This document shows positions 1 through 64,000 of a DNA stretch of 64,000 bases, piece after piece. Location: contig VGXS01000007.1 of NCBI GenBank assembly GCA_016873225.1, positions 61,496 to 125,495 of the forward strand. The letters are read 5' to 3'. The position numbers were made by a program, and so were the translations under genes. The notes under the pieces are model-generated. The model did no database searches. It saw nothing but the letters and a program-made list of their open reading frames with translations, and was not told the origin of the DNA. Each line of letters opens with the position of its first letter. Within the stretch, counting starts at the first letter, position 1. The stretch is from Planctomycetota bacterium. Lineage in GTDB: Bacteria > Planctomycetota > Planctomycetia > Gemmatales > Gemmataceae.

Positions 1-1
1 G

Positions 2-148
2 GCGGTGGAACGGCTCGTGGGCAAGCGGGTGCCGGTGCTGCCCTACAAGGGAACCGGCCGGCCGCGCGGGCCGGTGGTGGAGACGCGCCGGCCGTTCGAG
101 GAAAGCCGGCTGCCTGGCAAGGGCCGCAGCGCCCGCGCGAGGAGGTAG
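2..148 (+). CDS. C-terminal fragment of a CDS truncated by the window start; possibly a DEAD-box RNA helicase tail
   Basis: Frame 2 reads AVERLVGKRVPVLPYKGTGRPRGPVVETRRPFEESRLPGKGRSARARR then TAG at 146-148; 'ERLVGKRVPVL' followed by a basic tail resembles RhlE-type helicase C-termini. Confidence 0.45.
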   Translation, partial: AVERLVGKRVPVLPYKGTGRPRGPVVETRRPFEESRLPGKGRSARARR

Positions 149-224
149 GGGGGAGTTGGGTTCGTTGGTTGGGTTTTGGTTGGGGTTTGGTTTGTTGATT
201 GCACCCGGGGCCTAACGGCCCTCG

Positions 225-400
225 GCTCAAGATTTAATCAAACGACATGAGCCGCGCGCCGTAAGGCGCCGGGTGAAATGAACAATCCGACACCAAAGGC
301 GCCGGGTGAATTGAACAATCCGTGTCCCAAAACGGGTGCTTTCAACAACCCGTTACCCAAACAACGGATGAAATCAACAACCCGTGTCCCGCGCAATCGT
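225..400. repeat. Degenerate short tandem repeats, about 30-36 bp, roughly four units
   Basis: Successive units ggcgccgggtgaaatgaacaatccgacacc / ggcgccgggtgaattgaacaatccgtgtccc / acgggtgctttcaacaacccgttaccc / acggatgaaatcaacaacccgtgtccc. Confidence 0.75.
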
Positions 401-407
401 GTGGCGA

Positions 408-1100
408 TTACTTCCCCGCGGGGACCATGCGGCACACCGTGTAGGTCTCGGTGACCGGAACCATGCGCGGCACGCGCACCACCACTTCCTTCGTCACCGG
501 CCGGCACACCATCACCACGCACTTCTCCTCGACCATTTCCATCACAGGCCGGCAGGTGGTCACGCGCGCCTTCTCGCACACCGCCTCGCGCTGCATCCGC
601 ACCTTCTGAACCGTCTGCTGCACCTTCTCGCGGTGCGTCTCGTTCACCACCACCGTGTCCGTTTGCATCACCGGGTTGGAAACCCACACGGGCTTCAGCG
701 TCCCCTTGCAGCCCACGGGCTGGCACTCGACATGCCCCATGTCCACGCAGCGGGTGACCGTCTTTTCCACCGGGGTGGAAACCTTCACGCAGCGGGTGAC
801 CGTCTTTTCCTCGATCACCGGCACGCGCACATGACGCACCACATCCACCTCGCGGGTTTCCGGCACCATGCGGCACACCGCGCGGCGCACGAGGCGCTCC
901 TCGGGCACCCGCTCCATCACCGTCACCACGCGCTTCTCCTCCACCATCTGGCACTTCATCACGGTGCGGGTGGCGGTGGTGTACTCGGGCACCATCGCGC
1001 ACGGTTCGGGCGGGCAGGCGGGCTTCTTGTGCCCGGCGGCCAAGGCGGGAAGGGCGAGCGCCGCGGCGGCAACGGCGGCGGCAAGGGTGCGAATCGTCAT
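408..1100 (-). CDS. Secreted Cys/Val-rich repetitive protein resembling planctomycete YTV-type cell-surface proteins
   Basis: Signal peptide MTIRTLAAAVAAAALALPALA; repeated CRMVPE/TxRxV motifs, tandem TPVEKTVTRCV units, C-terminal TETYTVCRMVPAGK. Confidence 0.75.
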   Translation of the reverse strand: MTIRTLAAAVAAAALALPALAAGHKKPACPPEPCAMVPEYTTATRTVMKCQMVEEKRVVTVMERVPEERLVRRAVCRMVPETREVDVVRHVRVPVIEEKTVTRCVKVSTPVEKTVTRCVDMGHVECQPVGCKGTLKPVWVSNPVMQTDTVVVNETHREKVQQTVQKVRMQREAVCEKARVTTCRPVMEMVEEKCVVMVCRPVTKEVVVRVPRMVPVTETYTVCRMVPAGK

Positions 1101-1243
1101 GGGGGGCTCCTCCTGAGTGCCAACAAAAAAGCCAGCCCCGAGATACGGGGCCGGGTTTTCCTGTTAGACAGGATATGCCGATTCGGAGGACGATCAAGGG
1201 GGCAAAGATTGCGCCGGAATGGAGTTCTGGGGAAACTTTGCCG

Positions 1244-1915
1244 TCACTTCTTCGGCTGCGGCGCCGGATTCGCGGGAACCTTGAGCGCCGGCTTGGGAAA
1301 CGGCTGGATCATCCGCCCCCAAACCTCGCCCTTCCGCCGCGCATACAATCCCTCGCCGTTCGTGAAGAACGCGTCCACACCGCCGCCGGGTGGCCCGGCA
1401 ATGACGCCCGACTCGCGCGCCGTGGGGTCGAACGCGTGGATCTCGTTCGGCGAGCAGGCGAAGATGCGTCCGCCGGGATCGAACGAAACGGCGATGACGC
1501 CGCTGGCCTTTTGGCCGGGCTTGAGGCGCATGGTGGCGCAGCGGTCGGCGGCGTCGAGGGTGCCGTCGGCGTTGACGCGGAACAGCCAGAGGTGCTTGCC
1601 GCCGGCGTCACCCACCACCAGGGTGCCCTTGTCGGGGCTGAGGCCCAGGCACGACGGATCGACCAGGCCGACCACGGTGACGGGCCTGGCGGGGCCCGAG
1701 GCGGGGCGGTATTCGAGCGCTCGCGCGGGCGCCTTGCCGACGATGGCGTAGGTGGCGTTGGCCGGTCCCTTGGCCACGAGGTCGGGCCCCAGCGTGGAAT
1801 CCACCCGGGCCATGGGCGCGGGCTTCCAGCCTTGTCCGTCGATGAGGATGGTGGCCAGGGAGAGGTCCTGCCCGGCGAGGATGGAGGCGCAGGCCAGCGT
1901 GATGATCGGGTTCAT
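1244..1915 (-). CDS. SMP-30/gluconolactonase-like secreted protein, hypothetical
   Basis: ORF MNPIITLACASILAGQDLSLA...; IHAFDPTARESGVIAGPPGGGVDAFFTNGEGLYARRKGEVW resembles gluconolactonase blades. Confidence 0.6.
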   Translation of the reverse strand: MNPIITLACASILAGQDLSLATILIDGQGWKPAPMARVDSTLGPDLVAKGPANATYAIVGKAPARALEYRPASGPARPVTVVGLVDPSCLGLSPDKGTLVVGDAGGKHLWLFRVNADGTLDAADRCATMRLKPGQKASGVIAVSFDPGGRIFACSPNEIHAFDPTARESGVIAGPPGGGVDAFFTNGEGLYARRKGEVWGRMIQPFPKPALKVPANPAPQPKK

Positions 1916-1929
1916 GGTTGGCTCGGGTC

Positions 1930-2805
1930 TCAGGGGGTGATGGTGGTGTCGCGCCAGAGCCAGCGGAGGGAGTCGGGCAGGATGGCGCCGCCATGCTTGC
2001 CGTTGTGGCCGCCCTCGCCGTAGTCGAAGCGGTAGTCGTACTTCATGAACTTGAGCGCGGCGGCCATCTGCTGGTTGGCGAGTGGCCAGTGGCCGTGGAG
2101 GTTGTCGAGGTCGTTGCTGCCTTCCTGGAGGAAGACGCGGATGGGCTTCTTCTCGGTCTTGCGGATGAGTCCGGGGTAGGCGTCGCCGCCGCGGATGTTG
2201 GTGAAGCTGCCAACATGGCTAAGGACCTTGCCGAAGAGGTCGGGTCGTTCCCAGGCGACGGTGAAGGCGCAGATGCCGCCGCTGGAGATGCCGCCGATGC
2301 CGCGCAGGGCGGGGTTCTTGGCCAGGGGCATGGACTTGGAGACCTCGGGGATGATCTCGCTCTCAAGGAAGCGGGCGTACTGGTCGGAGAGGGTGTCGTA
2401 CTCGAAGCTGCGGTTGCTGCGGGCCTTGGCTCCGGGGAGCGTGGCGGGCACGGACCCCGGGTTGAGGAAGATCGCCGCCATGACGGGGACCTCCTTCTTG
2501 TGGATGAGGTTGTCGAGGACGACGGGGACGCGGAAGTCGCCCTTCTCGTTCATGTAGCCGCCGCCGTCCTGGAACACCATGAAGGGGAGAGGCTTGCCGG
2601 GCTCGGCTTGGGCCGGGAGGTAGGTCCAGCCGTCGCGGACGGTGTCGGGGAAAACCTTGGAGGCGTGTGTGAACTTGACGACCTTGCCCTGGGGGACGCC
2701 GGGCTGCCGCTCGGAGTCGGGGCCGTGCTTGTACGGTTCGGCGGCGGTGGCGGCGCCAATGGCCAGGGCTAGCGAGGCGGCGCAAAAGAGTCGGGGGAGG
2801 CGCAT
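1930..2805 (-). CDS. Secreted putative esterase, enterochelin esterase (Fes)-like alpha/beta hydrolase
   Basis: Start moved to [21 protein letters not shown] signal peptide; [31 protein letters not shown] nucleophile elbow; ...GGHNGKHGG. Confidence 0.82.
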
Positions 2806-2980
2806 GGAGTCTCCGTGGGAAGGGTGGCGGGGGGCGGGAACGGGCACCTAGCGAGTTTACCGGTCGGGCCGGGCGTGTCGAGTGCCCGGGCCGGGGAACC
2901 CCGGAATTGGCGCGCGGCGGGCGCGGCATCCTTGACGAAAGGGCCCGTCAGCCCTTATGTTTAGGCCTGTCGTGAGGCGC

Positions 2981-3056
2981 GGCCCTGTCGTCTAGAGGCC
3001 TAGGACACGGCCCTTTCAAGGCTGTAACACGGGTTCGAATCCCGTCAGGGTCACCA
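2981..3056 (+). tRNA. tRNA-Glu (anticodon TTC), CCA encoded
   Basis: Acceptor stem GGCCCTG/CAGGGTC, anticodon loop CTTTCAA, T-loop GGGTTCGAATCCC, discriminator A then CCA. Confidence 0.95.
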
Positions 3057-3785
3057 CTCCCGCGCTCCCCCGTCCGCCGGCAACGGCATCCAGTCCTTCC
3101 CCCGCTCGCGGTATTCGGCGGGGTGGAAGCTTCCCTTGTAGGCCATCCCCGGGCACCCCTCCACGAGGTAGCCGAGGTAGACATGCGGCAGGCCGCGCCT
3201 GTTGGCCTCGTCGATCATGCGCAGGATGTTCCAGATGCCCGGGGAGCGTCCCAAAAGCGACGAGTCGTAGAAGAAATACACCGCCGAGAGCGCCTCGGGC
3301 AGCACATCGACATAACCGACGGCGGCGAGGGCGCCGTTGAGCCTGTACTCCCACTGCTCGACGCGGAAAGGCTGGTGGATGAAGCTGCGGGTGAAATCGT
3401 CCTCGGCGCCGGGTTCGTGGAGGGGCCATCCCTTGCGGTCGGACTGCGCGGCGTGCCAGGAGTCGTAGAGGTCGAGCACCTCGGGCCGGCAATGGGGATC
3501 GTTGAACTCGGGTTCCATGGCTCCGGCGTTGAGCCGGGCCACGCGCCGCTGCGAGCGGTTGGGGGCGAACCGCGCCGCGTCGACGCGCACGGTGCGGCAG
3601 CGGACGCATCCCTGGCAGGCGGGCTGGAAAAGCACATGGCCGAAGTGCCTCCAGCCCCGCTCCATGAGCGACTGGTACTCCGCGGCGGAAACGGAGGTGG
3701 CGAGGATCACCTCGAGGCTCTGGAGCCTGTCGGGCAAGTAGCCGCAGGGTTGGGGCTCCTGGACTTGGCGCAGGGAGTACTTCAT
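3051..3785 (-). CDS. bpt: Aspartate/glutamate leucyltransferase (bacterial arginyltransferase-like)
   Basis: MKYSLRQVQEPQPCGYLPDRLQSLEVILA...LFQPACQGCVRCRTVRVD...FYDSSLLGRSPGIWNILRMIDEANRRGLPHVYLGYLVEGCPGMAYK. Confidence 0.9.
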   Translation of the reverse strand: MKYSLRQVQEPQPCGYLPDRLQSLEVILATSVSAAEYQSLMERGWRHFGHVLFQPACQGCVRCRTVRVDAARFAPNRSQRRVARLNAGAMEPEFNDPHCRPEVLDLYDSWHAAQSDRKGWPLHEPGAEDDFTRSFIHQPFRVEQWEYRLNGALAAVGYVDVLPEALSAVYFFYDSSLLGRSPGIWNILRMIDEANRRGLPHVYLGYLVEGCPGMAYKGSFHPAEYRERGKDWMPLPADGGAREW

Positions 3786-3812
3786 GGGGCTGTTCCCCGG
3801 CGCCGGTGATCC

Positions 3813-4859
3813 TCAGGTTTGGAGGTTCTCGAGGATCTCGCTCTTTTTCACGAGCCTCTGGCCGCGTGTCTCCTCGATGTGGAGGGCCTTGAGCAGCCGC
3901 TTGCGCAGCTCGCCGCGGGTGGTTTCCATGGCGGCTGCGGTGTCGTTGGGCAGGGGGATGTTGCCGCCGGCGCGCCTGTCGTGCCCGCCGGCGCGGCCCA
4001 TCCGCCCCACCACCTTCTGCAGCAGTTCGCCCGCCCGGGCGTCCGCCGCGGTCGTTCGCATCGACAGGATCAGGTTCCGGCCGTGCACGCCGGCGCACAC
4101 CGCCCAGTCGACCTCCTCGAAGCGGATCAGCGCGTCGACGATCTCGGCGGCGAGCTCGGGCTGGGGCAGGTCGTCCACCCAGGAGATGATGAGCTTGTCG
4201 TAGATGAAGGCGTTCTGCAGCGCCTGCAGCAGGCCGCCGAAGTAGCTTTGGGGCAGCCTCGCGTTGCGGATGCGCGCCAGCATGTCGCGGTCGGCCAGGG
4301 GATAGATGTGGATCAGCGCCGCCTCGTCGGCGGGGCCGGCCTCGCGCGGATAGCCCGCCAGTTCGGTCTCGATGCCGTACATCATGCCCGTGGCGAGCTG
4401 GCCCGAGGGCGCCAGCCCCTGCTCGCGCAGGTAGCTCACCACGATCGAGCAGGTGGCGCCGAGGCTGTCGCGCACATCCACGAACGGGATGCCCGTGATG
4501 TCGCCGCCGGTGTCGTGGTGGTCGACCACCGCGGCGATGGGGGGCGCCCCGGCCAGGTTGTGCCGGCCGGTGTTGGGCTGGCTGTCGACCATGACGACGG
4601 CCTCGCCCTGGGTCCACTCGACCTCCTCGACCGGCACGAGGTCGATGTCCAACAGCTCGACCATGGCGCGGTTTTCCGCGCGCGAGATCGGGCCGTCGCG
4701 CGTGAGACGCGTGGGCACCCCAAGCTTTTCCTCGACGAGGAACGCCAGGCCCATCATGCTGGCGAGGGCGTCGGGGTCGGCGTGGACATGGGTGACGAAG
4801 GTGACGCTGCCGCTGTTCTTGAGCGATGCCAGGAAGCGGTCGGATCGTCGGGCGGCCAT
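3813..4859 (-). CDS. DHH/DHHA1-family phosphoesterase (nanoRNase/pAp phosphatase-like)
   Basis: HVHADPDALASM, VDSQP, VDHHDTGG motifs. Confidence 0.85.
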   Translation of the reverse strand: MAARRSDRFLASLKNSGSVTFVTHVHADPDALASMMGLAFLVEEKLGVPTRLTRDGPISRAENRAMVELLDIDLVPVEEVEWTQGEAVVMVDSQPNTGRHNLAGAPPIAAVVDHHDTGGDITGIPFVDVRDSLGATCSIVVSYLREQGLAPSGQLATGMMYGIETELAGYPREAGPADEAALIHIYPLADRDMLARIRNARLPQSYFGGLLQALQNAFIYDKLIISWVDDLPQPELAAEIVDALIRFEEVDWAVCAGVHGRNLILSMRTTAADARAGELLQKVVGRMGRAGGHDRRAGGNIPLPNDTAAAMETTRGELRKRLLKALHIEETRGQRLVKKSEILENLQT

Positions 4860-4932
4860 CGGCTGCGAAGTCCAGGCCCGGCGCCGGCGCCTGCCGCCAC
4901 CATGGCGGCAGGCCCCTGCCGGGGAACGGGTC

Positions 4933-5346
4933 TCACCCGTCCGCCTCGGCCAGGGAGATCACCCTGCGCCATTGTGATTCGGTCACCGGAACCACGGACA
5001 GCCTCGGCAGGCGCACGAGGTCCCAGCCCGCCAGTTCCGCGTCGGCCTTGATCTCGGCCAATGTCACCGGCCGGCGCAAGGCCTTGCCGGGCTTCACCTC
5101 GACCGTCGCCTCGTCCTCGTCGGTGGATCCGGGGGGAAGCGCGGGGCCGGCGACCACCGTCATCGTCCCCACCACCGCCTTTTCCTTGCCCGTGTGGTAC
5201 AGGAACACGCTGTCACCGGGGGAAACCGACCTCAGGTGCTTGCGCGCCAGGGCGTTTTCCACGCCGTCCCACCAAGTACGGCCGTCGGCGACGAGGCGTT
5301 GCCAGTCGTAGGAGGAGGGTTCTTCTTTGAACAGCCAGTGGCGCAT
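4933..5346 (-). CDS. EVE domain-containing protein
   Basis: MRHWLFKEEPSSYDWQRLVADGRTWWDGVENALARKHLRSVSPGDSVFLYHTGKEKAVVGTMTV, canonical EVE domain start. Confidence 0.9.
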   Translation of the reverse strand: MRHWLFKEEPSSYDWQRLVADGRTWWDGVENALARKHLRSVSPGDSVFLYHTGKEKAVVGTMTVVAGPALPPGSTDEDEATVEVKPGKALRRPVTLAEIKADAELAGWDLVRLPRLSVVPVTESQWRRVISLAEADG

Positions 5347-5481
5347 GCCACTCCGACTCGAAGGCGACCCGGGCGCCAAGGCCCCGGCCATGGACACCAG
5401 CATAATGCCGGGTGGCCCGGGTGGGCAAGGGCATGGGTCGGCCCGGGCGAATGGTTTCGCAAGTGCTTACATTAAAACAGT

Positions 5482-7287
5482 TTAGTGCGAGTCTTCCGCC
5501 CAGGCGCGCAGTTCCCTGAGCTGCGCGGCGGACAGGTCGTGCCCCGCCGCCAGCGCCGCGGCGGCGGTTTCCCTGAGCCTTTTCTGCTCCGCCAGCAGGC
5601 GGCGCAGGTCGGCGATGACCGTGCCCAGCGACTCGAAACCCTCCAGCCGCGCCTGGAACACCAGGTAAGGCCCCGACGCCGTTTGGCCCGCCGGGTCGAG
5701 TTCCGCCAGCGCCTCGGCGCGGCGCGCCGCCGCGTCGAACTGGCCCGACGCCTGGTCGGCGAAGCCGCGGCCGGCAAGCCACCGACCCGTCGCCATCCGC
5801 AGCCGGATCTCCGCCAGGCACGCCTCGGGCCATCGCGGCCTGAGCCGCTGCGCCTCCATCGCGTGCCTCAGCCCCTCCTTGCGCACCTCGTCGAGCCACG
5901 CCGAACGCTGCCAGTCGAGCCCCAGCGAGAACAGCGTTTCGGCGCGGCTGGCGAGCTGGACGCGCCAGAGCGCCCGCTCGGGGTCGAGGCGGGCGGCGCG
6001 GCGAAGCGGGCCGAGGATCTGGGGCCGGCGTTGATCGAGTGTTTTGCCATCGAGGTTGGCGGGCATGTCGGCCCGGCGGCGCGCCTCCGCCGATTCCCGC
6101 CACGCCAGCGCCGCGGGAACAGTGACGCCCGCGCCGCCCAAAAGCAGGCCCGCCGACAGCAGGGCCAGCGCCACCACGCCCGCCAGCGTGCCGGGCACGC
6201 CCGGCAAGCGCCCACCCGAGGGAAGCGCCGCGGCGGCGGCCAAGCCCATGGCCATGGCCCCGGGATGGGCCATCGGGGGCAAGGCCAGCATGGCCGCGCC
6301 CGCGGCGAACAGGGCGCCCCGCCCCGTCCAGGGCCCGGGACAGCCGACCCGCCCCATGGCCAGGGCCAACGCCGCCGCCAGCGAACGCGCCGCGCCCATC
6401 GCCAGCTCGGCAATGCGATAATCCGGATCCGCGGTGACCAGCCGGGCAAACAGGGCGAACGCCAGGCCCGACTGGACCGCCCATGCCAGCCACGGGGGTG
6501 GCGGCACGGCGCCATCAACGGCGGTTTCCGGCGGCTTTCCGGCCTTGCGGCCGCAGGCCAGCCATGCCGCCACGGCCAGCACGACCAGTGCCGCCGCCGG
6601 CCAACCACCAGCCAAAAGGGCTTGGAACCACGCGGGAGCGGGAAGGTCCGCCGGCAGTCCATGGTTGATGAAAAAGTCGCGGTCCTGCCCGGGTCCCAAC
6701 CCCCAGGGGCCGATCGATCCCGCGAGATCCGCTAAGGAGCCCGGGGCCCGGGACGACAGGGCGAACGCCAGCGCCAACCCGGCCAGGCCCAACGGCCAGC
6801 CCAGGCGCCATCCCGCGGCCACGGCAACCGCGCCCAGCAACACCGCGGGCGCCAATCCACCGGCCGAGGGAACCCCCACGCCGCGTGAAACGCCCCATTC
6901 GGCCGCCGCCACAACCCCCTGGGTTAACAGCAGCCGCCACAACCAGACGCGCCCCTCGGCGGATTCGCGGAACCAGCCGAGGGAGACAGGCGCCAGCAGC
7001 AGCGCCGCGAGCGCCAGTCCGGCGGAGAGCCCGGCGAGCCTGTCGCCGGTGAACATGCCACGCGCGGCGCAAGCACCGGCCATGATGAGCAGCGCGACAT
7101 CGAAGATGGTGAGGACGGGGGGCCGGCGGGCCAGCACCGCCTGCAGGCAGGCCAACGCCGCGCCAGCCAGCAGCCAGGCGTGGAACGGGAGGAAGGAAAG
7201 GGAATCGCACAGGCCGATGTCGGCGGCGGCGACGAACGGCAGGCCGGTCAGCCACGCGGCGAGCAGCGGCGCGACGCGTGGCGGCAT
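5482..7287 (-). CDS. Polytopic membrane protein with C-terminal helical region (O-antigen-ligase-like topology), unknown function
   Basis: 601-aa ORF with many hydrophobic helices followed by a soluble Ala-rich helical tail. Confidence 0.65.
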   Translation of the reverse strand: MPPRVAPLLAAWLTGLPFVAAADIGLCDSLSFLPFHAWLLAGAALACLQAVLARRPPVLTIFDVALLIMAGACAARGMFTGDRLAGLSAGLALAALLLAPVSLGWFRESAEGRVWLWRLLLTQGVVAAAEWGVSRGVGVPSAGGLAPAVLLGAVAVAAGWRLGWPLGLAGLALAFALSSRAPGSLADLAGSIGPWGLGPGQDRDFFINHGLPADLPAPAWFQALLAGGWPAAALVVLAVAAWLACGRKAGKPPETAVDGAVPPPPWLAWAVQSGLAFALFARLVTADPDYRIAELAMGAARSLAAALALAMGRVGCPGPWTGRGALFAAGAAMLALPPMAHPGAMAMGLAAAAALPSGGRLPGVPGTLAGVVALALLSAGLLLGGAGVTVPAALAWRESAEARRRADMPANLDGKTLDQRRPQILGPLRRAARLDPERALWRVQLASRAETLFSLGLDWQRSAWLDEVRKEGLRHAMEAQRLRPRWPEACLAEIRLRMATGRWLAGRGFADQASGQFDAAARRAEALAELDPAGQTASGPYLVFQARLEGFESLGTVIADLRRLLAEQKRLRETAAAALAAGHDLSAAQLRELRAWAEDSH

Positions 7288-7303
7288 GGGAGGGTGTCCT
7301 TTC

Positions 7304-7540
7304 TCAGGGGAGCGACGCGCCCACCGCCTCCACGGCCCAGGCCTCGTCGGGGAACTTGCCTTCCCGCAGCTTGCTGTAAAGCAGCTTATCGCCCACCGAC
7401 AGCTCGAAGCATCCGCCGTCGGAGGGAACCAGCTCGAGGGAGCTGACGCGGGCCTTGAACCGGGCCAGGATTTTTCCCGTCAAACTGACGGCCTGGGGTT
7501 CGTAGTTTCACTTGCTGCAGTAGCGCAGGGTCACGCGCAT
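7304..7540 (-). CDS. SelW/Rdx-family selenoprotein (CxxU motif), UGA at 7508-7510 read as selenocysteine
   Basis: Reverse-strand translation MRVTLRYCSKUNYEPQAVSLTGKILARFKARVSSLELVPSDGGCFELSVGDKLLYSKLREGKFPDEAWAVEAVGASLP; RBS GGGAGGATCCTTCC before ATG; YCxxU at the Rdx active-site position; hairpin downstream of the UGA. Confidence 0.87.
7465..7496 (-). promoter_or_regulatory. Candidate bacterial SECIS hairpin
   Basis: mRNA CCAGG-CCGTCA-GTT-TGACGG-GAAAAAT-CCTGG: 6-bp perfect upper stem, apical loop beginning with G, 22 nt between the UGA and the loop. Confidence 0.72.
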
Positions 7541-7603
7541 GGAAGGATCCTCCCACCTGGGTTGACGAGCGCCGGGGCCACCGCGGCGGCCCCGCTTCGG
7601 GAA

Positions 7604-8908
7604 TCAGAGTCCCGTGAGGGCGCCGTCCTTGCAGAACTCGGGGTTGCCGAACGACTTGATGTCGTGCCCGAAGGCGTTGGCCAGCGACACGAGGAAGCGG
7701 TTGTGCGGCACCTTGGGGAACTTGAGGGCCCGGCCGGTCTTGAAGCCCAGGCCGCCGCCGACCGCCACGAAGGGGATGTCGTCGAGGGTGTGGCTGTTGC
7801 CCTTGCCCAGCTCGTTGGTCCAGACGATGGTCGTGTGGTCGAGCATCGAGCCGGTGCCGTTGGGCTCGGGGGTGTCGGCGAGCTTCTTGGCCAGCGCCGC
7901 CATCTGCTGGCAGAACCAGATGTTGATCTTGATGAGCTTGGCGCGGGCCTCGGCGTTGGTGTCGGGCTCGTGGGAAAGCTCGTGGTGGCCCTGATCGACG
8001 CCGAGCCAGCGCATGCGCGCCATGCCCACCGAGTTGGTGAACTGCAGCGTGGCGACGCGGGCGAAGTCGGCCTTGAGGGCGTTGACGAGGAGGTCGGCCT
8101 GCATGGAGGCGAGCTTGGGGATGTTGTCGTTCTCCTCGCGCACGCCGCGGGGCAGCTCGGGGGCGGCGTGGCCGAGGCCCTGGGCCTTGGAGGCGGCGAG
8201 TTCCTTCTCCATGTCGCGGACGAAGCCGGCGTGCTCCTCGAGGAGGCGGCGGTCGTCCTTGCCGAGCTTGCCCTTGAGCTTGGCGAGGTCCTCGCCCACC
8301 TCGTCGAGGACGCTGGCGAGGTTCTCATTGTCCTTGGTGCGGCCGTAGAGCTTGTTGAACATCTGGTACGGATCGTCAATGGGCGCGACGGGGCGGTTGG
8401 GGCCGGAGTAGACCATGCGCGTCCAGGTGTCGGCGCGCTCGGGCACCATGACGCCGAACTCGAGGGAGCCGAAGCGGGTGCGCGTGGCGGGATTCTTCTG
8501 CAGGAACTCCTTGATTTCCTGGTCGATGGAGTGGCCGCGGGCCCATCCGGCGGGGGTATGCGATCCGCCCTGGATGTTTCCGGGAAACAGTTCCACGCCG
8601 GTGAGCAGGCAGCCCATGCCGCGCATGTGGTTGTCGCCGTCGCCGCGCACCTTGTCGCAGACGCCGTGCAGCGTGAGGGTCTTGGCGCGAAACGGTTCGA
8701 GGGGCTGGAGAATTTCCTTGAGGACCAGCTCGCCATCTTTCTCCGGCCAAAAGGCGTTGGGGATCACGCCGTTGGGACTGAACATGACGATCAGCCGCTG
8801 GCGGGGCTTGGAGGCGGCCGGCGCGCATGCCGCGAGGTTTTGCAGGAACGGCAGGCTGGCGGCGGAAAGCCCGGCGGCCCGCATGAAGGTTCGTCGCGTG
8901 TTCAGCAT
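7604..8908 (-). CDS. DUF1552 domain-containing Tat-exported protein
   Basis: [30 protein letters not shown]...[46 protein letters not shown]. Confidence 0.9.
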
Positions 8909-8989
8909 GGCGAAAGCTCCCGAGGAGATTACTTGATTATTTCACCCGAAACGCGGCCGTGCCAGACTGATTGATGGACTTATCGGCAT

Positions 8990-10006
8990 TCAGCCCGGTT
9001 CCTTCACACCCGCGGCGCGCAGGAAGGCCCGGACATTTTCCACCGGGGTGCGGCGGTCGACCCCGTGGCTGAGGTTGAGGATGTGGCGCCCGCCACCCCC
9101 GGCCTGAAGGCAGGCGCGCGTGGCGGCCTCCACCTCGGCCACGGTGCCCGAGCGCAGCACCGACTCGGGCACATTCCCCTGGAACACGAGGTGGGGGTAA
9201 TCGGCGCGGGCCCGCGCCAGGTCGTGCTGGGCCCCCAGCGACACCACCGGCGCCCCCGCCGAGCAGACCTTGTCGAGGTAGGGGCATTCCTTCACGAACA
9301 GGATGCCCGGCGCGCCGGTGACATCGGCCATGATGGAGCGGTGCCAGGGCTGGGCCCAGTCGTCGTATTCCGCGGGCGTGAGCTTGCCGGCCCAGGAGTC
9401 GAACAGTTGCCAGGCGTCGGCGCCCGCGGCGACGAGGGTGTTGACGAAGTTGCCGGTGGCCTTGCCGATCTTCGCCAGCAGGGCGTTCCAAGCCTCCGGC
9501 TGCCGGGCGGCGAAGCGTCGCGTGGCCTCGATGTCCTTGCCCGTGCCGATGCAGTAGCTGGCCACGGTGAACGGCGCGCCCGCGAACACCAGGATGGGCA
9601 GGGCGCCCGCCAGGCGTGTGCGCACCCCCTCGAGCAGGTCGAGGATGTGCTGGTAGGTGTTGGGCGCGGGGTTCGGGTCGAGCGCCTCGACATCGGCCAG
9701 GGAGGCCACCGGGCGGTCGGGCATCGGCCCGATCTCGTTGAGCAACTGGAACGGCAATCCCATGGCCACGGGCAGCGTGGTGATGTCGTAAAAGAGGATG
9801 ATGCCGTCCACCCCGAAGCGGCGGGGCAGCAGCGTGGCCTCGATGGCGAGGTCGACCCGCTCGGAGAACTCGTAGAAGCCGAGGCCCTGCCTGACGCGGT
9901 GATACTCGGGATCCCAGCGGCCGGCCTGCCTCATGGCCCACGCGGGGACGCGCTCGATCTCCTCGCCGCGCGCCGCCCGAACCAGCAAGTGTTGCGATGG
10001 CTTCAT
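8990..10006 (-). CDS. hemE: Uroporphyrinogen decarboxylase
   Basis: MKPSQHLLVRAARGEEIERVPAWAMRQAGRWDPEYHRVR...LFYDITTLPVAMG...LVFQGNVPESVL...ILNLSHGVDRRTPVENV. Confidence 0.93.
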   Translation of the reverse strand: MKPSQHLLVRAARGEEIERVPAWAMRQAGRWDPEYHRVRQGLGFYEFSERVDLAIEATLLPRRFGVDGIILFYDITTLPVAMGLPFQLLNEIGPMPDRPVASLADVEALDPNPAPNTYQHILDLLEGVRTRLAGALPILVFAGAPFTVASYCIGTGKDIEATRRFAARQPEAWNALLAKIGKATGNFVNTLVAAGADAWQLFDSWAGKLTPAEYDDWAQPWHRSIMADVTGAPGILFVKECPYLDKVCSAGAPVVSLGAQHDLARARADYPHLVFQGNVPESVLRSGTVAEVEAATRACLQAGGGGRHILNLSHGVDRRTPVENVRAFLRAAGVKEPG

Positions 10007-10043
10007 CCGAAATCCGTCTCCCGCAGTGTCCAAGACGGATGTT

Positions 10044-10790
10044 CTAAGGAATTCCGGCCGGTTTTCGCCCCCAGTACAGCGTGGCGATGCCGAAGGTGAG
10101 CGAACGCCAGGTGGCCCCGGGGATGCCGGCCTCGGCGAAGATGGCGGCGAGCGCCTCCCGCTCGGGAAACGCCGCGACGCTGGCGGGAAGGTAGGAGTAG
10201 GCGAAGTCGCTCGACCTCGAGACCCACCGGCCGATCACCGGCAGGATGTTGCGGAAATACCACAGGTAAAGCGGCCTGAGCGGCCAAGGCCTCGGCGTGG
10301 AGAACTCGAGCACGGCGACCGTGCCGCCGGGGGCGCACACGCGCGCCATCTCGCGCAGTCCGGCGAGGGTGTCGGCGACATTGCGGAGGCCGAAGGCGAC
10401 CGTCACCGCGCGGAAGGAGGCGTCGGGAAACGGCAGTCGCATCGTGTCGGCGACGAGGAACGGGATTTTTCCCGCCGCCTTGGCATGGCCGCGCACCAGC
10501 ATCGGCGCGCAGAAGTCGGTGGCCACCACCTCGAGTTTGCCGCCCGCGGCGCGGTGGTAGGCCAGGGCCAGGTCGCCCGTGCCGGTGCAGACATCGAGAT
10601 GGGGCCCGGACAGGTCGGGCGGGACCAGGCGTGTGGTTCGCCAGCGCCAGTAGCGGTCGACATTGAGGCTGAGGAGGTGGTTGAGTCGGTCGTAGCAGTG
10701 CGCGATGTCGCCGAACATGGCGCGGATGCTGGACGACTTCTTGTCGAGCGGGAGCTTGGTGTCGGGCATCGGCGGTGTCTCCGATGCCAT
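10044..10790 (-). CDS. ubiE: Ubiquinone/menaquinone biosynthesis methyltransferase
   Basis: MFGDIAHCYDRLNHLLSLNVDRYWRWRTTRLV...DVCTGTGDLALAY...FGLRNVADTLAGLREMARVCAPGG. Confidence 0.92.
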   Translation of the reverse strand: MASETPPMPDTKLPLDKKSSSIRAMFGDIAHCYDRLNHLLSLNVDRYWRWRTTRLVPPDLSGPHLDVCTGTGDLALAYHRAAGGKLEVVATDFCAPMLVRGHAKAAGKIPFLVADTMRLPFPDASFRAVTVAFGLRNVADTLAGLREMARVCAPGGTVAVLEFSTPRPWPLRPLYLWYFRNILPVIGRWVSRSSDFAYSYLPASVAAFPEREALAAIFAEAGIPGATWRSLTFGIATLYWGRKPAGIP

Positions 10791-10811
10791 GTTAGGGGAG
10801 CCGCGGCGGTC

Positions 10812-11984
10812 TCAGGCGGCGCGTCGGCGGCGCGCCGCCTCGGCGAACACCTCGAGCATCTGCCGGTAGTGCTGGTCGAAGGTCCAGCGCGCGGCGGATT
10901 GCCGGCCTGCCTGGCCGCAGCGAATGCGCTCCCGCGGGTCGAAGAAGCGCTCGATGGCGCGGGCCAGCGCCCGGTGGTTGTGGGGATCGTCGATGACGAT
11001 GCCCTCGCGCGGCGGGGTCATCAGTTCCGAGGCGCCGTTGTGCCGGGTCGTGATGACGGGCAGCCCGCACGACATCGCCTCGGGCACGACATGCGAGCAC
11101 GGGTCGTAGAAGGTGGGATGGATGAACATGTCGGAGGCGAAGTAGCCGTCGCGCATGTCCTTGCGGTAGCCGGCGAAGACGACGCGGTCGCGCACGCCGA
11201 TTTTCCGCGCGAGCTGTTCCATGGCCTTGAAATTGTCCGACCCGGTGGCCAGCAGGCGGAAGCGGTTGCCCGCGGGAAGGTGGCGGATGGCGGCCAGCAG
11301 GCAGGGCAGGCCCTTGAGCCGGTAGTTCATGCCGCAGAACAGGCCGACAATTTCGTCGGGGCGGATGCCAAGCTCGGTGCGCACCTTGTCGCGGCGGAGG
11401 GGCCTGTCGTTCTCCACGAACCTGTCGGGGTTGGTGGCGATGCGCGCGACGCGGAGGTTCTCGGGAGGGATGGAATAATACTTCTGGAAATGGCCGCGGA
11501 CCATCTCGCTGATGGCGATCACCAGCGCCTTGTTCTCGCCAAGGTACTGCCGCCTCTCCAGGGCCATGAACGACTGGTGGGCGGGATCGAACTTCTTGAC
11601 AAGGCGCATGAACAAGCGGCCGGGGCCGGGAGGTTCCTTGAGGATGTTGTGGTCGGCGCTGGCGGCGTACAGGCCGCCCTGGGGGTAGAGGATGTCAAGG
11701 CCCCAGGTCTTGTCAAAGCCGATGGTGGCGTCGTGGCGGTGGCCCTTGAGCGCGTTGAGCACCGCGTTGCCAAAGCTCCACGGCCTGAGGAACCGGGGCC
11801 ATGACCTCGCCTGGACGGAATGGTAGACCACCGATTCGGGCAGGGCGGAGGCGTCCCAGCGGGTGGCGTACAGGTGAACGGTGTGGCCGTCGGCGACGAG
11901 GCGGTGGGCCAGCGACGCGATGTAAGTTTCGCATCCGCCCCGTTGGGGAAGCACGCTCTCGTAGCAGAACGCGATGTCCATCAA
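10812..11984 (-). CDS. Glycosyltransferase family 4 protein
   Basis: MMDIAFCYESVLPQRGGCETYIASLAHRLVADGHTVHLYA...DMFIHPTFYDPCSHVVPEAMSCGLPVITTRHNGASELM. Confidence 0.9.
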   Translation of the reverse strand: MMDIAFCYESVLPQRGGCETYIASLAHRLVADGHTVHLYATRWDASALPESVVYHSVQARSWPRFLRPWSFGNAVLNALKGHRHDATIGFDKTWGLDILYPQGGLYAASADHNILKEPPGPGRLFMRLVKKFDPAHQSFMALERRQYLGENKALVIAISEMVRGHFQKYYSIPPENLRVARIATNPDRFVENDRPLRRDKVRTELGIRPDEIVGLFCGMNYRLKGLPCLLAAIRHLPAGNRFRLLATGSDNFKAMEQLARKIGVRDRVVFAGYRKDMRDGYFASDMFIHPTFYDPCSHVVPEAMSCGLPVITTRHNGASELMTPPREGIVIDDPHNHRALARAIERFFDPRERIRCGQAGRQSAARWTFDQHYRQMLEVFAEAARRRRAA

Positions 11985-12069
11985 TCACCCCGAACGGTCC
12001 GCCTCCCGGTTGGCTCCAGAATTATCGGACCGTTGCGCTCCCTCCATGAAACTTCAGGAAAAGGTCAAG

Positions 12070-14745
12070 TCAGGCGGCCTTGCGGTCGGCCCCCGGCCGC
12101 TTCCCGCGATGCTTGAGGTTGTGGGCGCGGTAGCGGCGCCACTTGACCAAAACGGCGCGCATCAGCCAGCGGGTCCACCACGAACTGGTTCCCGGTCGCC
12201 TGTAGGCGCGCCAGAAGGCGACCCGGTCGATGGGCTCCACGCCTTCAACTTCGGATGAATAGGCTAGCTGGGCAAGATCCTTGAGCTGCCACAGCGGCGC
12301 CGTGAGCGGATGACGGCCCAGGCGGTGAAGGTCGATCATGAACACCTTGCCCCGCCAATCCTCCGGCGGGCGCGCGATGTCGGCCTCGTGGATGTAGAAG
12401 TGGCACAGGTACAGGTCCTTGTGGAAGCACGACCTGTCATGAAGCAGCCTGGTCAGCCGGGCCATTTCCCGGGCGAGCCCGCGCTTGAACCGCCGGAAGG
12501 CCCGGGGCGCCAGCGATCGCGACGCCTTGGGGATCGCCTCATGCGTGGGCAGCATCCCGCTGAGTTCCTCGATGATGAGGCAACTGGACAGCTTGCCGCC
12601 GGGGGCGAGGTATTCGGAGGCGGCCACGGGGCGGGGAACCGGAACGCCCTGCCGGCTGGCCCAGTCGAGGTGCTGCCATTCCTGGAGGGCCGGCGACCAG
12701 CGGCCACGCGGCAGCAGGCAGGCCAGCAAGCCCTGCCACCATGGCAGCACATGGTGCCTCTTGACATAAACAACGAGGTTCGGGCCGCCTTGGGGATCGG
12801 GCAGCGACCAGCGGGCGATGCTGCGGCCCTGCTTGGTGTGGTAGCGGTCGCGGAGGTCGCGATCCATGATGGAGCGGTGCCAATCCTGCCCGGCGAAGCG
12901 GGTCCAGGACGAGGCCTGCACTCCATGCCAAATTCCCTGAAACCAGCGGCGCCAGATCGAGGCGCGGCCATCTCCGATGGCCTGGAACGCCGGTGCCGGG
13001 CCAGGACTGTCGTCCCGGTAGCCCATGAAAACCCCTCCCCGGGCGTCATCCGGCCCGACATGGCGCGGCAGCGCCCTGTTATGGCCCATCTCGTCAAAAT
13101 ATCCGGCTTGAATCCAGTCCAGTTCGTCCGGATTGGTCCCCGCCGCCGCCAGCTCCCGGGACAGCAAGCCCAAGTCGGTCCGGATGGCGAATTTCGCCAA
13201 CCGCGAGGGGGGCCGCACGCCCCAAGGCCGCACCACGACCACGGGCGATCCATCGTCCAGCGCCACGCCCAGCGGATGCGGGTCGCGCGACAAGCGGCAA
13301 CCGGCGTCGTGAAGCCTCGCCAGCACGGCGCCGGCGCCGGAAAGCACCGATTGCCTGTCCGCGGGCCCCGCCGCCGAGGTCGCGAGCCAATCCGCCAGTG
13401 AGGCGAGCGCGGGCCGCGGCTCAAGCACGAGGTAGCTCGCCTCGCGGCCGTCGGCGAGCGTTTTCCTGCCCACGGCGAGCACCCTGGGCCCGGGCACGGC
13501 ATGCTTGTGGAGCCGGTTCCAGAGGTTGGCGACCCTCTTTTCCGCCGAGCGCCAAGGTGAAACCCCGGAGCGGCCCGACGAGATGCGCGCCGACAGCAGG
13601 GCGAGGTGGTTGCCGCCCAGGTCGAGCGGCTGAAGCACGGAAACGGCGGCGGCGGATTGTCCCTCGAGGGCGCCGGCGAGGCGGCGCCGAGCGGGCGATT
13701 CGGGATCGAGGCCAGCCTCCAGCCACGCCGAGCTGACGATCAGGTCGCCGTCGGGGGAAGCCGTCCAGTCGAGGCCCGGGGCGCGCGAGGTCGCCTGCCT
13801 CTTTTCCCGCACATGCCGCTTGGCCAGCATCTGTCCGGTGATCGTTTCAATGCGCGACGCCGCGAGCCTTTCGAGTTCGGGGTGACGCAGCCAGTGGCGC
13901 TCCTCGCGGGTGAAGTCGCCCGGGTCGTACGGTTCGCGGCACGGCCTGCTGAATCCGCCCCACAGGCAGCCGGCCTTGCGCCTCGACTCGCGCAGGTACG
14001 ACCGCAGCAGGGCGCCGCGGAGGTCGTCGGAGACCAGTTGCCCGCTGATGGTGGCCTGCAGGGTGGCGAGGTCGCGCAGGCGCGCGTTGAACGACACCAC
14101 GGGCGCCCGCCGGGAACGCTGCCAGTCGAGGAGGGTCGGCTCACCCGTCTCGGGATCGACCAGCACATGCTTGGCGTAGAGGTCGGGATGGTTGACGCCC
14201 GAGGCGTGCATGCGGGCGAGCGCCCTTCCGAGTCGGATCGCCGCGCGCCTGCGCCTCCACGGGATCCTGTCCTCGGCGATGAAGACGCCGAGTTCCACGG
14301 CGGGCGACTCGGGAATGAGCAGGAATGAACGGCCGGCGCCGTCGGACCCGAAGGCGATCCATCCCGGGCCGGGAAGTCCCTCGTTCTCGAGCATGCGGAG
14401 GATGCGGGCCTCCCGGAGGCTGAGGGAGGCCAGGCCGAGGCCGTCGAGCCAGGAGCGGACGCGGTCTTTCCAGCGGACGCGCTGCTCGACCTTGAGGTAG
14501 GCGCGCCGGCCCGTGGCCGGGTCGAGGACCACGCGGCGCACATGCCTGAAGGCGTGTCCCGAAACCGAAAGGCCCGGCAGCGACAGGATCGCCCCGGCGC
14601 TGGCGAGGCCGCTTTCCAGGAGGCGGGATTTCCAGGCCGGATGAACCTCCATCCCGGCGGATTCGCGGATCCGCGCGGCCAGGGCCACAAGCGCGATCGC
14701 CAGCGCCGCGGCCAATCCCATCGACACGAGCGCCAGGGCGATCAT
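12070..14745 (-). CDS. Protein with three tandem WaaP/LPS-core-kinase-like modules, middle one degenerate
   Basis: Start at MIALALVSMG (ATG 14745, ATGA overlap with upstream CDS). Motif sets: HASGVNHPDLYAKHVLVDPETGEPTLLDWQ; HDAGCRLSRDPHPLGVALDDGSPVVVV; LHDRSCFHKDLYLCHFYIHEAD...VFMIDLHRLGRH. Confidence 0.8.
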   Translation of the reverse strand: MIALALVSMGLAAALAIALVALAARIRESAGMEVHPAWKSRLLESGLASAGAILSLPGLSVSGHAFRHVRRVVLDPATGRRAYLKVEQRVRWKDRVRSWLDGLGLASLSLREARILRMLENEGLPGPGWIAFGSDGAGRSFLLIPESPAVELGVFIAEDRIPWRRRRAAIRLGRALARMHASGVNHPDLYAKHVLVDPETGEPTLLDWQRSRRAPVVSFNARLRDLATLQATISGQLVSDDLRGALLRSYLRESRRKAGCLWGGFSRPCREPYDPGDFTREERHWLRHPELERLAASRIETITGQMLAKRHVREKRQATSRAPGLDWTASPDGDLIVSSAWLEAGLDPESPARRRLAGALEGQSAAAVSVLQPLDLGGNHLALLSARISSGRSGVSPWRSAEKRVANLWNRLHKHAVPGPRVLAVGRKTLADGREASYLVLEPRPALASLADWLATSAAGPADRQSVLSGAGAVLARLHDAGCRLSRDPHPLGVALDDGSPVVVVRPWGVRPPSRLAKFAIRTDLGLLSRELAAAGTNPDELDWIQAGYFDEMGHNRALPRHVGPDDARGGVFMGYRDDSPGPAPAFQAIGDGRASIWRRWFQGIWHGVQASSWTRFAGQDWHRSIMDRDLRDRYHTKQGRSIARWSLPDPQGGPNLVVYVKRHHVLPWWQGLLACLLPRGRWSPALQEWQHLDWASRQGVPVPRPVAASEYLAPGGKLSSCLIIEELSGMLPTHEAIPKASRSLAPRAFRRFKRGLAREMARLTRLLHDRSCFHKDLYLCHFYIHEADIARPPEDWRGKVFMIDLHRLGRHPLTAPLWQLKDLAQLAYSSEVEGVEPIDRVAFWRAYRRPGTSSWWTRWLMRAVLVKWRRYRAHNLKHRGKRPGADRKAA

Positions 14746-15803
14746 CCGGCCCGCCTTCCGGCACCGCGCAACAGGCCCATCGCCGCGGCGAACACCTCGC
14801 CCGGCAGGATCGAGGTCATGCAGCGGTGGTGGCCCTCGGGGCAAACGCGCTTCTGGCAGGGGCCGCAGGGCTGGGGCTTCTGGACATGGAGGGCGCCGCG
14901 GTGCCAGGTTTCCGTCCAGCCGATGTGGGTGGGCCCGAAGAGGGTGATGACCGGCCTGCCGAAGGCGTGGGCGAAGTGCCTGGGGCCGCTGTCGGTGGTG
15001 ACAAGGAGCGCCGCGCGGGCGACGCAGGCCTTGCTGATGCCGAGCGACATTTTGCCATCGGAAAGATCCGGCAATGCCGCCACCGCCGGGCTGCCGGCCG
15101 CCGCCGCGATGGAGCGGGCCAGGGCCGCCTCGGCCGGCCCGCACAGGACAAGGACACCCCTGCCGGTTTCCGCCAGGCTGGCCGCCAGCGCGGTGAACGA
15201 TTCCGCCGGCCAGAACTTCGCCGCCCCGAACGCCGCCCCGGGATTGAGGATGACAACATCGCGGCCGGCCAGGGCCGAATGGCCGAACACGCCGTCCGCC
15301 AAGGCGATGTCGGCCGGCGCCAAGCCGAGTTCCAGCGACCCGCCGGGCCAAGGGGCGCCGCAGGCGACGGCGATCCGGTTGTAATCCACCAGCGCGGGAA
15401 CGATCGCCCGCCTTCCCGACCCGTCTTGCTCGGGCCGCACCGACCGCGTGAGGAGCCAGCCCCGGCCGTGCATGTCCATGCCCACGCGGTGGCGGCAGCC
15501 CGCCAGGGAGGCGATGAGCGCCACGCGGAACGAATTGCTCAAAAGCGCGGCGACCCGGGGCCGGAGGGCGCGCAGGGCCCCGGCCGCCGACCAGATTCCG
15601 GAAAGGCCACCGGCGCCCGTGGTGATCGACTCATCGAAGAGGTCCGAACCGGCAAGCGTGGCGAGCGGGGCCGGCTTTCCGATCGCGACCATGCCGGCAC
15701 CGCCCGACCAGTCGCGCAGCGCCCTGAGCGCCGGAGTGGCCATGACGGCATCCCCCACCCATCCGGGCAGGAACACGGCTACCGGGCCCGGGGGAAGACT
15801 CAA
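14742..15803 (-). CDS. waaF: Glycosyltransferase family 9, lipopolysaccharide heptosyltransferase II-like
   Basis: VFLPGWVGDAVMATPALRALRDW; VTTDSGPRHFAHAFGRPVITLFGPTHIGWTETW. Confidence 0.87.
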   Translation of the reverse strand: MSLPPGPVAVFLPGWVGDAVMATPALRALRDWSGGAGMVAIGKPAPLATLAGSDLFDESITTGAGGLSGIWSAAGALRALRPRVAALLSNSFRVALIASLAGCRHRVGMDMHGRGWLLTRSVRPEQDGSGRRAIVPALVDYNRIAVACGAPWPGGSLELGLAPADIALADGVFGHSALAGRDVVILNPGAAFGAAKFWPAESFTALAASLAETGRGVLVLCGPAEAALARSIAAAAGSPAVAALPDLSDGKMSLGISKACVARAALLVTTDSGPRHFAHAFGRPVITLFGPTHIGWTETWHRGALHVQKPQPCGPCQKRVCPEGHHRCMTSILPGEVFAAAMGLLRGAGRRAG

Positions 15804-17284
15804 GCCGCCCCCAGACGCTGGATGATGCGCGTGGACGACTCGCCGGGGCGCAGGCCCGCCAGGTGGATCCGGCCGCCGTACGACTCGACGAAGTCGCCGC
15901 CCACCACGGCCTCGCGGGAGTAGTCGGCGCCCTTCACCAGCACATCGGGCCTGATCGCCTTGATGAGTTCAAGCGGCGTGGATTGCGAAAACACGACGAC
16001 ATGGTCCACGGCCTCCAGCGCCGCGAGCACCAGCGAGCGCGCCTGCTGGTTGTTCACCGGCCGGGTCGGGCCCTTGAGCAGCCGGACGGAAGAGTCGCTG
16101 TTGAGGCCCACCACGAGGATGTCGCCCTGGGCGCGGGCCTCGTCGAGGTACTGCACATGGCCGGCATGGAGGACATCGAAGCAGCCGTTGGTGAACACCA
16201 CCGTCTGGCCGGCGTCGCGGCGGTGGTGGAGTTCCTGGACGAGGGCCTCGAGGGAGCGCTCCTTGCCGCGCCGGGGGCCGCTGTCGGCGCGGGCGATGTC
16301 GGCGAGGATCTCCTCCCTGGTGACGGGCGCGACGCCGATCTTTTCCACCTCGAGCCCACCGGCGATGTTGGCGAGCCTGATGGCGGCGGGGTATCCGGCC
16401 CCCGCGGCCAGGGCGAGGCCGAAGACGGCGAGGACCATGTCCCCGGCGCCCGTGATGTCGTACACCTGCCGGGGCCTCACCGGATACAGGCTGCCCCCGG
16501 ACGAGTCCCAGAGCGCCATGCCCTCCTTGTCGAGCGTGACGATTCCGGCCTCGAGGCCGAGCGACTCCCGCAGCGCGCGCGCCGCGGCGAGGGCGCCGGG
16601 CCCGTCGACGATGGACGACCGGGTGGCCAGGCCCGCCTCGAGCCGGTTCGGCGTCATCGACGACATGCCGCGGTATTTGGAATAATCACCACCCCTGATA
16701 GGGTCGACAACGACGCGCTTGCCGGCGGCGCGGCAAGCCGCCGTCAGCCGGGGCAGTAGCGAGGGCGAGCAGACGCCCTTGTCGTAATCGCTCACCAGCA
16801 CGATGTCGGCGGCCATCGCCTTGGCGACCACGGCGTCCGCCAGCCTGTCCTCCAGCTCGCCCGAGACGCACTCGCGCGTCTCGTAGTCGACGCGGATCAT
16901 CTGCTGGGGGTGCTTCTGCTGGGCCCGGCCGATGTACCGTTCCTTCACCGTGGTGGGCCTCGCCGCGTCGGTGAGCACGGCGGCGTGGTCGATGCCGAGG
17001 CCGTCGAGCATGGCGCGGACGCGGAGGCCGTCGGCGTCGCCGCCCACGAGTCCCGCGATGGAGACCTTGGCCCCCAGGGCCGCCAGCATCATGGCCACGC
17101 TACTGGCGCCGCCCAGGCGCTCCTCGCGGCGGTCGGCCCGCAGCAGCACCACCGGCGCCTCCTGGCTGATGCGCTCGGCATCGCCCCAGACATACCGGTC
17201 GAGCATGAGGTCGCCGAGCACCAGGACGCCGGGTTCCCCCAGCCTGGCCACCAGGTCGGTCAATTCCGAAGTCGTGCCGTTCAT
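15800..17284 (-). CDS. hldE: Bifunctional heptose-7-phosphate kinase / heptose-1-phosphate adenylyltransferase
   Basis: N-terminal PfkB domain (VLGDLMLDRYVWGDAERISQEAPVVLL...DITGAGDMVLAVF) plus C-terminal VVFTNGCFDVLHAGHVQYLDEARAQGDILVVGLNSD. Confidence 0.93.
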   Translation of the reverse strand: MNGTTSELTDLVARLGEPGVLVLGDLMLDRYVWGDAERISQEAPVVLLRADRREERLGGASSVAMMLAALGAKVSIAGLVGGDADGLRVRAMLDGLGIDHAAVLTDAARPTTVKERYIGRAQQKHPQQMIRVDYETRECVSGELEDRLADAVVAKAMAADIVLVSDYDKGVCSPSLLPRLTAACRAAGKRVVVDPIRGGDYSKYRGMSSMTPNRLEAGLATRSSIVDGPGALAAARALRESLGLEAGIVTLDKEGMALWDSSGGSLYPVRPRQVYDITGAGDMVLAVFGLALAAGAGYPAAIRLANIAGGLEVEKIGVAPVTREEILADIARADSGPRRGKERSLEALVQELHHRRDAGQTVVFTNGCFDVLHAGHVQYLDEARAQGDILVVGLNSDSSVRLLKGPTRPVNNQQARSLVLAALEAVDHVVVFSQSTPLELIKAIRPDVLVKGADYSREAVVGGDFVESYGGRIHLAGLRPGESSTRIIQRLGAA

Positions 17285-17300
17285 GACGCGCCTCCCGCCC

Positions 17301-18278
17301 TCAGGCCGCCCTGCGGGCCGTGCCGGCCGAAACTGCCTTGCAAGCCACCGCCGCGTGCAAAAGTGGCAGCAGGATCTCATGGTGGCCGGTGAGTTCCAGG
17401 CCCACCGAGGCCGGCCGGCTCATCACATTCGTGAAGGTCCTGTACTTGGATTCCTTGTCGAGGTTCACCGCGACAAGCCCGGCGAGGTCGTGCCCGAAGT
17501 TGCGGGCCACGCTCACCGCCTTGAGGAAGACCTCGGGCAGCACGACGGCGCTGCCGAGGTTGAGCCAGACTCCCCCGGACAGGCCGCACACCACGGCGCA
17601 TAGCCGGCGGAAATCGGTGAGTGTCGCCTCGCCAAGCGCCGCACCCGAGACCTGCGGATGCATGTGAACCACATCGGTTCCCATGGCCACATGAACGGTG
17701 CATGAGATGCCGGCGTCGCGCGCGGCGAGCACGAGGCTGGCCTCGGGGTGCGCCAGGGCGCCGCGGTCTCGGGCCTCGGCCAGCAGGTCTCCCAGGGCCA
17801 GGCCGAACCCCTCCGTGGCGCCTCGGCGGGCCGCCAGCGCCATGGCGTCGGCGGTCTCACGCGCCATGCCGAAGTTGCCGGCATTGAGCACCGCGCCCAC
17901 ATCCTCGCTGGTCTTTCCGACGGCGGCGAGTTCGTAGTCGTGGATCGCCACCGAGCCGTTCATGGCCACGGCGGTCACGACGCCTTGCCTGATCCAGTCG
18001 ATGAGGTAGGGCGCGCAACCGGTCTTGATGACATGGCCGCCCAGGGCCGCCACCACGGTTTTCCCCTCGTCGCGGGCCCGGCACAACTCGTCGCGGACCC
18101 GCAGCAGGGTCTTGCCCGCCAGTTGCGAGGGAAGCGAGGCGATGAAGTCGGCGATGGAGGCGTCGGCTCCCACCGGCCGGCCCAATTCCTCCGCGAACAC
18201 CTTCGACGGCCGGCCGGACAGCGGGTAGGTTCGCAGGCCGTCCAGGTCCATCGGCTTGGGTATCCGGTCCCTCTTCAT
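17301..18278 (-). CDS. Conserved hypothetical protein embedded in heptose/LPS cluster
   Basis: Start at MKRDRIPKPMDLDGL (ATGA overlap with lpxK stop); 325-aa globular protein ...VVAALGGHVIKTGCAPYLIDWIRQG...MGTDVVHMHP... Confidence 0.75.
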   Translation of the reverse strand: MKRDRIPKPMDLDGLRTYPLSGRPSKVFAEELGRPVGADASIADFIASLPSQLAGKTLLRVRDELCRARDEGKTVVAALGGHVIKTGCAPYLIDWIRQGVVTAVAMNGSVAIHDYELAAVGKTSEDVGAVLNAGNFGMARETADAMALAARRGATEGFGLALGDLLAEARDRGALAHPEASLVLAARDAGISCTVHVAMGTDVVHMHPQVSGAALGEATLTDFRRLCAVVCGLSGGVWLNLGSAVVLPEVFLKAVSVARNFGHDLAGLVAVNLDKESKYRTFTNVMSRPASVGLELTGHHEILLPLLHAAVACKAVSAGTARRAA

Positions 18279-19420
18279 GGCTCGGTCTCCCCGCCCTCTT
18301 CCCCGTCGCGGCATCGCTCGATCTCGTCCGCCCTTCGGGCCAGGGGGGCAATCAGCCTGGGAAGCGCCTGTTCCGGATCCGATATTTTCAGCGCGATGTC
18401 GAGGCGCCACAGCGGCTTTCCGGCGAGGTCGTCCAGCCGGACCTTCACCAGGTCCTTGTGCGTGCAGACGACGGCGGTTTCCCCGGGAAGGTCCGCGGCC
18501 CATTCCCGCAGCGAGCGGATGTCGTCGCGCGAGTAGGGATGATGGTCGGGGAACTCGCGCCACGCGATGACCCGCGCCCCGGCGGCCTCGAGCGTGGCCC
18601 GGAACGCCGCGGGACGCCCCAACCCGCAAAACGCCGCCACATCCCGCTCCTTGAGCCAGTCCGCCGGACGCGTCTCGCCCGATTCCCTCGTGATCGACGC
18701 GGGACGGTGGTTGGAAAGGAGCACGGGCTTGCCCGGCGCCAGCCTCCCGACCTTCCGCCTGAGTTCATCAAGCGACCGGCCGTCGGCCAGGTCGCAGCGC
18801 GTGAGCACCACGGCGTCGGCAAGCGCCAAAACCGACCGGGGTTCGCGAAGCAAACCCCGGGGCAGGAGGTGCCCGTGTCCCCACGGGCAAGTCGCGTCCA
18901 CCAAAACGATTTCAAGGTCTTTCTTGAGCCTGTGATGCTGGAACCCGTCGTCCAGAACCAGGATCGAGGCGCCCAGTTCGGAAATCGCCGTCAGTCCCAT
19001 CACGGCCCTGTCAGGCCCCTGGAGGTGTGGCACATCGGGGCACAGGTCGGCCAGGACGAGGGCCTCGTCGTTGGCGGCGCCATCCACCGAACCATACCCC
19101 CGCGACAGGATGGTCACCATGAGGCCCTCCTCGCGGAGGAGCCTGGCAACCCAAGCCACCATGGGCGTCTTGCCGGTGCCGCCCGCCGTGAGGTTGCCGA
19201 TGCTGACCACGGGAACCGGTAGCTGGAAGGGGCGTTTCAGGCCGAATTGGTAGGAAAACCGGTGCCAGCGGCAGCCGATGCCATAGGCGAGGCTCGCGGC
19301 CCACAATGCCCAGCGCTTGAGGCTGGCGACGGGGCCCTTGGCGGCTCCTGAGAGCACATCCTCCCAACGGTCGATGCCGGGAAGGGCGCTGGCGGCCAAG
19401 GTGACGGACGCGGGGCCCAC
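18275..19420 (-). CDS. lpxK: Tetraacyldisaccharide 4'-kinase
   Basis: LPVPVVSIGNLTAGGTGKTPMVAWVARLLREEGLMVTILSRGYG; LVLDDGFQHHRLKKDLEIVLVDATCPWGHGHLLPRGLLREP. Confidence 0.94.
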   Translation of the reverse strand: MGPASVTLAASALPGIDRWEDVLSGAAKGPVASLKRWALWAASLAYGIGCRWHRFSYQFGLKRPFQLPVPVVSIGNLTAGGTGKTPMVAWVARLLREEGLMVTILSRGYGSVDGAANDEALVLADLCPDVPHLQGPDRAVMGLTAISELGASILVLDDGFQHHRLKKDLEIVLVDATCPWGHGHLLPRGLLREPRSVLALADAVVLTRCDLADGRSLDELRRKVGRLAPGKPVLLSNHRPASITRESGETRPADWLKERDVAAFCGLGRPAAFRATLEAAGARVIAWREFPDHHPYSRDDIRSLREWAADLPGETAVVCTHKDLVKVRLDDLAGKPLWRLDIALKISDPEQALPRLIAPLARRADEIERCRDGEEGGETEP

Positions 19421-19634
19421 GGGATCCTTCCCACGAATGCCACGACGGGACCCCCAGCCTCCCTGCTGTCACAGACCCCGGTGTGGCCCGGTTATATTCC
19501 GGCCCGGCGCGCGGAATCAACTGCCGTTGCCGGCCGACGCATTTGCAACGCCACCGGCGAGGGATAAAATCAAGGCTCGAGGGGCGTTCGAATGGCTGGA
19601 TGCCCCTTATTCCACGCATTCTGGAGGATTATTC

Positions 19635-20063
19635 GTGTTCCAGCTTCCCCGAGCGGCCGCCCTCTCCCTGGCGATCGCCGCCTTTGTTTTCCTTGCCGGC
19701 GTTTCCGAGGTCCATGGCCAAAAGAGCACCGACAAGCTGACCGACAAGGCCAAGAAGACCCAGGACGCCCTCAAGTCGAAGGTTTCCGTCGAGTTCAGCG
19801 ACACCATCCTCAAGGAAGCCGTCGTCGAACTGAAGGAGCAGGTCAAGGGCGTGTTCATCCAACTCGACACCAAGGGTGGCGTCAGCCAGAACGGCAAGCT
19901 CAGCTACACCGGCAAGGATGTCACGCTTGCCGAGGCCCTCGACGGCATGTTCCAGAAGAACGGCCTCGGATATGTGATCATCAGCAACAAGAAGGACGCC
20001 TACGACGGCGCCATCCTCGTCAAGCAGGGCAAGGAACGCGGAACGGTCATCTCCACCCGCTAG
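19635..20063 (+). CDS. Small secreted protein with STN-like domain
   Basis: GTG start after GGAGG; signal peptide FQLPRAAALSLAIAAFVFLAGVSEVHG; FSDTILKEAVVELKEQVKGVFIQLD...DVTLAEALDGMFQKNGLGYVIISNK. Confidence 0.72.
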   Translation: MFQLPRAAALSLAIAAFVFLAGVSEVHGQKSTDKLTDKAKKTQDALKSKVSVEFSDTILKEAVVELKEQVKGVFIQLDTKGGVSQNGKLSYTGKDVTLAEALDGMFQKNGLGYVIISNKKDAYDGAILVKQGKERGTVISTR

Positions 20064-20107
20064 GCATTGGCCCCGGTTCCGCCCCTTCCCGGGGCGGAAC
20101 CACAATC

Positions 20108-20740
20108 ATGCCCGCTTTTCCCGACCCTTCCTCCGGCCCCGCCCATGAACCGCTGGCCTTCGGCGGCGACCTTTCCGTGGCGACCCTCCTAAGGGCCTAC
20201 CGAACCGGCATCTTTCCCTGGTTCAATCCCGGCGAGACCATCCAGTGGTGGTCGCCCGATCCCCGCGCCGTGTTCATCGTCGAAGACTTCCATGTGCCCC
20301 GTCGTCTGGCGCGCACGATGCGCTCGGGCGCCTTTTCCTTCACCATCGACGCGGCCTTCACGCGGGTGATGGAGGGATGCTCGCATCGGGAGGAAGGATC
20401 CTGGATCGGCCCGGAGGTGATCCGCGCCTACACCGAACTGCACAAGGCCGGGCACGCCCACAGCGTGGAAGCATGGCGGGACGGGGAACTGGTCGGCGGG
20501 CTATACGGTGTTCAAACCGGCGCGATCTTCGCCGGCGAAAGCATGTTTTCAACGGTTTCCGACGCGAGCAAGGCGGCCCTGGCCTTCCTGATGGGCCGGT
20601 TGCGCGAATCCGGATTCGTGATCCTCGACGCCCAAATCCTCAACAGCCACACGGAGTCACTCGGCGCCATCAATGTGCCCCGGGCCCTGTTCCTAAAACT
20701 GTTGGAAGGGGTGAGGGACAGGCAGGTCTCCTTTCCGTGA
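20108..20740 (+). CDS. aat: Leucyl/phenylalanyl-tRNA--protein transferase
   Basis: LAFGGDLSVATLLRAYRTGIFPWFNPGETIQWWSPDPRAVF...GGLYGVQTGAIFAGESMFSTVSDASKAALAFL. Confidence 0.95.
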   Translation: MPAFPDPSSGPAHEPLAFGGDLSVATLLRAYRTGIFPWFNPGETIQWWSPDPRAVFIVEDFHVPRRLARTMRSGAFSFTIDAAFTRVMEGCSHREEGSWIGPEVIRAYTELHKAGHAHSVEAWRDGELVGGLYGVQTGAIFAGESMFSTVSDASKAALAFLMGRLRESGFVILDAQILNSHTESLGAINVPRALFLKLLEGVRDRQVSFP

Positions 20741-20752
20741 GGAGCAACCGCT

Positions 20753-22171
20753 TCACTGCGCCATGCCCGCCGGCCGGTTTCCCGCTCCCTTTCGTCCCGC
20801 CAGGCTGTCGCCAAGCTCGGCGCGCATGCGCTCGGCAAACGCCTGGAGACGGGCCACGATGGCGGGATTGGCATCGGCCACATCACGGGATTCGCCAAGG
20901 TCGTTTTCAAGGTCGTAAAGCTCGGGCTTGGCGATCTTCTTCTGGCTGTAGCGGGCGGGAACGCCGCCGGTGCCGCCCGGCCCGCCATCTAGCGTGCGGA
21001 AGGCGTGCGGAAGCGCCAGCTTCCAACGGCCGTCACCGGTGACAACGGCCTGAAGCTGGTTGTTTTCATAGTAGTAAGCATATCCGTCATGGGGGTTGAT
21101 GGCCCCCGGGGCGCCCGAAAGCAGCGGGCCGATGTCCCTGCCGTCGATCGCGCCGGCCGGAACCTTCGCCCCCGTCCACGCGGCGATGGTCGGCAGCAGG
21201 TCGATCGTCATCGCCATGGCGTTCGAGCGGGTTCCCGCGGGCAGCTTCCCCGGCCACTTCATGAGGCACGGAACGCGCACGCCTCCCTCCCATGTCGTGC
21301 CCTTGCCTTCCCGCAGGGGGCCCGCCGAGCCGGCATGGTTTCCGTAGCTCAGCCATGGGCCGTTGTCGGATGTGAAGATCACGATGGTGTCCCGGGCCCG
21401 TCCGTCGCCTTCGAGGGCGTCGAGGATCCTTCCCGTCGAGGCGTCGATTTCCTCGATGACATCCGCGAAAACTCCCTTGCCTGACTTGCCTGAAAAATCC
21501 TTGCCGGCGAAAAGCGGCACATGCGGCATCGAGTGGGCCAGGTAAAGGAAGAACGGCTTGCCCCGGCTGTCGCCGATGAAGCGGACGGCCTCCTCCGTGT
21601 AGCGCGCCGTGAGGGTGGCCTGGGTTTCGGGGGTGACGGCGGGGTCGATGATTTTCAGGTCACGGATGAGCGGCAGGGAAGGATAGGCGCCTTTTTTGGC
21701 CTCGGGATGAAACGGCCACATGTCGTTGGAGTAGGGAAGTCCGAAATAGCGGTCGAACCCATGGTTGGCCGGCAGGAACCCGGGGTGATGACCAAGATGC
21801 CACTTGCCGAAGCACGCCGTGGCGTACCCCCTGTCGCGGAGCGTTTCCGCCAGCGTGGTTTCCTGCGCGGATATGCCGATCTTGGCGCCGGGCCCAAGCG
21901 CGCCATGGATGCCGACGCGGTTGGGGTAGCACCCGGTGAGCAGGGCGGCGCGCGAGGCGGAACAAACCGGCTGGGCCACATGGAAATTCGTGAAGGCCCT
22001 CCCCTGGGAGGCCAGCTTGTCGAGGTGGGGCGTGCGAACGCCCTTGGCCCCGAAGGCGCCGATGTCGGCGTACCCGAGGTCGTCGCAGAAGATCAGGACC
22101 ACCGAGGGGCGATCGGAAGCCATCACGCATGAAACGGTCAGCAGCCAGGCGAGCATCGTATTTCCCATCAA
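20753..22171 (-). CDS. Secreted sulfatase, Cys-type
   Basis: RPSVVLIFCDDLGYADIGAFG; VCSASRAALLTG (C-x-A-S-R maturation motif); GKWHLGHHPGFLP. Confidence 0.93.
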   Translation of the reverse strand: MMGNTMLAWLLTVSCVMASDRPSVVLIFCDDLGYADIGAFGAKGVRTPHLDKLASQGRAFTNFHVAQPVCSASRAALLTGCYPNRVGIHGALGPGAKIGISAQETTLAETLRDRGYATACFGKWHLGHHPGFLPANHGFDRYFGLPYSNDMWPFHPEAKKGAYPSLPLIRDLKIIDPAVTPETQATLTARYTEEAVRFIGDSRGKPFFLYLAHSMPHVPLFAGKDFSGKSGKGVFADVIEEIDASTGRILDALEGDGRARDTIVIFTSDNGPWLSYGNHAGSAGPLREGKGTTWEGGVRVPCLMKWPGKLPAGTRSNAMAMTIDLLPTIAAWTGAKVPAGAIDGRDIGPLLSGAPGAINPHDGYAYYYENNQLQAVVTGDGRWKLALPHAFRTLDGGPGGTGGVPARYSQKKIAKPELYDLENDLGESRDVADANPAIVARLQAFAERMRAELGDSLAGRKGAGNRPAGMAQ

Positions 22172-22321
22172 TTCATGAGGATTCCTTCAGGATATGGTTT
22201 CCTGACAATGAAGGCTCCGATGGGCCGCCAGGCCATTGACAAACAACTCCGCTTCGCCAAGTCTTGATGGACACGCCGGCGGTTCCGGCGCCCCCCAAGC
22301 ACCCCATTCCCGGAGTCTTCG

Positions 22322-23413
22322 ATGTTGCGCGACTGGTTGAGGAACATGATGTTTGCCGGCGCCTTGGCCGGCGCCGTTTCCATGGCGGGCGCCTTGCGCG
22401 CCGGCCCGCTCACCGACAGCCTCAAGTCTGGCGAGGTGAAGCTTCAGTCGACCGGCCCGATCACCTTCGGCCCCGAGGGCGTGCTGTTCGTGGGCGATCC
22501 CAAGGCCGCGGCGGTCTACGCCATCGGCACCGGCGACGCCGCCGCCTCCAAGGCGGCTCCGGTGAACATCGAGAACCTCGGCGGCAAGCTGGCCGCCCTC
22601 CTGGGAACCAAGGAAGCCGATGTCCAGGTCAACGACATCGCGGTGAATCCCGAATCGAACAAGGTGTACCTGTCGGTTTCCCGCGGCAAGGGTCCCGGCG
22701 CCATCCCGGTGATCCTGTCCGTCGGGACCGGCGGCGAACTCAAGGAAGTGGCGCTCGCCTCGGTGCCCCATGCCAAGGCCGAGTTGAGCAAGCCGGTCGC
22801 CGAAGGCGCGAAGCGGATGGAGGCGATCACCGGCCTCAAGGTGGTGAAGGACAAGCTGTTCGTCGCCGGCCTTTCCAATGAGGAGTTCGCCTCAACGCTG
22901 AGGAAGATCGCGCTGCCGTTCGACGGCAAGACCGCCTCCGCGGGCATCCAGATCTACCATGGCGCCCATGGCAAGTATGAGACCGCCGCTCCCGTGCGCA
23001 CCTTCACCACGGTGGAAATCAACGGCAAGGAGGAGATCCTCGCCGCGTACACCTGCACGCCCCTTGTCCGCATTCCGGTCTCGGAACTCCAGGATGGCGC
23101 CAAGGTGAAGGGCAAGACGGTGGCGGAACTGGGGAACCGGAACCGGCCACTCGACATCCTTGTTTATTCCAAGGAAGGCAAGCCATTCGCGCTGATGGCC
23201 AACAGCGCCCGCGGCGTGATGAAGGTGGGCCTCGACAACATCGAGTCGGTTGACGCCATCTCCGCCCGGGTCGCCGACACGGCTGGGTTGAAATACGAGA
23301 CCTTGAAGCAGCATGTCGGCGTTGAGCACCTGGCGAAACTGGGCGACGCCCACGCCGTGATGCTGGTGCGCGGAACGGCCGGGGTCTCCCTCAAGACAAT
23401 CGAACTGCCCTGA
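22322..23413 (+). CDS. Secreted hypothetical protein, beta-propeller-like
   Basis: MLRDWLRNMMFAGALAGAVSMAGALRAGP signal peptide; VLFVGDPKAAAVYAIGTGD... Confidence 0.7.
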   Translation: MLRDWLRNMMFAGALAGAVSMAGALRAGPLTDSLKSGEVKLQSTGPITFGPEGVLFVGDPKAAAVYAIGTGDAAASKAAPVNIENLGGKLAALLGTKEADVQVNDIAVNPESNKVYLSVSRGKGPGAIPVILSVGTGGELKEVALASVPHAKAELSKPVAEGAKRMEAITGLKVVKDKLFVAGLSNEEFASTLRKIALPFDGKTASAGIQIYHGAHGKYETAAPVRTFTTVEINGKEEILAAYTCTPLVRIPVSELQDGAKVKGKTVAELGNRNRPLDILVYSKEGKPFALMANSARGVMKVGLDNIESVDAISARVADTAGLKYETLKQHVGVEHLAKLGDAHAVMLVRGTAGVSLKTIELP

Positions 23414-23415
23414 GC

Positions 23416-24516
23416 ATGGCCCGATTGTCAGCCAACACGGTCAGGATCGGCATTCCGGTCCTGGCCATTTTTCTTGGGGCCGCGCCGGCGCGTTCCCAGT
23501 CGCCTTCATTGGCATGGAAACCGGACGGTTCCGATCCGTCGGTTGGCAGGTTCGAGGCCCGCGGACTGCCCGAGGGTTCGCCGCCGCTGGCGCAGCCCGG
23601 GCGCTTCCTGACGGTGGGCGTTGAAGCCGGTCCCGGCCTGCTGGGCACCTGGGGTTCCGAGGGAAACACGGCATGGTTCAGGCCCCGTTTTCCCTTGGCG
23701 CCCGGTGTGCGCCACACCGTTCGCCTGGGGGGCGGCCTGTCGATCGAACTGGTCCACTCGCTGCCGGTGCCGGAAACCCCGGCCACGGTGGTTGTTTCGT
23801 CGCATCCATCCTCGCGCGAGATTCCGGAAAACATCCTGCGGTTTTATCTGGTGTTCAGCGCGCCGATGCGAACCGGCGAGGCTTACAAGCGCGTCACGCT
23901 GGTCCGTGACGATGGCCATATCGCGGAACTGCCGTTTTTGGAGCTTGATGAGGAATTGTGGGATCCCACGGGAACCCGCCTGACGCTGCTGATTGATCCG
24001 GGGCGCATCAAGAGGGGCGTCAAGCCGCTTGTGGACATCGGCCCCGTCTTCGAATCCGGCCGCCGTTACACGCTCAAGGTCGATGCCGCATGGCCGGACG
24101 CCAACGGCAAGCCATTGTCCAAGGCCCACCAGCGTGAATACCAGGTGGTGCCGCCCGTGCGCCGGCGGATCGACCCCGGCGATTGGGTGCCAAGCCCGCC
24201 GATGTCGGCGGCGCAGCCTGTGGAAATCCGCTTTCCCCGGCCACTCGACAAGGCCTTGGCCGAGCGATTGATCCGCGTGTCGGACGATGAAAACCGGCCC
24301 TTGGCCGGAAAAGCGGAAATGCTGGCGGGAGAAACCGTCCTGCGATTCACCCCCCGCGCCCCTTGGCAGCCCGGCCGGTATCATCTGGCGGCGGAACTCG
24401 CGCTGGAAGATCCGGCTGGAAACCGGCAGGACAGGTTGTTCGATTCCCCGGAAGACGAGGAACCGGGGCCGGCGAAGACGCGCTGTGGGCCGTCGTTTCG
24501 CGTGGGAAGCCGTTGA
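23416..24516 (+). CDS. Secreted hypothetical protein with Ig-like (SbsA-type) regions
   Basis: ORF directly after preceding CDS; LRFYLVFSAPMRTGEAYKRVTLVRDDG and VEIRFPRPLDKALAERLIRVSDDENRPLAG resemble bacterial Ig-like domains. Confidence 0.65.
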   Translation: MARLSANTVRIGIPVLAIFLGAAPARSQSPSLAWKPDGSDPSVGRFEARGLPEGSPPLAQPGRFLTVGVEAGPGLLGTWGSEGNTAWFRPRFPLAPGVRHTVRLGGGLSIELVHSLPVPETPATVVVSSHPSSREIPENILRFYLVFSAPMRTGEAYKRVTLVRDDGHIAELPFLELDEELWDPTGTRLTLLIDPGRIKRGVKPLVDIGPVFESGRRYTLKVDAAWPDANGKPLSKAHQREYQVVPPVRRRIDPGDWVPSPPMSAAQPVEIRFPRPLDKALAERLIRVSDDENRPLAGKAEMLAGETVLRFTPRAPWQPGRYHLAAELALEDPAGNRQDRLFDSPEDEEPGPAKTRCGPSFRVGSR

Positions 24517-24606
24517 TATCTTTCGCAATATCCTTGACTCCGGGGCTTTGGTAAGGCACAAAGAAATGACCTCCCCGCCTCGAATCCCAGCGAATTGATT
24601 GGAACA

Positions 24607-27219
24607 ATGGTCATGCCTCACCTTCGCGTGATCACCATCGTTGTGCTGACTGCCGGCCTGATGCGCGCCGACGAGGGAACCGACTTCTTTGAGTCGAAAA
24701 TACGGCCCGTCATTACCGAACATTGCCTCGCCTGCCACTCGGCCGATGCCGCGAAGGCCGGCAAGCTCAAAGGGGGCCTGAAGCTCGATTCCCGCGAGGG
24801 CATGCGCAAGGGCGGCGACACAGGCCCCGCCGTGGTGCCCGGCGACACCAACAAGGGTACGCTGCTGGCATCGCTGAGGCATGATGGCGACCTTCGCATG
24901 CCCCCCAAGGGCAAGCTGCCCGATGCCATCGCGGCTGATTTCGCCAAATGGATTTCGATGGGGGCGCCCGACCCCCGTGACGGATCCACCGGCGCCAAGT
25001 CCCCGCTGGCATCCGGCGCGTTGCCTTGGTCGTTCATGTCTCCCAAGGCAACGGGTCCCGAATCCCCCGGCGAGATCGACCGCCTGATTGCCTCCAAGCG
25101 GGCGGAAAAGGTCGTCAAGGCGGCCGGCCCCGCCGATCGTCGCGCCTTGGCCCGCCGCCTGTATTTCGACCTGGTCGGTTTGCCTCCGTCCCCGGCCGAA
25201 GTGGAGGCGTTCGTCGCCGACAATCGTCCCGGCGCCTATTCGGATCTGGTGGATCGGTTGCTGGCTTCCCCGCACTATGGCGAACGCATGGCCCGGCATT
25301 GGCTTGATGTGGCCCGGTATGCCGAGGATCAGGCCCACACCTTCGCCGTGAAGCCCAAGTCGAACGCCTTCCGATACCGGGACTGGGTGATCGCGGCGAT
25401 GAACGGCGACATGCCGTACGACCAATTCATCCGCTTCCAGTTGGCCGGCGACCTGATGCCCGAATCCTCGGGTGACGCCTTCACGCGGTTGGCGGGCCTG
25501 GGTCTCATCGGCCTGGGGGCCGAGTACTACAAGAACACCGCCCGGGAGCAGGCGATCGCCGATGAACTCGACGACCGCGTCGACACCGTCACCCGGGGCT
25601 TCCTGGGCATCACCGTCAGTTGCGCCCGCTGCCACGACCACAAGTTCGACCCGATTTCCCAAGTGGATTACTACTCCCTGGCCGGCGTCTTCAACGGATT
25701 CAGCAATGTCGACGCGCCCCTGGCCCCTTCCGACGCCGTGGCCGCCTACGACAAGGCGCAGAAGGACATCAAGGATGCCGAGGGCCGCGTGAACGCGATT
25801 CTTTCCAAGGCAGGCGAGCAAGCGGCAAGGGAGTCGCTTGGCAAGCTGGCCGAAACTCTCGCCGCCGCGCAAGGCCTTCCCGCGGGCAAGAATGGCGCCA
25901 AGGAGGTGGAGGCCGCGGCCAAGGCGGCGGATGTTTCGGCGTATTTCCTTGGGAAATGGATCAAGTTCCTAGGGTCAGGCCCGGCGGGCAAGGTTTCCGA
26001 ATTGGCCCCCGTCAGGGAGTTGAAGCCCGGAACCGGCCGGGACAAGGTATCCGCGGCTTGCCAGGCCGCGGCCAAGGCGGTTCGCGCCGCCGCGGAGTCG
26101 GCCAAGCCGAACGACCATCCCCTCATGAAGGCGCTCAGGGCCGACAAGAACGGCCCCCTGTCGGTGCCTCCCGAGGATGCGGAGAAGTTTTTCCTGATGG
26201 GTGAAGCCAAGACATCCGTGGCTCGCATGCGCGAGGAAGTCGCCGTCCTCAAGAAGAACGCCCCACCGATGTATCCCGTGGCCCATGCCATCCGTGGCGG
26301 CGGGCAAACGATGCCCCTTTTCATCCGCGGCAACCCGCTCAAGAAGGGCGCCCCGGCCCCCAAGGGATTCCCTGAGTCGTTATCGAGGGTTTCCGCGAGC
26401 AAGGGTGAATCCTACGGCCGCCTCCAACTGGCCGACGCGATCGCCTCGCGTGACAATCCGCTCACGGCGCGGGTGATGGTGAACCGGGTTTGGGAGCGCC
26501 ACTTCGGCAAGGGCCTGGTCGGCACGCCCTCGAACTTCGGCCAACTGGGCGACAAGCCGACCAATCCGGAACTGCTCGACACGCTGGCCGTGCGTTTCAT
26601 GGAACATGGATGGTCGCTCAAGTGGCTTCACCGGGCCATCGTGATGTCGGAGACCTACAGGCTGTCCAGCCTTGGCGAGTCGGGTGCGGCCGTCGATCCG
26701 GCCAACTCGCTCCTGTGGAAGGCCAACCGCAGGAGGCTCGATGTGGAGGTGTGGCGGGACGCCCTGCTTGCCGTTTCAGGCAACCTGGACGAAACAATGG
26801 GCGGGCCCACCTACGACCTGCGGGACGCCGGCGCGAACCGCAGGACGGTTTACGCCAAGGTCAGCCGCCACAACCTGGACGGCCTCCTGAGGCTGTTCGA
26901 TTTCCCCGATGCCAATGTGACAAGCGACAAGCGCTCGAACACCACCGTGCCGCAGCAGCAACTGTTCGCGCTCAACAGCGATTTCATGATCCGCCAGGCC
27001 AAGGCGTTCGCCGCGCGCCTGGCCAAGGAATCCAAGGGCGATGCCGAGGCCGTGAAGCGGGCCTATCAGTTGGCGTTTGGTCGTTCGCCCGCCGCCGGCG
27101 AAGCGTCGCGGGCGCTGGCGTTTTTGGCCGATCCGGTCGGCCCCGATGACAAGCTTTCCCGACGCGAGCAGTTCGCCCAGGCGATCCTCGCCTCCAACGA
27201 GTTCATGTTCGTCGACTGA
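24607..27219 (+). CDS. PSD1 / DUF1549-DUF1553 protein with N-terminal planctomycete cytochrome c domain
   Basis: ITEHCLACHSADAAKAGKLKGGLKLDSREG; CARCHDHKFDPISQVDYYSLAGVF; NPLTARVMVNRVWERHFGKGLVGTPSNFG. Confidence 0.93.
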   Translation: MVMPHLRVITIVVLTAGLMRADEGTDFFESKIRPVITEHCLACHSADAAKAGKLKGGLKLDSREGMRKGGDTGPAVVPGDTNKGTLLASLRHDGDLRMPPKGKLPDAIAADFAKWISMGAPDPRDGSTGAKSPLASGALPWSFMSPKATGPESPGEIDRLIASKRAEKVVKAAGPADRRALARRLYFDLVGLPPSPAEVEAFVADNRPGAYSDLVDRLLASPHYGERMARHWLDVARYAEDQAHTFAVKPKSNAFRYRDWVIAAMNGDMPYDQFIRFQLAGDLMPESSGDAFTRLAGLGLIGLGAEYYKNTAREQAIADELDDRVDTVTRGFLGITVSCARCHDHKFDPISQVDYYSLAGVFNGFSNVDAPLAPSDAVAAYDKAQKDIKDAEGRVNAILSKAGEQAARESLGKLAETLAAAQGLPAGKNGAKEVEAAAKAADVSAYFLGKWIKFLGSGPAGKVSELAPVRELKPGTGRDKVSAACQAAAKAVRAAAESAKPNDHPLMKALRADKNGPLSVPPEDAEKFFLMGEAKTSVARMREEVAVLKKNAPPMYPVAHAIRGGGQTMPLFIRGNPLKKGAPAPKGFPESLSRVSASKGESYGRLQLADAIASRDNPLTARVMVNRVWERHFGKGLVGTPSNFGQLGDKPTNPELLDTLAVRFMEHGWSLKWLHRAIVMSETYRLSSLGESGAAVDPANSLLWKANRRRLDVEVWRDALLAVSGNLDETMGGPTYDLRDAGANRRTVYAKVSRHNLDGLLRLFDFPDANVTSDKRSNTTVPQQQLFALNSDFMIRQAKAFAARLAKESKGDAEAVKRAYQLAFGRSPAAGEASRALAFLADPVGPDDKLSRREQFAQAILASNEFMFVD

Positions 27220-27234
27220 CAGGAGACCACCGCC

Positions 27235-28614
27235 ATGCTGATTCCGTCACGCCGCGACATGTTGGCAAGCCTGGGCGCGGGAGTTGGCTCCCTCGGGCTC
27301 GCCGGGGTGATGGCTGACGCCGGTTTGGCCGCCACGGCCGCCGGCAATGATCCGTTGGCCCCGCGGCCATCCCACTTCGCACCCAAGGCCAGGCATGTCA
27401 TCCACCTGTTCATGAATGGCGGCCCTTCGCAGGTGGACACCTTCGACCCCAAGCCGATGCTCGAAAAGCATGCCGGCAAGCCCATGCCGCAGGGTCACCT
27501 CTCCACCGAACGCAAGACCGGCAACTGCCTGCCCAGCGCCTTCAAGTTCCACAAGTCCGGGAAATCAGGGGTCGAGGTCAGCGAGATCTACCCCGAAATC
27601 GCCAAGTGCATCGACGACATCTGCGTCATCCGTTCAATGCACACCAATGTGCCCAACCATGAACCCTCGCTGCTGATGATGACCAGCGGCAACCTCCAGC
27701 CGATCCGTCCCAGCATGGGCGCCTGGCTTTCGTACGGCCTCGGCACCGAGAACCGCAACCTTCCCGGGTTCGTTGTGCTCTGTCCCGGCAAGCCGGTGGT
27801 GGGGCCACAACTGTGGGGCAGCAGTTTCCTACCCGGCGCCCATCAGGGCTGCCATATCCAGAACCTCGATCCCAACCGGGTCATCGACCATATCCGCAAT
27901 GGCACTGTTTCCACCGCCACCCAGCGGCGCCAGCTCGACCTGCTCAACGCCATGAACCGCGACCATCGCGACGCCCGCGGCGGTGACGACCAGCTTGAGG
28001 CGCGGATCCAGTCGTTCGAGATGGCCTTCCGCATGCAAACCGAGGCCTCCGAGGCGTTCGATGTCTCCCGCGAGCCCGCTTCCACGCGCGAACTCTATGG
28101 AACGGGCGCCTATGCCGACTCCCTGATCGTCGCCCGCCGGCTGGTGGAACGGGGCGTGCGCACCGTGCAGGTGTTCACGGGCTCGGGCCAGCCATGGGAC
28201 GACCATGGCAACATCGTCAACGGTCACCGCTCGAAGGCCCAGACCACCGACAGGCCCATCGCCGCACTCTTGGCCGACCTGAAGCGCCTGGGCCTGCTGG
28301 ATGAAACCTTGGTCCTTTGGGGCGGCGAGTTCGGCCGCACGCCCACCAGCGAGGGAGCGGACGGCCGCGACCACAACAACCACGGATTCACCGTTTGGCT
28401 GGCTGGCGGCGGCGTCAAGGGTGGCATGGCGTACGGCGCCACCGACGACTTTGGATTCGCGGCGGCCAGGGACAAGGTGCATGTGCACGACCTGCACGCC
28501 ACCATGCTGCACCTGTTGGGGCTCGACCACGAAAAGCTCACTTACCGCTACAGTGGTCGCGACTTCCGGCTCACCGATGTTCATGGCACCGTCGTGCGCG
28601 ACATCCTTGCCTGA
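27235..28614 (+). CDS. DUF1501 domain-containing exported protein
   Basis: NGGPSQVDTFDPKPMLEKHAGKPMP; LVLWGGEFGRTPTSEGADGRDHNNHGFTVWLAGGGVKGG; HLLGLDHEKLTYRYSGRDFRLTDVHG. Confidence 0.93.
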   Translation: MLIPSRRDMLASLGAGVGSLGLAGVMADAGLAATAAGNDPLAPRPSHFAPKARHVIHLFMNGGPSQVDTFDPKPMLEKHAGKPMPQGHLSTERKTGNCLPSAFKFHKSGKSGVEVSEIYPEIAKCIDDICVIRSMHTNVPNHEPSLLMMTSGNLQPIRPSMGAWLSYGLGTENRNLPGFVVLCPGKPVVGPQLWGSSFLPGAHQGCHIQNLDPNRVIDHIRNGTVSTATQRRQLDLLNAMNRDHRDARGGDDQLEARIQSFEMAFRMQTEASEAFDVSREPASTRELYGTGAYADSLIVARRLVERGVRTVQVFTGSGQPWDDHGNIVNGHRSKAQTTDRPIAALLADLKRLGLLDETLVLWGGEFGRTPTSEGADGRDHNNHGFTVWLAGGGVKGGMAYGATDDFGFAAARDKVHVHDLHATMLHLLGLDHEKLTYRYSGRDFRLTDVHGTVVRDILA

Positions 28615-28779
28615 CCGGCAAGGATTACCCCGTCCACGCCATTGGCCAAATCGACAGATTATCCTTGCGGACTTGGTTGCCCCCGTGCCGTTGCGCCGGT
28701 TGGGTCCCTATAAATAAATTTGTTCGGATATCAAGAAGCCGAGGGACCACATCCCGACCATTTCACCGAGCACCACTTC

Positions 28780-28856
28780 CACGAGGGGCGCTGCGACGGC
28801 ACAACGGTGCCTGCCAGGCTCGCGGGGGCGGAAAACCTGAAACGGCGCCCGTTCAT
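28780..28856 (+). promoter_or_regulatory. S-adenosylhomocysteine (SAH) riboswitch
   Basis: cACGAGGGGCGCTGCGACGGCACAACGGTGCCTGCCAGGCTCGCGGGGGCGGAAAACCTGAAACGGCGCCCGTTCA matches the SAH riboswitch core: P1 CGAG/CTCG, GCGCTGC, GCCAGGCTCG, and pseudoknot GGGCGC/GCGCCC; immediately upstream of ahcY. Confidence 0.94.
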
Positions 28857-28876
28857 TGTTTCAGGAGACTTTGAAC

Positions 28877-30298
<1,422 letters not shown>

Positions 30299-30325
30299 GA
30301 CTTCGTCATCCCTTGAAACGAACGA

Positions 30326-30353
30326 GCCCGCCGGACAACCGGCGGGCTTTTTT
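30326..30353 (+). terminator. Rho-independent terminator downstream of ahcY
   Basis: GCCCGCCGG-ACAA-CCGGCGGGC followed by TTTTTT. Confidence 0.93.
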
Positions 30354-30375
30354 ACTTTCATTCAGTGCGGTCGGA

Positions 30376-31074
30376 TCAGGCGGCCTTGGCATCTCCCGGG
30401 CCGCCCCGCATTTCCATTCCCCATTTCTCGCGGTCGAGGTGCGGAGCGAATGGCCGCTTCCCGCACAGGACCCTGCCGGCCTGGTACTTGAGGCGTTTGA
30501 GCCAAGGCAACGGCTCGCGCGCGTGTTCGGCCATCTTGCGGCGATAAGTATCAATATCCGACCCCGTTGGCATGCGGGCCTTTTCCCGGAAGGCCACCGA
30601 CCAAACATTGGCCATGCGCCGGGCGGGCCCATGCCAGCCAAGCAGGCGGCGCGAATAGTGGTCTCGCAGCATGAAGTCAAAGGCTTCCGGGGTGAACCGC
30701 CAGTAGTCGCTGGGGTATCCATGGACATGGAAATAAAAAGGTGATGCCACGACAAAGACGCCATCGGGCCTCAGCACCCGCCTGACCTCATCGAAGCCCA
30801 GCCAGAAACGCTGAACATGCTCGAAGGTGCTCAAGGCCAGGACCGTGCCCACGCTGCCGGATGTCTGCGGCAGGTTTTCCACGCTGGCGACGCAGTCGAC
30901 CCCGGGTCCGGCCCGGAAATCGACCCCGGTGTAGTCGCTGCCGGGAAAAAGAGACCGGAGGTTGATGTCGTCGCTGGCGCCTTCCACCTGCATGGAGCCG
31001 ATTTCAAGAAACGGCCCGGGCAGGTGGAACGATTCGGCAACGGCCCGCATCATGCCGCGGAGGAACTGGTTCAT
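30376..31074 (-). CDS. Class I SAM-dependent methyltransferase
   Basis: PFLEIGSMQVEGASDDINLRSLFPGSDYTGVDFRAGPGVD...STFEHVQRFWLGFDEVRRVLRPDGVFVVASPF. Confidence 0.82.
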   Translation of the reverse strand: MNQFLRGMMRAVAESFHLPGPFLEIGSMQVEGASDDINLRSLFPGSDYTGVDFRAGPGVDCVASVENLPQTSGSVGTVLALSTFEHVQRFWLGFDEVRRVLRPDGVFVVASPFYFHVHGYPSDYWRFTPEAFDFMLRDHYSRRLLGWHGPARRMANVWSVAFREKARMPTGSDIDTYRRKMAEHAREPLPWLKRLKYQAGRVLCGKRPFAPHLDREKWGMEMRGGPGDAKAA

Positions 31075-31327
31075 GCTGGGGATTCATCCTTCAGGACAAC
31101 AAGATGAGTTGAGTTGACCTGAAGTGCCGCCATGGAAGCAAGGCAAATGCGGCGGTTTCGGCCCCGCCGTTGTGGAACAACCAGCCGATTACTTCTGTTG
31201 ATGCGTTTGCCATGCAAAGTGAGTTTTCCTTTGTTTCATTTTCCTCGAATCCTCATCAAACCGCCATTGCCCAAGCCTTGGCTCGGCATGAGGATACTCC
31301 GATCGCTCGATGAGTGGAGACACGCCG

Positions 31328-32542
31328 ATGCTTCGCAGAATTTCGTTGGTCGTTTTTGCCGGTTGCTGTGTCGCCTTGGCGGCTTGGGCCTCGCAGGCTG
31401 GTGGCCCGGCCAAGGGCAAAACCTTCCTGAAGGGCAACCTTCACACCCATTCGCTTTGGAGCGACGGCGACGACTTTCCCGAAATGATCGCCGAATGGTA
31501 CAAGTCGCATGGTTACGACTTCCTCGCCCTCACCGAGCACAATGTCATCGCCTCGGGCATCAAATGGGTCGACGCCGCCAACAACAAGACCCGGGAACAG
31601 GCCGTCGAAAAAGTCTCCAAGCGGTTCGGGCCCGACTGGCTTGAGAAGCGGGTGGAGAAGGACCGCCCCCAGGTGCGCCTGAAGACGCTTGAGGAGGTGA
31701 AGGCCAAGGTTGAGGAACCGGGCAGGTTCATCCTCGTGCAGGGGGAGGAGATCACCCACAAGTTCGGCAAGCTTCCCGTGCACATGAACGCCATCAACCT
31801 CGCCTCGGTGATCAAGCCGGCCGATTGCGCCAGCGTCGCGGAAACCATCACCGTGAATGTCAGGCAGGTGAACGAGCAGAAAGCCAAAACCGGCCGCGAG
31901 ATCGTCACCTTCCTGAATCACCCCAATTTCAACTGGGGGGTGAACGCCGACGACATGACGCAGGCCGAGGAACTCAGGTTCTTCGAGGTGTATAACGGCC
32001 ACCCGGGCACCAACCAGAATGGCGACAAGGAGCGTCCCGGTTGTGAGCGCCTGTGGGACCTGGTGATCTCGCGAAGGTACAAGGCCAACCGCCCGGCGCC
32101 GCTTCTGGGCATGGCGACTGACGATTCACACAACTACCATGTCAGCTCGATGTAGTCGCCGACTCCCGGCCGCGGCTGGGTGATGGTGCGCGCCGAGTCG
32201 CTTGAACCGGCGGCCCTGGCCCGGACCATGCGCGACGGCGCCTTCTACGCGTCGACGGGAGTGTCGCTGGCGAATGTGAGTTACCCCAAGAAAGTGCTCG
32301 GCCTGCGGATCCAGCCGGAACCCGGCGTTACCTACACCACCACTTTCCATGCCACCATGAAGGACGCCGGCCCCGATGGCATCGGCGTCGTTGTTTCCAA
32401 GGTTGAGGGAACCGAGGCCGCCTACGAGTTCAAGGGCACCGAGCTTTATGTGCGCGCCAAGGTGACATCGTCGAAGCCGCATCCCAATCCGTCGTACGCG
32501 GGCGAGGTCGAATGCGCCTGGACCCAGCCACAGAGGCCGTGA
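31328..32542 (+). pseudogene. PHP/CehA-McbA-type metal-dependent phosphoesterase with a single in-frame TAG at 32153-32155
   Basis: KGNLHTHSLWSDGDDFPEMIAEWYKSHGYDFLALTEHN...GMATDDSHNYHVSSM*SPTPGRGWVMVRAESLEPAALARTMRDGAFYASTGV; both halves lie in the same frame. Confidence 0.8.
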
Positions 32543-32559
32543 TGGAAAAAGGCTAGAGC

Positions 32560-33170
32560 AAAATTCAAATAACCGACCTGCTCAAGACCCCAGCACCCGC
32601 CATCATTCTGTTAGTCCTTTCATGTCCCTGAAGCGTCGAACGACGCGAGTGACCTCTGACTGGCGCCAGATTGTTGAATGTCCGCGAGGGCCCATCACTC
32701 CGCTGGGGGCTCCTAAGCATCGTCGGCCTTTGTCTGGCTTTCATGTTGAGATCCGTTTAGGAGCCATGAACGAAGTGAGGGGCGAGTCGATCAAGGAATA
32801 ATACCAGGATCCATAGCAGAAACAAAAGAGCCCTAGTGGAGCCGAAGTGGGTGGGTATATTGAAATATGCCCGATTTTCATTTTTTTCGAGATTATCAAT
32901 CCAACTCATCTATTTGAAGCCCGATCTAGGGCGGGCTTCCATTTGGTAAACTGCAAAAAAAGATCATGATCCAGAAACAAAAAACTCCCTGCGAAACCGA
33001 AGGCGGAGTGAGCGAGGCGTATTGACATTCATTCACTCACTCCGGTGCTTCGCACCTCCGTTCTTGGCCCTATGTGATATGCTCAATTTGTATTTTTATC
33101 GGTATTATTAATCCAAATTATATATTTAAAACCATGTGTGGGAGGGCGCCTGCCCGCGGCGGCTCACTGG
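32560..33170. other. AT-rich structured non-coding intergenic island with degenerate duplication
   Basis: No convincing CDS; base composition differs from flanks; several inverted repeats (32633-32646, 32708-32765, 32916-32939, 33004-33056); about 32810-32940 resembles about 32970-33155. Confidence 0.65.
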
Positions 33171-33199
33171 TGATTGATGCTGTCGAGATCCCGCTCAAC

Positions 33200-34597
33200 T
33201 CACGCGATTATCTCCCGGACCACATGGCCATGCACATCGGTGAGGCGGTAGTCGCGGCCACCGAACCGGTAGGTGAGTTTCTCATGGTCGAGGCCCATCA
33301 GGTGAAGGATGGTGGCATGGAGGTCGTGGACATGCACCTTGTTTTCCACCGCGTGCCAGCCGAACTCATCGGTCGCTCCGTGTGTCATCCCTCCCTTGAT
33401 GCCTCCGCCGGCAAGCCACATCGTGAATCCAAACGGGTGGTGTTCGCGCCCGTTGCCCCGTTCGGCGGTCGGCGTGCGGCCGAACTCGCCGCCCCACACC
33501 ACCAGCGTGTCGTCGAGCATTCCCCTGGACTTGAGATCGGCCAAAAGCGCCGCGATGGGGCGGTCCACGGCCTGGCAGCGCCGGGGGAGGTTCTCGCGGA
33601 TGTTGCTGTGGTGGTCCCAGGCGTTGTTGGCCGGGGCATCGAAAAGCTGCACGAACCTCACGCCCCGTTCCAGCAGGCGCCGGCCCAGCAGGCACTGGCG
33701 GGCGAACAGGTCGGTGGCCGGTGAACCGACTCCGTACGACGCCTTGACGCTTTCGGGTTCGCGCGACAGGTCGAAGGCTTCCGGCGCCTCCGACTGCATC
33801 CGGAACGCCAGTTCGAACGAGGCGATGCGGGCGTCGAGCGAGGAATCCGGCGGCCGCGAATTCCTGTGGATCTCGTTGAGCCGCCTGAGGGATTCGAGCT
33901 TTCGCCTTTGTCCTTCAAGGCCGCCCGCCGAAGCGAGGTTGGCGACCGGATTGGCCATGTCGCGAACGAGCGTGCCCTGGTAGGCGCTTGGCAGGAAACT
34001 TGACGCCCACAGTTGCGCGCCCTGGAACACATCAGCCGGGCTGACCACCACGAATCCCGGCAGGTCCTGGTTCTCGGTGCCAAGGCCATACAACAGCCAT
34101 GAACCGATGCTGGGCCGCGAGAAAGCCTGCTCTCCCGTGCACATCTGGAGGGCCGCGCCCGTGTGGTTGATGTTGTCGGCGACCATCGAACGGATGACGC
34201 AGATGTCGTCAATCCGGGAGGCGACATTGGGAAGCAGTTCGCTCACCTCCAGGCCCGATTGCCCGTGCCTGGAGAACTTCCAGGGGGAGGCGAACAATTC
34301 GCCGGTCTTGGTGCGCTCAAGCCTGGGTTTCTCGAAAGGCAGCGGCTTGCCGTTGTCCCGCGAAAGCCTCGGCTTGGGGTCGAACAGGTCGACATGGCTC
34401 GGTCCGCCCGGCATGTAGAGGAAGATGACGCGGCGGGCCCTGGGTTCATGATGCGGGTTGAGCACCGCGAACGGGTTGGCGGCGCGGGCCTCAAGGCCGC
34501 TTTTCCTTTCCGCCGCGGCGAGCATGTCGGCAAGGGCGAGCATGCCGAACCCGGCGCCGGAATTCGCGAGGATTCGTCTCCGACTAAGCCGATTCAT
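33200..34597 (-). CDS. DUF1501 domain-containing Tat-exported protein (pair D)
   Basis: MNRLSRRRILANSGAGFGMLALADMLAAA; MPGGPSHVDLFDPKPRLSRDNGKPLP; VVWGGEFGRTPTAERGNGREHHPFGFTMWLAGGGIKGG. Confidence 0.93.
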   Translation of the reverse strand: MNRLSRRRILANSGAGFGMLALADMLAAAERKSGLEARAANPFAVLNPHHEPRARRVIFLYMPGGPSHVDLFDPKPRLSRDNGKPLPFEKPRLERTKTGELFASPWKFSRHGQSGLEVSELLPNVASRIDDICVIRSMVADNINHTGAALQMCTGEQAFSRPSIGSWLLYGLGTENQDLPGFVVVSPADVFQGAQLWASSFLPSAYQGTLVRDMANPVANLASAGGLEGQRRKLESLRRLNEIHRNSRPPDSSLDARIASFELAFRMQSEAPEAFDLSREPESVKASYGVGSPATDLFARQCLLGRRLLERGVRFVQLFDAPANNAWDHHSNIRENLPRRCQAVDRPIAALLADLKSRGMLDDTLVVWGGEFGRTPTAERGNGREHHPFGFTMWLAGGGIKGGMTHGATDEFGWHAVENKVHVHDLHATILHLMGLDHEKLTYRFGGRDYRLTDVHGHVVREIIA

Positions 34598-34628
34598 GAC
34601 GAACTACCCCCTTCCGGAACTTTTCAAT

Positions 34629-36959
34629 TCAATCCAGATAAACAAACTCGTTTCCGCAGATCAGGACATGGGCCAGGTCTGTCCAGCCATGGTCCTTGCC
34701 GGCGTTGGCAGGCGAGGCGAGAAGGTCCCTGGCCAGGGAAACCTCCCCGGGCGCGGGCTCCCTTGCCAGGGCGAGCCGGAACATTCGCGCGACGCGGTCA
34801 TCTCCTCCCCGGGGCACCTCCCGGGCGGCCCTTTCGGCCAGGTGCCGGGCCTGGGATTGGGCGAAGGCGTGATTGAGCATGAACAGGGCCTGGGGGGCCA
34901 CGGTGCTGGATCCCCGAGATTCCACCGAGGCATCAGGGTTGGCGGCGTCGAACAGGGTGGCGAAATTCGCCCTGTCCCAGCGGGCCGTCTGCACATAAAG
35001 GGATCGGTTCGCGACATTGATGTCGTGGGTCGCCGGTCCAAGGGGCGCCAAGTCGAGCCTGCCGGAGACGGCCAGCATGGCGTCGCGGATCTCCTCGGCC
35101 TCGAGGCGCCTTGGGGTGAAGCGGGCCAACCAGCGGTTTTCCGGGTCGCGTGACACCGATTCGTGCGTCGATTTTGCGGACCGGGCGTAAGCCTCCGAAA
35201 GAATGATCCGCCGGTGCAGTTTCTTGAGTGACCATCCATCGGCGATGAATGTCGCCGCCAGCCAGTCGAGCAGTTCCGGATGGGATGGCGGTTCCGAAAG
35301 GAGGCCGAAGTTGTTCGGGGTGCGAACAAGTCCCGATCCGAAGTGCCAGGCCCAGGTCCGATTGACGATCACCCTCGCGGTGAGCGGATTTTCCGGGGAG
35401 GCGACCCATTCGGCCAACTCAAGCCGGCCGCTGCCCGACTTGATAGGGGTGGCGCGGGTACCCGACAGGAATGCCGGCATTCCGCGCGGCACCACCGGCC
35501 CCAGGCGGGTGTAGCTTCCGCGGATGTGGATCGGCACATCCTGGATGCCGGGAAACAACCCGCCAGGCACCCCTCCCTCGCTCACGGCCAGCGCCATGGG
35601 CGGTTCGGGTGGAAGTTCCCCCTTGAGCCTGTCCCGGGTTTCCACGAGGATTTCGCGGGTGGGATCGTTCGCCGCCGGCTTGGGGTTCCTCCGGTCCATG
35701 TCGGCGAGGATGGCGTTCAACCCGGCTATCTGCTTCAGTATGCGGTCGCGTTTATCCAAAATATCCCGCGGAGCCAGCGGCCGGCGCTGCAGCGTGATCT
35801 CGCCCCCCTTGGCGCCCAGTTCCTTCAGCATGCGCGTGCTGTAGAAGATCCCCGCCAGCGCGTAGTAATCGCGGTTGGTGATCGGGTCGAACTTGTGGTC
35901 GTGGCAGCGGGCGCAGCCGATCGTGATGCCCATGAAGGCCTTGCCGATCGTGTCAACCTGGTCGTCGACCATGTCGCTGACCATCTTTTCCTTGTCGGCG
36001 TCTCCGCGGTCCCAGGCGCCGTTGACCAGGAAGGCGGTGGCGACGAGGCCGTCGGCGGACGGTTGTTTCCCATCGAGGCCGGGCAGCAGGTCGCCGGCGA
36101 TCTGGTTCATGATGAACCGGTTGAACGGGAGGTCGCTGTTGAGGCCATGCACCACCCAGTCGCGGTAACGCCACGCCTCGAGCGGTTCGCACACCGGATT
36201 GCGCGCCTTCGGGTTGCCGTCGTGGTAGTCGGCGTACCGGGCGACATCAAGCCAGTGGCGCGCCCAGCGCTGGCCATGGGCTGGCGAAGCCAGCAACCGG
36301 TCGACCACCTTCCCGAGCGCGCCGGGCGAATCATCCTTCTGGAAGTCGTCCAACTCCCCGGGGGTGGGAGGTATGCCGATGAGGTCGAAAGTGACCCGCC
36401 TGAGGAGCGCTCGCTTGTCCGCGGGCGGGGCGGGCTTCAGGCCGGCCGCGTCGATCTTCGCTTGGATGAAGGCGTCGATCGGATTGTCCGGCCGGGGTTC
36501 AATACGAGGCGCATCCGGCATCTTCACGGGCTGGAAGGCCCACCAGTCGCGCTGTTTTTGGGTGATCGGGGATGCCGTTTGCGCCTGCGAAGCCTTGCCT
36601 GGATCCGGCCAGGGCGCGCCCGAGTTGATCCACGCGGAAACAAGCCCGATCTCCCTGTCGGTCAGCTTGCCCTTGGGCGGCATTTTGGGTTCGCCCGTGT
36701 AACCGATCGCCTTGATGAGCAGGCTGTCGGCCGCCTTGCCTGGAATCACGGCGGGGCCGGTGTCGCCGCCCTTGAGCAGCGCCGCCCGGGAATCGAGCCT
36801 GAGGCCGCCCTTGGCTTTTTCGGGCCCGTGGCATGACTGGCACTTTTCCACTAGCAAAGGGCGGATGTGCTTTTCAAAGTCGTCGGAGGGGCGCGCCTGG
36901 AACAACGGGCCCGCCGCGAGGATGGCGACCGCGAGCCCAAGGCGGGGTGCCGTCATCAC
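34629..36959 (-). CDS. PSD1 / DUF1549-DUF1553 cytochrome-domain protein (pair D)
   Basis: VEKCQSCHGPEKAKGGLRLDSRAALLKGGDTGPAVIPG; CARCHDHKFDPITNRDYYALAGIFYS. Confidence 0.94.
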   Translation of the reverse strand: MMTAPRLGLAVAILAAGPLFQARPSDDFEKHIRPLLVEKCQSCHGPEKAKGGLRLDSRAALLKGGDTGPAVIPGKAADSLLIKAIGYTGEPKMPPKGKLTDREIGLVSAWINSGAPWPDPGKASQAQTASPITQKQRDWWAFQPVKMPDAPRIEPRPDNPIDAFIQAKIDAAGLKPAPPADKRALLRRVTFDLIGIPPTPGELDDFQKDDSPGALGKVVDRLLASPAHGQRWARHWLDVARYADYHDGNPKARNPVCEPLEAWRYRDWVVHGLNSDLPFNRFIMNQIAGDLLPGLDGKQPSADGLVATAFLVNGAWDRGDADKEKMVSDMVDDQVDTIGKAFMGITIGCARCHDHKFDPITNRDYYALAGIFYSTRMLKELGAKGGEITLQRRPLAPRDILDKRDRILKQIAGLNAILADMDRRNPKPAANDPTREILVETRDRLKGELPPEPPMALAVSEGGVPGGLFPGIQDVPIHIRGSYTRLGPVVPRGMPAFLSGTRATPIKSGSGRLELAEWVASPENPLTARVIVNRTWAWHFGSGLVRTPNNFGLLSEPPSHPELLDWLAATFIADGWSLKKLHRRIILSEAYARSAKSTHESVSRDPENRWLARFTPRRLEAEEIRDAMLAVSGRLDLAPLGPATHDINVANRSLYVQTARWDRANFATLFDAANPDASVESRGSSTVAPQALFMLNHAFAQSQARHLAERAAREVPRGGDDRVARMFRLALAREPAPGEVSLARDLLASPANAGKDHGWTDLAHVLICGNEFVYLD

Positions 36960-38386
36960 GCGAGGATCTCCCTGACAACCTCGCCGTGCACATCGGTGAG
37001 CCGCTGGTCGCGGCCCCCGTGCCGGAATGTGAGGCGTTTGTGGTCGAGGCCGAGCTGGTGCAGGATGGTGGCGTGGATGTCGTGGACGGTGAGCGGATTC
37101 ACGACGGCGGCGTTGCCGAATTCATCGGTTTGCCCGAAGGCCGAGCCGGCCTTGAAGCCGCCGCCCGCCAGGAACAGGGTGAAGCCGTTGACATGGTGGT
37201 CGCGGCCGCAATTGGGGCCGACCGCCGGCGTGTGCGGCGTGCGGCCCATCTCGCCGGCCCACAGGATGATCGTCTGGTCGAGAAGGCCCCTCCTCTTGAG
37301 GTCGATGATGAGCGCGGCGACCGATTGCTCGGTGACGCGCGCGTTTTTCTCATGGTTCACCTTGAGCATCCCATGCTGGTCCCATGGGGAGTTGTTGCCA
37401 TCGAAACTCGGGCAGGTGATCTCGATGAAACGCACACCGGCCTCGACCATGCGCCGGGCGCGGATGGCCTGGGTGGCGTAGTACCTCTGGTGCTCGTCCT
37501 TCGAGTCGACCCCGTAAAGCCGGCGGATGCTTTCCGGTTCGGCGCTGATGTCGGCCAGCGCGGGAACCTCGGCCTGCATGCGGAAGGCGGTTTCTAGGTT
37601 CGCGATGGCCCCCTCGATTCTTCCCGGGTCCGGCGCCAGTCTGGCGAAGGCCGCGTCCTGCTCGGTGACCAGGGCCAGCTTGCGTCGTTGCACATCGGCG
37701 GCGTCCCGGGGAAGGATGTTGTCCACGGGAACACCCTTGGCGCGCATCGCCGTGGCCTGGTGGCTCGCCGGCAGGAACGAACTTCCAAAGTTCTCGAGTC
37801 CGCCGTTGGGCACCCAATCGTTGTTGAGCACGATGTATCCTGGCAGGTTCCGGTTCTCCGACCCCAGGCCGTAGGAGACCCATGAGCCGAAGCTGGGCGC
37901 CTGGCCGAGGCTTCGCCCCGTATGCAGCAGCAGGTTGGATTGGCCGTGAAGCGGGAGTTCCCCGACCATCGAATTGACGACACAAAGTTCGTCGGCCACG
38001 CCCGCGAGGTGGGGAAATAGTTCGCTTACCCAAAGGCCGGAACGCCCCCTTTGGCGGAATTCCCACGGGCTGCCAAGCCAGACCCGGTTCGGAGCCGACT
38101 GCGACTTCTTCGAGACGGCCGACTGACCGATCCTTTGCCCCTCGCGCATCTTGAGCATCGGCTTGGGATCGAAGGTATCCACATGGCTGGGGCCGCCGTC
38201 CATGAAGCAGAAGATGACGCTCCTGGCCTTGGGCGCGTGGTGTGTCTCGGCACCGGCCCGGTCCGCGAGGAGGCCATTGAAGGCCAGCCAGCCGAATCCC
38301 ATCGAGGAGCCCCGCAGCCAGTCCCGCCTGCGGGGAAGATCGAGGTCGCCACGATCATTCCGTCCAGGTCCGGCGCTGCCGTTCAT
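36956..38386 (-). CDS. DUF1501 domain-containing protein (pair C)
   Basis: MDGGPSHVDTFDPKPMLKMREGQRIG; ILWAGEMGRTPHTPAVGPNCGRDHHVNGFTLFLAGGGFKAG. Confidence 0.93.
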   Translation of the reverse strand: MNGSAGPGRNDRGDLDLPRRRDWLRGSSMGFGWLAFNGLLADRAGAETHHAPKARSVIFCFMDGGPSHVDTFDPKPMLKMREGQRIGQSAVSKKSQSAPNRVWLGSPWEFRQRGRSGLWVSELFPHLAGVADELCVVNSMVGELPLHGQSNLLLHTGRSLGQAPSFGSWVSYGLGSENRNLPGYIVLNNDWVPNGGLENFGSSFLPASHQATAMRAKGVPVDNILPRDAADVQRRKLALVTEQDAAFARLAPDPGRIEGAIANLETAFRMQAEVPALADISAEPESIRRLYGVDSKDEHQRYYATQAIRARRMVEAGVRFIEITCPSFDGNNSPWDQHGMLKVNHEKNARVTEQSVAALIIDLKRRGLLDQTIILWAGEMGRTPHTPAVGPNCGRDHHVNGFTLFLAGGGFKAGSAFGQTDEFGNAAVVNPLTVHDIHATILHQLGLDHKRLTFRHGGRDQRLTDVHGEVVREILA

Positions 38387-38403
38387 GACACCTCCCTCGC
38401 CTT

Positions 38404-41400
38404 TCAGCGGTAATAAAGGAATTCCTTGGTGTTGAAAAGGGCGTGGGCCAATCGGGTCCACGCGGCCTCATCCTGCATCAGCCCCGAACCGCCTGTCGCC
38501 TTGAACCCGTTCGCCGCGGCACTCCAGCGGCGGACCTCGGTTTCATCCGGAACCCGGCTGAATGCCGATGCGAACATGGCGCGCACGCGGTCCTCGGGAC
38601 TGGCATGCGGCGCCTTCACCAGGGCCTTTCCCCAATGCCCGGCCATCTGTTCCACGAACGGATCATTGAGGAGGATCAGCGACTGGGCCGGAACATTGGT
38701 CTCGTCGCGTCGTCCCGTCGGCAGGCGCGGGTCGGGCAGGTTGAATCCGACCAGGAACTTCGGGGGTTCCATGATCGAGATCTGGAGGTAGATCGACCTG
38801 CGCCCCCGTCCGTCAATCGGTCCGGAGTACAACCTCTTCGCACCATCCTCGGCCACGCGGTGGGGAAGGATCGGCCGGCCATGAAGGGTCGGATCAAGCC
38901 GGCCGGAAACGGCGAGCATGCTGTCGCGAACGGCTTCGGCCTCCAGCCTTCGCATGGGGTAGTGATGCCTCATCAGGTTGGCCGGATCCCGGGAGCGCGC
39001 CGCCCCGGTTGCCAATCCGGATTGGCGGAATGTTTCGGTGAGCACCAGCCTGCGGACGAGCCGCTTGGTCGACCAATCCTCGCGGATGAGCAGGTTGGCC
39101 AGGTGGTCGAGCAGTTCCGGGTGGCTGGGCCTTCCGCCCAGCCTGCCGAAATCATCCGGGGTGGAAACGATTCCCGAGCCCATGATCCAGTGCCAGAGGC
39201 GGTTGGCATAAACCCTCGCCGTCAGCGGATGATCGGGCCTCAGCAGCGAGTCGGCCAGTTCCATCCTTCCGCTGCCGGTGGCCGCCGCCACGGAATGAGC
39301 GCCCGCGAACATCGAGAGGAAATCCGGGTTCACCGGCGGCCCCACGGAATCGACATTCCCGCGGGCGTTGAACGCCAGGCCCGCCCTGGCCCACTCGCGT
39401 TCGTCCATGCCGTTCACCGTCCTGGCGAATTCGATCGAATTCTCCACTTCCCGGTATTCCGCCAACAGCCGGGCCAGGGGGGTGCCGGCCTCGGCCCGGT
39501 TCGGGAGCAACTTGGCCGAGAGAAGCCAGTTGACCACTTGCCCGTCGCCCGGCCTTGGCTTTTCCGCGCACCACCGCAGCACCGCGCCGCCCAGCCAGGC
39601 ATCCACTTTCCGGGCGACATCCTCTGAGGTCGCGGGAGGCTCGCCGCCGTAGAGTTGTTCGAACGCCTCGAGATTGTCCGGCGGCGCCGCGCCGGCATCG
39701 TGGGCGACGATTCCGGTGATGCTGATCCAACTGCGCTTGTCGTGTCCGAAGTCGTTGTTGGGCAATCCTCCCGCCAGGCCGGTCCTGGGGGGAAAGTTCG
39801 GATTGAGCGAGGCCGTCGCGAATTCCCGCGTGAACCGCGTGATTCCATTGACGGGCGCCTTGTCGGCGAAGCTGACCCAGGCGGGTTCGATGTTCTTGAG
39901 GAACCGTATCTGCTCGCCTTGGAAGGCGTTCTCGTGCACCTCCAGGTGGCCTCCGAACTCCCCGCCCGCAAGCCTGAGGCTCACATTCCTGCCCGGAACC
40001 CGGTCGTCGGGGGGCATCCTCAGGGATCCCGGCAGCTTCGACGAAAGGGCGTGGGTATGGTAGCCGCGAGGCAGCAGCCTGGAGAAAACCTCATCGCCCC
40101 GAAGGGATATCAGCGGCGCGCCGTCATCCACATATCCGGATTTCAAGCCGTCGCCTTCGGCCAGCCAGCCGGCGGGGAATCCCGGCCGTTCGAAGTCGGC
40201 AAGGATGGTGAAGCCCTTGTTCTGGGCGGCGCGCCTGTCGCGCTCGGCTCGCCACCGCCCGGCGAGGGCCACCCAGTGGTCCCTCATGTCGCCCGGCGAG
40301 GCGAGGCGCTTGAGTGGATAGGATATATCCTCAATTGTGGCATTGCCAGGCAGGGCCGACTTCCACCGGCCCCCGGGCCAGCCTTCCGGTACGCCAACGA
40401 CACGCCTCCATTCACCCGCCACGGCGGCGCGGATTTCCGAGCGCAATCCCGATAGCCGAGAGATCGCCGCGTCGTTCTTTCCCGGCGCGTCGACCACGCG
40501 GGATGTCCAGCGGGGCGTCATGAACACGGCGCCCAGCGCGTAGTAATCGCGTTGCGACACCGCCTCGAGCTTGTGGTCGTGGCACCGGGCGCAGGCCACG
40601 GTCATCGCCAAAAAGGCTTTCGAGAAGGCGTCAACCTTGTTGTTCACCATTTCCTGGTGCACGCCGTTGAACTCGAGGCTGCTGCCGTGGCGGTGCTCGC
40701 CCATGTGGTAGAACATCGGTCCGATCAGGCTTTCATTGACGCCTTGGCCGGGATTGACGCGGGGTTCGGCCATCAAGTCGCCCGCGACCTGCTCCCGGAG
40801 GAAGCGATCATAAGGCAGGTCCGCGTTGAAGGCCCTGACCAGGTAATCGCGGTATTCATGCGAGCCCTTGGCCGGATTGTCCCACTCGTAGCCGTAGGTG
40901 TCGGTGTAGCGGACGACATCCATCCAGTGCCTGGCGAACCGTTCACCGAAATGGGGGGAGGCGAGCAGCTCGTCGACAAGTTGGCCGTAGGCGGCCCGCG
41001 GATCCCTGGCAAGAGATTCCTCGAACCTCGCGCGGGTGGAGGCGGCGGGCGGCAGGCCCGTCAGCACGAATGACAATCGCCTGAGCAGCACGCGCGGATC
41101 GGCCGGCGGCGCGGGTTTGAGTCCCGCTGAACCGAGGGACTTGCCGATGAAGCGGTCGATCGGGTCGCTGCCCCATCCATCCTCCGCCGGCGGAGGTTCC
41201 GCAACCGGTCGCAGCGGCTTCAGGCTCCACCAATCAAGCCTCTTTCGGAATTCCGCCGGCCAGTTGTCGGCCTTGGCTGTTGTCGCCGCCCCGTCGCGCG
41301 GGTCGGCGGCCCCGTCGGCCACCCATCGGGTCAACAGGGCGATCTCATGGTCGCCGAGCCTTCCCTTGGGCGGCATCAGCTTGATGCCGTCGGTGCCGTT

Positions 41401-41655
41401 GAGCGCCTTGACCAGGAGGCTCTTTCCGGGTTGGCCGGGCACGATGGCCGGACCGCTTTCCCCGCCGGTTTTCCAACCCGCCGCGCTGTCGAGGCGCAAT
41501 CCGGCCTTCTGTTTCTCCGCGCCATGGCAGGGCAGGCACTTCCCAACCAAAAGCGGTCGGACATGCTTCTCGAATTCCTCGGAACCATGGGCCATCCCGA
41601 CCGGCGTGATGGCCAGCAGCGCGGTCGCGGCGAACCATATCAGGAGAGTTTTCAC
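38404..41655 (-). CDS. PSD1 / DUF1549-DUF1553 cytochrome-domain protein, long variant (pair C)
   Basis: VGKCLPCHGAEKQKAGLRLDS; CARCHDHKLEAVSQRDYYALGAVF; extra internal region between the DUF1549 and DUF1553 parts. Confidence 0.93.
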   Translation of the reverse strand: MKTLLIWFAATALLAITPVGMAHGSEEFEKHVRPLLVGKCLPCHGAEKQKAGLRLDSAAGWKTGGESGPAIVPGQPGKSLLVKALNGTDGIKLMPPKGRLGDHEIALLTRWVADGAADPRDGAATTAKADNWPAEFRKRLDWWSLKPLRPVAEPPPAEDGWGSDPIDRFIGKSLGSAGLKPAPPADPRVLLRRLSFVLTGLPPAASTRARFEESLARDPRAAYGQLVDELLASPHFGERFARHWMDVVRYTDTYGYEWDNPAKGSHEYRDYLVRAFNADLPYDRFLREQVAGDLMAEPRVNPGQGVNESLIGPMFYHMGEHRHGSSLEFNGVHQEMVNNKVDAFSKAFLAMTVACARCHDHKLEAVSQRDYYALGAVFMTPRWTSRVVDAPGKNDAAISRLSGLRSEIRAAVAGEWRRVVGVPEGWPGGRWKSALPGNATIEDISYPLKRLASPGDMRDHWVALAGRWRAERDRRAAQNKGFTILADFERPGFPAGWLAEGDGLKSGYVDDGAPLISLRGDEVFSRLLPRGYHTHALSSKLPGSLRMPPDDRVPGRNVSLRLAGGEFGGHLEVHENAFQGEQIRFLKNIEPAWVSFADKAPVNGITRFTREFATASLNPNFPPRTGLAGGLPNNDFGHDKRSWISITGIVAHDAGAAPPDNLEAFEQLYGGEPPATSEDVARKVDAWLGGAVLRWCAEKPRPGDGQVVNWLLSAKLLPNRAEAGTPLARLLAEYREVENSIEFARTVNGMDEREWARAGLAFNARGNVDSVGPPVNPDFLSMFAGAHSVAAATGSGRMELADSLLRPDHPLTARVYANRLWHWIMGSGIVSTPDDFGRLGGRPSHPELLDHLANLLIREDWSTKRLVRRLVLTETFRQSGLATGAARSRDPANLMRHHYPMRRLEAEAVRDSMLAVSGRLDPTLHGRPILPHRVAEDGAKRLYSGPIDGRGRRSIYLQISIMEPPKFLVGFNLPDPRLPTGRRDETNVPAQSLILLNDPFVEQMAGHWGKALVKAPHASPEDRVRAMFASAFSRVPDETEVRRWSAAANGFKATGGSGLMQDEAAWTRLAHALFNTKEFLYYR

Positions 41656-43061
41656 GCGATCAACTCATGGACGACCCTGGCTCCCGTGATGCGCGATTCC
41701 GTGAGTGTCTCATCCACCCCGTGGTTGGGGAAGCTGAGGCGGTCGTGGTCGAGGCCGAGTTGGTGAAGCACGGTCGCCATGAGGTCGGGAACGCTGACGC
41801 GGTCCGTCACGGCTCGGTAGCCGAGATCGTCGGTGGCGCCATGGACATGGCCCGCCTTGAATCCGCCGCCGGCGATGAGGGCCGTGAAGCCGTGCGGGTT
41901 GTGGTCCCGGCCATTGCCACCCTGTGAAATGGGCATCCTACCGAATTCGCCAACCCATAGAACGATGGTGTCATCGAGCAAGCCGCGACTTTTCAGGTCG
42001 GCGATCAGGGCGGCGGAAGGCTGGTCGACCTGGCGGCACAATTTCGGCAACCGGTTGTTGATGTCCCCGTGGTGGTCCCAGGAATTGTGCGGGGCCGGAG
42101 CCAGGATCTTGACGAATCTCACGCCGCGCTCGACCAGCCGCCGGGCCATCAGGCACTTCCGGCCATAGCTTGCCGTGACGGGGTGATTGAGGCCGTAGGA
42201 ATCGCGGGTGTGTTCCGATTCCCCGGAAAGGTCGAGTTCCCGGGCCGCCTCAAGCTGCATGCGGGCGGCAAGCTCGAAGTTCCGCGCCCGCGCCTCGAGT
42301 TCCGAGTTCCCGGGGTAGTCGTTCAAGTGCCTCGCGTTGAGACGCTCCAGCAATCGCATGGAGTCGGCCCTGGCCGTGTCGGGCGTGCCGGCGGGCGAGG
42401 CGAGGTTGAGGACGGGTTCGCCCTCCGTGCGCAACTCCGTGCCACGGTAGAGACTCGGAAGCCAGGCGCTGGATATCTGCATGGAACCGCCCGAATGAAA
42501 CACGGAAGGCTCGCGCAGGCAGACGAATGCCGGCAGGTTCTGGTTTTCGGTTCCCAGCCCATAGACAACCCAGGAACCCAGGGAAGGGCGGCCCGGCCGC
42601 CTGTTTCCCGTGCAAAGCATGTAGGTGCCGCCGGGATGGTTCGGGTCGTCATGAAACAGCGACCGCACCACGCACATGTCATCGGCAAGCGTGGCTAGGC
42701 CGGGCAGCAGTTCCGAAAATTCGATGCCTGACTTGCCATGCCTGCGGAACGCGAACGGACTGCCCATGAGGGGTTCCGTGTTTCCTGCCATGGCGTTCCG
42801 GATGTCAACCTTTTCCCCGTGGCGCTTCCTCAGGGCGGGTTTGGGGTCGAAGAGGTCCATGGGGCTGGGGCCGCCATTCTGGAACAGCATGATCACCGAC
42901 TTGGCGGCGGCCGGGTGATGCCCATGTCGGGGAGTCAGGCGGGGAGATGGCGCCGCCGTGGCGTCGGGCGCCAGGAGGCTGCCAAGGGCGAACGCGCCGA
43001 TGCCAAACCCGGACTTTTCCAGCATGACCCGGCGATGGAACTGGAATGGATCGGCCATCAT
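41652..43061 (-). CDS. DUF1501 domain-containing protein (pair B)
   Basis: NGGPSPMDLFDPKPALRKRHGEKVD; VLWVGEFGRMPISQGGNGRDHNPHGFTALIAGGGFKAG. Confidence 0.93.
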   Translation of the reverse strand: MMADPFQFHRRVMLEKSGFGIGAFALGSLLAPDATAAPSPRLTPRHGHHPAAAKSVIMLFQNGGPSPMDLFDPKPALRKRHGEKVDIRNAMAGNTEPLMGSPFAFRRHGKSGIEFSELLPGLATLADDMCVVRSLFHDDPNHPGGTYMLCTGNRRPGRPSLGSWVVYGLGTENQNLPAFVCLREPSVFHSGGSMQISSAWLPSLYRGTELRTEGEPVLNLASPAGTPDTARADSMRLLERLNARHLNDYPGNSELEARARNFELAARMQLEAARELDLSGESEHTRDSYGLNHPVTASYGRKCLMARRLVERGVRFVKILAPAPHNSWDHHGDINNRLPKLCRQVDQPSAALIADLKSRGLLDDTIVLWVGEFGRMPISQGGNGRDHNPHGFTALIAGGGFKAGHVHGATDDLGYRAVTDRVSVPDLMATVLHQLGLDHDRLSFPNHGVDETLTESRITGARVVHELIA

Positions 43062-43068
43062 CCCCTCC

Positions 43069-45714
43069 TCATCGAAGGTAAAGGAACTCGTTGCTCGACC
43101 AAAGGGTTTGACATAGACCGGCCAGAGCCAGCTTGCTTGCCTCGGCCGCGGTTCGGCCGGAAGCCATGTGGGCCCCGGCCTGCCGCGCGAGCGATTCGGC
43201 GCACCAGTCGGCTTCCTCCGCGCCTGGAACCCGGCCCATCACCAGGAGCCAGGCCTGACGGACCTGTTCGGATGGCGTCGGCGCGGCATTCACGATCCTC
43301 GCGGCGCAATGACGGGAATTCACCAGGATGAAATGGTCATTCATCAGGGCGAGCGACTGTTGAACCGTCGCCGAGGCCTCTCGGCGGCATGCTCCCCTGG
43401 TGACCGTCGGCTTGTCGAAATTGGCGAGCAGTGTCGGGTTGTATTGCCTCCGGTTGGACAGGAACACGGCCCGCCGGTAGCTGGCTCCTTGGGCGGGTTC
43501 CTGCTCCGAAACCCGGCCCGTGGCGATGTCGTACGACAACGGAACCGGCGGACCTCCGAGTCTTTCATCGAGCCTGCCCGCATGGGACACGATCGCGTCG
43601 CGGATCGATTCGGCGTCGAGGCGCCTGAGGTTCATCCTCCACAGCAACTCGTTGCCCGGATCAACCCGCGAGGGCGCCTTGGCGACCGAGGATTGCGCGT
43701 AGGCCCTTGAAAGCGCCATCCGCCGGATGACTCTCTTGATCCTCCATCCGTTGTCGCGGAAGTCGGCGGCCAGCCAGTCGAGGAGTTCGGGATGCGAGGG
43801 GGTTGATCCCGACACGCCGAGGTTTTCAGAATTTGCGGATATTCCCTGTCCAAACATGTTTTGCCAGATCCGGTTCACCATGACCCGCGCCGTGAGCCCG
43901 GAGGCCGGTTGCGATGTCGCCGTCAGCCACCTGGCCAAGGCCAGCCGCCGCCCGCTCGAACCCGGCGTCGCATTCGCCTTGAAAAGGCTTTCCGAGTCCC
44001 GGTCCGTCAGGATGCGCAGGAACCCCGGGGGCGCCTCCGCTCCCGGTTTCTCGAAGTCGCCGCGCTTGAAGATGTGGGTGGTTGGCGGGGGCCCGACATC
44101 GTACAGGGCGTGGATCCAGCCGTGGCTCCGCTTGCCCTTGGCGAGTACGGCGATCTCCGTCTCGCGCAGCATCACGGCGGCGCGATCCGCGGCCGAAAGG
44201 GAGCCGTCGACGGCCGCGGCATCAACCTTGACCAGCGGACCAAGCTTGGCCGCCAGATATTTCTGCACGGCATCGCGTTTTTCGGCGGGCTGGTCGAGCG
44301 CCGCCTTCAGGTCCGCCCGGACAGCCTCGGGCACCGCCCGCAGTTTTTCCTCCCTCAAGCGGGCCTCGTGCGGGCCTTTCACCGAGGCGATGGCGCGCCG
44401 GGCCTCCTCCACCTTGCGGTCGATCTCGCGGTTGTGACCGTCGATCTCGGCGACGGCCGCCGCCGAGGCATCGGGGAGAAGCCTTGCCCGGGCGTTCTTC
44501 CAGGCCTTGGGATTCAGCGACGGGGTGAACAGCGCCAGCATCGAGTAGTAGTCGCGGTGAGGTATCGGCTCGAACTTGTGCCCGTGGCATCGGGCGCATT
44601 GCAGCGACAGTCCCAGGACGCTGCTCCCCACCTGTTCCATGGTCTCATGAACATTCGACCAGAGCACGAATGTCCGCGGATCCTCGACGCTGATGTCCTC
44701 CGCCGTCCGCAGGAATCCGGTTGCGACAAGCTTTTCAATGATTTCGGGCGAATAAACCTTGGCCTCGCGCCATGGCACAAGCTCGTCGCCGGCGATCTGC
44801 TCGGTCAGGAAGGTGTCGTAGGGAAGGTCCCTGTTCAGCGCGTCGATGACATAGTCGCGGTAGCGCCACTTTCCCTCGAGGAATCCCCTTGGCTCTCCGA
44901 AGTCCTCGTCAAAGGTCACCGTGTCGGTGTAGCCGACGATGTCAAGCCAGTGCCGCCCCCAGCGGACCCCGAACTGCGGAGATGCCAGGAGCCGGTCGAC
45001 AAGGTGTTCGAGGAAATCGGTCCGGGAATCCTTTTCAAACGCCTCGACCTCTCCCGGCTTCGGAGGAAGACCGGTCAGGTCGAAGGTGACCCTTCGAAGC
45101 AGGGCTGCCCTGTCAACCGGGGCCGCGAACGAAAGCTGGCGCTCGCCAAGCCTGGACAGCAGGAACCGGTCGATGGGGTTGGCGATTCCGCCGATATCCG
45201 GAACCTTGGGTGATTCCAGTTTTCTGAAGGCCCAGTGGTTCCTTTCCCCGCTGGTGAAGATGTCAACGGGGCCTTCCGCGGAGGTAGCGGGAAGGCCGGC
45301 CTTGATCCACTCACGGATGAGCGCGGTTTCCGGCGCGCCGAGCTTCCTGTTGCCCGGCGGCATTTCGCCCGAGAGCACCTTCTCAAGCAGCGGGCTTTGT
45401 TCGGGCTTTCCCGGGACCACCGCGGGGCCGCCATTTCCACCGGCCTTGAGCGCCGAAACCGAATCGATCCCGAGCCGGCCCTTGCGGGTCGTGGCGTCAT
45501 GGCAATTCCCGCAGCGTTGCCGCAGCACAGGCAGGACATCCTTCTCGAAGGAAGGAGGCTCCGCCGCGCCCGAAAGTGGAACCGGGATCATCATTACCGC
45601 CACGATCCACGCGGCGCAAACCGCGGCCACCCGGCGCGCCAATGCGCCGACTTGGTGCCACAGGCACGGGATACCGGCCCCGTCGCGCCGCGGGGAAACC
45701 GCCCTGCGATTCAC
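43069..45714 (-). CDS. PSD1 / DUF1549-DUF1553 cytochrome-domain protein (pair B)
   Basis: LRQRCGNCHDATTRKGRLGIDS; CARCHGHKFEPIPHRDYYSMLALF. Confidence 0.93.
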   Translation of the reverse strand: MNRRAVSPRRDGAGIPCLWHQVGALARRVAAVCAAWIVAVMMIPVPLSGAAEPPSFEKDVLPVLRQRCGNCHDATTRKGRLGIDSVSALKAGGNGGPAVVPGKPEQSPLLEKVLSGEMPPGNRKLGAPETALIREWIKAGLPATSAEGPVDIFTSGERNHWAFRKLESPKVPDIGGIANPIDRFLLSRLGERQLSFAAPVDRAALLRRVTFDLTGLPPKPGEVEAFEKDSRTDFLEHLVDRLLASPQFGVRWGRHWLDIVGYTDTVTFDEDFGEPRGFLEGKWRYRDYVIDALNRDLPYDTFLTEQIAGDELVPWREAKVYSPEIIEKLVATGFLRTAEDISVEDPRTFVLWSNVHETMEQVGSSVLGLSLQCARCHGHKFEPIPHRDYYSMLALFTPSLNPKAWKNARARLLPDASAAAVAEIDGHNREIDRKVEEARRAIASVKGPHEARLREEKLRAVPEAVRADLKAALDQPAEKRDAVQKYLAAKLGPLVKVDAAAVDGSLSAADRAAVMLRETEIAVLAKGKRSHGWIHALYDVGPPPTTHIFKRGDFEKPGAEAPPGFLRILTDRDSESLFKANATPGSSGRRLALARWLTATSQPASGLTARVMVNRIWQNMFGQGISANSENLGVSGSTPSHPELLDWLAADFRDNGWRIKRVIRRMALSRAYAQSSVAKAPSRVDPGNELLWRMNLRRLDAESIRDAIVSHAGRLDERLGGPPVPLSYDIATGRVSEQEPAQGASYRRAVFLSNRRQYNPTLLANFDKPTVTRGACRREASATVQQSLALMNDHFILVNSRHCAARIVNAAPTPSEQVRQAWLLVMGRVPGAEEADWCAESLARQAGAHMASGRTAAEASKLALAGLCQTLWSSNEFLYLR

Positions 45715-47132
45715 GCGATCACCTCCCTGACCACATGGCCGTGCACATCGGTGAGCCTTTCGTGACGGCCCTGGTGGAAGTGGGTGAGGCGCTCGTGGTC
45801 GAGGCCCATGAGGTGGAGGATGGTGGCGTGCAGGTCGTGGATGTGGACCTTGTTCTCAACGGCCTGGAATCCGAGGTCATCGGTGGCGCCGTGGGTGACG
45901 CCGCCCTTGGCGCCGCCGCCGGCCAGCCACATGCTGAATCCGTACGGGTTGTGATTGCGACCGGGTTCGTTGCGGCCCTCGCTGAACGGCATTCGTCCAA
46001 ACTCGCCTCCCCAGACGACGAGGGTGCTGTCGAGCATGCCGCGCGCGGCCAGGTCGGTGAGCAGGCCGGCGATGGGCCTGTCGACCTCGGCGGCATGCTT
46101 GCCGTGGTTGCTTTCGATGCCGGCGTGGGCGTCCCAGGTGTCTTCAAGATGGCCGCCGCCGCTGTAAAGCTGCACGAAGCGGACGCCTCGCTCGACCAGC
46201 CTGCGGGCGATCAGGCAGTTGCGGCCGAATTCGTCGGTGACCTTGTCGCCCACCCCGTAAAGGGAAAGGGTCGCCTGCGATTCCCTGGCGAGATCGACCG
46301 CCTCGGGCGCGGCGGCCTGCATCTTGAACGCCAGCTCATAGCTTTGGGCCCGCGCCGCCAGTTCGCGTCCGCCCGGCCGCAAGTCCATGTGCCTTTGATT
46401 GAGTTCGGCCAGCAGGTCGAGTTGGGCCCGCTGCGCCGCCCGGGTGATTCCCGCGGGACCGCGGAGATCGAGGATCGGGTCGCCGCTGGGCCTGAACAGG
46501 GTGCCGCTGTAGGCGGCCGAAATGAAGCCGCTCGACCAGTTCGGCTGGCCGCTGATCGGCCCGCCTCGCTTGTCCATCAGCACCACATACCCGGGAAGGT
46601 TGCTGTTTTCGGCGCCAAGGCCGTACACGGCCCAACTGCCCAGGGACGGCCTGCCGATGAAGGTCTTGCCGGTGTTCATCATGACAAGCGCGGAGCCATG
46701 GGCATGGCTGTCGGTGTGGCATGAGCGGATCACGGCCAGCTTGTCGGCATGCGCGCGAACCAGGGGAAAGTAATCGGACACGGGCAGGCCGCTGGCGCCG
46801 CCAGGGCGGAACGGCCGGAATTCGGGAGTGAGGAAGCCGATTTTCCTGCCTCCCGAATTGATGAACTTCTTGTCCTTGGGCATTTCCGAGCCCGCGAACC
46901 TGGAGAGGGTGGGCTTGGGATCGAAGGTGTCCACCTGGCTCGGTCCACCGTTCATCATGAGGAAGATGCAGGCCTTGGCCTTTCCGGCATGGTGCGGTCG
47001 CCTCGGGGCGAGGGGCCCATCCGCGCGCGCCTCCCGGCCGAGCATTCCCGCCAAGGCGACTCCCGCGAAGCCGCCACCCATCTCCCACAGGAGTTCCCGG
47101 CGGGCCAGTCCGCATGGAAAGAGACGATTCAT
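45711..47132 (-). CDS. DUF1501 domain-containing protein (pair A)
   Basis: NGGPSQVDTFDPKPTLSRFAG; VVWGGEFGRMPFSEGRNEPGRNHNPYGFSMWLAGGGAKGG. Confidence 0.93.
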   Translation of the reverse strand: MNRLFPCGLARRELLWEMGGGFAGVALAGMLGREARADGPLAPRRPHHAGKAKACIFLMMNGGPSQVDTFDPKPTLSRFAGSEMPKDKKFINSGGRKIGFLTPEFRPFRPGGASGLPVSDYFPLVRAHADKLAVIRSCHTDSHAHGSALVMMNTGKTFIGRPSLGSWAVYGLGAENSNLPGYVVLMDKRGGPISGQPNWSSGFISAAYSGTLFRPSGDPILDLRGPAGITRAAQRAQLDLLAELNQRHMDLRPGGRELAARAQSYELAFKMQAAAPEAVDLARESQATLSLYGVGDKVTDEFGRNCLIARRLVERGVRFVQLYSGGGHLEDTWDAHAGIESNHGKHAAEVDRPIAGLLTDLAARGMLDSTLVVWGGEFGRMPFSEGRNEPGRNHNPYGFSMWLAGGGAKGGVTHGATDDLGFQAVENKVHIHDLHATILHLMGLDHERLTHFHQGRHERLTDVHGHVVREVIA

Positions 47133-47141
47133 GCCTCCACC

Positions 47142-49397
47142 TCAATCCACATGGATGAACTCGTTGGTGTTGAGCAGGACATGGCAGAGGGAGGCAAGGG
47201 CCTCGCGCGCGGGGTCGCCGGCCGCCTCCAACAATTTCGCCTGCGTTTCCAGGTGCTTGAGTCCGGCCGAGAGTTCGTCGGAAGACGGGTTCCGGCCAAG
47301 GGCCAGGCGCCAGCCCGCCTCCACCCGGGCCTTGCCCTCGACGCGCGTGCCGATTCGTCCCGCCAGGGCCGCGCTTTGCTCATGCACGAACGGATTGTTC
47401 AGCAGGGCCAAAGCCTGCGTGGGCACCGTGGTGACATCGCGGCGGCAGTTGGGCAGCGTGGTGTCGGGCAGGTCGAATGTGGTGAGCAGCGGCGGCAGCA
47501 AGCCGCGCTTGGCAAAGATGTAAACGCTGCGGCGGCCTTGCTCCTCGGGCGGAGACGGCTTCCAGGCGCGGGATTTCGTCGAGAGGCCCTCGAGCGCGTC
47601 CGCCGGTATCACCGGTGAAAAACTGGGCCCACCAACCTTGTCGAGCCGCAGGTTCCCCGAGGCGGCAAGCAGGCTGTCGCGAAGCGATTCGGCGTCGAGC
47701 CTGCGACGCTCGGTTCGCCACAGCAGGCGGTTGGAGGCGTCGGTACCGGCGTACCGCTCATGGAGCGGATGGCTGGAACCCTGCCTGTAGGTCTCAGACA
47801 TGAGGATGAGCCGGTGGATCGGCTTGGTCCTGCCGCCGTTGTCCATGAACTCGGCCGCCAGCCAGTCGAGCAACTCGGGATGGGTCGGCTTCTCGCCGGT
47901 GAACCCGAAGTTGTCGGTGGTGCGGACCAGGCCCGCCCCGAAGTGACCCTGCCAGACGCGATTCACCCACACGCGCGCGGAAAGAGGATTTTTCGGGTCG
48001 GAAATCCAGTTGGCCAACTGGAGGCGGCGGGTCGTCGTCCTGGCGGTCGCGGGAGGCTCGGCGAGCGGCCCGGCCAGCGAGGTGATGGCGGAAAGGTGCC
48101 CGGGTTGAACGACCTGCCCGGGCCGGGCCGGGTCGCCCTTCCTCAGCAGGTGCAGCGGCGGAGCCGAGCGGCCTTTGTCGGTCCATCCGAAGACATTCGG
48201 GTACCCGAGCGCCTTGGCATCCGGGCCGCCCAGGGGCGATCCCGGCTGCACATGCCCGGCCCAGAAGGCGCCTCCGATGCGGTAATAATCCTCCTGCGAT
48301 ATAGGGTCGAACTTGTGGTCATGGCAGCGGGCGCAGCGCACCGTCATCGCCAGGAACGCGGTCGTGGTCGCGCCCACCATGTCCTCCAGGCGGTCGTACT
48401 GGTATTCGCGGGGATCGTTCGGCTCGTCGTTCCAGGTGCCGAGGCGCATGAATCCGGTGGCGATCACGCCCCGCTCACCGGCGCCGGGAACCTCATCCCC
48501 GGCCAGTTGCTCCGCGACAAACCTGGCGAAAGGCATGTCGCTGTTGAAGGCGTTGATGACCCAGTCGCGGTACTTCCAGACATCGGGCTTCACCTGGTCC
48601 CGTTCGTAGCCGCAGGTTTCGGCATAGCGAACCGTGTCGAGCCAATAGCGGCCCCATCGTTCGCCATGGTGGGGCGAAGCCAGGAGCGAATCGACGAGCC
48701 TCCCATACGCGTCCGGCCTCGGATCACCGGCGAAAGCCTCGACTTCCTCGAACCTGGGCGGCAAGCCGATCAGGTCGAAATAAAGCCTGCGGATGAGGGT
48801 GCGCCTGTCCGCGGGCGGGGCCGGTTTCATGCCCGCTTCGGCCAGCTTTTCGCGGACGAAGGCATCGACCGGGTTGCCTGGCATGGGCTGGGCGGGCCTG
48901 GACACCGGCTTCAGGCTCCACCAGTCACGGCCGGCGCGGCTGGCCGTCGTGACGGCAAACGGGTCGATGGGATCGGTTCCCCAGGACGCTCCCGATTCGA
49001 TCCATGCCTTGAGAAGCGCCTTTTCAGGATCCTGAAGAGCCTTCTTGGGCGGCATCTCGCCGGCGGCCACCCGTTTCCACAATTCCGAGGCGGCCGGTTT
49101 TCCGGCGACAACGGCCTTGAGCGCCGACTTGCGGCGGCTCAGGTCAAGGCCGCCCTTGGGTTCATCCCCCGAGTGGCATTCCAGGCACCTTGAAACCAGA
49201 ACGGGCATCACGGAACGGTCGAAATCGGGCGCACCGGCGCGCGCCTGGGTTTTGCAAAGCAGGGCCAGCAAGAATCCGAGCGCGGCCCAACGCCACCATG
49301 CCGGGCGCACGCCCCCCCGTGCCGCTGTTGGGTGCCGTGGCGACACGGTGTTTCCCGGCGAGGCCGACCGGCATGTGAAAAGGCCTTCGCGGCTCAT
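47142..49397 (-). CDS. PSD1 / DUF1549-DUF1553 cytochrome-domain protein (pair A)
   Basis: VSRCLECHSGDEPKGGLDLSRRKSALKAV; CARCHDHKFDPISQEDYYRIGGAF. Confidence 0.93.
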   Translation of the reverse strand: MSREGLFTCRSASPGNTVSPRHPTAARGGVRPAWWRWAALGFLLALLCKTQARAGAPDFDRSVMPVLVSRCLECHSGDEPKGGLDLSRRKSALKAVVAGKPAASELWKRVAAGEMPPKKALQDPEKALLKAWIESGASWGTDPIDPFAVTTASRAGRDWWSLKPVSRPAQPMPGNPVDAFVREKLAEAGMKPAPPADRRTLIRRLYFDLIGLPPRFEEVEAFAGDPRPDAYGRLVDSLLASPHHGERWGRYWLDTVRYAETCGYERDQVKPDVWKYRDWVINAFNSDMPFARFVAEQLAGDEVPGAGERGVIATGFMRLGTWNDEPNDPREYQYDRLEDMVGATTTAFLAMTVRCARCHDHKFDPISQEDYYRIGGAFWAGHVQPGSPLGGPDAKALGYPNVFGWTDKGRSAPPLHLLRKGDPARPGQVVQPGHLSAITSLAGPLAEPPATARTTTRRLQLANWISDPKNPLSARVWVNRVWQGHFGAGLVRTTDNFGFTGEKPTHPELLDWLAAEFMDNGGRTKPIHRLILMSETYRQGSSHPLHERYAGTDASNRLLWRTERRRLDAESLRDSLLAASGNLRLDKVGGPSFSPVIPADALEGLSTKSRAWKPSPPEEQGRRSVYIFAKRGLLPPLLTTFDLPDTTLPNCRRDVTTVPTQALALLNNPFVHEQSAALAGRIGTRVEGKARVEAGWRLALGRNPSSDELSAGLKHLETQAKLLEAAGDPAREALASLCHVLLNTNEFIHVD

Positions 49398-50101
49398 TCC
49401 CGGGCCTCCACCGGGGAATCGAACGCGCCGGATTCACCCAGTTCCACGAGCCATCCCTCGGCCTGTTCCCGGGCGATGGACTCGGCTCCGGCGCCGTCGC
49501 CGCGGCTGATCGCATCGAACAGCGCGGCATGGGCCTTCACCGTGTTGATCCGGACGGCCAGTGTTTTTCTCTCCCACGCCTGGTGGAACAGGCGCATGAC
49601 GACGCGCAACTGCGAGGCGAGGTTTTCCCAAGAGGCGGAGAGCCTGCTGTTGCCCGCGGCCGCCATGATCAACCTGTGGTATTCGAAGTCGAGTCCGGTG
49701 ATGTCGGACAATGTCCTGGCCCGCTTGAGATTGGTGAGGTTGCGCGCGATCTCCCCCAGGGCGGTGGCATCGCCCCGGTTTGCCGCGAGTCGAGCCGCCA
49801 TGGGTTCGAGCACCAGGCGCATCACACCCAGTTCACGGACATCCTCCAGCGTGAAGGTCCGCACCCGCGCCGTGCCGCGGCGGTCGAAGGTGACGAGTCC
49901 CTCGCGCTCGAGGATGACGAGCGCTTCCCGGACGGGCACCCGGCTCACCCCCAGGAGTTCGCCAATTCTGGCTTCGGGAAGGGAATCACCGGCGCGGATG
50001 CCGCCACCGATGATTTCGGAGCGGAGATACTTGGCGGCGGAAGCCGAAACCGTGGTCTTGACCAAGGGCGCGGGCCTGACGGCGATCATGTCGTGATCCA
50101 T
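49394..50101 (-). CDS. GntR-family transcriptional regulator, FCD (FadR-like) subfamily
   Basis: MDHDMIAVRPAPLVKTTVSASAAKYLRSEIIGGGIRAGDSLPEARIGELLGVSRVPVREALVILEREGLVTFDRRGTARV plus helical FCD C-terminus. Confidence 0.93.
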   Translation of the reverse strand: MDHDMIAVRPAPLVKTTVSASAAKYLRSEIIGGGIRAGDSLPEARIGELLGVSRVPVREALVILEREGLVTFDRRGTARVRTFTLEDVRELGVMRLVLEPMAARLAANRGDATALGEIARNLTNLKRARTLSDITGLDFEYHRLIMAAAGNSRLSASWENLASQLRVVMRLFHQAWERKTLAVRINTVKAHAALFDAISRGDGAGAESIAREQAEGWLVELGESGAFDSPVEARE

Positions 50102-50140
50102 GGAATTACGGGCGGGCGGGAATGCAAGCATCCCACGGTA

Positions 50141-50154
50141 GACGGTATACTGTC
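50141..50154. promoter_or_regulatory. Candidate GntR operator palindrome
   Basis: GACGGTATACTGTC (reverse complement GACAGTATACCGTC), centred on GTATAC, 40 bp upstream of the GntR start. Confidence 0.55.
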
Positions 50155-50178
50155 AAGGTTGCCGGGGCGTGGGCACGC

Positions 50179-51639
50179 TCAGGCCAATCCCTTGATCGGT
50201 TCGCCATGGTAGACATGGTGGGGGCGGTCGAGGGGGTCGCGCCAGGCCACTGTTTTCGGCAGGCCGAGCGAGTGGTAGATGGTCGCGGCCATGTTTTCGG
50301 GAGTTTGCGGATCAACCGATGGGTAAGCGCCGTGCCTGTCGCTTGATCCGATCACGGTTCCGCCACGGGTGCCTCCACCCGCGAAGAAAACCGTCTGCAC
50401 GGCGCCCCAATGGTCGCGGCCGGGCAGTTTCGACTTCAGGCTGGACTCGGTGAACACCCGGGGCGTGCGGCCGAATTCACCCGCCATCACCACCAGCACA
50501 TCGTCGAGCATGCCCCGCTCGTGCAGGTCGTCCAGCAGGGCCGACAAGGCCCTGTCGGTGGGTGGAAACAGAAATTCCCTGAGGTTGCGGAACGCGGCCT
50601 CATGCGTGTCCCATGTCTCGTCGTTTCCGAGGTTCACCTGAACCATGCGCACCCCCGATTCGACCAGTTGCCTGGCCATGAGGAGCGACCATCCGAATGA
50701 GTTGCGGCCGTAACGGTCCTGGTCGGCCGCTGGCGCGCCATGAACATCGAGGGCCTTGTGAACCCGGCCGTCTAGGAGCATGCTCACGGCCGATTGCCGG
50801 TGCCGGTCGAGCGCGCCCGTGGAAGCGCCGTCGTCGAGGCCGCGGGACTGGCGGTCGATCGCTTGCAGCAGCCTGGAACGGCTGCCAACCCGCTCGGGAA
50901 TCATGTCGTGCGACAGTTCCAACCGCGGCGCCTCGAACCGGTAGTTGGAGGGGATGGTTTTCCCATCGGCGCGCTGGAAGCCGTACTCCGGAAACGCTCC
51001 GTGAACATAGCTGGCGTCCCGGTAATGGCTCGCCTCGATGAACCAAGGGTCATGCCGGGGGCCCATCTGGGCGGCGAACTGGCCGGGAATGGTCCGTCCG
51101 GTGACATGAACGAGCTTTTCGGGAAGCACGGCGGCGGGGGGCAGGTTGTTCCTCGGAGGAAAAAGACCTGTCACGACCGAAGCCATGCACGGGAAGTCGG
51201 TGGGCTTGGGCTTGTTGTTGTCGAAGCCTGCGGGCTTTTCCGTGCGTCCGGTGAGCATGACATGGTGCCCGAGCGAGTGCTCGTTGTACGGATGCGTCAG
51301 CGATCTCACGAGGGCCCAGCGGTGGCTTCGGGCCGCCAGCATCGGCAAGTGCTCGCATATCTGCAGGCCGGGGGTGCGCGTGGCGATCGGCTTAAACTCG
51401 CCCCGGATGTTCTCGGGCGCCGCGGGTTTCGGGTCGAAGCTGTCGTGCTGGCCGAGTCCGCCCGAGAGGAAAATGTAAATCACGGCCCGTTTTTTGGCGG
51501 AGGCCGCGATTCCCGTTTCGGGGGCCATGGCGCGGAGGCCCGCCAAGTGGTTGGTTCCCAGTCCCAGAATGCCGACAGCGCCCGCCTGAACGGCGACTCG
51601 CCGGGCGATTCCAGGATGGCGGAGCACCAGGTGATTCAT
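50179..51639 (-). CDS. DUF1501 domain-containing protein without an adjacent PSD1 partner
   Basis: KRAVIYIFLSGGLGQHDSFDPKPAAPENIRGEF; VMAGEFGRTPRVFTESSLKSKLPGRDHWGAVQTVFFAGGGTRGG. Confidence 0.9.
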   Translation of the reverse strand: MNHLVLRHPGIARRVAVQAGAVGILGLGTNHLAGLRAMAPETGIAASAKKRAVIYIFLSGGLGQHDSFDPKPAAPENIRGEFKPIATRTPGLQICEHLPMLAARSHRWALVRSLTHPYNEHSLGHHVMLTGRTEKPAGFDNNKPKPTDFPCMASVVTGLFPPRNNLPPAAVLPEKLVHVTGRTIPGQFAAQMGPRHDPWFIEASHYRDASYVHGAFPEYGFQRADGKTIPSNYRFEAPRLELSHDMIPERVGSRSRLLQAIDRQSRGLDDGASTGALDRHRQSAVSMLLDGRVHKALDVHGAPAADQDRYGRNSFGWSLLMARQLVESGVRMVQVNLGNDETWDTHEAAFRNLREFLFPPTDRALSALLDDLHERGMLDDVLVVMAGEFGRTPRVFTESSLKSKLPGRDHWGAVQTVFFAGGGTRGGTVIGSSDRHGAYPSVDPQTPENMAATIYHSLGLPKTVAWRDPLDRPHHVYHGEPIKGLA

Positions 51640-51685
51640 GCGACTCCCCGTCAGTAGGAGGCGGTTGGCGGGAATGAAATGTCCC

Positions 51686-54376
51686 TTATTTCCCTGGTTT
51701 GGTCAAGCTGAGGGCAGCGATGTCGTTCGCGCCGAGGGCGCGCTTGTAGATTCTGACATCCGCCAACTCGCCATCAAACGGCCCGTTGGCGCCCGCGCCA
51801 AGTCGCAGAGGCGCCGCCGAATCAAGGATCCAGCCCGCGGAATCAAAGGCCGGGGTTTGGGCCGCTAGTTCCCCATCCACATGCAACTCCAACCGGGTCG
51901 CCTTCTTCACCGCCGCCACATGGTGCCAGCCTGGAGCGAGTTCGTGGCCCCGGGCGGCCTGCCTTCCGGCGCTGAACGAAAACACTTTCCCCGATGGCAG
52001 GGTGCTGGCGAACAACTGCCCGTCGTGTTCCGCCATGGCCCAAACCCGGCGGTACTTCACATCGGGGGTGAAATCGAGGCGGGCCAGTTTTTTCCAGGTG
52101 GTTCCCCCCTCGTACTGGTGCGTCTCGCCCATGGGCAGGGTTCCGGCAATGAGCCTGCCGTTGTGCACCGACATTCCCATCACCTCCAACTCCTCGCCAA
52201 GCCGGCCGGCATCCTCCCACTTGCCCGAGCCTTCGAGGCGATACACCCTCCCGCTTGGCCAGGTTCCGACATGCAATTGGCCCAAGTGTCGCGCAAACGA
52301 GTAGGTTTGGGTGTTTTCGCCCAGCCTGCCGAGGTCGGTCCAGCCGGTTTCATCGAAGCGGTAGACATGGCCGCCGTCGTAACTGCCGGCGTGAATCCGC
52401 CCTTCATGCACCGCGAGGGGAACAACCCTCTTGGGAACCTTCAACCCTGTCTTGGCATCGATTCCGGATGGGACAGGCAATGAAGTCCATCGGTCGCCCC
52501 CTTCATGGCGAAAAAAACCGGCGGGCTTGTAGAGCGACGAGGCGTGGAGCCTGCCGCGGAATTCGAGCATTCCGCCCACGGCCTCGGCGCCCGGCAATGT
52601 CCCGCAATCGACCCACCTGGTTCCGCCCTCATACCTGAAAATCCGCCCGCCCGGGTTGGTGTTTTCCGATTCCGGGAGGCTGGAACCGGCGAGACGATAC
52701 TTTCCGGTTCCCACATGGAGCTTTCCGGCGAACACGGCCATCGAGGTGACGGAATTCGCCTTGTCGGGGGCGCCGCAGTCGATCCACGCCTGGCCGCCGG
52801 CGTGGCGGTAGACGCGGCCGGATTCACCCTTGCCCGGTTCGCAGGTTCCGGCGTAAAGGTCGCCTTCATGAACCGCCATGGAGAACGCCAGCAGGGCCTT
52901 GCCGGGCCGTCCGCGATCCATCCATCGGGAAGTCCGTCCGTCGTCGATGCCGAACTGGAGATGCCTGAAATTCGGCTGGCTGGACGCCAATCCCGCGTTC
53001 GACTTGAGCGTCAGGTGGAATCCCCGGCGCGCCTTGGGGTCATATTGGCTGATCAGGTCGCCCGCTGGATGGTCGCCGCTTTCTCCAGCCCGCGCCCACA
53101 TCGAAAGCGAGAAGTCGCCATGGCCCAACGCCGGGGATTCGGCCGCGGGGATGTCGCGTGGTTTCGCCACGGCCGGCCATTTCGCGACGAGGCCTTTTTC
53201 CAGCTCGGCGGGTGCTCCGCGCGGCTTGAGGTGCCTTTCAAGGAAGGCGTAGGCCGCCTGCCTTTCGGCCGCGGGGAAGGAGTGGCCGGCATCGGGGTGG
53301 CGGACCACAAGCCCGTCTCCCGCGCCGAACACCTTTTGGTAAACCGGGAGCGCCGCGTTGAAGCAGTCCTTCACGCCGGAAACCTCGAAATCGGGGGCGT
53401 CATGGAGCGGTGCGTTGGCGAACACCGGGCGCGGGGCGATGGCCGCCAGCACTTCGGTGAAGTCGAACGGGATTTTCGCGGGATCATCCCCATGCGCCGA
53501 CCTGATGCGCGGCATGTAATACCGGCTGCTCCAGGCCCTCACATCACCCTTGTTGTGCTTGGCGAACACATTGAATCCGCAACTGGAGACCACCGCCTTG
53601 ACTCGCGGATCGAACACCGCGAGGAACAACGCATTGTGGCCACCCAGCGAATGCCCGATCACCCCGATCGCCTCAGGGTCGACTTCCGGGAGCGACCTCA
53701 GCAGGTCGACGCCCCGGCGGTGATTGACGATGCCTTTCATCGTCGCGCTCTCGTAGCCCAGCGCGTAAGGGTCGGTTTTGTATTCGGCGGCATGAAGGAT
53801 CGGATAATCAAGGGCGAGACAGACATGCCCCCGGCAGGCAAGCTCATGGGCGTAGGCCATTCCGGCGGCGGAGGTGAGTCCCGCGGGCGTGTTCTTCCCC
53901 GGGGCGGAACTTCCCGGCAGGCAAACGATGCCCGGAAGGCGTTCCTTGCCGCCGGCGCCATGCGGCACCAGCAGCCAGCCGGGAATGCGGTCGCCTTTCT
54001 CCGCCACGAATGTCACATGGCGCCTTGAGTAATGTTCCAGCTCATCGGTGGCGTCGACCTTGGTGTCGAGCGGCAGGTCGGTCGCGGGCGGAAGCCGGCC
54101 CATGACCTGCTCCATGCTCGCGCGGATGTGGGAGGCGCGCGTCTGCCAATCGGCCGGGTTCATGACCGGCTTGCGGGACCCGTCCGATGCCTTGAACCAA
54201 AGGAGATCCTTGCGGTCCTCGTACCATGGCGGGTCGGGAAGAAGCGGCATCCGGCTTGAAGTGCGGGCAACCGGGAGGACCCCGCGCGCGGGAAGCGGAT
54301 CATCCGCGCCTTCGGCCCGTGACGGCGCGGCCAAGGCCGCCAAAAAAAGCAAACAGGTTTTCAATCGGTTTTTCAT
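51686..54376 (-). CDS. Secreted multidomain protein: alpha/beta hydrolase (acetyl xylan esterase/dienelactone hydrolase-like) + LamG interrupted by a beta-propeller-like repeat region
   Basis: IGVIGHSLGGHNALFLAVFDPRVKAVVSSCGF; LSMWARAGESGDHPAGDLISQYD; repeated MAVxxGxLxxGT...GxVYRxEG...WxDxGRLG units; PGWHHVAAVKKATRLELHVDGELAAQTP...FDGELADVRIYKRALGANDI. Confidence 0.82.
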   Translation of the reverse strand: MKNRLKTCLLFLAALAAPSRAEGADDPLPARGVLPVARTSSRMPLLPDPPWYEDRKDLLWFKASDGSRKPVMNPADWQTRASHIRASMEQVMGRLPPATDLPLDTKVDATDELEHYSRRHVTFVAEKGDRIPGWLLVPHGAGGKERLPGIVCLPGSSAPGKNTPAGLTSAAGMAYAHELACRGHVCLALDYPILHAAEYKTDPYALGYESATMKGIVNHRRGVDLLRSLPEVDPEAIGVIGHSLGGHNALFLAVFDPRVKAVVSSCGFNVFAKHNKGDVRAWSSRYYMPRIRSAHGDDPAKIPFDFTEVLAAIAPRPVFANAPLHDAPDFEVSGVKDCFNAALPVYQKVFGAGDGLVVRHPDAGHSFPAAERQAAYAFLERHLKPRGAPAELEKGLVAKWPAVAKPRDIPAAESPALGHGDFSLSMWARAGESGDHPAGDLISQYDPKARRGFHLTLKSNAGLASSQPNFRHLQFGIDDGRTSRWMDRGRPGKALLAFSMAVHEGDLYAGTCEPGKGESGRVYRHAGGQAWIDCGAPDKANSVTSMAVFAGKLHVGTGKYRLAGSSLPESENTNPGGRIFRYEGGTRWVDCGTLPGAEAVGGMLEFRGRLHASSLYKPAGFFRHEGGDRWTSLPVPSGIDAKTGLKVPKRVVPLAVHEGRIHAGSYDGGHVYRFDETGWTDLGRLGENTQTYSFARHLGQLHVGTWPSGRVYRLEGSGKWEDAGRLGEELEVMGMSVHNGRLIAGTLPMGETHQYEGGTTWKKLARLDFTPDVKYRRVWAMAEHDGQLFASTLPSGKVFSFSAGRQAARGHELAPGWHHVAAVKKATRLELHVDGELAAQTPAFDSAGWILDSAAPLRLGAGANGPFDGELADVRIYKRALGANDIAALSLTKPGK

Positions 54377-54565
54377 GGCGCCATTCGCGGGAACTGGATC
54401 GGGGGTTAAGACAACTATCCGGCCATCATGGCCGATCTTCAATCGGTTTTCATGCTTTGGCGGGAAACATCGGCAAGCGGCGCGATCGGCCACCTTGGGA
54501 AGACTTCGCGAGCATCCAACGAGGTCGGCGTGGCAAATCCCATCACCGGAAAGCGCGAATGTTGG

Positions 54566-56026
54566 TTACTTTCGCGTGAAGCTGGCTTCAACCCTGCCGC
54601 CGATGCGCAATGTGTCGGCGCCTTCGAGTCGGACGATCGCGTTTCCGAAAGTCAGTCCGGGAGCCACCCAGCAGGCCGGACCTTGCCGGACCAGGGGGGC
54701 TGAGTTGGGCCCGATGGCCAGCTTCCAGGCCTCTCCCTCCCGCGACAGCACGGCATCGCCGTAGGCGGGGTGGCTGAAGGTTCCCTCGGCAGGCCCCGGC
54801 GGGGCCGCGACTCCGGCCACTTTCGCCAATTCCTGGCGGGTTTGCTCCAACGATTCCAACGCCTGCTTTTCCTGAAGCCGCAAGTACGGACCGTTGTAAT
54901 CGCGAAACGGATGCCCGAGGACCTCGTCGATGATCGTGTTCGTCAGGGCCAGGTTGAGCCGGGTGAGTTCCAGGTTGGCGAAGACCACGATGCCCAGTTT
55001 CCGGTCCGGCAGCAGGGTCATTTGGACGCGGAAGCCGTCAATGGCGCCGGCATGGGCCAGCAACGCGTCGCCACGGTGGTCGAAGGCCAGCCAGCCAAGG
55101 CCATAAGCCATTCGCCTCGTGAAGGGGTGGTGAATCTTCACCTCGTCGGTTAATTTCTGGGGGACTCGCGGCTTGTGCAGCTCCGCCATTGCCGCCGCCG
55201 AAACCAGCCGAGAGCCCGAGGAAAGGCCATCTCCCATGTGGAAACGCAGCCAGCGGCATAGGTCGGCGGCATTGGCGTGGGCCGAAGCCGTCGGGTCGGG
55301 GCCGTTCCAGGGGTAGGGTTCCACCGGCCGGGGAATGAATTCCGCGTCGAGTTGGTAACCCATGGGAATCCTGGCCGGGGGAACTTCCGATGGATCCATC
55401 CATGTCGATTCGAGGGACAGCGGCTTGAGGATTCCTTCCCTCGCTTGGACGGGCCAGGGAGCTTTTCCCGCCGCCTCAACCGCCAGCCCGACGGTGGTGT
55501 AGACAGTGGTCTGGTAGCGGAATCGTTGCCCGGGGGGCGCCTCGGGAGCCAGGCCGGCGAGGCGCTCAACCCGCGCCCGCATCGACTCCTTGCGGCGGTA
55601 CCAGAGCAGGTCGTGGGAATCGTAACCCGAACTGTGGCTGGCGGCATCGCCGAGCGTGATGGGGCGGTAGCCCGAGTTTCCGCCCACGCGAAACCAAGGC
55701 AAATGGCGCGTCAGCGGGTCATCCCACGAGAGCAATCCCCGGTCCGCCAGCCGGGCGGCCAGGAGTGTGGTGAACGCCTTGGTGCAAGAAGCCAGCGGGA
55801 AAACGGCACCGGGATCCATTCGGCGACGCGCGGCGGCATCCGCCATGCCATGCGCCTTGAGGTACCGGATTTTTTCGCCATCGGTGATCGCCACCACGGT
55901 GCCGGGCACCCGCCAAAACGCGCGGGCCCGTTCCACGGCCCGGTCGACCTGATCCTCCCAATCGTCCGGCCAAGGCACCGGATCGGCCCCGCACGCCAGC
56001 CACACGGTCAACGCGATCCACGGCAT
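54566..56026 (-). CDS. Serine hydrolase, class C beta-lactamase family
   Basis: VFPLASCTKAFTTLLAARLADRGLLSWDDPLTRHLPWF (SxxK); YGLGWLAFDHRGDALLAHAGAIDGFR. Confidence 0.9.
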   Translation of the reverse strand: MPWIALTVWLACGADPVPWPDDWEDQVDRAVERARAFWRVPGTVVAITDGEKIRYLKAHGMADAAARRRMDPGAVFPLASCTKAFTTLLAARLADRGLLSWDDPLTRHLPWFRVGGNSGYRPITLGDAASHSSGYDSHDLLWYRRKESMRARVERLAGLAPEAPPGQRFRYQTTVYTTVGLAVEAAGKAPWPVQAREGILKPLSLESTWMDPSEVPPARIPMGYQLDAEFIPRPVEPYPWNGPDPTASAHANAADLCRWLRFHMGDGLSSGSRLVSAAAMAELHKPRVPQKLTDEVKIHHPFTRRMAYGLGWLAFDHRGDALLAHAGAIDGFRVQMTLLPDRKLGIVVFANLELTRLNLALTNTIIDEVLGHPFRDYNGPYLRLQEKQALESLEQTRQELAKVAGVAAPPGPAEGTFSHPAYGDAVLSREGEAWKLAIGPNSAPLVRQGPACWVAPGLTFGNAIVRLEGADTLRIGGRVEASFTRK

Positions 56027-56069
56027 GGCGGTTCCTCCGCTACCATCAATCTTGTGGGGGAGGATAACG

Positions 56070-57050
56070 ATGCTCAAGCCCGAAACCATCGCCAAAATCG
56101 CGTTGGGCCTTTTGGCTTTTGGCGGCCTTCTGGCTGTATTGGGGCTTTTTTCCGCGTTGTGGATCATTCCCCTGGCGGTTGGGGGCACCTTCACGGCCAC
56201 CAGCTTTCAGGCCGGCAGGGTTTGCTATCCCCGCCAACCCGCCCTTTGGGCGGCCTGTGCCGCCTTGCCCCTTGGAGCCACCATCGTCTCCTTCGTCGTG
56301 ATCGAACAAGCGAGGCAAATCGGCGTCGGCATGGTCGTTCGCAAGCACGACAGCCAGTTGCGGACCGACATCTCAACGATGCTTCGCGACAATCCCGCCG
56401 ATTACCCGCCCGAGCAAGCCGAGGCCCTGAGGCTGGAAAGGCTGGGGCGGATCGAGGAAATCCTCGCCGATCCTTACCGTTCTGAAACAACGGTGGAGTC
56501 GGCGATGAAGGCCCGGGTTTTCCTCGCCGAGGAACTGCCCCGCGAGCGCGGTTTCCGATACCGCGTGAATCAGGGGCGCCTGACCCGCCAGCTTTCCGAA
56601 ATCGCCGCCGCCGCGACGGGTGAACCCTCGCCCGGACCCATCTCGTTGCCGCCCGGCGGCCTTATGGCCGCCTTGGAAGACCGGGCGGGTCTGGGCGCGC
56701 GGTTCCTGCGATTCTCGCTGGTCGACCTATGGGCCGACCGTGACTTGTCCCGGAGGGCCGGCTGCGAACTCGAGGAGGTGCGGCATCTTCTGGTTTTCCG
56801 CTGGGGCGAGCCGGTCATCGGCCTGACGCCTCCCCGTCGTTCGTATCCTTGCGAGATCGTCCTTTTGCGTGTTCCTCCCGGCGGCAAGGCCGAGGTCGCC
56901 GGGGTGCAGGCCGTGGCTTCCATGGCCACGGACGACGACCTCGACGATGGCGGATCCCAGTCCATCCACGCGGGCGGCGACCCCGCCCGATCGGAGGCCG
57001 TCAGGCGGAAGATCCGGGAAATCCTGGAGGGGCCGCCTGGAAAAAACTGA
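56070..57050 (+). CDS. Hypothetical protein with two N-terminal transmembrane helices
   Basis: RBS GGGGGAGGATAACG before ATG; MLKPETIAKIALGLLAFGGLLAVLGLFSALWIIPLAVGGTFTATSF. Confidence 0.7.
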   Translation: MLKPETIAKIALGLLAFGGLLAVLGLFSALWIIPLAVGGTFTATSFQAGRVCYPRQPALWAACAALPLGATIVSFVVIEQARQIGVGMVVRKHDSQLRTDISTMLRDNPADYPPEQAEALRLERLGRIEEILADPYRSETTVESAMKARVFLAEELPRERGFRYRVNQGRLTRQLSEIAAAATGEPSPGPISLPPGGLMAALEDRAGLGARFLRFSLVDLWADRDLSRRAGCELEEVRHLLVFRWGEPVIGLTPPRRSYPCEIVLLRVPPGGKAEVAGVQAVASMATDDDLDDGGSQSIHAGGDPARSEAVRRKIREILEGPPGKN

Positions 57051-57130
57051 ATTCCTTGAATTTGCGGGAACCTGGCCCGAATCAGTCGCGGATGGGGTGG
57101 ATGTCACCCCGGCCATGGGAGCGACTGGAA

Positions 57131-57718
57131 ATGAACCCCGACCTTACTGAAATCGCGTGCATCCTGGATCGTTCGGGATCGATGGAATCGATCCGCGAGG
57201 ACGCCATTGGCGGCTTCAACGCCTTCCTGAAAACCCAGCGGGAGCAGTCCGGCCAAGCCCGACTGACGCTGGTGCTTTTCGACAACGAGTACGAGGTGCC
57301 TGAAAACGGGGTTCCCCTGGCCCGGGTGAAGCCGCTTGACTCCACCACCTTCGTGCCACGCGGAGCGACGGCGCTTTACGACGCCATCGGCCGCACCATC
57401 AACGAGATTGGCGCCCGCCTCGCGCGCCTGCCGGAGGCCGAGCGTCCGGCCAAGGTTGTCGTGGCGATCCTCACCGACGGGCAGGAAAATTCCAGCAAGG
57501 AATTCACCCGCGAGGCCATTCGATCGATGATCGAACACCAGCGGACGGCGTACTCGTGGGAGTTCGTGTATCTGGCCGCCAACCAGGACGCCGTGATGGC
57601 GGCCAGTGATATCGCCATTCCCGCTCCCGCGGCCTTTGCGTTCCAGGCCGACAACTTGGGCATCCGCAATGCCATGCAAATGATGTCGGCCGAGGTCACC
57701 CGGCGCCGGAAGGCCTAG
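57131..57718 (+). CDS. vWA domain-containing protein
   Basis: ACILDRSGSMESIREDAIGGFNAFL (MIDAS DxSxS), ...VVVAILTDGQENSSKEF. Confidence 0.9.
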   Translation: MNPDLTEIACILDRSGSMESIREDAIGGFNAFLKTQREQSGQARLTLVLFDNEYEVPENGVPLARVKPLDSTTFVPRGATALYDAIGRTINEIGARLARLPEAERPAKVVVAILTDGQENSSKEFTREAIRSMIEHQRTAYSWEFVYLAANQDAVMAASDIAIPAPAAFAFQADNLGIRNAMQMMSAEVTRRRKA

Positions 57719-58286
57719 GCGATGGAACCGGCAGGAAAGGCAGGCGCGCGGCGAGGTCGGAGGCGGTGGCCGGAACCAACGGCCTGTAGCCGGCGAGCGC
57801 GAGCCTCGCCGAACCCAAGGCGCATTCCTTTTCGAGAAGGTACCAGCGGTTGTAGGCCTCGCGGCGGCGGTTGACCGGCGTGAGGTCGGCTGTTTCAAGG
57901 GTGTCGCGCCAGAATCGGTTGAACTGTTCCAGGTCGCGGTTCCAACGCCGGTATTCCAGCCTCGGCAAGGCGATCCACCAGGCCCGGCCGGGGGGAAAGC
58001 GCAGCGTGGCGGGCAAAAGGTTTTCGAGGGCGCCAAGCGCCTCCAGCGCGCCCGGGTTGTCGCCCGTCAGGCGGCGCCAGTCGCCCGACCGCGCCTTCAT
58101 CCAGGCCATCCGCCGGCCCAAGGGTTCCAGCCATTGCCGGCGGGACCGGTTCAGCGCGGCCAGCAGGTCGGTCCACGCTTGCTCAACCTCAAGTCCGCGG
58201 CGTACATACGATGGGGCGTCAAATTGCCCCAGCAACTGCCTGCCCGCATCCAGGCCCGCCCAGGATTCCCCGCCCGATTCCGACAA
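57696..58286 (-). CDS. Hypothetical protein
   Basis: 196-aa ORF convergent with vWA CDS, plausible composition (MSESGGESWAGLDAGRQLLGQFDAPSYVRRGLEVEQAW...). Confidence 0.5.
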   Translation of the reverse strand: MSESGGESWAGLDAGRQLLGQFDAPSYVRRGLEVEQAWTDLLAALNRSRRQWLEPLGRRMAWMKARSGDWRRLTGDNPGALEALGALENLLPATLRFPPGRAWWIALPRLEYRRWNRDLEQFNRFWRDTLETADLTPVNRRREAYNRWYLLEKECALGSARLALAGYRPLVPATASDLAARLPFLPVPSPRPSGAG

Positions 58287-58432
58287 GCCAACGACCCCTT
58301 TCCACCGGCACGACCCGAATTTCTTGCCCGGGTTCCGGCATCGTCAAGGCATGCCCTGACGCCGTCCATTCCCACTCCGAGAGCATACCGACCCATCAAG
58401 CCCCGGACCTTCCAGCGCCGATCACTAGCCTC

Positions 58433-60241
58433 GTGACCCAGGTTGACGATTCATCGCCGACGACTGATGACACGCCAGTCGTGGAATGCCTTGCCATCGA
58501 CTTCCTTTCGAGGCCCGCGTTGGCCCGGGTGCCGGGGTGGGATCGACCGCTGGCGCCATCGGTGAGGTCGGTGCCCGTGCTATCGAGCCGGCCATGGGTG
58601 CGCGGCCTGGGTCCGATCCAGATGTCCGTGCAAACGCAGGTTTGGCGATTTCCGGTTCCCGTCGACCTTCCCGCCAAGGCCCGCGCCGATTCCGCGCCGG
58701 TTTCCAGCGGGCCGGGCCATGAAAATGACGCCACGGAAGAAAACAACCCCCAGTTTCCCGGGGAGCAATCCCCACCGCCGGCGGCGGGGCGGAGCGGCAC
58801 CCGGGTGAGGCCTCCGGCCAGCGTGATCGGCATCAAGGACCGCCTCCTGTTCCTGCTTCAACCGCCTCTGGAAGGAATGCTGGGCAAGGGTCGCCTCACC
58901 TTGCCATTTCAGCCATATCCTTACCAGCTGAAGGGAATGGCGTTTCTCATGCCACGGGCCCACGCCCTCATCGCCGACGAGATGGGGCTGGGAAAGACCG
59001 TGCAGGTGATCCTTTCGTTGCGCCTCATGTACACGAGCGGCCTGTTCAAGAGGGTGCTCGTGGTCTGTCCCAAGCCGCTGGTGGTGAACTGGTCCCGCGA
59101 ATTGAGGCTATGGGCGCCGGAACTTCCCTATGAGGTCATCGGAGGCGACACGGAAACCCGCATGGCGATGTGGCGGGTCTCGAACTGTCCCGTGCAGATC
59201 GTCAATTACGAGATTCTCACCCGCGACACCGACATCGCCTCCTCGGAGGATTGCCATTTCGACATTGTCGTCCTCGACGAGGCGCAGCGGATCAAGTCGC
59301 ATGAGAGCAAGGCCAACCGGGCGGCGCGCAACCTGAAGCGCGACAAAAGCTGGGCGATGTCGGGGACGCCGATCGAGAACCGCGCCGAGGATCTCGTGAA
59401 CATCTTCTCGTTCGTGGAACCCGGCCTGATTCCCGCCGAGGCCGATCCCCGGATCATGCAGGAACTTGTCCGCGACAAGATCATCCGCCGAACCAAGGAA
59501 CAGGTGGCGGGCCACATGCCTCCCCGGGTGATCCGCGACATTCCGCTCGACCTTTCCCCCGAGCAGCGGGCCACCTACGACATGGCCGAGAAGGATGGTG
59601 TCGTGCACCTCAACGCCCTTGGCGACACGATCACCGTGCAGCATGTCTTCGAACTGGTGATGCGCCTCAAGCAGGTGTGCAACTTCGACCCGCGCACCGG
59701 GGCGTCCAGCAAGATGGAACTCCTGCTGTCGGAGATGGACGAGGTCGCGTCCACCGGCAACAAGGCGATCATCTTCTCGCAGTGGGTGGAACCGCTCGAG
59801 ATGATCGCCTGCGAACTGGCGGCCCACAAGCCGCTCCTTTATCACGGGAAGGTTCCCCACAAGGACCGGCAGGCCATCCTCGACCGGTTCAAGGCCAGCG
59901 CCGAGCACCGGGTCATCCTGATGAGCTACGGCACGGGAAGCGTGGGCCTCAACCTGCAGTTTTGCAATTATGTGTTCCTGTTCGACCGGTGGTGGAACCC
60001 GGCGATCGAGGACCAGGCCATCAACCGGGCCCACCGGCTTGGCCAAAAGGCGCCGGTTTTCGTCTCAAGGTACATCTCGGCCGGCACCATCGAGGAGCGG
60101 ATCGCCGCGGTGCTCGACAAGAAGCGGGCCCTGTTCAACGAGATGATCGCGATGAACGGTCCCCCCATCAACATGGGCATGAACGAGGAGGATATTTTCG
60201 GCCTCTTCGACCTCGCGGCGCGGCCAAGGCGCGCGGCTTGA
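58433..60241 (+). CDS. SNF2-family DEAD/DEAH box helicase (start uncertain)
   Basis: YPYQLKGMAFLMPRAHALIADEMGLGKTVQVILSLRLMY; VVLDEAQRIKSHESKANRAARNLK; MSYGTGSVGLNLQFCNYVFLFDRWWNPAIEDQAINRAHRLGQ. Confidence 0.9.
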   Translation: MTQVDDSSPTTDDTPVVECLAIDFLSRPALARVPGWDRPLAPSVRSVPVLSSRPWVRGLGPIQMSVQTQVWRFPVPVDLPAKARADSAPVSSGPGHENDATEENNPQFPGEQSPPPAAGRSGTRVRPPASVIGIKDRLLFLLQPPLEGMLGKGRLTLPFQPYPYQLKGMAFLMPRAHALIADEMGLGKTVQVILSLRLMYTSGLFKRVLVVCPKPLVVNWSRELRLWAPELPYEVIGGDTETRMAMWRVSNCPVQIVNYEILTRDTDIASSEDCHFDIVVLDEAQRIKSHESKANRAARNLKRDKSWAMSGTPIENRAEDLVNIFSFVEPGLIPAEADPRIMQELVRDKIIRRTKEQVAGHMPPRVIRDIPLDLSPEQRATYDMAEKDGVVHLNALGDTITVQHVFELVMRLKQVCNFDPRTGASSKMELLLSEMDEVASTGNKAIIFSQWVEPLEMIACELAAHKPLLYHGKVPHKDRQAILDRFKASAEHRVILMSYGTGSVGLNLQFCNYVFLFDRWWNPAIEDQAINRAHRLGQKAPVFVSRYISAGTIEERIAAVLDKKRALFNEMIAMNGPPINMGMNEEDIFGLFDLAARPRRAA

Positions 60242-60323
60242 AGCGGACGGCCGTTTGGCTAGTAATTGAGTGTCGTCTCTCTCTCCCGTCGGGGGCGACC
60301 CCGGCCACCCCAAGGTACGCGAC

Positions 60324-61595
60324 ATGGCAAAGCGTCTGGGCATCATCGTGGGCGGTGGTCCCGCCCCCGGAATCAACGGCGTGATCAGCGCCGTGACCCT
60401 GGAATCCCTCAGGCAGGGATGGGAGGTCATCGGGTTCCGCGACGGATTCAGGTGGCTTGTCCGCGGCGACACCAGCCATGTCTGGAACCTCTCCTCCGAG
60501 GATGTCAGGGGCATCAACATCCGGGGCGGGTCGATCCTTGGCACCGCGCGGGTCAATCCCGCCAAGTCCGAGGAGGACATGGCCCGGGTGCTTGCCGCCT
60601 TCAAGTCGCTGGGCCTCGACCACCTCGTCACCATCGGCGGCGACGACACCGCCTACTCGGGAAGCAAGGTTTACTCCGGCGCGGGAGGCGCGGTTCGCGT
60701 GGCCCATGTGCCCAAGACCATCGACAACGACCTGCCCCTGCCGCCCGGGGTCCCCACCTTCGGGTACGAGACCGCGCGCCAGGTCGGCGTGTCCCTGGTG
60801 AACAACCTCAACGAGGATGCCAGAACCTGCGGCCGATGGTTCCTCGTGGTGAGCATGGGACGCGCCGCGGGTCACCTCGCCCTGGGCATCGGGAAGGCCG
60901 CGGCCGCGGCCGTGACCATCATTCCCGAGGAGTTCGTGAATTCCGCCCCCACCCTTGATTCCGTCGCCGACATCATCCTCGGATCCATCCTCAAGAGTCG
61001 CGCCGAGGGCCGCGATCATGGCGTCGCCGTGCTCGCCGAAGGATTGGTCGAGTCCATTGGCGAGAAGGGCTTGGGCGCGATGTCCGAGGGGCAGCTTGCC
61101 TCCTATGGCAAGATCGAACGCGATCCCCACGGAAACCTCCGCATGGCCGAGATCGACTTCGGCCGCATGATCAGGGATCGCCTCGCCGAAAAGCTTCGCG
61201 CCCTGAAGCTTGGAGTCTCACTCACTTCCAAGGACATCGGCTACGAACTCCGATGCGCCGACCCGGTGCCTTTTGACGCCGAGTACACTCGCGACCTCGG
61301 CTACGGCGCCGTGAAGTTCCTGCTTTCGGATGATTCCGTCAGGTTCGGCGCCATCATCAGCCTCGTGGAGGGCAAGACCCGTCCGCTGCCGTTCGAGACG
61401 ATGCTCAACCCGGCCACCAAGCGCATGCAGACTCGGCGCGTTGATGTTTCCAGCCAGGGTTACGAGTGCGCCCGCCGCTTCATGACCCGCGTGGAACCGC
61501 ACGACCTTTCGGATGACACCAGGCTTGCGGCCCTCGCGAAGGCTTCAGGGATCACACCCGAGGCTTTCAAAACCCTGTTTGCCGCGGTGGCCTGA
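60324..61595 (+). CDS. 6-phosphofructokinase, probably PPi-dependent type
   Basis: MAKRLGIIVGGGPAPGINGVISAV; IGGDDTAYSGSKVY; VPKTIDNDLPLPPGVPTFGYETA. Confidence 0.9.
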   Translation: MAKRLGIIVGGGPAPGINGVISAVTLESLRQGWEVIGFRDGFRWLVRGDTSHVWNLSSEDVRGINIRGGSILGTARVNPAKSEEDMARVLAAFKSLGLDHLVTIGGDDTAYSGSKVYSGAGGAVRVAHVPKTIDNDLPLPPGVPTFGYETARQVGVSLVNNLNEDARTCGRWFLVVSMGRAAGHLALGIGKAAAAAVTIIPEEFVNSAPTLDSVADIILGSILKSRAEGRDHGVAVLAEGLVESIGEKGLGAMSEGQLASYGKIERDPHGNLRMAEIDFGRMIRDRLAEKLRALKLGVSLTSKDIGYELRCADPVPFDAEYTRDLGYGAVKFLLSDDSVRFGAIISLVEGKTRPLPFETMLNPATKRMQTRRVDVSSQGYECARRFMTRVEPHDLSDDTRLAALAKASGITPEAFKTLFAAVA

Positions 61596-61615
61596 CATAC
61601 CATGCCTCGGGCTGG

Positions 61616-62674
61616 CTACTGGCCCCGGCTGACCGTGCCCTTCTTCGTGGACATGGCGATCGGCACATCCGGGGGCAGTGGCCGGCCCGCCACGACAACC
61701 TCGCGTCCATGGAGGTGGTCGCGGATCCGCCGGTAGGCGTCGAAGCTGTCCGGATACACGCACAGCGTGATCGCCGTCACCTGTGGATCGAGATGGTCCA
61801 CGATGTTGCGGAAGGCGCTGCCCGGCGCCAGCGCCTTTTCAACAGGCTCGCCCCGCGCCGGGTCGAGCGGCTCGACTTCCCAACCTGTCAGCCCGTAACG
61901 GAACGAGCCCCGGTCATCGGGGATCTCCGTCCTGCCCAAAAGTCCCAGGGGGCGTTCCCTCTCGATGGTGTACCGCAGGCGGAAGGCGCCTGAGGGAGCC
62001 GTGCGTCTTTCAAGGCTCCAGCGCGATCGCAGTTCGTCACCCGCCTCCCTCATACCCTGCTGGATTTCCTCGACCATGGTTCCAAGGTCGATGGCCGTGA
62101 CCCGGTTGTCGCGGATCTCGAAGAGGATTTCCTCCGACTGCACCGTTTGGCTCACGGGAGTCGGGTAGCGGTGCACCTTCTTGGGCGAGGGGGAGGCCTT
62201 CAATTCGGCGATTTTTCGTTCGGCCTCGGCGAGCCTCGCCTTGAGTTCGGCGTCGGGCATCGGCGCCGAGGGCGAGGGCAGGCGCTCGAGCGCGGCCACT
62301 TCGTCGCGCAGAAGCGCCAGGCGCCCATCTTCCCGCCGCCTCGATTCCGAAGCGTCGCGGGCTGTTGCCCGGCCGGCCTCGCCCTCGGACAGCAACCGCG
62401 CGAGTTCGGCCTCCAGGCGGGCCACCGCGTCGGTACCCTTGCGCGCCTCTTTCTCGAGCGGATCAGGCGCTTCCCTGTCCCCGGCGGAAGCCACCATTTC
62501 AGGAAGCGCTTCCGGGACAAACGGCTTGCTGACCGTCGGTCCCTGATAGAGCCGCGCGCCCGCCCACGCCACGAGGATCAGCTTGATGATGATGCCGCAC
62601 ACATTCGCCACGACATCGAGGAACGAGTCGAAGCTGAACGATTCGGGGCGTTCCCTGTGGCGGCGTCGAGACAC
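61616..62674 (-). CDS. Hypothetical protein, one N-terminal TM helix plus coiled coil
   Basis: ESFSFDSFLDVVANVCGIIIKLILVAWAGARLYQGP; Ala/Glu/Arg-rich heptads. Confidence 0.75.
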   Translation of the reverse strand: MSRRRHRERPESFSFDSFLDVVANVCGIIIKLILVAWAGARLYQGPTVSKPFVPEALPEMVASAGDREAPDPLEKEARKGTDAVARLEAELARLLSEGEAGRATARDASESRRREDGRLALLRDEVAALERLPSPSAPMPDAELKARLAEAERKIAELKASPSPKKVHRYPTPVSQTVQSEEILFEIRDNRVTAIDLGTMVEEIQQGMREAGDELRSRWSLERRTAPSGAFRLRYTIERERPLGLLGRTEIPDDRGSFRYGLTGWEVEPLDPARGEPVEKALAPGSAFRNIVDHLDPQVTAITLCVYPDSFDAYRRIRDHLHGREVVVAGRPLPPDVPIAMSTKKGTVSRGQ

Positions 62675-62698
62675 GGCTGGTTCCTCCGGGAGGCTCGG

Positions 62699-64000
62699 CT
62701 AAGGCCTCAAAGCCTCTCGCAATTCTTCCATGGTTTCGATGGACTGCTGTGACTTCAAGACATCCCAGGACATCAGCAGCGGGTAGATCGCGTGGTAGCT
62801 TCGCAAGCCGTCGTTCCAAACCAGGTAACGCACATGGGCCTTGGGCACCACATCGCCGGGCCTTGCCAGCGCCTTGCGTCTTTCAACCTGCCTTTTCAGT
62901 TCCTCCACGAGCGGATTGTTGTCCGGCGACAGCTCGGCGATGCTGAACTTGCGACCTCCGGGGTGAACAATCGCGCCGTCGCCCCGGCACTCGACGAACA
63001 ACACCAGTTCCGCCGGGCCGGAAAGCTTGGCCAATCGCATGGGCCTCGACGGGGGATTCCTGTCGCGGGCGCGCGGCAAGGGCACAAGCACGCGCCCCAG
63101 GGGCGCCAGGTCATCCGCATCGGGGTCCGGAAGCCCGCCCCCCGAAGTGCCCCCGGCGGGATCCGAACCACCGCCGGAATCCTGGCCACCCGCCAGGTTG
63201 TTTCGGGGCTTGTCAGGGTCTTCGCGCCGCTGGTCGGGAGTGGTTGGATTGGGAGGCGGCAAGGGTGGCGGACCGGTGATCGGTGCCAACGGGCCGCCCG
63301 GGTTTCCCAAAACCATCCCTGCTCCCGGGGTTCCGGCGCCGGGCGCTCCTCCTGGACCTCCGGCGGAACCTTGGCCCATTCCCTCGGCGCCCCCGGGAGG
63401 TCCGCCGGCAATACCTTGGCCAGTGGGGTTTCCACCTGCGCCACCTCGGGCGCTTCCCGAGCCTCCCTGTCCGCCGGCGCCGGAACCGCCCGGCACGCCG
63501 GAACCGCCTTCGGCCTGCCCTTGGTCGGGTTCTGGTTGCAAAACCAATCGCGGCAGGTTCGAGCCGGATGCGCCTCCTGGGATTCCGGGCAATCCCGGTT
63601 GATCCGGGGAACCATTTCCACCGGGGCTTGTGCCAGTTCCCCCCGGTCCGTTGCCGGGAAGCCCGCCGAGGCCGTTTCCATTGGCCCCCGGGGAGTTGGC
63701 GAAGCCTCCGCCACCCATGGCGCCCCCCGGTCCGTTGCCGGGAGGCCCGCCGAGGCCGTTTCCATTGGCCCCCGGGGAGTTGGCGAAGCCTCCGCCACCC
63801 GAGGCGCCCCCCGGTCCATTTCCTATTCCGCCTATGCCTGATCCTGTGGTTCCATTTTCAACCCCGGTTCCACCCACGCCATTGCCGCTAGTGGCTCCCG
63901 TTGGCCCCCGTCCGCCGGAACCGAGGCCGATTCCCCCGCCCGGAATGCCCGGCAAACCGCCGATGCCGCTGCCGTTTTCCGTTCTGTCACCCGGTCCGTA
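62699..64000 (-). CDS. Gly/Asn/Pro-rich low-complexity protein with folded C-terminal domain, 5' end beyond window
   Basis: ORF frame remains open to the window edge; GNGPGGAxGGGGFANSPGANGNGLGG repeats; C-terminal LAKLSGPAELVLFVECRGDGAIVHPGGRKFSIAEL. Confidence 0.75.
   Translation of the reverse strand, partial: YGPGDRTENGSGIGGLPGIPGGGIGLGSGGRGPTGATSGNGVGGTGVENGTTGSGIGGIGNGPGGASGGGGFANSPGANGNGLGGPPGNGPGGAMGGGGFANSPGANGNGLGGLPGNGPGGTGTSPGGNGSPDQPGLPGIPGGASGSNLPRLVLQPEPDQGQAEGGSGVPGGSGAGGQGGSGSARGGAGGNPTGQGIAGGPPGGAEGMGQGSAGGPGGAPGAGTPGAGMVLGNPGGPLAPITGPPPLPPPNPTTPDQRREDPDKPRNNLAGGQDSGGGSDPAGGTSGGGLPDPDADDLAPLGRVLVPLPRARDRNPPSRPMRLAKLSGPAELVLFVECRGDGAIVHPGGRKFSIAELSPDNNPLVEELKRQVERRKALARPGDVVPKAHVRYLVWNDGLRSYHAIYPLLMSWDVLKSQQSIETMEELREALRP
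63641..63810. repeat. Two near-identical direct repeats of about 84 bp inside the Gly-rich CDS
   Basis: ccggtccgttgccggga(a/g)gcccgccgaggccgtttccattggcccccggggagttggcgaagcctccgccaccc(at/ga)ggcgcccc repeated in tandem. Confidence 0.9.

Follow-up and report, generated by a model that had tools for sequence, protein, structure and literature searches.

S-Adenosylhomocysteine (SAH) riboswitches are ON switches. Surveys have placed them mostly in Beta- and Gammaproteobacteria and in Mycobacteriaceae (PMC3766115), they lie upstream of ahcY and often occur with metF (PMC4239095), and SAH regulons have been proposed to have co-evolved with ahcY (PMC3766115; PMC4239095). The SAM/SAH riboswitch RF01727 binds SAH too (PMC7367207), but has another fold and is found with metK in Rhodobacterales (PMC4239095). 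Our literature search for SAH riboswitches in planctomycetes returned no relevant paper, and the lineage may already be contained in the Rfam listing.

The 64,000-nucleotide stretch of DNA analysed here (the window) comes from a planctomycete of the family Gemmataceae. When the whole window was scanned with the Rfam families (cmscan), the SAH riboswitch family RF01057 matched positions 28777-28857 of the plus strand over the full, untruncated model (1-78 of 78) with 51.5 bits (E 1.4e-6; gathering score 37 bits); RF01727 gave no match in the window at the gathering threshold. RF01057 matches nowhere else in the 4.25 Mb assembly and in none of the 14 control genomes. By its score, its P1/P2/pseudoknot architecture and its site upstream of ahcY, the element is a member of RF01057. 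The preliminary description had proposed an SAH riboswitch about 20 nt before ahcY, and the covariance model bears this out well over threshold: the ATG at 28877 lies 19 nt past the end of the match and 26 nt past that of the pseudoknot, and the four conserved blocks named in it are in place (CGAGG 28782-28786, GCGCTGC 28788-28794, GCCAGGCTCG 28813-28822 and GGCGCCC 28844-28850). It was also right about the downstream gene, whose product is an adenosylhomocysteinase according to TIGR00936 (608.5 bits against a cut-off of 497.6), PF05221 and PF00670, and about the planctomycete host, whose relatives include Limnoglobus roseus and which has PSD1/PSCyt and DUF1501 neighbours of planctomycete type. 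As an intrinsic terminator sits at about 30324, ahcY appears to be transcribed alone. The features of the leader and gene are as follows:

28777-28857, plus strand: SAH riboswitch aptamer (RF01057 match, cmscan)
28773-28785, plus strand: P1 5' strand with core CGAG at 28782-28785, partner 28819-28831 (8 of 13 pairs changed on both sides)
28819-28831, plus strand: P1 3' strand, partner 28773-28785
28798-28811, plus strand: P2 hairpin, GGCAC 28798-28802 with GTGCC 28807-28811 (compensatory changes)
28786-28791, plus strand: pseudoknot 5' strand GGGCGC (from the sequence; paired in all 44 aligned leaders)
28845-28850, plus strand: pseudoknot 3' strand GCGCCC, preceded by conserved AACG 28841-28844 (from sequence and alignment)
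28851-28876, plus strand: Shine-Dalgarno hairpin, GUUCA 28851-28855 with UGAAC 28872-28876, inner GUUU 28858-28861 with AGAC 28866-28869
28863-28867, plus strand: Shine-Dalgarno AGGAG, 9 nt before the ATG (read from the sequence)
28836-28847, plus strand: predicted anti-pseudoknot 5' strand, ACGGCG 28842-28847 and CCU 28836-28838 (minimum-energy fold, leader plus gene start)
28882-28892, plus strand: predicted anti-pseudoknot 3' strand within ahcY, CGCCGU 28882-28887 and AGG 28890-28892 (minimum-energy fold)
28836-28865, plus strand: predicted alternative hairpin, CCUGAAAC 28836-28843 with GUUUCAGG 28858-28865 (minimum-energy fold of the short leader)
28877-30298, plus strand: ahcY, S-adenosylhomocysteine hydrolase, 473 aa (TIGR00936, PF05221, PF00670)
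30324-30353, plus strand: intrinsic terminator after ahcY (11-pair stem, 4-nt loop, T run)

Covariation was assessed on an alignment of 44 leaders, 40 from planctomycetes and four from Proteobacteria. In this clade P1 reaches 13 positions, the copy in the window containing two A-C mismatches, and eight of the 13 pairs show changes on both sides. In P2, compensatory changes were found at all five counted pairs, the third pair being poorly aligned. Every cell of the pseudoknot is paired throughout the 44 sequences, with one pair changing from G-C to A-U. Over the whole structure 91.1% of cells are paired, compared to 35-50% in slid versions, and 14 pairs carry double changes against 6.7 in shuffles, a number that none of 500 shuffles reached; the structure scores above nearly every shuffle and every slid version. 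The predicted P1, P2 and pseudoknot helices are thus supported by compensatory changes. The pseudoknot in the window, GGGCGC/GCGCCC, had been described beforehand as a compensatory variant of the Ralstonia GAGCGC/GCGCTC, the common proteobacterial form, and both forms do occur among the proteobacterial relatives compared. We infer that the window RNA binds SAH.

Downstream of the aptamer, nearly all of these planctomycetes carry GUUCA directly after the pseudoknot strand and UGAAC just before the start codon, forming a hairpin that encloses the Shine-Dalgarno sequence (generally about -7 kcal/mol; the window copy has -7.9 kcal/mol). Of 51 distinct planctomycete leaders, 44 contain the stem, where 5.3 would be expected; among 43 leaders from Proteobacteria the number is 12, with 3 expected, and AUUCA/UGAAU occurs there too. 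It is nearly invariant in planctomycetes and so draws no covariation support there, the supporting changes being at the first pair, where G-C has become A-U in some Proteobacteria, and at a sixth, which is U-A or C-G. Translational control, as suggested in the preliminary description, fits this anatomy, with the Shine-Dalgarno sequence 13 nt past the pseudoknot and no terminator between aptamer and ATG. Transcription termination was considered for the window and rejected; the sole terminator-pattern match in that interval, at 28841-28853, comes from the self-complementarity of the pseudoknot strand (AACGG/CCGUU) and lacks a proper U run. The only genome with the element in a second family of the order (f2) is built differently. 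There (L111:1500-1670) an intrinsic terminator uses the pseudoknot 3' strand as its 5' arm, and we posit a transcriptional platform with the same ON logic, unlike the translational one proposed for the main clade.

According to our analysis, the window element is very probably a functional SAH riboswitch that exerts translational ON control of ahcY. We posit that, when SAH is lacking, AACGGCG on the aptamer's 3' side would pair with the first ahcY codons. AACGGCG includes part of the pseudoknot strand; the pairing would exclude the pseudoknot and close a long hairpin across the Shine-Dalgarno sequence and start codon, giving the OFF state. Bound SAH would stabilise P1 and the pseudoknot and withdraw the AACGGCG strand from the codons, leaving only the short GUUCA/UGAAC hairpin, which ribosomes should be able to open, so that a build-up of SAH would switch on ahcY translation. 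We likewise infer the ON direction and the anti-pseudoknot switch, and give pairing with the coding region about an even chance of being the off state. In the minimum-energy fold of the window, ACGGCG does not form the pseudoknot but pairs with CGCCGU in the region of ahcY codons 2-6, and folding the leader and gene start of a relative (L009) yields a similar pairing of tail and early codons, GCAACGGCG with CGCCGUUGC.

In a folding model that leaves out pseudoknot energy and ligand, imposing the aptamer structure makes the start site of the window cheaper to open, at 8.9 instead of 13.2 kcal/mol (4.3 less), and a drop is seen in 41 of 45 leaders, with a median of 3.9 kcal/mol. When the early codons were shuffled synonymously, the median drop was 0.4, and the observed value lay above this control in 40 of the 45 leaders, whose shared ancestry makes the p-values overstate significance. 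Codon usage points the same way. The N-terminal valine preceding alanine is encoded by GTT, which pairs with AAC, in 27 of 31 genes, compared to 9% in the remainder of the gene, and codon 4 has T in 32 of 44 cases, compared to roughly 15-45% at codons 2, 3, 8, 9 and 10; this bias speaks against the codons being simply chosen for weak folding around the start. The early synonymous codons look selected for pairing with the aptamer tail, although, given the shared ancestry and a model that omits pseudoknot energy, this lends support and falls short of proof. The window itself is not the strongest example: its leader plus early gene is no more stable than shuffles (z 0.16), and its codon duplex (-11.1 kcal/mol) is weaker than that of many relatives and not below synonymous controls, a fraction of 0.43 of which were as low. 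The four Shine-Dalgarno nucleotides alone, too narrow a target, showed no difference between the free and bound forms (median 2.11 and 2.08).

An SAH riboswitch in this place could also have as its off state the clade-specific CCUGAAAC/GUUUCAGG hairpin rather than pairing with the coding region. This perfect 8-bp stem covers part of the Shine-Dalgarno sequence, dominates the fold of the short leader and, because it takes up the conserved AAAC, competes with the aptamer. It is confined, however, to the window and its 97% sister and absent from other relatives, and it gives way to the anti-pseudoknot stem once the fold takes in the first 45 nt of the gene. We consider a hairpin of this kind a somewhat unlikely off state.

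RF01057 is not peculiar to the window's genome, but common in Gemmataceae and Isosphaeraceae. Among 98 Gemmataceae genomes 34 have it, as do 35 of 105 in the order. In 34 of these 35 it lies directly upstream of ahcY on the same strand, while in the remaining one (G059) the switch is at one contig end and ahcY at the end of another contig. Of the 299 genomes sampled from the class, 49 contain it, 22 of them Isosphaeraceae, a family that includes Paludisphaera soli, as do all 19 planctomycete loci gathered by AhcY protein search. Two genomes with the element, those of Singulisphaera acidiphila and Limnoglobus roseus, are closed, which rules out contamination of metagenome-assembled genomes (MAGs) as a general cause. 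Phylum-wide the family is rare (7 of 399 genomes, five of the seven matches being weak, in a search whose filters lose weak matches). The lineage had at first been thought worth recording since known examples were mostly proteobacterial with some actinobacterial; this agrees with the surveys and with our literature search, but the element is no rarity in these two families, named strains included.

Several neighbouring observations may be recorded here. The SAH riboswitches in a family of another class of the phylum (f39; L142, L143, L144, L145 and L148) are compact, their P2 being very short and their pseudoknot GAGTGC/GCACTC. Two of them, before ahcY in L144 and L145, score 33-35 bits, under the gathering score, with core blocks intact, and RF01057 therefore probably misses this variant. 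In G379 (L142:1501-1563) a second SAH riboswitch adjoins a divergent metF-like ORF and precedes a possible metE gene in another frame. Thiothrix/Thiolinea have a pair of SAH riboswitches separated by about 1.3 kb, of which the second precedes ahcY (L056:160-242 and 1440-1529; L075:1608-1684 and 2880-2969). Two MAG records titled Candidatus Kuenenia stuttgartiensis (L003, L005) have an AhcY and riboswitch that group with Gemmataceae/Isosphaeraceae, so that these names look wrong. Two Acido-Lenti-1 RNA matches (RF01687) lie on the minus strand beside one ahcY locus (L015:1839-1884 and 2025-2069).

Within the window's order, AhcY falls into three types by identity to the window protein (at least 79%, 66-71% and about 40%), and the riboswitch was found only with the first. 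The types are distributed patchily even inside one genus, usually with one type per genome. Using cmscan, no RF01057 was found in G035 (AhcY 81%), in G036 (76%), or in G184 (81%), which lies outside the class; there was also no match in G080, whose AhcY is of the first type or near it and whose gene is assembled only as a fragment. Beyond the phylum, the closest AhcY come from Proteobacteria (82-86% identity to that of the window), nearly all with RF01057 upstream of their genes, and the riboswitch-type planctomycete AhcY is closer to these than to the other types of its own family (66-71% and about 40%). In a tree of Planctomycetota and close proteobacterial matches rooted on the 40% type, the 42 AhcY of riboswitch-bearing planctomycetes and that of G059 form one clade (SH-aLRT 98), nested in a set that holds Proteobacteria (SH-aLRT 99) and leaves the 66-72% planctomycete type outside. 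The f2 copy (L111) stands apart from the main clade, and uniting them was rejected (AU p 0.019). That the switch accompanies an AhcY type shared with Proteobacteria suggests that switch and ahcY crossed together between Planctomycetota and Proteobacteria. As the AU test did not reject a tree with all planctomycete AhcY on one side (p 0.41), we regard an exchange between the phyla as likely and claim no direction for it.

That surviving tree, and a sampling limited to Planctomycetota and close proteobacterial matches, would also suit a history without any transfer, in which the riboswitch type and the 66-71% type, as old paralogues, descended vertically and disappeared from different lineages. 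Patchy types within a genus, in genomes that mostly hold only one, speak against such paralogy, as do the grouping of the riboswitch type with Proteobacteria, away from other planctomycete AhcY, under the 40% outgroup and the separate position of the f2 copy. We judge purely vertical descent to be unlikely. It is much less probable still that a transferred aptamer still binds SAH yet has lost its regulatory role in planctomycetes, as one might think from the many genomes of the same family that run ahcY without the element: the aptamer helices still covary across two families, pseudoknot and core are nearly invariant, and the early codons suit the leader better than their synonymous controls in most of the leaders, as given above. 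A chance match or another RNA resembling RF01057, for which only the general caution speaks that a model match is not function, is for practical purposes already refuted by the full-length match of 51.5 bits before the expected gene, its absence from the control genomes and its occurrence at the same position in dozens of relatives.

Returning to the proposed coding-region switch, we tentatively posit, with confidence just short of even, that the start of the ahcY coding sequence is a functional part of the riboswitch in Gemmataceae and Isosphaeraceae, its synonymous sites having been selected for the anti-pseudoknot, in a unit of switch and gene exchanged between Planctomycetota and Proteobacteria. 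The RNA itself belongs to a known class, and the parts of interest are the codon-based platform and the gene-linked transfer. A riboswitch class placed mainly in Proteobacteria by surveys reaches a large part of two planctomycete families, and it offers a clean case in which the presence of a riboswitch goes with the gene's allele rather than with the species phylogeny. The proposed platform, in which coding sequence would take part in the switch, is testable.

Compared with the RF01057 family, the elements of the window's clade share P1, P2, the pseudoknot, the core blocks and the site upstream of ahcY, but differ in a P1 of about 13 positions and a compact leader in which the Shine-Dalgarno hairpin abuts the pseudoknot. 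Thauera loci have a P4-like hairpin, whereas the linker before the pseudoknot strand in the window's clade is without one. For Proteobacteria as a whole, the early codons have a weak influence (19 of 28 exceed the control; median 2.9 compared to 1.8). Some compact proteobacterial leaders (L022, L053, L058 and L076), which belong to AhcY among the nearest outside the phylum, carry the same RUUCA stem after the pseudoknot strand, over the Shine-Dalgarno sequence or start codon, and differ from the planctomycete leaders in that the start codon lies within the stem.
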